Shown here: piece after piece, positions 1 to 23,590 of the stretch | Numbering within the stretch: position 1 is the first letter of the stretch | Layout of the letters: each line of letters opens with the position of its first letter | IMG/VR virus record: IMGVR_UViG_3300025694_000038 | Location: 1-23,590 of that record | Reading direction: 5' to 3' (one strand) | DNA length: 23,590 nt | From: a virus | The notes under the pieces: model-generated | The model's input: only the letters and a program-made list of their open reading frames with translations | Told to the model about the DNA's origin: nothing | Database searches by the model: none | Made by a program: the position numbers and the translations under genes

Positions 1-115
1 GGATGTCTTCTGCCTTAGCACCTTCACCAAGTTCTTTGGCAACATAAAAATACTTATCAAAGAACTCTTGACTGTGCTCTTTATAGTCTTCGACTGTGAT
101 TGGTTGATCTTTCAT
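1..115 (-). CDS. Partial hypothetical protein, N-terminus only (38 codons visible)
   Basis: An open frame starts with ATG at 115 and runs off the window edge, reading MKDQPITVEDYKEHSQEFFD and onward. Its ATG overlaps the TGA of the upstream 92-aa gene in an ATGA junction, the same arrangement used by most of its neighbours, so translational coupling supports it as real. The visible part is acidic and probably helical. I recognise no domain. Confidence 0.65.
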   Translation of the reverse strand, partial: MKDQPITVEDYKEHSQEFFDKYFYVAKELGEGAKAEDI

Positions 116-390
116 TTAAATTTACCGAGTGCTTCTTCTTCAAGTTTAACAAGAATTCTTCTTGATTGTTCCTTTTTGATTTTATTGTAAATGGATTCAT
201 GACGACGGATCTCTCCACCCATCGAACAATTTTTCTCCATTTCACTTACATAAAACTCCAATTGAAGAAGTTCCATATCTTCAAAATCAAGTTTTGCTTC
301 CTTGATGTTGTTCATTCTTTTCTTGTACCTTTCCAGTCCATCTTTCATTAATTGATCATATTCGTCGTCATTCATAAATTGATCGCTCAT
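112..390 (-). CDS. Hypothetical 92-aa charged helical protein
   Basis: Starts MSDQFMNDDEYDQLMK and is rich in Lys and Glu with a heptad-like character (YKKRMNNIKEAKLDFEDMEL), so it is probably a soluble helical or coiled-coil protein. The start is well supported: an AGGAGG-type ribosome binding site lies just before the ATG, and the ATG overlaps the stop of the upstream 52-aa gene as ATGA. It ends by overlapping the next start in the same way. It belongs to the block of tiny genes transcribed from the promoter near 4079. I do not recognise a family, and the function is unknown. Confidence 0.8.
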   Translation of the reverse strand: MSDQFMNDDEYDQLMKDGLERYKKRMNNIKEAKLDFEDMELLQLEFYVSEMEKNCSMGGEIRRHESIYNKIKKEQSRRILVKLEEEALGKFK

Positions 391-545
391 TTTCCTCCTG
401 TATCATAGTTTAGTTGATCATCTTGCTCTTTGAGTTTAGCACGTCTCACTCTATCATGAAGTTGCTTGAGTGCTTCAGTAACCTCAGGAGTTTCTTCCCA
501 CTCCCAAGTTTCACCACCCTTTCCAGTAAATTCTTTTTTAGTCAT
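387..545 (-). CDS. Hypothetical 52-aa protein
   Basis: Translates as MTKKEFTGKGGETWEWEETP through to TGGK. Both ends are ATGA junctions: its ATG overlaps the stop of the small membrane protein upstream, and its TGA overlaps the start of the 92-aa gene. Its 3' end (coding DTGGK) also supplies the strong AGGAGG ribosome binding site of the next gene. The sequence is highly charged, with a Trp/Glu-rich N-terminal part followed by a basic helix. No family recognised; the junctions are the main evidence that it is a gene. Confidence 0.75.
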   Translation of the reverse strand: MTKKEFTGKGGETWEWEETPEVTEALKQLHDRVRRAKLKEQDDQLNYDTGGK

Positions 546-670
546 GGATTTAAAGTTTTGTAGACAGCAGAGATACTCATGTGCCCGTGAATGTATCCTG
601 CAAGGATTATAGCAAAGACGGACAGAAATATCAAGCCCGTTGCGATTAGGTTAGGCAACGGTGAGATCAT
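542..670 (-). CDS. Small single-span membrane protein, about 42 aa
   Basis: From the proposed start the protein is MISPLPNLIATGLIFLSVFA and onward. One hydrophobic helix covers about residues 7-25 and a short polar tail ends in KTLNP. The stop overlaps the next start as ATGA. The start is uncertain: an in-frame ATG at 730 would add 20 polar residues but would overlap the upstream gene by 80 bp, whereas 670 overlaps it by 20 bp. Neither has an obvious ribosome binding site. Tiny membrane proteins of this kind are common in cyanophages; I cannot assign a function. Confidence 0.65.
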   Translation of the reverse strand: MISPLPNLIATGLIFLSVFAIILAGYIHGHMSISAVYKTLNP

Positions 671-899
671 TAATTGTGTATTTGTTTTTTCTGAGTTTGT
701 ATCGTTTAATGTGTGCTTGTCTGTGTTCATTACAATCAAAATGGCAGATTCGATCTTCATTTCCGTCCCTGTATTCTAATCGATAAGGGAATGCTTTAAA
801 TGGATGCATTTCTTCAGGTGTTAGATTCTTTTTCTTGGGAGTTTTTGTTGAACTCTTTGCCTTCGCTTTGCGAGTTGTAGTAGTCTTCTTTGCTGGCAT
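651..899 (-). CDS. Hypothetical 82-aa protein with a very basic Lys/Thr-rich N-terminus
   Basis: Starts MPAKKTTTTRKAKAKSSTKT, a lysine/threonine-rich tail of about 27 residues that could bind nucleic acid. A compact C-terminal part follows with FPYRLEYRDGN, HFDCNEHRQAHIKRY and a final LRKNKYTINDLTVA. The ATG at 899 is preferred over the in-frame TTG at 908; a GAGAA sequence precedes it. The C-terminal part contains one Cys and several His residues but no full zinc motif. Function unknown; charge-driven DNA or RNA binding is only a guess. Confidence 0.75.
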   Translation of the reverse strand: MPAKKTTTTRKAKAKSSTKTPKKKNLTPEEMHPFKAFPYRLEYRDGNEDRICHFDCNEHRQAHIKRYKLRKNKYTINDLTVA

Positions 900-956
900 T
901 TTTCTCAATCATTTTTTCGTGTTGTTGAGCACCTAAGTTGTCTAAAAAATCATTCA

Positions 957-1169
957 TCATTTGAAACCTTTTACTTCTTTTTTATCTAGCACATCAATAT
1001 GAGAGAGAAAAGATGTTGGAGTATTCCACCAGATTGATTGTGCTTCTTCCCATGATTCTACTGTAAGAGACTTACCATCAGTTTTTGTAACTTTATAGTG
1101 ATGTCGATCATAAGGTTCACTGGATGATTCTGTAAAGAACAATGGGTCGGAGGGATCAATTAAACTCAT
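957..1169 (-). CDS. Hypothetical 70-aa protein
   Basis: Reads MSLIDPSDPLFFTESSSEPY and continues to a C-terminal KKEVKGFK. It contains a WEEAQSIWWNTP segment typical of small phage proteins that take part in protein-protein contacts. Its ATG overlaps the stop of the upstream 137-aa gene as ATGA. I recognise no family. It sits in the tightly packed small-gene block, where such genes are thought to be early host-takeover functions; that role is inferred from context only. Confidence 0.75.
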   Translation of the reverse strand: MSLIDPSDPLFFTESSSEPYDRHHYKVTKTDGKSLTVESWEEAQSIWWNTPTSFLSHIDVLDKKEVKGFK

Positions 1170-1579
1170 GGCATTTTCATAATTTGGGTTGTAACTTCTT
1201 GATGTCTTAGATACAATTTAATAAAGCATCTTGCCATTACTTTCATTGTATCAAGATCTTCACAGTTCTCAATTTCTCTGGATAGTTTTTCATATTCAAA
1301 GAGTTTAGATGTGGTCTCTAACTGTATGCTATCTGGATCCATGTCTTTTAGATATTCTAAACTACTATTTACCCCAGAATCTTTCAGTTCAAAGCATACT
1401 GAGTTAAACCATCCCTCCTTATTGTAAAGTTTTATTTTCGTATGTTGAGAACGAACATCCACTTTTTCAATAATATATTCTTTACCAATTATAAGATGTG
1501 AAGTGGGATCATCATTGTTTCCCCATCTTATTTGCTCTTCAGAGCATCCCGTGTATTCTATAACATCATTCTTTTTCAT
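1166..1579 (-). CDS. Hypothetical 137-aa protein
   Basis: The N-terminal half looks like a small beta-barrel: MKKNDVIEYTGCSEEQI, then HLIIGKEYIIEKVDVRSQHT, then KIKLYNKEGWFNSVCFEL. This pattern of a conserved GKEYxIxxV strand followed by GWFNSVCFEL resembles small phage SH3-like/barrel proteins. The C-terminal half is helical (KLFEYEKLSREIENCEDLDT). The start overlaps the upstream 55-aa gene by 14 bp and the stop overlaps the next start as ATGA. Function unknown. Confidence 0.75.
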   Translation of the reverse strand: MKKNDVIEYTGCSEEQIRWGNNDDPTSHLIIGKEYIIEKVDVRSQHTKIKLYNKEGWFNSVCFELKDSGVNSSLEYLKDMDPDSIQLETTSKLFEYEKLSREIENCEDLDTMKVMARCFIKLYLRHQEVTTQIMKMP

Positions 1580-1733
1580 TTGTAATCATGCGATCTATTG
1601 CGATTAAAGTATCATAAGGAATCCATGCAGGATTTTCATCATCAAACTGAACCTGAACTTCCTTCACACTCTTTTCTAAGAACTTGGAATAAGAAGTTCT
1701 GGTGTTCTTTACATAGGAGATTGGATTGATCAT
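1566..1733 (-). CDS. Hypothetical 55-aa protein
   Basis: The chosen start at 1733 gives MINPISYVKNTRTSYSKFLE and a C-terminal acidic part with DDENPAWIPYDTLIAIDRM. This start lies one base after the TAA of the upstream gene; longer in-frame starts would run deep into that gene. No known domain. Confidence rests on packing and on the protein-like sequence. Confidence 0.7.
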   Translation of the reverse strand: MINPISYVKNTRTSYSKFLEKSVKEVQVQFDDENPAWIPYDTLIAIDRMITNEKE

Positions 1734-1734
1734 T

Positions 1735-1941
1735 TTATTTAAACAAAGGAAAGAGTGGGGGAGCAATATCATAGTATCCCATATTATACCAATAACAATC
1801 AATCAATCTCAACTTCTCAGTGATTGTATTCTCTTCATTATAGGGATCAAGTGCCGTAAAATTCTCACAAATTCTCACAATCTCTTGTGGAACCTGTATT
1901 TTGGTCCATGTGTTAGGATCATCAACAAAAACTGGTATCAT
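1735..1941 (-). CDS. Hypothetical 68-aa protein
   Basis: Starts MIPVFVDDPNTWTKIQVPQE at 1941, where the ATG overlaps the upstream TGA as ATGA; the in-frame ATG at 1959 would give six more residues but loses this junction. The end is hydrophobic and aromatic (CYWYNMGYYDIAPPLFPLFK). The middle is helical and acidic. It may form a small globular domain. Function unknown. Confidence 0.7.
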   Translation of the reverse strand: MIPVFVDDPNTWTKIQVPQEIVRICENFTALDPYNEENTITEKLRLIDCYWYNMGYYDIAPPLFPLFK

Positions 1942-2156
1942 ACTACAACCTGTTCCCATGCTTTCTTAAAGTTTTTATCCCAGTTTTCAGTATAAACTGG
2001 AAGGAAAGAGTTTAGTGCATAACAAATATCAACAATTTTCATTTGATTTTGTTCATCTACAGCCTCTTGCAATTCATCCAACATAAATTCTACTGTAGAA
2101 ATTCGGGAAAATGATTGCTCAAGATTGTTCATGACTGTCCAAGTTTCATCGGGCAT
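1938..2156 (-). CDS. Hypothetical 72-aa helical protein
   Basis: The start at 2156 gives MPDETWTVMNNLEQSFSRIS and reduces overlap with the upstream gene to 11 bp; an ATG at 2180 is the alternative and would add eight residues. The rest is a run of amphipathic helices (STVEFMLDELQEAVDEQNQM) ending KKAWEQVVV. No family recognised. Confidence 0.7.
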   Translation of the reverse strand: MPDETWTVMNNLEQSFSRISTVEFMLDELQEAVDEQNQMKIVDICYALNSFLPVYTENWDKNFKKAWEQVVV

Positions 2157-2313
2157 CAGGTTTCTCTTGTTTATACCCATATTCTATCACAATTTCCTTG
2201 TGTGTGCTCACTGTGTCTGATAAGGATCTCTTATGTATTTTGTAGTCATGACCTTCTTGACCCAGTTCTTTTGCAAACTGATGCAGTAAGTTCCAATTTA
2301 AGTTCTGATCCAT
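2146..2313 (-). CDS. Hypothetical 55-aa protein
   Basis: The start at 2313 gives MDQNLNWNLLHQFAKELGQE with a basic, His-rich middle and an IVIEYGYKQEKPDAR end. A longer version would need a TTG start at 2364 overlapping the upstream gene, so the ATG is preferred; this leaves 31 bp between the genes, the widest gap in this block. Function unknown. Confidence 0.65.
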   Translation of the reverse strand: MDQNLNWNLLHQFAKELGQEGHDYKIHKRSLSDTVSTHKEIVIEYGYKQEKPDAR

Positions 2314-2344
2314 TGCTTCAGTGCAACTTGTGTTATATTTAACA

Positions 2345-2494
2345 CTATGGATTTCTTGGGTCAATACCTAAACTTTCAAGATAATCAATCCACCAATCAG
2401 CATCTTTCATATACTTCCAATTGGGGACAGGTTTACCTTGTTCTACAGCATAATATTCATATAAAGCATCATCGATAATCTGTGCGGTTTCCAT
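2345..2494 (-). CDS. Hypothetical 49-aa protein
   Basis: The start is set by a strong ribosome binding site: GAGGAGG lies about nine bases before the ATG at 2494, inside the acidic C-terminus of the upstream gene. The product begins METAQIIDDALYEYYAVEQG and ends DWWIDYLESLGIDPRNP. It is acidic and rich in Trp and Tyr. Longer in-frame starts would overlap the upstream gene by more than 100 bp and are rejected. No known family. Confidence 0.75.
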   Translation of the reverse strand: METAQIIDDALYEYYAVEQGKPVPNWKYMKDADWWIDYLESLGIDPRNP

Positions 2495-2678
2495 ATTCTT
2501 CTTCCTCCTCATCAACATCCGCATATGCATCTGCCACATATGGTCCGTGTGGTTTTTTGGATTCTGTTCGGACATAATTCTGTTCTTGGTTAACAGCTGC
2601 AATCCACAGTGAAAGTTTCATAACGATCCAAATCAATACCAGAGGTAAAAAACAAGCAATAAGGATTAGGGGTTTCAT
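2469..2678 (-). CDS. Small membrane protein, 69 aa, with acidic cytoplasmic tail
   Basis: Residues 3-28 form one long hydrophobic helix (MKPLILIACFLPLVLIWIVM and on). A polar tail follows that ends in an acidic run, DVDEEEEEY. The ATG overlaps the upstream glutaredoxin-like gene's TGA as ATGA, so the two are probably co-translated. The Glu codons of the acidic run provide the AGGAGG ribosome binding site of the next gene. Likely an inner-membrane protein; function unknown. Confidence 0.75.
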   Translation of the reverse strand: MKPLILIACFLPLVLIWIVMKLSLWIAAVNQEQNYVRTESKKPHGPYVADAYADVDEEEEEYGNRTDYR

Positions 2679-2911
2679 ACAAACATTCCATTCTCACTCA
2701 TATATTGAAGTGTTTCTTTCATGCTACCAATGTGATGATAACCGATTGATACTTGAGGATATGTTGCCTCTGAACCAAATTCTGACTCAAATGCCTTATC
2801 ATCAAAGTCAACACCTAACACATATTCATGAAAGTTATCCCCAAGAAATTTTATGAGAGATGCCATTCTCTCACACTCCTGACTTCCGTTGCTGTAAATT
2901 ACTGCCTGCAT
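2675..2911 (-). CDS. Glutaredoxin-like protein, 78 aa, lacking the CxxC first cysteine
   Basis: MQAVIYSNGSQECERMASLI matches the first strand and helix of glutaredoxins. The later TYPQV (cis-proline loop) and GYHHIGSMKETLQYM match the rest of the fold, and the length is normal for a small phage glutaredoxin. The usual CxxC is SxxC here (S11-Q-E-C14), so the N-terminal nucleophilic Cys is replaced by Ser. Glutaredoxins in T4-like phages supply reducing power to ribonucleotide reductase; whether this one is catalytic is open. The start at 2911 is one base after the TAA of the upstream gene and has an AGAG site; an ATG at 2947 would add 12 residues and overlap that gene. Confidence 0.75.
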   Translation of the reverse strand: MQAVIYSNGSQECERMASLIKFLGDNFHEYVLGVDFDDKAFESEFGSEATYPQVSIGYHHIGSMKETLQYMSENGMFV

Positions 2912-2912
2912 T

Positions 2913-3227
2913 TTAATCTCTTTGCCTCCAATCGTCTCTTTTTTCATGATTAAACCAATCTACAATTTCATCAGCAGATCCAAATCCCGTTTTATATTCG
3001 GATGGGTCGGGATCACCTAACCCCATCCGATTAAGAAAATCATCCATACTACCTTCCTCAATGTTTTGTGAAGATTGTCTTCTTGCTTTTTTCAACATTT
3101 CATAGGCAGTTGTGTTTGCTTTCGCAAGTTTTTGTGCCCATACCATATCATCAAGTTTTACCTCTTCGTTATTTGCAATACATTTACAAATAAATTCTAA
3201 CCGAAGACGGTAGTTTGTAGACAGCAT
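2913..3227 (-). CDS. Conserved-looking hypothetical 104-aa protein
   Basis: A helical N-terminal half (MLSTNYRLRLEFICKCIANN, then MVWAQKLAKANTTAYEMLKK) is joined by an acidic linker to a DFLNRMGLGDPDPSEY segment and a C-terminal EIVDWFNHEKRDDWRQRD. This sort of protein is familiar from cyanophage genomes, but I know of no function. The start is one base after the TAA of the upstream membrane-protein gene. It precedes the glutaredoxin-like gene by one base, so the two are probably translated together. Confidence 0.8.
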   Translation of the reverse strand: MLSTNYRLRLEFICKCIANNEEVKLDDMVWAQKLAKANTTAYEMLKKARRQSSQNIEEGSMDDFLNRMGLGDPDPSEYKTGFGSADEIVDWFNHEKRDDWRQRD

Positions 3228-3228
3228 A

Positions 3229-3477
3229 TTATTCTTTTGCCTCTAGGTGTTTATTTATTTTTGCTCGCAATTCCTTTGCAAGATTGAGATTTTTACGGTA
3301 TATCATATATTTTACCACAGGATTGGCAGGATTATTTTTTAACCACCACAATTCCTTTCTAATGTTTGTATTCACTAACTGAAGAACATAATCAAATGCT
3401 TTTGCGACATTTGGATCAATGACTATCACATATAAAATAACTCCAAATACCAAAAAAAGCACATATTGTGCTGTCAT
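3229..3477 (-). CDS. Small N-terminally anchored membrane protein, 82 aa
   Basis: Residues about 4-21 (MTAQYVLFLVFGVILYVIVI) form a transmembrane or signal-anchor helix. The rest is a basic amphipathic region (KELWWLKNNPANPVVKYMIY, then LAKELRAKINKHLEAKE). The start overlaps the upstream TGA as ATGA. The topology suggests one span with a positively charged domain on the cytoplasmic side. No family recognised. Confidence 0.75.
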   Translation of the reverse strand: MTAQYVLFLVFGVILYVIVIDPNVAKAFDYVLQLVNTNIRKELWWLKNNPANPVVKYMIYRKNLNLAKELRAKINKHLEAKE

Positions 3478-3656
3478 TGGTTAAACTCCTGATTTCTACA
3501 ACGGTCAAGATATTCTAATATATCTGCTCTCCATTCCATCAACTCAAAGAAACATTCTTGATTGTGAGCACATTTTCTGAGTTCATGATCTGGTTTCAAT
3601 ACACTCTCATAAAAAAGTCCAAGTGCATCTTTGCGCTTTTGTTGTTTATCAGTCAT
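3474..3656 (-). CDS. Hypothetical 60-aa protein with two cysteines
   Basis: MTDKQQKRKDALGLFYESVL continues into CAHNQECFFELMEWRADILE and a final DRCRNQEFNQ. Three Cys residues and a His lie in a short helical protein, but the spacing does not make a recognisable zinc ribbon. Both ends are ATGA junctions with neighbours. Function unknown. Confidence 0.75.
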   Translation of the reverse strand: MTDKQQKRKDALGLFYESVLKPDHELRKCAHNQECFFELMEWRADILEYLDRCRNQEFNQ

Positions 3657-3907
3657 AGAAATTGTTCAAGAGAAGAGGTTGCTTTCTTTTTGATTTTAGA
3701 ATACTTTTTGATATAATCAAGTGCTTGCTTATACGTTTTTACATTATGCACTTGACTACCATTATGTATAATACAGAACCCTTTCTTCTTTCCCGCTAGT
3801 GGAACAGCAGCCCACATTCCGTCTTTAGATACAAAACCGTCAGGATCTCCTGATTTTGGGTTCAGGAGACTCTGATTATGAACATGGGGTTTGAGAAACT
3901 TGGACAT
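3653..3907 (-). CDS. Hypothetical 84-aa protein
   Basis: The N-terminal region MSKFLKPHVHNQSLLNPKSG leads into a segment with strand-like turns, SKDGMWAAVPLAGKKKGFCI and IHNGSQVHNVKTYKQALDYI, and a Lys-rich tail. The middle (GxWxAVPLAGxKxGFCIIHNG followed by a helix) suggests a small beta-beta-alpha domain that I cannot name. The ATG shares one base with the upstream TAA (TAATG) and the stop overlaps the next start. Confidence 0.75.
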   Translation of the reverse strand: MSKFLKPHVHNQSLLNPKSGDPDGFVSKDGMWAAVPLAGKKKGFCIIHNGSQVHNVKTYKQALDYIKKYSKIKKKATSSLEQFL

Positions 3908-4047
3908 TAGAAAACGGCAGTGACACTCACAATTGTTGCTGTAGGATTACGTGCAAGGGCAGTTTTTTTTGCATCTTCATAGTCCCGTGCAACAACAACT
4001 TCATCAAATACGGTGCCAGCAACATAGAGTTGAACTTTGCATTTCAT
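3907..4047 (-). CDS. Hypothetical 46-aa protein, first gene of the small-gene operon
   Basis: Translates as MKCKVQLYVAGTVFDEVVVA and then RDYEDAKKTALARNPTATIV to VSVTAVF. This is a plausible beta-hairpin, helix, strand mini-domain. Its TAA shares one base with the next ATG (TAATG). It is the first gene behind the early-type promoter whose -10 is at 4074-4079; a GGGAACACCACC leader lies between, with a GGGA sequence that may serve as ribosome binding site. Function unknown. Confidence 0.75.
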   Translation of the reverse strand: MKCKVQLYVAGTVFDEVVVARDYEDAKKTALARNPTATIVSVTAVF

Positions 4048-4061
4048 GGTGGTGTTCCCTT

Positions 4062-4083
4062 GATTACCTTTGTATTATAGCAG
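4062..4083 (-). promoter_or_regulatory. Early-type sigma70 promoter with shared AGGTAA element
   Basis: On the minus strand an extended -10, TGCTATAAT (TATAAT at 4079-4074), is followed after a short gap by AAGGTAATC. No clear -35 is seen. The same arrangement occurs at three other gene starts in the window. It lies 27 bp ahead of the 46-aa gene and would drive the whole small-gene block. The inference is promoter by consensus and position, not by data. Confidence 0.65.
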
Positions 4084-4119
4084 AGTGAGGCAAAGTCGGA
4101 AGCAGAGTGTGCCAGTTTA

Positions 4120-4503
4120 TTAATTGGCAGAAAGAGTCCACAAAGGTTCCCGAAGATGATTAGGAATATCAGTTTGTGTAGGATTAACCATGTGTCTGGG
4201 AACGTTTTCTACTTTTGCAAAAAAAGAAACACAATTAATCACAGAATTGGGATGATCTTGCCAATTTTTCCAAATTTTAGTAGCATCAACTTCGATTTGT
4301 TCTCCTGTTGCAACACCAAATCCAAGATCATAATTACCATCATTGCGTTTATCTGCAACAATGACACGTTGATTTTTATTAAATTTTCGACCAGTAGTTC
4401 CCTGACAAACTGCACCATGTTTAATGGATTTGTTAAGATGTTCTCCATCCGAATTGTAAATGGTAGTTCGCATGGAGGATGTAATGTATTTTGAAGGATT
4501 CAT
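4120..4503 (-). CDS. Hypothetical 127-aa protein with its own promoter
   Basis: Begins MNPSKYITSSMRTTIYNSDG. A central part looks like a small beta-rich domain (GRKFNKNQRVIVADKRNDGN, then YDLGFGVATGEQIEVDATKI). The C-terminal part contains a tryptophan-rich stretch and ends LREPLWTLSAN. I recognise no domain. It is a single-gene unit: a promoter lies directly upstream at 4537-4532, and another promoter for the next operon lies about 40 bp beyond its stop. A weak inverted repeat (TGCCA/TGGCA) spans the stop codon but has no T-run. Confidence 0.75.
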   Translation of the reverse strand: MNPSKYITSSMRTTIYNSDGEHLNKSIKHGAVCQGTTGRKFNKNQRVIVADKRNDGNYDLGFGVATGEQIEVDATKIWKNWQDHPNSVINCVSFFAKVENVPRHMVNPTQTDIPNHLREPLWTLSAN

Positions 4504-4519
4504 TTGAATAATAATCTTA

Positions 4520-4540
4520 GATTACCTGGATATTATAGCA
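4520..4540 (-). promoter_or_regulatory. Early-type promoter with AGGTAATC element
   Basis: Extended -10 TGCTATAAT (TATAAT at 4537-4532), followed by AGGTAATC at 4527-4520. A TTGTAC sequence 16 bp upstream of the -10 could be a -35. It lies 29 bp before the ATG of the 127-aa gene and just beyond the stop of the nuclease-like gene. Confidence 0.65.
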
Positions 4541-4545
4541 CAATA

Positions 4546-4884
4546 TCAACGACGTACAACTTCGAAAAAATCTTCCAATGACATTGTAACCAAAGGTTTT
4601 CCATCTGGCATCTCACACACAAGAACAGGGATTGTTTCTTTAACACAGTTTAAAACTGATTGTTTATAATAAGTTGATAGTGCAGATAAACCTTTTACAT
4701 TTTTACATTCAATGGAGAATGGAAAAACTCTTTTAGCATGAGATGATAATTGAATGTCAACACCACCAGCACCCATACTACAAGACTTTACATCTTCTTG
4801 TGGAAGACCAAAAGATTCAATGATGAGATCTCTGATTTTTTGTTGAAACATTCTTCCTTTTTGTTTTAGATATCTAGTGTTCAT
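4546..4884 (-). CDS. PD-(D/E)xK nuclease-like protein, 112 aa
   Basis: Starts MNTRYLKQKGRMFQQKIRDL at 4884, seven bases after the helicase stop, with a GAGGT ribosome binding site. The core fits the PD-(D/E)xK fold: a first helix, then a strand ending in D43 (MGAGGVDIQLS), then a strand with E59-x-K61 (FSIECKNVKG). The spacing D-x15-E-x-K is normal for small Holliday-junction-resolvase or restriction-type nucleases. Expected role: metal-dependent DNA cleavage, perhaps with the adjacent helicase in phage recombination, repair or host DNA degradation. The longer in-frame ORF up to 5013 lies inside the helicase gene and is rejected. Family assignment is from motif reading only. Confidence 0.7.
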   Translation of the reverse strand: MNTRYLKQKGRMFQQKIRDLIIESFGLPQEDVKSCSMGAGGVDIQLSSHAKRVFPFSIECKNVKGLSALSTYYKQSVLNCVKETIPVLVCEMPDGKPLVTMSLEDFFEVVRR

Positions 4885-4891
4885 AATGACC

Positions 4892-6085
4892 TCAACGACG
4901 GATAACAGAGATGGCAGGTTGACCCTGCTTAAACACGGTGTCAACGACTGCCTGAACGGATTTAGCAGTGCTGATGCCCACTTTATCATAAACTGGAACA
5001 CAGACCAGTCCAAAGGTCTTCTGGGTGCCTCCTAGACGGATCACACGTCCAATACTTTGCGAAATACCGATATAGTCCATGTTTCTCATGAACAACACCG
5101 CCTCAAGTCCACTGACGTTGATACCTTCAGACAAAATAGAGTGATGAAGAACAACAAACTTTTTGTTAGGATCTTTACCCCATGCATTCAGAGTATCAAA
5201 GAATACCTCACGATTGACTTTCTGACCATCAATGATTGCACCAGTCTTGGATGTAATATACAGACAGGAATAACCACGTTTTGCTAGTTCATTACGGAAA
5301 TCAGATTGACTCAGAAGTTTGATAATCTGTTTGGTAGAACGTGCGGCAATCAGAATCTTATCCAGTGAGTTCTCATCAATTGTCTCAATCAGATTCTGAC
5401 AATCACGGTCGGCAATCATTTGCTTGTCCTGAACCATATCCAGTTGCTTTACAACAACCTTAGGTGGCAGAATGTATCCTTGCTCTACTAATGTAGGAGC
5501 AGGAATGTTACAGATGACTTTACCGTAGACCTCATAATCATTCATCCCTGGCTTGTAAATAGAGAGAGAATGCTTAGGAGTAGCAGTGAAGAAGTAACAC
5601 CGATCAGCATCAGCAGAAAAGTGCTCCGTAGCAGGGAAAAAGTTACGTTGGACTGAGTTATGCGCTTCATCAAAGTAAATCGTGTTGACTTCGATATCTG
5701 CTTCTACAAGACGATGTAGAGAGTGATATGTGGTAAAGATTACTACATTCTCACCAGCAGTTCTAGCAGTATTTACAAAAAGATTGATCTTTTCTGCTTT
5801 TGTTGTGGAGAAGTGTGAAGTCTCACCACTATGAACATGCATCACATGTGTGTGAGTTGTATCAATTACCTCAAGAAACTCACTACAAAGTTGCTCTGCA
5901 AGCAGAATACGTGGTGCTACAACAACAATAGTAGAACCATTATCAATATACTTTTGATTCTCAACAATATCATGTATCATACACAAGGTCTTACCACCAC
6001 CCGTAGGGATGATCAACTGACCTTTGTCATATGCCAGCATCTCATTCAGTGCTTTGCGTTGATGGGGTCTGAGAGTGATGGTCAA
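4892..6085 (-). CDS. SF2 DEAH-box DNA helicase (UvsW/ResIII-like), 397 aa, TTG start
   Basis: ATP-dependent helicase or translocase of superfamily 2. Motifs in order: LRPHQRKAL (residues 5-13), Walker A PTGGGKT (27-33), APRILLAEQL motif Ia (58-67), DEAH (139-142), TATP motif III (167-170), SEGINV motif V (319-324) and QSIGRVIR motif VI (343-350). It lacks the extra N-terminal domain of T4 UvsW and is about 100 residues shorter, so it is better called UvsW-like than UvsW; type III restriction/RAD25-type helicases are the other relatives. The start is TTG at 6085: the next in-frame ATG (residue 16) would delete the first conserved motif, stop codons lie a few codons upstream, and GAGGG sits seven bases before the TTG. 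It has its own promoter and is followed by a nuclease-like gene. Confidence 0.9.
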   Translation of the reverse strand: MTITLRPHQRKALNEMLAYDKGQLIIPTGGGKTLCMIHDIVENQKYIDNGSTIVVVAPRILLAEQLCSEFLEVIDTTHTHVMHVHSGETSHFSTTKAEKINLFVNTARTAGENVVIFTTYHSLHRLVEADIEVNTIYFDEAHNSVQRNFFPATEHFSADADRCYFFTATPKHSLSIYKPGMNDYEVYGKVICNIPAPTLVEQGYILPPKVVVKQLDMVQDKQMIADRDCQNLIETIDENSLDKILIAARSTKQIIKLLSQSDFRNELAKRGYSCLYITSKTGAIIDGQKVNREVFFDTLNAWGKDPNKKFVVLHHSILSEGINVSGLEAVLFMRNMDYIGISQSIGRVIRLGGTQKTFGLVCVPVYDKVGISTAKSVQAVVDTVFKQGQPAISVIRR

Positions 6086-6096
6086 AGGTGTCCCTC

Positions 6097-6118
6097 GATT
6101 ACCTTCTTATTATAGCAG
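6097..6118 (-). promoter_or_regulatory. Early-type promoter for the helicase-nuclease pair
   Basis: Extended -10 CTGCTATAAT (TATAAT at 6114-6109), followed by AAGGTAATC. It is almost identical to the site near 4079, including the GGGA(A)CACC leader that follows. No good -35 is visible. It lies directly downstream of a terminator-like hairpin and 24 bp ahead of the helicase TTG start. Confidence 0.7.
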
Positions 6119-6151
6119 AAAACCGTCCCCAGTGCGACCTGGTAGACGGTT
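6117..6151 (-). terminator. Hairpin terminator ending the tail-gene unit
   Basis: On the minus strand AACCGTC pairs perfectly with GACGGTT, with an inner CCAG/CTGG stem around a GTCGCA loop, followed by TTTTCTGC. The stem is strong and GC-rich but the T-run is short. It is placed to end transcription of the 746-aa tail gene just before the helicase promoter. Confidence 0.55.
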
Positions 6152-6226
6152 CTTAAAGTGTCTTATAGCTTCCTCTTCAACCCTAACAAAGGTAGTCTAC
6201 ATGGTTTTTAGAGTCTTGTCAAGTCC

Positions 6227-8467
6227 TTATACTTGAAGTATCATTACAGAGTAACTTTTGGTGCTAGCACTAGAACTAAAAGTAATTTTAAATCCAGCAG
6301 TTGTTTTATTCACTTCAGGAACAGTAAATGTTGATGTTCCGGTATTAGAAACAATTACCGTATAGTTTGCTGATTGTAATGCAGTGCTAAAACTAAAGTT
6401 TGCATCATTAGTGCTGTTTGCTGGAGCATCCAAATTATATCCGTCAGCAGGAGTTGGTACTGCACCACTAACAATAGTTCCAAATGCAACAACAGGACTT
6501 AAGTTTCTAAATGATGATGCAGTATTTCTAATCTGGATGTTATCTCTTGAGGAGTTATATACTAATCCTCCAGGAACAAGTCCATTTGGAGTAACTTTTC
6601 TTGAAAGTACTGTCCCAAATCCAGATGGATTCTGCCATAAATTACTAACAACACTTATCTGAGTTTCTGTTAATGATGGAGGAATGAAATAACTATTCAT
6701 CGATGTAGAAGCAGTTCCTACATCAAATACAGACCTTGCAAAGTAAGTATTGACACCAACTGATGATAAGTATTCTGATTCACTTCCACCTGGTATATGA
6801 TTTTTTGAAATTATTCCAAGATTAGTTGATCCAAATCCTACGGTAGCAACTCCAACTGTAGGAACTATTAGAAAATTAGATGAAATAAATCCTGCTGCAC
6901 CACTATCAACTTGGAAATCCCCATAAGACAAGAATGGAATTGTTGAACCTAAATCACTTGGAATTGTTCTAGGATCTGATTGAAAAGATCCGTCAATATT
7001 TGTTGTAATTCCAAGTGTCTGCTTGGATATGAATCCTTCTGTAGAATATGCTACTCCAAATATTTGAAGTTTTGGATTAATACCTCCAGTAGCAAAACCA
7101 ACGTTTGTTGTTGTTCCTATACCAACGTCATTTCCAACATAAACATCAGAAGATACTGTTATTCCTCCTCCAACTTGAATATCTTGCACACTCAACTTAT
7201 TAAATGTGCTAATTCCACTTAAAGTATTAAAATTTTGACTATCTGAAACTGGTATAGGACTACCATCACCAAGAGTTACTTGTTCTGAACCTGTTCCGAC
7301 TGTAAGTATACCTACAATTTGAGAATTTCCAGTAATAAGAGCATCACCACCAACTTCTAAATTATTTTCTAATGCAGCACCACCACGATTTACACCAACT
7401 TTTCCATCATAAGTGACTTCAAACTGTGTTGAATTGTCATAGTTGACATTGAAACTTTCTGTTGTGCCTGTACCAGTCCCTTCATGAAGATTGATACTGA
7501 CTCCACCAACATCGTAGTTATTAATATCCAAACGTCCTGTGCCTGGTGTATAGAGTAACTGGGCACTACTATTACCTGCACCTACAGATTCACCAATACT
7601 TACAGATGAGTTTGTTGTACTCGTAACAACAAGACTTGCTGCAGCAGATTTATTGATTCTTAAATCATCAAAGGTTCCAATACCAACATCAGCATTAGTG
7701 ATGTTTGCATTCGTGATTGTTCCTGTGGTAATTGTTCCGGTAGTAATCGTTGATGTTGTTGATTCTGTAGGACCAACAAACTTACTCGCAGTTACAATAC
7801 CACTTGTATTTGCACTGAAACTAGATGACAGTTCAGATGGTAAACTAACATTACCTGTTCCATCGAAAGATATAGTGCTTGATTCTAAATCACCAGTGAT
7901 ATTAAAATCTCTCGCAGTTTCAAGTTTAGTTGCAGATGCAGCTACACCAGTTACATTACCAGTTACATTACCTGTTAAATTTCCAACAAAACTAGTTGCA
8001 GTAACTATACCACTTGCAAGAATATTTCCACCATCAAAACCCGCACCAGTTGCTGTGGCAGGGTCTCCTCCTATTTGTAAATTATATACTGGATTTGTGG
8101 TTCCAATACCAATCGATCTAAATGTATGTAATCCTACTCCTTGTGAAATCCAACCAGTTGTTGAAATTGCGAAAATATTTTGAAGACCGGAGGCATCTCC
8201 AACAAATTTTGTTGCTGTGATTACTCCACTACTAGGATCTATATTGACTGGTCCCACTTTTAGATCATTATAAAAGTTTGCAGTCTGTGCAACTCCTAAG
8301 GTTATTGTTGTTGTAAATCCAGTAATTTTTGCATTTCCAATCAAATCGAGAGATTCAGTAGGGATAGATGTTCCAATCCCCACCAGACCATTCGAATTTA
8401 CAATGAAATTATCATTATCAACCTGAACACCATTCCTAAAATTAAATGACTTCCTAATATTTGCCAT
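6227..8467 (-). CDS. Virion tail/fibre structural protein, 746 aa
   Basis: Starts MANIRKSFNFRNGVQVDNDN, the characteristic opening of a family of large cyanophage tail proteins. It then has repeated motifs: VGIGTSIP, GIVTATSFVG and variants, and VGIGTT near the middle, consistent with beta-rich repeats of a trimeric fibre or spike. A Thr-rich stretch (STITTGTITTGTITNANITN) lies at about residues 236-255. The C-terminus (NKTTAGFKITFSSSASTKSY and on) is a beta domain; unlike the neighbouring 1749-aa protein it has no S74 chaperone. A late-type promoter, GATAAATA, precedes the ATG by 18 bp. Its role in host adsorption is inferred from family character. Confidence 0.85.
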   Translation of the reverse strand: MANIRKSFNFRNGVQVDNDNFIVNSNGLVGIGTSIPTESLDLIGNAKITGFTTTITLGVAQTANFYNDLKVGPVNIDPSSGVITATKFVGDASGLQNIFAISTTGWISQGVGLHTFRSIGIGTTNPVYNLQIGGDPATATGAGFDGGNILASGIVTATSFVGNLTGNVTGNVTGVAASATKLETARDFNITGDLESSTISFDGTGNVSLPSELSSSFSANTSGIVTASKFVGPTESTTSTITTGTITTGTITNANITNADVGIGTFDDLRINKSAAASLVVTSTTNSSVSIGESVGAGNSSAQLLYTPGTGRLDINNYDVGGVSINLHEGTGTGTTESFNVNYDNSTQFEVTYDGKVGVNRGGAALENNLEVGGDALITGNSQIVGILTVGTGSEQVTLGDGSPIPVSDSQNFNTLSGISTFNKLSVQDIQVGGGITVSSDVYVGNDVGIGTTTNVGFATGGINPKLQIFGVAYSTEGFISKQTLGITTNIDGSFQSDPRTIPSDLGSTIPFLSYGDFQVDSGAAGFISSNFLIVPTVGVATVGFGSTNLGIISKNHIPGGSESEYLSSVGVNTYFARSVFDVGTASTSMNSYFIPPSLTETQISVVSNLWQNPSGFGTVLSRKVTPNGLVPGGLVYNSSRDNIQIRNTASSFRNLSPVVAFGTIVSGAVPTPADGYNLDAPANSTNDANFSFSTALQSANYTVIVSNTGTSTFTVPEVNKTTAGFKITFSSSASTKSYSVMILQV

Positions 8468-8484
8468 TATTATAAGCTTTAGAG

Positions 8485-11400
8485 TTATTTATCCTGTAAT
8501 TTTTGTTCAAGTGCATCGACCTTACCAGAGAGTTCTTTAATTGCCTCTACAAGCAGAGGAACAACCTTATGGTAATCAACTGCAAGGTATCCATTGTCTC
8601 TTGTTGTAACTGCTTCTGGGAGAACTTTTTCAATCTCTTGTGCAATCAATCCAACATCATTTCCCGACTTATTAGACTTATCATTCCAATCAAATGTATT
8701 ACCACTGATTGAAATGACTTTTGATAGAGGATCATGGATTGGAGTAATATTATCCTTTAATCTTTCATCGGAGGACCAGAATGCTGTAATATCGTCAGTT
8801 ACACTCAAAATACCAGTAATTGTGGTATTTGTTTGAATTGCAACAAGTGATCCTACAATAGAACTTATTTTAAAATCACCAGATGAAGTATCAATAGTAT
8901 TATCATCAGTCTGGGCAATTTGAATATTGCCAAATGTTGCACCTGCTGCTACTATAGTTGAAAAAGTAGTGTTTCCAGTTACATCAAAATCTCCTGTAAT
9001 GTTTGTATTGCCACCAACAAAAAGATTTTTAGCAATACTAACACCACCATCAATCACAACAGAACCATTTCCAATACCGGTACTATTTGTAGTATTAAGT
9101 ATTCTTAATTTACCAATAAGTGCTAGTGTATTTTTAATTCTTACTTCACCACCAAAGGTAACAGGTCCATCAAACTGTGAAAGAATTTGACGTGAATCTC
9201 CACCTTCAACAACAATTCTTTCCTTAACAGTAATTTCGTCAAAGATTGCACTCAATCTTGCGGGATCTTCTCCAGTAACTGTCGGAATTGGAGTATCAAA
9301 TGAAGTTTCCTCACCAGTCGAAGAAGATTTCTTGGTATTACCAATATAGAAGTCACCTCTGTTGTTCATACCAGTATAAACAACAATACCAGCAGATCTT
9401 TCTTGAGATTGTGTTAAGAACTCTTCTTTTTCTGTCAGAGTTCTTGTTTGAACTTGTGGAAGACCAGTTGAATAGTTACCTGGACCATATCCAAGATACT
9501 CAAACGTATGTCCCGATGCACGAATAATTGATGGTCTGCGGAACTCAACAGGAATTACATTAATTTTTTTGACTAATGAAGTATCGGAATGTATTCCAAC
9601 ATTTGATGAGAAAACACCACGAAGAACGGTCAGTTTATCTGAACCCGTAATCGATGTTGATGCGACTCTCATAATCTCATCATCAATTTGAATATAAGAT
9701 CCTATTGGCAATCTTTCAGTAAGTCCAACACCAGCAGATACTCCAGATTTTGGATGGGAAAGAGGAATTAAAGTAGTATTGATTCCTATAGTATTTCCAC
9801 CATTATTGATAACGAAAGTATCTCCACTATAGAAGGTATTTTGCCTACCTGCAAGATTTTCTGAACTTGAATCTGATACACCTGAATTAGATGAAAAATT
9901 ATGTTTTAATAGAAATGCTGGACTTGTTAGTGCTGTAGTAGTTTCTGCAGTAAATGTATTCAAATTTACTTTAGATTTTACGAGATAATCCCCAAGATTA
10001 TTACTACTTGCATCAATTACTCTAAACTTATTACCAGAAATCAATCCATGTGCAGATGAACACGTAAAGGTTGTAATACCACTTAGGAATGTAGAAGAAC
10101 TTACTGAAATTGAAGGTCCACTGGAAAGAAGAATGCTTCCTTGGAAAGTAGAGGGATCACCAGAAGTTTTAGCAATTGCAATTTTATTTGCACCTGGAAC
10201 ATTAGTAATTCTGTAATATGCATCAGAAATTGTTGCAATACCAGTAATCTGAACTACATCCCCAACATTTGTTGAGATACCAGAATTTGATACCGTAACA
10301 GAACCATCCTGATTTCCACCTATTGAAGCATTGTCAAAGAAAAGTGTATCTGAATTAGAATATCCGGATCCAGGTGCTTGAATATGGAAACTATTAATAG
10401 TATTACCAGATACGACAACTTGTGCAGTGGCACCATTCCAAGTTGAATATGTATTTTCATTGTAAAGTTTTACATTATAATATGTCCCATTAGTTCTTGT
10501 TCCTGATCCTGCACTAGTAAGTGTCGCAGTAGAAATACCGGCAAATTTATGATTTCTAGTAAATGTTATAGTTGAAATACCACCACTATCTGGTGAAACA
10601 GAATCTACAATAAGACCGCCACCAAGTTTTGTCATGAAAGAATCTGCAGATTCTCTGGTGATACTTCCTTTTAAATCACTTGTATTAACATCACCAATTG
10701 GAAAAGAAAGTGCTCTTGACTTAGTTGATCCTGGATTATCATTTACATTGTCTCTATCAGTTTGAGGATATAAATTAGTAACATTTTGACCATACTCCAA
10801 TTCTGTAAATTCTGCAGAAATTTTATTGTCTGCTTTGAGTGCATATATGTGATAAACACCATCTTGTTGATTTTCAACATATTCATTAATTACTTCATTA
10901 CGATAAACATAGAAGTTACTCTGCAAATCATTTCTTTGAAATCTTGGAAGACTTAGATTTCTGGTGCTTGTGTTGTTATTGAATAATCCAGGATTTCCAG
11001 TTGTATTTGAATATGTAAATGACATATTGTCTGCGCTTACTGTTGCAACAGTAAATGTTCCATTATATCCACTAGTCGCAGAACCAACAGTGTTATTAGT
11101 ATCTGTTACATTAGTGATAATAATTTGATCCCCAACATCAAGATTATGTTGAAGTTCTGTAATTACAGTTGAAGTATTTGTGCTATGAGAACATGCCGAA
11201 ATAAATCTTGGATTTCTATTATATTCAAAATCATTTAAACCAATTGTTGATAAAGTAAAGTCTGTATTTTCCCTGACACCGGTTGTGCTGGATTCTTGAA
11301 TAATAAATCCAGATTCTGGTGTTTTTGCATTTATAAGTTCTTTTGGAATAACAACTCTGAACTTATAAATCTTTTCATCCAAACTTCTATTGTCTGGTGC

Positions 11401-13734
11401 TCTCTTAATAAATGTAGGATTAGTTTCTGCACCAATACCTGCAACACCTAAAGTGTTTAAAGTGGAATAAATTCCATTCGTAGTGTTTACCGTAATATAC
11501 CAACGATTTTGTGTAGAATCAAATTGAACCGGACTACCAGCATCACCGGCAGATTTATCAGTAATTCTGCTTACAACTCTAAGGTCAGTGCCCCCATAAA
11601 AAATAATGAAATTTTTATTATCAGCATCTGTTTTTGTTGATGCTAATTGAATTTTAGGTCTATCAGCAACATCTGTCGCATCAGAAAGGGAAATTACATA
11701 GTATGGTTTATGTGCATCAATATTTTCTGGATAATCGGCAGAAGAACTCAGAAGAATGATTTTTTCTCCAGTTTGTAATCCATTATTTAAACCAATAGTC
11801 AACTTGCTATCTGCACTGGCAGTAACATTAAATTCTTTAGTGGATGATGTTAATCCATCCTGCATATAAATGTTTGCTTCACTGGTTCCTGAACCAACAT
11901 TTACAAATAACTTATCATTTACTTTTGCACCAATACGGTATCCTTGAGTCAAAACTGGTGGAATACTATCTTCCGACTCAAATCCACGAAGATATAGGTG
12001 AGTTGAAACTCCAACTGCAGTGGTAACTCCAACATCAATACTTAACCAATCAATACTTTCTTCTGCTTCATTTGTTGATCTTGGAGGGATAATATTTGTA
12101 ATAAATGCCTTATTATCTTTAGCAAATGCTTCTTTTTTAAATCCATCTGCAATCAAAGACAATTGTCCAAAGTTAGAGTTTGAGTTAGTAATAGATGCAT
12201 CTCCACCACTTTCAATAGAGAAGTGTTTGTTATATCCAATCGCAAAAACAGAAACAATTTGTAGAATTGCATCATTTGTGATACGAATGTGAGTTTGCTC
12301 CCATCCTTGACGATAAACAGCATTAGAATCTAAATGATATACTTGATCTGGATTTGTAGATGATGATCCATTCGATAAATCTGCACCAGATTGTTTGGTT
12401 ATATTAATTCCAGCATATCCTCTAGAAGTTTTATCATACTTTACAAACGCACGATCATCCTTTTGAAGACTGACTCCAGTGAATTGAGCCACAACCATTG
12501 AACGGAATCCAGATGCTTTGCTTCCATCTGCCAACATTCCATTCATTCCAAAAACAGAACGTAATGAGATGTTAAAGATATAAGGGGATGCACCAGATAC
12601 AGTATCAGTTTCAATTGTTACTGATGCTCCAGATGCAGTTCCTGGTGTTGGAAGATTCTTTCTAAATGTTGGAAGAAGATAAGTAAAAATTCTTGCATTA
12701 GATGAATCAACACTTTGAACTTTTGTTGAAATATTATAATCTGTTGGCGAGACACCATTAATCTTAATTGGTGTTCCTACAGTAAGACCATGATCTACTG
12801 TTGTTGTTACTGTAACCTGATTATTCGGTGTTCCACCAGATCCTGCTTCGATTGCAGAAATTGAAATTGGATCTGATGCAAATGCTCCAACAATCTCCCA
12901 TTCAGGTCTTTGTTTTGCAAATCCATCAGGATCCTGAGGATACTTACTATCAATATTTCTATCTGGACTTCCTGATGATGTGTTATATGCGTTTGAAAGT
13001 TTCGCATAATACATATCAAGATCAGTTAAATCATAACCAGTTACTTGATTAACACCATCAGCATACTCAAAACAAGTTAGTTTATGGTGAGAAAAAATTG
13101 GTTTTGATTTATTATTTACAGAAAAGTTTGTTGAGTCAGTATAAACAGTTCCGGATTCATTTCCATCAAAGAAAGAGAACTGCCAGAAATAACAAGTACC
13201 AGTAATTCTGAAAATAGCAGAATTTGGTACATTAACATCAGTTGGATTGGGAACATAAAGTGGGCGCACTTTGGTCTTTCTTAAATCAAGACCAACAATT
13301 GAAGTTCCACGAGGAACAATTACTCCACCATTAACACTATTAAACTTATGAAGAATATTATCTTCTTGAGTTAAATCAAAATTACTAGCAAGATCTAAAT
13401 CTAATGTTGTTTGTGCTGCACTTGATGCTCCTCCAGGAGAAACAACTTGAGATGCTCCACTCACATTCTTAATATAAAATCCCGGTCTATTATCAACTAC
13501 GTGCTCACCAGGCATTAAGAGGATGGTGGTTTTTTCAATTAAATCATTGTTACTTCCTTTGACATATGAAAATCTTGCCGATTCTATAATTGCTCTTTGA
13601 ATTGTTTTAAATGGACGAGCAAGTGAATTACCTTGATTATCAATACTATCAGTCGAGTCTAAATCTGATGGACTTACATATAGTATACGACCTTCAGTAT
13701 TCTTAATGAAATTGTCAAGCTTATTGAGTGGCAT
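8485..13734 (-). CDS. Giant tail protein with C-terminal Peptidase_S74 chaperone, 1749 aa
   Basis: The N-terminus (MPLNKLDNFIKNTEGRILYV, then ARPFKTIQRAIIESARFSYV) resembles the start of a right-handed beta-helix. The long middle part is beta-rich and contains a recurring module beginning HGL/HNL near residues 313, 861, 1059 and 1227. After about residue 1540 it takes on the NITGDFDVTGNTTF style seen in the 746-aa protein. The last 95 residues are an intramolecular chaperone of the endosialidase/MyRF type: S1655-D-E-R-L-K1660 carries the Ser-Lys dyad for self-cleavage, followed by GLIAQEIEKVLPEAV and a coiled-coil tail. The family is known to trimerise and then remove its own C-terminus. Likely a tail fibre or baseplate-attached spike. 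A late promoter lies 33 bp upstream. Confidence 0.88.
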   Translation of the reverse strand: MPLNKLDNFIKNTEGRILYVSPSDLDSTDSIDNQGNSLARPFKTIQRAIIESARFSYVKGSNNDLIEKTTILLMPGEHVVDNRPGFYIKNVSGASQVVSPGGASSAAQTTLDLDLASNFDLTQEDNILHKFNSVNGGVIVPRGTSIVGLDLRKTKVRPLYVPNPTDVNVPNSAIFRITGTCYFWQFSFFDGNESGTVYTDSTNFSVNNKSKPIFSHHKLTCFEYADGVNQVTGYDLTDLDMYYAKLSNAYNTSSGSPDRNIDSKYPQDPDGFAKQRPEWEIVGAFASDPISISAIEAGSGGTPNNQVTVTTTVDHGLTVGTPIKINGVSPTDYNISTKVQSVDSSNARIFTYLLPTFRKNLPTPGTASGASVTIETDTVSGASPYIFNISLRSVFGMNGMLADGSKASGFRSMVVAQFTGVSLQKDDRAFVKYDKTSRGYAGINITKQSGADLSNGSSSTNPDQVYHLDSNAVYRQGWEQTHIRITNDAILQIVSVFAIGYNKHFSIESGGDASITNSNSNFGQLSLIADGFKKEAFAKDNKAFITNIIPPRSTNEAEESIDWLSIDVGVTTAVGVSTHLYLRGFESEDSIPPVLTQGYRIGAKVNDKLFVNVGSGTSEANIYMQDGLTSSTKEFNVTASADSKLTIGLNNGLQTGEKIILLSSSADYPENIDAHKPYYVISLSDATDVADRPKIQLASTKTDADNKNFIIFYGGTDLRVVSRITDKSAGDAGSPVQFDSTQNRWYITVNTTNGIYSTLNTLGVAGIGAETNPTFIKRAPDNRSLDEKIYKFRVVIPKELINAKTPESGFIIQESSTTGVRENTDFTLSTIGLNDFEYNRNPRFISACSHSTNTSTVITELQHNLDVGDQIIITNVTDTNNTVGSATSGYNGTFTVATVSADNMSFTYSNTTGNPGLFNNNTSTRNLSLPRFQRNDLQSNFYVYRNEVINEYVENQQDGVYHIYALKADNKISAEFTELEYGQNVTNLYPQTDRDNVNDNPGSTKSRALSFPIGDVNTSDLKGSITRESADSFMTKLGGGLIVDSVSPDSGGISTITFTRNHKFAGISTATLTSAGSGTRTNGTYYNVKLYNENTYSTWNGATAQVVVSGNTINSFHIQAPGSGYSNSDTLFFDNASIGGNQDGSVTVSNSGISTNVGDVVQITGIATISDAYYRITNVPGANKIAIAKTSGDPSTFQGSILLSSGPSISVSSSTFLSGITTFTCSSAHGLISGNKFRVIDASSNNLGDYLVKSKVNLNTFTAETTTALTSPAFLLKHNFSSNSGVSDSSSENLAGRQNTFYSGDTFVINNGGNTIGINTTLIPLSHPKSGVSAGVGLTERLPIGSYIQIDDEIMRVASTSITGSDKLTVLRGVFSSNVGIHSDTSLVKKINVIPVEFRRPSIIRASGHTFEYLGYGPGNYSTGLPQVQTRTLTEKEEFLTQSQERSAGIVVYTGMNNRGDFYIGNTKKSSSTGEETSFDTPIPTVTGEDPARLSAIFDEITVKERIVVEGGDSRQILSQFDGPVTFGGEVRIKNTLALIGKLRILNTTNSTGIGNGSVVIDGGVSIAKNLFVGGNTNITGDFDVTGNTTFSTIVAAGATFGNIQIAQTDDNTIDTSSGDFKISSIVGSLVAIQTNTTITGILSVTDDITAFWSSDERLKDNITPIHDPLSKVISISGNTFDWNDKSNKSGNDVGLIAQEIEKVLPEAVTTRDNGYLAVDYHKVVPLLVEAIKELSGKVDALEQKLQDK
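8486..8493 (-). promoter_or_regulatory. T4-type late promoter (GATAAATA)
   Basis: The minus strand reads GGATAAATAAC here, close to the T4 late -10 consensus TATAAATA recognised by gp55 sigma. It overlaps the stop codon of the 1749-aa gene and lies 18 bp ahead of the 746-aa gene's ATG. Confidence 0.6.
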
Positions 13735-13766
13735 CTTATTACGATTTCTAGGACATTTCTATATTT

Positions 13767-13774
13767 TATTTATC
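13767..13774 (-). promoter_or_regulatory. T4-type late promoter (GATAAATA)
   Basis: The minus strand reads GAGATAAATAAAATA, close to the late consensus TATAAATA. It overlaps the end of the 102-aa gene and lies 33 bp before the ATG of the 1749-aa tail gene. Confidence 0.6.
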
Positions 13775-14078
13775 TCAGTAAATCCTCTTCTCCATTATAG
13801 AAACTTTGTATTTCTTCTGGTAAGTTCTCTGGATTTAATATCTCAATATCATCAAAGCAAGGATGACACTGTTCCATAATCAAATAATTAGATCCTTTGT
13901 AAATATCTTCTACAGAATATTCTTTATTGTTATCTGCTTCTTCTATTATTTCTCGATCATAAAAATAACCCACAGGCAAATCATCAAATGTAAATGGAAC
14001 ATCATTTAAGAAGAACATCTTGACTATCATCCTATAGTCATTATACCAACAATTCTTTGTGGTTACTGTATAAGACAT
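13770..14078 (-). CDS. Hypothetical 102-aa acidic protein
   Basis: The start at 14078 gives MSYTVTTKNCWYNDYRMIVK; the longer frame up to 14153 would run through the tRNA-operon terminator and the late promoter, so it is rejected. The rest is acidic (IIEEADNNKEYSVEDIYKGS, CHPCFDDIEILNPENLPEEI). CHPC is a short Cys pair with no partner pair visible. The gene has its own late promoter at 14099-14106 and stands between the tRNA cassette and the giant tail gene. No family recognised. Confidence 0.7.
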   Translation of the reverse strand: MSYTVTTKNCWYNDYRMIVKMFFLNDVPFTFDDLPVGYFYDREIIEEADNNKEYSVEDIYKGSNYLIMEQCHPCFDDIEILNPENLPEEIQSFYNGEEDLLR

Positions 14079-14098
14079 AATAATATTATTCTTTCTTT

Positions 14099-14106
14099 TA
14101 TTTATT
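14099..14106 (-). promoter_or_regulatory. T4-type late promoter (AATAAATA)
   Basis: The minus strand reads AAAATAAATAAAAG, a late-type -10. It lies just after the terminator of the tRNA cassette and 20 bp before the 102-aa gene, so it would restart transcription for the late tail genes. Confidence 0.5.
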
Positions 14107-14111
14107 TTCAT

Positions 14112-14141
14112 AAAAAAAGGTTCCCGCACCACCAGGAACCT
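14112..14141 (-). terminator. Strong intrinsic terminator of the tRNA cassette
   Basis: Minus strand: AGGTTCC, a ten-base loop (TGGTGGTGCG), GGAACCT and then a run of T residues. A perfect 7-bp stem with an immediate T-tract is a textbook rho-independent terminator. It closes the unit that starts at the promoter near 15122. Confidence 0.85.
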
Positions 14142-14236
14142 CATGTTAGTCACTCACCAAAAGAAAACCCTATCATATAATCTTCATTTCTCGCAGAGTG
14201 ACTTTACATATAGTGGGGCTAACTCCTTCCCCTGAG
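14142..14236 (-). other. Non-coding 3' region between tRNA-Leu and terminator
   Basis: I find no convincing reading frame here. An 8-bp perfect inverted repeat (AGTCACTC at 14148-14155, GAGTGACT at 14196-14203) encloses about 40 bases, and a GGGG/CCCC pair flanks an AAGGAGTTAG loop nearer the tRNA. The stretch could be a folded trailer, or a stable RNA like the unassigned RNAs C and D of the T4 tRNA cluster. Confidence 0.4.
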
Positions 14237-14321
14237 TGCGAGTAGGGAGACTTGAACTCCCACGAGCACAATGCTCAACAGATTTTAAGTCTGGTGCGTC
14301 TACCGATTCCGCCATACTCGC
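14237..14321 (-). tRNA. tRNA-Leu (anticodon UAA)
   Basis: A complete class II cloverleaf of 85 nt: acceptor GCGAGTA/TACTCGC, D-arm beginning GCGGAATCGGTAGACGC, anticodon loop CTTAAAA (anticodon at 14287-14285), a long variable arm (TGAGCATTGTGCTCG) and the T-loop GTTCAAGTC. The discriminator base is A. CCA is not encoded. It reads UUA codons, which suit an AT-rich phage in a less AT-biased host. Confidence 0.93.
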
Positions 14322-14496
14322 AAGGCATTACACTTATCCGTATGCTATGTGGGCATTACACCCAGTATACTGACAGTTTATAATGGAGTAAGACACAATT
14401 TCCGTTGTGAATATCCAAGGGGGTTTATCCTCACTTACAGGGTTTCGGTATATCCGAACCGATGAGCACCTTGGTTGGAACGTCTCAAGTTCCTAA
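14322..14496 (-). other. Structured non-coding spacer within the tRNA cluster
   Basis: This gap of about 175 bp has no CDS or canonical tRNA but several foldable elements: CACAA/TTGTG (14394-14409); a long-range CCAAGG/CCTTGG pair (14415-14420 with 14469-14474) enclosing a GGTT-CGG/CCG-AACC hairpin (14441-14460); a GGAAC/GTTCC stem with a seven-base loop (14477-14493) beside the Met tRNA; and a direct repeat of GGCATTACAC (14324-14333 and 14352-14361). It may be a stable small RNA, a processing region, or remnants of lost tRNA genes. Confidence 0.45.
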
Positions 14497-14569
14497 TGCT
14501 TCCTGAGAGGATCGAACTCTCCTTAGGCAAATTATGAGTTTGCTGCATTCACCAGATTGCTAAGGAAGC
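14497..14569 (-). tRNA. tRNA with CAU anticodon (Met, or Ile2 if lysidine-modified)
   Basis: A 73-nt cloverleaf: acceptor GCTTCCT/AGGAAGC, D-arm GCAATCTGGTGAATGC, anticodon stem GCAAA/TTTGC with loop CTCATAA (anticodon at 14536-14534), T-arm GAGAGTTCGATCCTCTC and discriminator A. It lacks initiator features such as a run of three G-C pairs in the anticodon stem, so it is an elongator Met or an AUA-reading Ile2 tRNA; sequence alone does not separate these. CCA is not encoded. Confidence 0.9.
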
Positions 14570-14572
14570 AGA

Positions 14573-14645
14573 TAGTGTAGATGACAGGATTTGATACCTG
14601 CAATACTCTCCGAAGAGGCGTGTTTTCTTACATCACAACTACACT
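14573..14645 (-). tRNA. tRNA-like element, degenerate or non-canonical; no assignable anticodon
   Basis: The 73-nt space between tRNA-Ile and tRNA-Met, with 2-3 nt spacers, has perfect 7-bp ends AGTGTAG/CTACACT plus a discriminator A. It also has a T-arm-like hairpin CAGG-TATCAAAT-CCTG, a GTG/CAC D-arm-like stem, and a CTCT-TCGG-AGAG hairpin where the anticodon arm should be. The anticodon stem cannot be drawn with a 7-nt loop, the T-loop has one base too many, and four bases separate the T-stem from the acceptor. An alternative acceptor (GTAGTTG/CATCTAC) repairs the T-stem but leaves a mismatch and a short body. It is most likely a decayed or unusual tRNA gene. Confidence 0.5.
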
Positions 14646-14647
14646 AA

Positions 14648-14719
14648 TAGGAATGCCGAGAATTGAACTCGGATGACCCCGTTATAAGCAGGGCGCATTA
14701 ACCATTATGCGACACTCCC
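14648..14719 (-). tRNA. tRNA-Ile (anticodon UAU)
   Basis: A 72-nt cloverleaf: acceptor GGGAGTG/CATTCCT (two G-U pairs), D-arm GCATAATGGTTAATGC, anticodon stem CCCTG/CGGGG with loop CTTATAA (anticodon at 14686-14684), T-arm CCGAGTTCAATTCTCGG and discriminator A. A UAU anticodon is rare in bacteria, which normally read AUA with a lysidine-modified CAU tRNA. It begins 10 bp beyond the Phd-like gene's stop, in the same transcript. Confidence 0.88.
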
Positions 14720-14729
14720 TGATGATGAA

Positions 14730-14903
14730 CTACTGAGCTTCGTTATTGTTCTCAGTGTGTATTCGTATTAGTTCATCATCTGCAGGCATCATGACTGCTG
14801 CCTTACCATCTTCTCTTACAATACCTATGGTTTCACCGTTTTCGACTCTTTCTAAGAGTTCATCAAAATTGTCTTCCCATTCTTTCAGGGTAAAAATCTC
14901 CAT
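14730..14903 (-). CDS. Phd/YefM-type antitoxin-like protein, 57 aa
   Basis: MEIFTLKEWEDNFDELLERV, then ENGETIGIVREDGKAAVMMP, matches the N-terminal DNA-binding and dimerisation domain of Phd/YefM antitoxins (compare YefM: short strand, helix, ITRQNGEAAVLM strands). The usual C-terminal toxin-binding tail is short here (ADDELIRIHTENNNEAQ). The ATG directly follows the TAA of the 62-aa gene. No RelE, Doc or PIN-like toxin is visible next to it. Possible roles are neutralising a host toxin, or acting as a small repressor of its own early promoter; both are inferences. Being read through into the tRNAs, it should be expressed early. Confidence 0.75.
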   Translation of the reverse strand: MEIFTLKEWEDNFDELLERVENGETIGIVREDGKAAVMMPADDELIRIHTENNNEAQ

Positions 14904-15092
14904 TTACACCTCCAGTGGTTCTGCATAAACCAAGGCATCTTCTGGACAAGTATTACGGATGACCTCAAGAACATTCATGAACTGATCTACAGTATCACAA
15001 ACAATTTCTTTGGTGTCTCCTTCACTGGAATAGATGTAGATTGTGCGTTTGGTGGGGTCTACAACACAACGTGTGAGAAACTCGTCTTGCAT
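14904..15092 (-). CDS. Hypothetical 62-aa protein, first gene of the tRNA cassette
   Basis: The start at 15092 gives MQDEFLTRCVVDPTKRTIYI, followed by YSSEGDTKEIVCDTVDQFMN and a C-terminal helix and strand. A small strand-strand-helix domain is likely. Extending to the in-frame TTG at 15170 would run through the promoter -10, so the inner ATG is chosen. The stop abuts the Phd-like gene's ATG, so the two are co-translated. It does not look like a known toxin family. Function unknown. Confidence 0.75.
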   Translation of the reverse strand: MQDEFLTRCVVDPTKRTIYIYSSEGDTKEIVCDTVDQFMNVLEVIRNTCPEDALVYAEPLEV

Positions 15093-15103
15093 GGTGCCTT
15101 GGT

Positions 15104-15145
15104 TGCTTACCTTGTTATTATAAGGCATCTGAGTGCCGGTGTCAA
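15104..15145 (-). promoter_or_regulatory. Strong sigma70-type early promoter
   Basis: On the minus strand TTGACA (15145-15140), exactly 17 bp, then TATAAT (15122-15117): a full consensus promoter for the host RNA polymerase. It is followed by AACAAGGTAAGC, the AGGTAA element shared with three other promoters here. It drives the 62-aa gene, the Phd-like gene and the tRNAs down to the terminator at 14112. Confidence 0.88.
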
Positions 15146-15166
15146 GTGTGCCAGTCGGGGAAGTGG

Positions 15167-16246
15167 TCAAATCATTGCGTCTACGGCAGAAATTACGTCT
15201 GCATTTGAGGTTTTTCTTTGAGTTTGTTTTGATTTAACGTTATTCGATCCCCAGTTTTGCAACTCTTTTTCCATCTTCTTTTCTTTTACCTTATTGAGAT
15301 TTGATCTATTAACAGCAGCATCTCTTTGAGTTCGGAGAGATGTGATTTCTGACGATAATGTTGAAATAGAATTTGCAATAGCAACACATTTATTTGCACC
15401 AGCAGTTCCCGTCAGTGATGTATTAGTCGCATATGGTGCAACACCAACACCAGCATAGGCACTAAATGGACCTACGTTTCTTGGACCAATATGATTTGAA
15501 GATGTTGATGATACATTTTGACCTGATCCTACTGTAGGGGAGGTTTCAAAATTTGTAAGATATTCTTTACTGCCATCTCCTCCCCCTCCAACATTATAAT
15601 CATCTGCACTCACTTCTGTAGTATTATCACTAGATACAGTTTTTCCATTATCTCGAATATTTTCATGTCCAAATCCAGAGTAAGAAGAGGTTAAAGTTAC
15701 AATACTGGTTGGATCAAATGGATTTTCTGCACCATAATCTAAATTTGGACCTGCCATTTTTTTATAGATCTCAAGTGCATCTCGATCTTCAATAAGAGTA
15801 TAATTTCCAACATTTTCTGTAGTGGCACCGACACCTGTACTTGCTATTACTCCTCCCGTAGTAGTTGCAGTATAAACAATACCTGACCAACAATTACGTT
15901 CGAGTGCTTCTGCAGATAAGGTTACTATTTCTTGTTTTTTTGCATTAATTTCGGCATTATAAGAAATAATTTGATCATCAAATTCTTTACAGAATTCTTG
16001 AAGTGTTTCGGCATCTTCTTTTATTTGATTCTCAGCCTTTCCTACAACACTATCATCAAAATAAAGATCTTCTGCTTTTTCTTCTTTTACAGTCTTTGTA
16101 TATGTTCCGTCAGCATTTTCTGTAATAGTTATTGAGGAGACAATTCCAACTGCTTTCACATCAGATGATGGTTCAAATGCATCATCTAGTTGCTTTTGAT
16201 CTTTCTCAAAGACTTCTCTTGCTCTATTCCTTAATGATTCATCCAT
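15167..16246 (-). CDS. Virion structural protein with coiled coils, 359 aa
   Basis: The start at 16246 gives MDESLRNRAREVFEKDQKQL, with GGAG eight bases upstream; the in-frame TTG at 16252 is less likely. N-terminal and C-terminal helical parts (KEFDDQIISYNAEINAKKQE at about 89-108; SISTLSSEITSLRTQRDAAV near 290-310) flank a Gly/Ser/Thr-rich middle (ATTTGGVIASTGVGATTENV; GGGGDGSKEY), as in structural tail proteins. It follows the S74 tail protein with almost no gap, so it probably belongs to the same spike or fibre. No database family recognised. Confidence 0.7.
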   Translation of the reverse strand: MDESLRNRAREVFEKDQKQLDDAFEPSSDVKAVGIVSSITITENADGTYTKTVKEEKAEDLYFDDSVVGKAENQIKEDAETLQEFCKEFDDQIISYNAEINAKKQEIVTLSAEALERNCWSGIVYTATTTGGVIASTGVGATTENVGNYTLIEDRDALEIYKKMAGPNLDYGAENPFDPTSIVTLTSSYSGFGHENIRDNGKTVSSDNTTEVSADDYNVGGGGDGSKEYLTNFETSPTVGSGQNVSSTSSNHIGPRNVGPFSAYAGVGVAPYATNTSLTGTAGANKCVAIANSISTLSSEITSLRTQRDAAVNRSNLNKVKEKKMEKELQNWGSNNVKSKQTQRKTSNADVISAVDAMI

Positions 16247-16248
16247 CT

Positions 16249-17064
16249 TCAATTCTCCAATTCAGATACTCGTTGTTTCAATTCTTCAATTTGTTTTTGT
16301 TGTTCTTTCATCCCATCAATCAAATGAGCAACTAAATTTTCATAAAGAACTCTTTTATAAATTCGTCCCTTTTCTTTTCCATCTTTGACACTATTTACCA
16401 TCGTTTTATAAACGACTTCTGGCACAACTTCCTCAACTTCTTGTGCAATCAATCCAACCATATGTGGATATTTTCCGGCAAGATCTGGAACAATTGTTTC
16501 ATCCCAGTCAAAGGTCACTGGATTCAACTTCATAATCTTATCCAGACCATTTGTCAATGGTTCTATATTCTTCTTGAGTCTTATATCGGATGTATGTGGT
16601 CCAGTTGAAACAAATGAACCATTATACATCCAAAATCCATTTAGATTTCCAAATGGACTATTTTGAAAAATGCTTGCTCCATTACTCTTAATAATAGGTG
16701 CTGTAGCTCCCCAATCTGGAGTAACCGAAGATTTGAGACCATTTAATTCGGAAAAAATGGCACTATAATCAACAGTCAATGGTCCAATTGAAACATCAGT
16801 TCCAAGTCTCACATCTGTTCCTAATGTATTCCATACACCAGTATGAACATCAAGACCAATAGAATTGAAACTTAATGGTGATGTTAATGATGGTCCTGCT
16901 ACAAGTGCAGCACTAAAAGGAACTGTTAATGCACCTTGTCCAAAGTGTCCCTTATGTGCCGCAATTGATCCCGGTTCCCAAAAACCTTTTGGTATATTTA
17001 ATGCACTTCCTAATATAGGATGGATTACATCTACAGTTCCACTATCTAAACTTTGAAAAGCCAT
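16249..17064 (-). CDS. Tail protein with C-terminal Peptidase_S74 chaperone, 271 aa
   Basis: A short N-terminal structural part (MAFQSLDSGTVDVIHPILGS, to about residue 155) is followed by a complete intramolecular chaperone: S159-D-I-R-L-K164 with the Ser-Lys dyad, MVGLIAQEVEEVVPEVVYKT and a final coiled coil EQQKQIEELKQRVSELEN. Such proteins trimerise through the chaperone and then cleave before the serine, leaving about 158 residues in the virion. It follows the beta-helix needle-like gene with a TAATG overlap, so it may cap or extend that spike. The chaperone is related to that of the 1749-aa protein but far from identical. Confidence 0.88.
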   Translation of the reverse strand: MAFQSLDSGTVDVIHPILGSALNIPKGFWEPGSIAAHKGHFGQGALTVPFSAALVAGPSLTSPLSFNSIGLDVHTGVWNTLGTDVRLGTDVSIGPLTVDYSAIFSELNGLKSSVTPDWGATAPIIKSNGASIFQNSPFGNLNGFWMYNGSFVSTGPHTSDIRLKKNIEPLTNGLDKIMKLNPVTFDWDETIVPDLAGKYPHMVGLIAQEVEEVVPEVVYKTMVNSVKDGKEKGRIYKRVLYENLVAHLIDGMKEQQKQIEELKQRVSELEN

Positions 17065-17666
17065 TATTTACAAGTCTCCGCAATATCTGTAATTAAGTCG
17101 GCAACGGGACCAGGAATAAATGTGCCTAGTATTCCTGAAAGTGGCGAACCCTGAATAACATCGGCATATAATAACCTCAAATAACCCTTTGCATTTAGAG
17201 TTATACTATCGGCAGATGTTACACAAACCTTACCACCGGCAAGATTGAGTTGTTCATCTGCTTTCATTGTAATGTGATCATTTGCCTTGATTAGGATTGA
17301 TCCGTCACTCTTATCACCAACAGTTTCAATGTATATATTTTTTGCAATTAGTTTGATATTTCCGTTTGCGGCATCTAATACAATATCACCATTTTCACAT
17401 ACAATTGACTTGGCAACATTCTCTTTTTCGTCTTCATTTCTTCCCTGAGCAAGATTAGTTCCTAAAATTTCATGAGAACAACCAGGAACAATTTGCGTAT
17501 TACTTCCATTGAGACTATGTATCTGACAATATCCACTTTTCAGCATCTCAATTTTATTGGTGTCAATGTCTTCACCAACTTTATCTTGCTCACCAACCGG
17601 ACCCATAATAATGGTGCCAAATGGGTTATCTGAAACAATAACTTCTGGGTTTGTTGGTTTTACCAT
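17064..17666 (-). CDS. Beta-helix needle-like protein (gp5 C-terminal-like), 200 aa
   Basis: An N-terminal part with NPFGTIIMGPVG and SGYCQIHSLNGSNTQIVPG is followed from about residue 90 by short strands in register: GDIVLDAANGNIKLIAKNIY, GSILIKANDHITMKADEQLN and ADSITLNAKGYLRLLYADVI. This repeating hydrophobic/polar pattern is the signature of the triple-stranded beta-helix in T4 gp5 and VgrG needles. It probably forms the membrane-puncturing needle beneath the hub. The start directly follows the stop of the hydrolase gene, matching the T4 domain order of OB-fold, hydrolase, helix. Confidence 0.75.
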   Translation of the reverse strand: MVKPTNPEVIVSDNPFGTIIMGPVGEQDKVGEDIDTNKIEMLKSGYCQIHSLNGSNTQIVPGCSHEILGTNLAQGRNEDEKENVAKSIVCENGDIVLDAANGNIKLIAKNIYIETVGDKSDGSILIKANDHITMKADEQLNLAGGKVCVTSADSITLNAKGYLRLLYADVIQGSPLSGILGTFIPGPVADLITDIAETCK

Positions 17667-20204
17667 TTAACTCACACAATCAACAACACGGACAAGATCT
17701 TTTCTTGTAAATCCTCTTTCTACTAACACACTTCTTCCTCTTAATGTATCAATTGGTCCATCTAGTGATAGTTGGACATCATCTGCAGACTCATCAAAGT
17801 CTGAAACACGAGTGAATGATAGTATTGGTTCAATAATAGCTCCTTCACCTGTTGGACTATTTATTTCAATATCTGGATACCCTGGAAGACCACATGCATT
17901 TGTTCCGATTTGGATACTGACAATTTGTCCAAACTCGGTCATTTGAACAGTTGCCTCAAGTCCTGGAATATCTGGAGTAATTATAATATTATCATTTGTA
18001 GTATATCCTATACCAGTATCCAAAATTCTAAACCCTTCTAAACAAACAACAAAATCATTTCCACTCGGTTGACCAGTATCTGATGGAGGATCAAATTCAG
18101 TTCTACCGTCTGTTGGTGGTGCAACTGGTGTTGTTGTAAGTATTATATCAATAACTTCTCCACCAGTTCCAGTTCCAGTTCCGGTTCCACCAGTTCCAGT
18201 TCCGGTTCCACCAGTTCCAGTTCCAGTTCCGGTTCCACCAGTTCCAGTTCCGGTTCCACCAGATTCACTAATTACTGAATATCCACTAGTAAATGTATCT
18301 TCGCAACCATCAACAAAAGACACAAATGGAGGTCTTGTATATCCAGAACCACCATTTATAAGATTTACACCGATTGTTCTTCCAATATTATCTACAACAG
18401 CTTCGGCAACTGCACCTACTCCTCCACCACCAAAGATTTCAATGCTTGGTGGTCCACATTTATAAGCACTTGGGTCACATTTAGTGATGTCTGACGGAAT
18501 AGTTCCTGCCGAATCTCCAAGAGGTTTTCCAAAGATTTCAATTCCATCAATAAACTTTGTCGCATCTTCAATCAGATCTCCTGCTGATGGTGGACTTAAG
18601 AATCCTGCAAAGTCATCAATCTGAGATTGAGATGGTCCACCCCAAGGACTTGCCTTAAACTTTTTGATCTCGGGACAATTTGGTTTTGCACATAAGAATG
18701 CTTCAAATCCTAAAATGTAGTCAAGTGCCTGGAATACGTTACCAATAATTTTTGTAACTCCACCAAGAACATCATTAATCTGATCTAAGATTGGGCCAAC
18801 TGCTTGATCAACGATTGCTGCAACATTATTTACAAGTGCATTAGTAAATTGTTGTGCGGCACAGAAAGGAACATTAACAATTTTTCCAATCATTTCAAAT
18901 AAGAAGTCCCCAACAAGATTTGCAAGATTAGAAATAACATCTTTAAATGCACAGAAAATATTGTCTATTACAGTTTGAATAATAGTATTTTTAATTGATT
19001 TTAATACTGTAGGAAGAATCATATGAATAAGATCTTCAATACCTGCTCTAATTTTATCAATTAAGAAATCTCGTAGTCGATTAACAAGAATTTTGAGAAC
19101 TGCACCAATAATTTGAGATGTGCTTCTAATAAGTGCCGTAAGATTTTGTATCTTATTAATAGTTCCGTTTACATATAAATCGGCATATTTTTTGATTCCT
19201 TTTAGGACTGTGAAAAACTTTTGTAGTTGTGTATTGATTTTAGACATCTCTGATGTCCCACAAGGATCTGGCAGATCTCTTTCTGTCTGCATTCTTGTGA
19301 TTGCATCTCTAAATGCAACACTATTAAAAAGTTTTTCACATGCAGGAGTATTTTTAAAAGTCATTCCTAACGGAGTTTCTCTTGCCACGCACCCGTCAGC
19401 ATCTGCCTGTTCTTGCAAATCATTACCAAATTTTGCTGCAAATAATGCATCTGTTTCGGCAGATAACATTTTATATTTTTCTTTCTCTTCATCCGTCCAA
19501 AGATCGGAAGATTTTTCATTTAATTCAGCAATCTGTTTTCTATTTGCTTCTATTTCTGCATCAAGTCGTTCATTATCAAGTTGAAAATATGGATTATTAA
19601 ATTCCAAATCCTTGTCCGGGACCGGCACAGGGTTATCACTTGTGGTGGTTGCTTTTGTTGCAGGATCTTTTGCTGTCTCAACAGGTGCAGAAGATTGAGT
19701 TGATCCTGGACTTTCTGTTGTTTTTACAGTTGCATTAGGTATCTGTAAATTACTATTTCCAGCAGTATTAAAATAATGATTTCCAAATTTAGTTACGTTT
19801 ATATTTTGAGATGGGTCATTAAATGCTGAACCAGTTCTAAAACCAGTCGATGCCATCGCACTGTTGATCTCATTCGGAGGTGTATTTCTTGCTTCTAGTC
19901 TACCTCTTAAGTCTGACCGATTTTCAGCAATAGCAATTGCTTTTTCTGCATTATCAAGTTCTACCTGCGAAAAATTATTATTAATTGATCCATCACTAAC
20001 AACTTGAAATTGATTTTTTCCATAAATGACTCCGGTTATACTGGCATCATTTGCTAGAAAGGTCCCCTTTCCGACAGCACCACTTTGTATAAGTCCAGCA
20101 CGATTTAATATAATTCTAGCAACAAGAGCCTGTCCTATTAAATCTTCACCTCTAGATTCTGCGGCAACTGTTCTTATAAAAAGTTCTCTTTCAGTATATG
20201 CCAT
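17667..20204 (-). CDS. Baseplate protein with N-terminal SleB-like cell-wall hydrolase domain, 845 aa
   Basis: Residues 1-145 match the SleB/Hydrolase_2 family: RTVAAESRGEDLIGQALVAR with likely catalytic E16, ILNR (32-35) and TGVIYGKNQFQVV (57-69). A Thr/Pro/Ser linker and a charged coiled coil (about 210-270) follow. Then comes a long amphipathic helical part (about 330-500; DKIRAGIEDLIHMILPTVLK, GPILDQINDVLGGVTKIIGN), beta segments, a Gly-Thr repeat (about 648-682) and a beta-rich C-terminus. SleB enzymes cut peptidoglycan glycan strands, so it likely supplies local wall digestion during infection, replacing the lysozyme of T4 gp5. An AAGGAGG site and a late promoter precede it. Confidence 0.82.
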   Translation of the reverse strand: MAYTERELFIRTVAAESRGEDLIGQALVARIILNRAGLIQSGAVGKGTFLANDASITGVIYGKNQFQVVSDGSINNNFSQVELDNAEKAIAIAENRSDLRGRLEARNTPPNEINSAMASTGFRTGSAFNDPSQNINVTKFGNHYFNTAGNSNLQIPNATVKTTESPGSTQSSAPVETAKDPATKATTTSDNPVPVPDKDLEFNNPYFQLDNERLDAEIEANRKQIAELNEKSSDLWTDEEKEKYKMLSAETDALFAAKFGNDLQEQADADGCVARETPLGMTFKNTPACEKLFNSVAFRDAITRMQTERDLPDPCGTSEMSKINTQLQKFFTVLKGIKKYADLYVNGTINKIQNLTALIRSTSQIIGAVLKILVNRLRDFLIDKIRAGIEDLIHMILPTVLKSIKNTIIQTVIDNIFCAFKDVISNLANLVGDFLFEMIGKIVNVPFCAAQQFTNALVNNVAAIVDQAVGPILDQINDVLGGVTKIIGNVFQALDYILGFEAFLCAKPNCPEIKKFKASPWGGPSQSQIDDFAGFLSPPSAGDLIEDATKFIDGIEIFGKPLGDSAGTIPSDITKCDPSAYKCGPPSIEIFGGGGVGAVAEAVVDNIGRTIGVNLINGGSGYTRPPFVSFVDGCEDTFTSGYSVISESGGTGTGTGGTGTGTGTGGTGTGTGGTGTGTGTGGEVIDIILTTTPVAPPTDGRTEFDPPSDTGQPSGNDFVVCLEGFRILDTGIGYTTNDNIIITPDIPGLEATVQMTEFGQIVSIQIGTNACGLPGYPDIEINSPTGEGAIIEPILSFTRVSDFDESADDVQLSLDGPIDTLRGRSVLVERGFTRKDLVRVVDCVS
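18160..18261. repeat. In-frame tandem repeat encoding Gly-Thr
   Basis: Alternating 27-bp and 21-bp units beginning CCACCAGTTCCAG form two exact 48-bp copies plus a final CCACCA. They encode GGTGTGTGT and GGTGTGT in the 845-aa protein. The copy number is probably variable, since such perfect repeats change by slippage. It would be a flexible linker. Confidence 0.9.
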
Positions 20205-20229
20205 CTATAATTTTGCCTCCTTATCCTGA

Positions 20230-20237
20230 TATTTATT
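20230..20237 (-). promoter_or_regulatory. T4-type late promoter (AATAAATA)
   Basis: The minus strand reads GTGAATAAATATCAGG, close to the late consensus. It lies 26 bp before the 845-aa gene and is followed by its AAGGAGG ribosome binding site. Confidence 0.6.
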
Positions 20238-20743
20238 CACTTTTTGGCACCATCAAAAAAGTTTTTATCCAAATCAAACTTTGTCATCATCGATCTCGGA
20301 ACACTTGGAGATAAGATATGAGCATTGAATGGAGGATTTCCAAGAGTATACCTGCTTACAGATTGTCCTAATGTTGTTCCATTCGTCGATTTTTTAATTT
20401 TACCAGGGTCATGATTAGATAAAACTTGTGTAATCACCGGAATCTGACAATCTTCATCCATAAAAAATCCAATTACCCATTCTCCACCCCAAATTCCCGA
20501 ACTTTGATAGTTACGATTTCCATGTGTTGTTGGTTTTGCAACAATTGCCCAAGGAAGATCCTTATCAAGAAGTTCATATGCATCATCATTACTTCTCATC
20601 GGATGCATTCCGGGTATTCTAACTTTTACCCTATCTCCATGCTGATCATGCCATTCAACTCCATAGTGTTGATTACTTTCAGGAGGAACTTGTCCTAAAA
20701 ACCATTTATTATTACCAAAATCATATCCAGTATTATTTGCCAT
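20237..20743 (-). CDS. gp5: gp5-like baseplate OB-fold protein, 168 aa
   Basis: Matches only the N-terminal OB-fold of T4 gp5/VgrG: WFLGQVPPESNQHYGVEWHD (14-33), RVKVRIPGMHP (38-48), DLPWAIVAKPTT (62-73) and WVIGFFMDEDCQIPVITQVL (89-108). In T4 this domain sits on the gp27 hub and leads into lysozyme and needle domains in one chain. Here the protein stops after a short tail (SVPRSMMTKFDLDKNFFDGAKK spans its end), and the next two genes carry a hydrolase and a beta-helix. It begins two bases after the gp27-like gene's stop. The symbol refers to the T4 homologue of this domain. Confidence 0.82.
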   Translation of the reverse strand: MANNTGYDFGNNKWFLGQVPPESNQHYGVEWHDQHGDRVKVRIPGMHPMRSNDDAYELLDKDLPWAIVAKPTTHGNRNYQSSGIWGGEWVIGFFMDEDCQIPVITQVLSNHDPGKIKKSTNGTTLGQSVSRYTLGNPPFNAHILSPSVPRSMMTKFDLDKNFFDGAKK

Positions 20744-20745
20744 TT

Positions 20746-22038
20746 CTAGTTTTTACCTGTATATAGACCGTATGTATCACGAACAAGAGTCATTGCACTA
20801 AATGATCTTTGGGGATCATAATGATGACATAAATCTAAAATCATATAATTACCACTCTCTACAGGATCAACTGAACCTTGCTCCTTTTCTCCCGGAGTAA
20901 TAATTTCTAAATTACACTTAACAATATCACCTGCCTTAAGATTTGGATTGCAAGGAACTTGCATTTTTACCATCTGTGTAAACAATAAATTATATCTCAT
21001 TTGAACAGAACCTTGATAACTATTCACATCACCTTCATCACTTTCTTCTACCTTTGAGGAAAGACAACCAACATCTTTTATACTGAATAGTGTTCTAGTA
21101 TGCTTTTTATCTTGTGGTGTCGGTGCTTCATTTTTACCTAGTGATTTTTTTAAAGGTCCTATATTAAATTGTTTTTCTTCTAATAGGAAAGTTTTGGGAT
21201 TAAATACACACCTACGATTTGAATACACACCAGATTTTAGTGCATTGATTAGATTTTGATTTTTAATAATACTAAAAGATAAAATTTTAAAATCATTTGA
21301 ATTATCACTCACACTACTTCTATTGAAATCATTGCGGAAATAAATTGCGACCGGTTTTTGCTCAATCAAAGTATCAATTGATTTAAAATAGTGTCCGTCA
21401 CGAGTCTCATAAAAGAAAAATCCAGGATTTCCATTTTCTGGGGCAGATTTTGATGCTAACATACAAATCACATCAAATGGTGATTTATTATTGCCTATAA
21501 ACGGATACTTATTCGAAGTTTTCTCCGCATAAAATTTGTCAATATCCAATAAATCACGTACAATCAATTCAACCGATTGTGTATTATTGGTTGACTTCGA
21601 ATAATTTTTCTTCACAAAGGTTTCTTGATTTTTAATCGCAGATTTAGAAACAAGACTTAGAATGACAGACTCACGATTTGAATCTTGATCTGGATTGATG
21701 GAACCATTTACATATAATGGAGTTGTTGAAAAATCTAATGTTCCAAGTGCCGATGATATTTTAAATCTAATTTCTTCAGATCCATCACCAACAATTGGAA
21801 GTGTATTATATAATGTTCCGGGTCTTTCTTGTTTATCATACTCCTTATCATAGGTCGCAACATTTTGATCTACCTCAACTAATCCAGTATCCACATATGA
21901 TACCGTGGCGGTAATATTAGGAGATAATAAACTTTCATAATAATCAAAACTCGTAACTTTAGATTGAAGTGGAAAGGATCTTCCTTTCTTACTAATTTCA
22001 AATTTTTGATATTTTGATGCGACTGCTGGGTTTGCCAT
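20746..22038 (-). CDS. gp27: gp27-like baseplate hub protein, 430 aa
   Basis: MANPAVASKYQKFEISKKGR begins a protein with the hub hallmarks: an early SFDYYESLLSPNITATVSYV strand region, then SPFDVICMLASKSAPENGNP and FFFYETRDGHYFKSIDTLI (about 186-226), and a C-terminal barrel-like KAGDIVKCNLEIITPGEKEQ and YMILDLCHHYDPQRSFSAMT. This architecture is that of T4 gp27/phage gpD hub proteins, which form the trimeric ring at the end of the tail tube and carry gp5. The neighbouring OB-fold gene supports it. AAGGAG lies rather far (16 bases) from the ATG; a four-codon ATG frame ending in TAA sits between. Confidence 0.75.
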   Translation of the reverse strand: MANPAVASKYQKFEISKKGRSFPLQSKVTSFDYYESLLSPNITATVSYVDTGLVEVDQNVATYDKEYDKQERPGTLYNTLPIVGDGSEEIRFKISSALGTLDFSTTPLYVNGSINPDQDSNRESVILSLVSKSAIKNQETFVKKNYSKSTNNTQSVELIVRDLLDIDKFYAEKTSNKYPFIGNNKSPFDVICMLASKSAPENGNPGFFFYETRDGHYFKSIDTLIEQKPVAIYFRNDFNRSSVSDNSNDFKILSFSIIKNQNLINALKSGVYSNRRCVFNPKTFLLEEKQFNIGPLKKSLGKNEAPTPQDKKHTRTLFSIKDVGCLSSKVEESDEGDVNSYQGSVQMRYNLLFTQMVKMQVPCNPNLKAGDIVKCNLEIITPGEKEQGSVDPVESGNYMILDLCHHYDPQRSFSAMTLVRDTYGLYTGKN

Positions 22039-22067
22039 TTATTTTATATTCATACTCCTTAGAAAGA

Positions 22068-23590
22068 TTATACCGGTATTGGTTGATAATTATATACTGT
22101 TCTTTTATTATTTATTGGTTGTATATAAACATTTATAATTTCTTCTTCATCTTCGTACATTGGTTGATTAATTGCTGCCATTTTTCTTTCGTCTGGTCTT
22201 GCTTGTGTAAACATATTAATAGATCCTCCTTCACCTGTTGCTACTGTAGATTTCATTTTATCATAATATTTTTTAGCAAGACCTCTAATTTCTGGTCCAC
22301 CTGACCACTCTGGCGCACCTGATTTTAAATTCCATAAATCCCATTTTGTCTGTGGGTCACGAGAGTTCGGACCATATGGAGGATTCTCTTCCCTAGCAAT
22401 TTCTGCGTGAGTATAAACTCTCCCCAATTTTATATCACTTTTTTTCCAGTCCCATGCAATTGCCAATCTTGCAATTTCTTCTGCCATAGATTGTATTTGC
22501 ACTGATTTTATTGGATATTTTCCATGATCATCTTTACTCGGCCATCTACCTTGTGATGTTTTGTCACCAAGAGCAGCTATACTCAGTGCAACACCTTCAT
22601 CATTTCTACCCCAAGTATGCCCGTTTCTAAATGTGTCATAAGATGCTTTTCTATGAGCTTTACCATCACCAGTAAAGATAGTATGGTATGTGCCATAAGT
22701 ACTCGTATAGGTTCCAGCAGTCCAATGTAGGAAGATTTTTCCATTTTTATATCTAGTTCCTGCTTCAAATGGTTTACCTGATCCACCAGGACTAGCTGCC
22801 TGAGATCTCGGGTGATGATCATCAAGCCTGACACTTGGATCATCACTGTTTATTGGGGTTTCTCCGGAAGATTCTGGCAATTCTTCAGTTTCTCCATTAG
22901 GACCAAATGCGGGACCATAATATTCTACATTTTTTTTGTTCTTTGTAGAAGTAAATTGTCTTTCAGTAAATATTCCAGTTTCTCTATTTAATACTCCTTC
23001 CTTACCATCCTTTTTAGCATAAACTATTTTTTCACCACCAATTGCACCTCTAACAGAATTGATAGCAGGTTTTAACATTTTAATGAGCCCACCAAAAGGA
23101 CCCATTTTTTCTGCAATTTTGTCAATCAATCCATCCTTTCCAGTTATATCATTTAAACCATCATCAAATTTTTTCTTATCAACATCAAGTTTACTATCAT
23201 TAAATTCTCCGGTTAGAAATGCCTTAATTAAAGTGAAACCACTTTGAACTGGTTTTAAGAAGTTTGTAATATTATCAATAATTTCTTTTACTTTCTCTAT
23301 AATAGCAGGAAGTGCATTGACTATTATGCCAGTTAAGAGCAATCCACCAAATTCTAATATTTTATCAAAAATACTACCACCAGATGAACCAGATGAAGAT
23401 CCTGTTGATTCTTTGACTTTATTCAGTGAAGATTTTATTGGAGATTCTAATTTTTGTTCTTCATTTTTTAACTTTTTCTTACTTATTTGTCTAACAGATG
23501 TTTTTTCTTTTTTTGAAATTATTTTTTTCTGATCCTTATTATCTCTAACAAGAATACTGTGAATATTATTGAGATTAAGTTTTACTTTTT
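22068..23590 (-). CDS. Tail-associated protein with N-acetylmuramoyl-L-alanine amidase domain (5' end outside window)
   Basis: The frame is open to the window edge: 506 codons are visible and the true start lies beyond 23590. First comes a basic, Ser/Gly-rich region (KVKLNLNNIHSILVRDNKDQ; SSSGSSGGS), then hydrophobic helices (LLLTGIIVNALPAIIEKVKE) and a helical segment. Next is a complete Amidase_2 domain with FLHWTAG (visible H288), GTYHTIF, GHTWGRNDEGVALSIAALGD, THAEIA (H394) and DPQTKWDLW (D411): the two His and the Asp fit zinc ligands. The enzyme would cut between muramic acid and the stem peptide. Its place before the hub genes suggests a virion-borne, tail-tip wall hydrolase or tape/hub component. 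A TTG inside the frame is not a likely start. Confidence 0.85.
   Translation of the reverse strand, partial: KVKLNLNNIHSILVRDNKDQKKIISKKEKTSVRQISKKKLKNEEQKLESPIKSSLNKVKESTGSSSGSSGGSIFDKILEFGGLLLTGIIVNALPAIIEKVKEIIDNITNFLKPVQSGFTLIKAFLTGEFNDSKLDVDKKKFDDGLNDITGKDGLIDKIAEKMGPFGGLIKMLKPAINSVRGAIGGEKIVYAKKDGKEGVLNRETGIFTERQFTSTKNKKNVEYYGPAFGPNGETEELPESSGETPINSDDPSVRLDDHHPRSQAASPGGSGKPFEAGTRYKNGKIFLHWTAGTYTSTYGTYHTIFTGDGKAHRKASYDTFRNGHTWGRNDEGVALSIAALGDKTSQGRWPSKDDHGKYPIKSVQIQSMAEEIARLAIAWDWKKSDIKLGRVYTHAEIAREENPPYGPNSRDPQTKWDLWNLKSGAPEWSGGPEIRGLAKKYYDKMKSTVATGEGGSINMFTQARPDERKMAAINQPMYEDEEEIINVYIQPINNKRTVYNYQPIPV
22109..22116 (-). promoter_or_regulatory. Possible late promoter (AATAAATA) for the hub genes
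   Basis: The minus strand reads CCAATAAATAATAAAAG inside the end of the amidase gene, about 70 bp ahead of the gp27-like ATG. It fits the late motif, but within coding sequence of this composition such matches occur by chance. Confidence 0.3.

Follow-up and report, generated by a model that had tools for sequence, protein, structure and literature searches.

gp5 is the textbook membrane-puncturing spike and is usually treated as one chain. In phage T4, as set out in PMC4576200, this chain carries an OB domain (residues 1-129), a lysozyme (174-339) and a beta-helix (389-575). For the baseplate of Anabaena phage A-1(L), PMC10966104 names gp15 as hub and gp25 as spike. A sequence-only reading of the window, meaning the whole 23,590-nt stretch analysed here, had proposed that T4 gp5 is divided among three consecutive genes, with a SleB-like hydrolase in place of the lysozyme. 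The source lineage consists of ocean viruses resembling cyanobacterial phages, and we consider the block likely to be the hub-spike region of a T4-like cyanophage whose gp5 gene was split once.

Genes of the hub-spike block

All features described here lie on the minus strand, and the ORFs of the OB, 845-aa, 200-aa and S74 proteins are where the earlier reading had placed them. A gp27-like hub protein of 430 aa (20746..22038; PHROG 350 tail protein), whose P-SSM2 homologue is T4-GC 15, is encoded directly upstream of the OB gene. A T4-GC 15 homologue was found together with a gp5 homologue in S-SM1 virions, according to PMC3037559. Upstream of the hub gene lies the gene for a tail-lysin-like protein, with its 5' end off the contig (22068..23588). 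The C-terminal part of this protein is homologous to the amidase-like part preceding the SleB domain in Syn33, and Pfam amidase gave no match in the protein itself.

The 168-aa protein (20237..20743) had been taken for an OB-fold protein, and profile searches bore this out: it matched PHROG 1922 at positions 18-138 (E 3.5e-22), as well as PHROG 430 and 694, and a profile of 27 OB sequences retrieved the gp5 spike 9f4a (1.7e-5) and T4 gp5 (0.008) from the PDB. Pfam Gp5_OB matched the window's protein at E 1.1e-3, under the curated cut-off, and the OB gene of relative L049 clears that cut-off (27.9 vs 25 bits). By homology, this first gene would retain the OB domain, seated on the gp27-like hub. 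A search of 13 records turned up no second gp5 OB domain, the window's own record being only a 23.6 kb fragment.

The 845-aa protein (17667..20204) comprises a hydrolase cassette, a linker and the C-terminal segment of cyanophage gp5. Its N-terminus, proposed to be SleB-like, contains a Hydrolase_2/SleB-like domain at residues 1-165 (19710..20204). Pfam Hydrolase_2 (PF07486; cut-off 27 bits) matched the whole protein at E 2.9e-7 (31.5 bits) and the domain alone at E 8.8e-9 (36.4 bits), and a profile of 13 SleB-like sequences retrieved SleB 4f55 from the PDB at 2.2e-4. Twelve of these 13 aligned sequences matched Hydrolase_2 at E <= 0.01. Glu16 is invariant in all 13 and aligns with a conserved glutamate of SleB 4f55, which we take to be catalytic. 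Pfam lysozyme had no match in the 845-aa protein. The domain would cut peptidoglycan during entry, as the T4 gp5 lysozyme does. About two thirds of the protein (residues about 291-845; 17670..19334) has its counterpart by homology in the C-terminal region of the single-chain gp5 of cyanophages, and this segment (G5C) contains a predicted helical part, a GSGY-type stretch and conserved cysteines. Its profile gave no significant match among PDB sequences (best E 0.49). Modelled with AlphaFold from 33 rows, the 845-aa protein reached a poor pLDDT of 49, and a fold search with this model returned nothing useful from the PDB.

The 200-aa protein (17064..17666), read earlier as a beta-helix, is a probable beta-helix spike protein on profile and model matches. 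DUF2345 matched 23 of 32 needle sequences at E <= 0.01, with the window's needle under the cut-off. The AlphaFold model of the needle was weak (pLDDT 67, pTM 0.45); its top seven Foldseek matches in the PDB were baseplate, contractile-injection, VgrG or gp5 entries at E 0.01-0.35, with no match reaching E 0.001. In VIA-align, spikes scored Z values close to those of folds unrelated to them, and the needle profile had no significant match in the PDB, the best being a type VI secretion protein at E 0.29. The beta-helix fold is supported, though not proven. The assignment of the 271-aa protein (16249..17064) to the S74 family held, with a Peptidase_S74 chaperone domain at residues 159-219 (E 1.9e-18, 67 bits vs cut-off 22). 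Downstream of it lies the gene for a 361-aa hypothetical protein (15167..16252), homologues of which occupy the corresponding position in relatives.

The division of gp5 and its joint

The OB protein and G5C both match PHROG 1922, yet they lie on two ORFs. In the 'phages' set, 56 records match G5C, and in all 12 that were opened and checked (isolate or single-cell records) OB and G5C share one ORF. In a tree of the gp27 hub protein, 29 split rows (OB and second gene both visible as separate ORFs) and 12 fused rows (OB within a long gp5 ORF) fall on opposite sides of one branch with support 100/99, and the split/fused state changes once. Branches among the fused rows are long; within these rows, a G5C match was not seen in L063 and was weak in L003 and L067 (Syn33 and S-M1). 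Two rows carry no label, L049 because its contig lacks the second gene and L051 because it is cut inside OB, and the tree leaves out near-duplicate contigs, L004 (broken gp27), L047, L019 and L022 (no usable gp27). Fusion of OB with SleB through a frameshift was rejected: in all 29 split loci printed, a stop ahead of the start codon closes the second gene's frame, and the ORFs are separate in the 29 tree rows.

A separate needle gene also adjoins single-chain gp5 in S-T4, Sf-CH8, P-SSM2, S-PRM1, S-8S53, S-SKS1, S-CAM9, DSL-LC03 and AG-345-E08, whereas a blastp search found none in AG-345-D19, S-B43 and P-TIM68. Because the needle is separate beside single-chain gp5s too, the cut between OB and the 845-aa protein is the only one specific to the clade. 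What stands of the proposed three-gene T4 gp5 is the presence of separate OB, SleB-like and probable beta-helix genes in T4 order beside a gp27-like hub; the cutting of gp5 into three at this locus finds no support. Homology and the tree point to a single fission, between OB and G5C, as the event particular to this clade. The split would be tolerated because the parts would join non-covalently, and the downstream gene would probably provide the beta-helix needle, as beside many single-chain cyanophage gp5s.

At the joint between the OB gene and the 845-aa gene (20205..20237), the window carries a late-promoter-like octamer AATAAATA at 20230-20237, its first base within the OB stop codon, followed by the Shine-Dalgarno sequence AAGGAGG at 20216-20222 and an in-frame TAG stop at 20205-20207 immediately before the ATG. 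Across split loci, the joint combines the octamer, usually a Shine-Dalgarno and the start codon; a Shine-Dalgarno-like stretch occurs in most, and the stops just before the start differ in codon. In 23/28 loci, which are related to one another, the second gene is preceded by the octamer NATAAATA at a distance of no more than 50 nt; upstream of other genes it was present in 0/26 (gp27), 0/27 (OB), 0/27 (needle), 0/23 (S74) and 1/18 (next gene) cases. It would act as a late promoter. ATAAATA is not enriched in the whole window (7 vs 9.1 expected); what carries weight is solely its position ahead of the second gene across relatives. As a scan of IMG/VR with the joint pattern (27 stretches) matched many unrelated genes too, the motif by itself does not single out the hub-spike block; the scan added L092, which carries a further cassette type.

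Predicted hydrolase domains at the start of the second gene

The slot with which the second gene opens, marked by this joint, holds either of two SleB types, a Phage_lysozyme2 domain (E 3.9e-17), an RlpA/DPBB domain (DPBB_1, E 4.6e-13), a phrog_5867 endolysin-type domain (E 3.9e-45), or nothing. Scored as whole proteins, SleB-B cassettes fall under the Hydrolase_2 cut-off, and L020 gave no Pfam Hydrolase_2 match. Comparison of closely related DNA shows precise presence, absence and replacement of the cassette. L018 lacks 801 nt of the window (19386..20186; cassette and linker); the gap opens 18 nt into the second gene, between flanks that are 88.9 and 90.9% identical, leaving 21 residues before the gp5 segment vs 290 in the window. 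L020 and L031 carry differing SleB types between flanks 97.4 and 98.1% identical, and L042 and L043 carry lysozyme2 and SleB-B, respectively, between flanks 95.1 and 91.9% identical. A hand-compiled census covered 33 split loci, without L022, L040, L049 and L051 (cut off) and L083 (diverged, unclear), and counted related loci rather than independent events; because 15 of the 33 have no cassette, the enzyme is dispensable at the slot. The basal rows L052-L054 are among the members without one, as are many others of the split clade. Judged by eye, OB tail type and cassette type showed no pairing in inheritance.

The window's SleB domain is 52-56% identical to that of the Syn33 and S-M1 proteins upstream of gp27. 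Pfam found no enzyme domain in the six single-chain gp5s scanned, and the SleB profile gave nothing significant in the isolates' single-chain gp5s (best E 0.048). As the single-chain gp5s scanned show no recognisable enzyme, SleB was probably gained and did not take the place of a lysozyme. The same Pfam result suggests that cyanophage gp5 may have inherited its 'tail lysozyme' label without any such observation. In the favoured explanation, the second gene opens with a swappable cassette for a peptidoglycan hydrolase and continues with the C-terminal segment of cyanophage gp5, and the free N-terminus of this second half would offer a place for enzyme exchange. Overall, the sequence comparisons most likely reflect a hub-spike complex that exchanges its wall-cutting domain as a module.

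Alternative readings and known systems

An assembly or sequencing artefact behind the split or the domain jump is extremely improbable: the data are metagenomic fragments, and frames are broken in one relative of 207.6 kb, L041, among them that of the second gene and those of Photo_RC matches, but the genes lie apart in 29 tree rows over a deep clade, most joints have a Shine-Dalgarno-like stretch, the stops just before the start vary in codon, and five further contigs agree with the window across the hub-spike region. The 845-aa protein could also work outside the spike: after its separation from OB it would have become a tail lysin in its own right, or a pilot protein resembling a tape measure, loaded at another site in the tail with SleB acting there. 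Its helical middle weakly matches several tape-measure PHROGs (E 1.3e-6 and weaker), further hydrolases (M23 and amidase-like) are encoded upstream and many relatives lack the cassette. This reading is nonetheless unlikely, given the single ORF for OB and segment in the 12 single-chain records opened and the order hub-OB-segment-needle, preserved in split loci having all four on the piece.

A T4-type gp5 cut into three, with SleB directly replacing the lysozyme domain, would agree with the domain order of T4 gp5 given in PMC4576200 and with the gp5 of Syn33 and S-M1, which has an N-terminal OB and a repetitive C-terminus that is beta-helix-like by eye. It is very unlikely in view of the enzyme-free single-chain gp5s scanned, the separate needle outside the split clade and the cassette-free basal and other split members. 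For the single fission that we favour, homology and gene order make a single trimeric device, built from OB, cassette protein and needle, plausible. Somewhat short of an even chance, we suggest that the fission created a modular socket. A late promoter, a ribosome-binding site and a start codon would then belong to the second half itself, and at a joint of ~30 nt phages would swap complete peptidoglycan hydrolases of at least four families, changing the wall-cutter without altering hub, OB or needle and possibly matching it to host peptidoglycan. A lineage with OB and the remainder of gp5 on separate genes, and with exchangeable enzymes at the cut, would show how contractile tails evolve their wall-breaking part in modular fashion and would open the question of enzyme versus host wall to testing.

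Like T4 gp5, the window has an OB by a gp27-type hub, then a cell-wall hydrolase, then a probable beta-helix needle, but it uses three genes where T4 has one and Hydrolase_2/SleB where T4 has its lysozyme, with an extra segment of ~555 aa and an enzyme that is optional and exchanged among relatives. The single-chain cyanophage gp5s (P-SSM2, S-T4, Sf-CH8, S-PRM1; PHROG 1922) have homologous OB, C-terminal segment and needle gene with similar neighbours; there, OB and segment form one chain, with no recognisable enzyme in those scanned. Syn33 and S-M1 also have an OB-containing gp5, as one chain of 859 and 842 aa, whereas their SleB domain sits in upstream proteins of 918 and 936 aa (in Syn33 behind the amidase-like part) and not at the gp5 segment. 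A-1(L) is a cyanobacterial myophage with cell-wall enzymes in its hub-spike complex; in the description given in PMC10966104, these enzymes are domains of the hub protein rather than of a split gp5, and the spike consists of an OB plus a beta-strand domain, without an enzyme domain. In the S-CREM2 virion proteome, PMC10665884 lists two 'endolysins' with 73 and 71 unique peptides, followed in ORF order by a baseplate central spike and a central spike; its authors suggest that both endolysins may be carried inside the capsid and not located in the tail. From gene order, these endolysin and spike ORFs may be the same block as that of the window.

Separation of the OB domain from the rest of gp5

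The window comprises the entire sequence of a 23,590-base viral record. On its minus strand, a 506-aa ORF that is open at the contig end (22068-23588) is followed by genes for a gp27-like hub protein (430 aa; 20746-22038), an OB protein (168 aa; 20237-20743), an 845-aa protein (the second gene; 17667-20204), a probable needle protein (200 aa; 17064-17666) and an S74 protein (16249-17064), the last lying between the 200-aa gene and that of a 361-aa protein. DNA-level matches of the tRNA region to cyanophages (best S-SKS1, with 89.8% identity across 9% of a 9.6-kb query) and Photo_RC (psbA/psbD-type) genes in two of 12 relatives' records (L017 and L041, both with the split described below; the others are mostly fragments) indicate a cyanophage-like lineage.

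The OB gene matched PHROG 1922 (positions 18-138, E 3.5e-22). Its match to Pfam Gp5_OB was under the cut-off (1.1e-3), which the OB gene of a relative, L049, exceeded, and an OB profile of 27 rows found solved gp5 spikes (9f4a, 1.7e-5; T4, 0.008). PHROG 1922 was also matched by the 845-aa protein, best at positions 212-575. As judged from sequence, residues 291-845 of this protein are the C-terminal segment of cyanophage gp5 (G5C): a profile built from relatives matched gp5 of Sf-CH8, S-T4, S-PRM1, S-8S53, P-SSM2 and S-SKS1 (3e-138 to 9e-57), gave weak matches or short stretches in Syn33, S-M1 and Moby, and had no significant match in the PDB. The protein contains 13 cysteines, and C418, C448, C576 and C583 are invariant across 33 aligned sequences. 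In two basal members of the split clade (L052:8477-11674 and L053:8502-11843), the second-gene product bears a phosphatidylethanolamine-binding domain (PBP, PF01161) close to its C-terminus.

In the window, OB and second gene form two distinct ORFs, as they do in every relative's locus from L006 to L054 with both on the piece. A stop lies upstream of the second-gene start, in its frame, in all 29 split loci printed; in 24 of them it is a TAG or TAA 3-9 nt before the start. OB and G5C shared one ORF in 12/12 isolate or single-cell records examined, of 56 matching the gp5 segment in 'phages'. A gp27 tree (43 rows, with the root on Syn33 and S-M1), for which the tool warned of long branches among the fused rows, had a single branch (support 100/99) that separated 29 split from 12 fused rows; in all of 200 bootstrap trees (100%), one change accounted for the split/fused state. 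This count was made after removing two unproven split labels, split rows being those with both genes seen apart. As gp5 of phiM12 and Moby, which are not cyanophages, is likewise long and begins with OB, fusion was probably the ancestral state. A search of 13 records, among them a 207.6-kb relative and an 89-kb contig of the window's phage type, found a second OB in none. The Gp5_OB family search gave a single match per record in 11 of these 13, all under the cut-off, and missed G010 and G011; the sole match in S-T4 (E 0.02) was located away from gp5. The split is thus real and clade-specific, and the sequence-only reading was right that OB and 845-aa protein are encoded separately.

Two further observations concern relatives. 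The 207.6-kb relative (L041) has broken frames in its second gp5 gene and photosynthesis genes, perhaps sequencing errors. In S-PRM1, S-8S53, S-CAM9 and DSL-LC03 (L066, L068, L072 and L073), a small ORF, annotated as CP12 by three of the four records, lies between the gp27-like gene and gp5 as a metabolic gene within the hub block.

A hydrolase-type domain, probably exchangeable

That the 845-aa protein starts with a SleB-like domain was borne out: residues 1-165 scored as Hydrolase_2 (36.4 bits; cut-off 27) and aligned with 4f55, a structure of SleB, which is a spore cortex-lytic enzyme. Residues 7-191 matched PHROG 2588 positions 587-772, and Ala15-Glu16, Glu20, Gly24, Asn34-Arg35 and His143 were invariant in 13/13 aligned sequences.

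This domain occupies a slot that varies among relatives. The window and L018 share 88.9% DNA identity up to and including nucleotide 18 of the second gene; 801 nt without counterpart in L018 then follow in the window, after which identity is 90.9%. The L018 protein has 582 aa and no enzyme, and a SleB match was absent from the records of L018 (62 kb) and L017 (75 kb). Between L020 and L031, flanks are 97.4% and 98.1% identical and the SleB types differ; between L042 and L043, flanks of 95.1% and 91.9% identity enclose Phage_lysozyme2 in the former and SleB-B in the latter. A census compiled by hand for 33 split loci assigned seven to SleB-A (one partial), five to SleB-B, two to Phage_lysozyme2 (L042, L047), two to a phrog_5867 endolysin-type domain (L048, L050; no Pfam enzyme hit), one to a DPBB_1/RlpA-like domain (L092) and one to a domain without family assignment (L016); 15 have no cassette. 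SleB-B cassettes fall under the Hydrolase_2 cut-off as whole proteins and were joined to SleB-A by alignment; that of L020 had no Hydrolase_2 hit in Pfam. On the gp27 tree, cassette state needed 10 changes for 29 rows.

Upstream of gp27, Syn33 and S-M1 encode proteins of 918 and 936 aa that include a SleB domain with 52-56% identity to that of the window. In Syn33 this domain follows an Amidase_2 match (under the cut-off), and the region of that match is homologous to the window's 506-aa ORF. The phrog_5867 family profile also includes a stretch matched by this ORF type. The SleB domains in these upstream proteins and the profile overlap suggest that cassettes may have come from the C-terminal portions of tail-lysin genes lying upstream.

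The 506-aa ORF and the gene preceding it in a near-identical contig, L006 (window 22068-23588; L006:2913-6137), have a common N-terminal part and different C-terminal ends, amidase-like by homology and M23 peptidase, respectively, and look like paralogous carriers of different hydrolases. Over roughly the first 730 nt of the ORF, its N-terminal part (window 22860-23590), the window and L006 do not agree, whereas in the ∼13 kb beyond they differ at one place; either a module was exchanged inside this upstream lysin gene or the end of the contig is an assembly chimera.

The joint upstream of the second gene

The octamer NATAAATA, reported as late-promoter sequence for S-PM2 (PMC2984593), lies at -29 to -33 from the second-gene start in 23 of 28 split loci, window included. 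Within 50 nt upstream of other starts it was found in 0/26 gp27, 0/27 OB, 0/27 needle, 0/23 S74 and 1/18 next genes. Because the five split loci without it (L036, L037 and L052-L054) include the basal L052-L054, the octamer may have arrived after the fission. L042 and L043 share a 38-nt island around the joint, which is preceded by non-matching OB tails and followed by non-matching cassettes. The OB tail is variable: the PAPEPPIVAPAFAPVNP-type tail of L011 is the same as in the distant L042, L045, L047 and L048. These patterns suggest that the joint is a site of recombination, at which modules before and after it have been swapped. The joint motif also precedes unrelated genes in IMG/VR. ATAAATA occurs seven times in the window, always on the minus strand; two copies (8486-8492 and 13767-13773) lie 19-39 nt upstream of 746-aa and 1749-aa ORFs.

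The needle gene and comparison with known spikes

DUF2345 matched 23/32 needle sequences at E <= 0.01, the window's own being under the cut-off, and a weak model of the needle showed repeated strands. In Foldseek against the PDB, ranks 1-7 all came from entries for baseplates, contractile-injection systems, VgrG or gp5 (E 0.01-0.35), and unrelated folds began at rank 8. Against BFVD, ranks 1, 2 and 4 went to small proteins encoded by S-T4, S-PRM1 and S-SCSM1, those of S-T4 and S-PRM1 having lengths that fit genes behind gp5 there, and rank 3 was a Gp5_OB protein. The 200-aa protein is therefore best read as a probable beta-helix needle.

A separate needle gene also adjoins single-chain gp5 in S-T4, Sf-CH8, P-SSM2, S-PRM1, S-8S53, S-SKS1, S-CAM9, DSL-LC03 and AG-345-E08; it was not found by blastp in AG-345-D19, S-B43 and P-TIM68, nor in L062-L064. 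The needle gene was thus most likely separate before OB and second gene split in the clade. Among single-chain gp5s, Pfam gave an OB domain, a chance-level Baculo_PEP_C match or nothing for the six scanned, and the SleB profile found nothing significant in isolates' gp5s (best E 0.048). With no enzyme in those scanned, the split clade appears to have gained SleB. A three-way split of T4 gp5 with SleB in place of lysozyme, as proposed, is accordingly unlikely.

In the proposed spike, OB rings would seat on the hub, the second-gene product would contribute both the enzyme and G5C, and the tip would consist of the separate needle, with assembly, stoichiometry and activity presumed. In open-access literature, covered mostly by listing, we found neither split cyanophage gp5 nor enzyme exchange at that place described, a weak negative. 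S-SM1 virions are reported to contain gp5 and T4-GC 15 (PMC3037559); the gp27-like proteins of P-SSM2 and Syn33 belong to T4-GC 15. Two ORFs called 'endolysin' are listed in the S-CREM2 virion proteome, and immediately after them come ORFs with the names baseplate central spike and central spike; the authors of that study raise the possibility that the endolysins are packed in the capsid (PMC10665884). The hub of Anabaena phage A-1(L) has endoglucanase and peptidase domains that attack host cells, and the spike, as described there, has no enzyme domain (PMC10966104). Given these reports, enzymes would be expected at the hub-spike place of cyanobacterial phage tails, the variable part being the carrier polypeptide: in the accounts compared, the hub polypeptide in A-1(L), but the second-gene product in the window.
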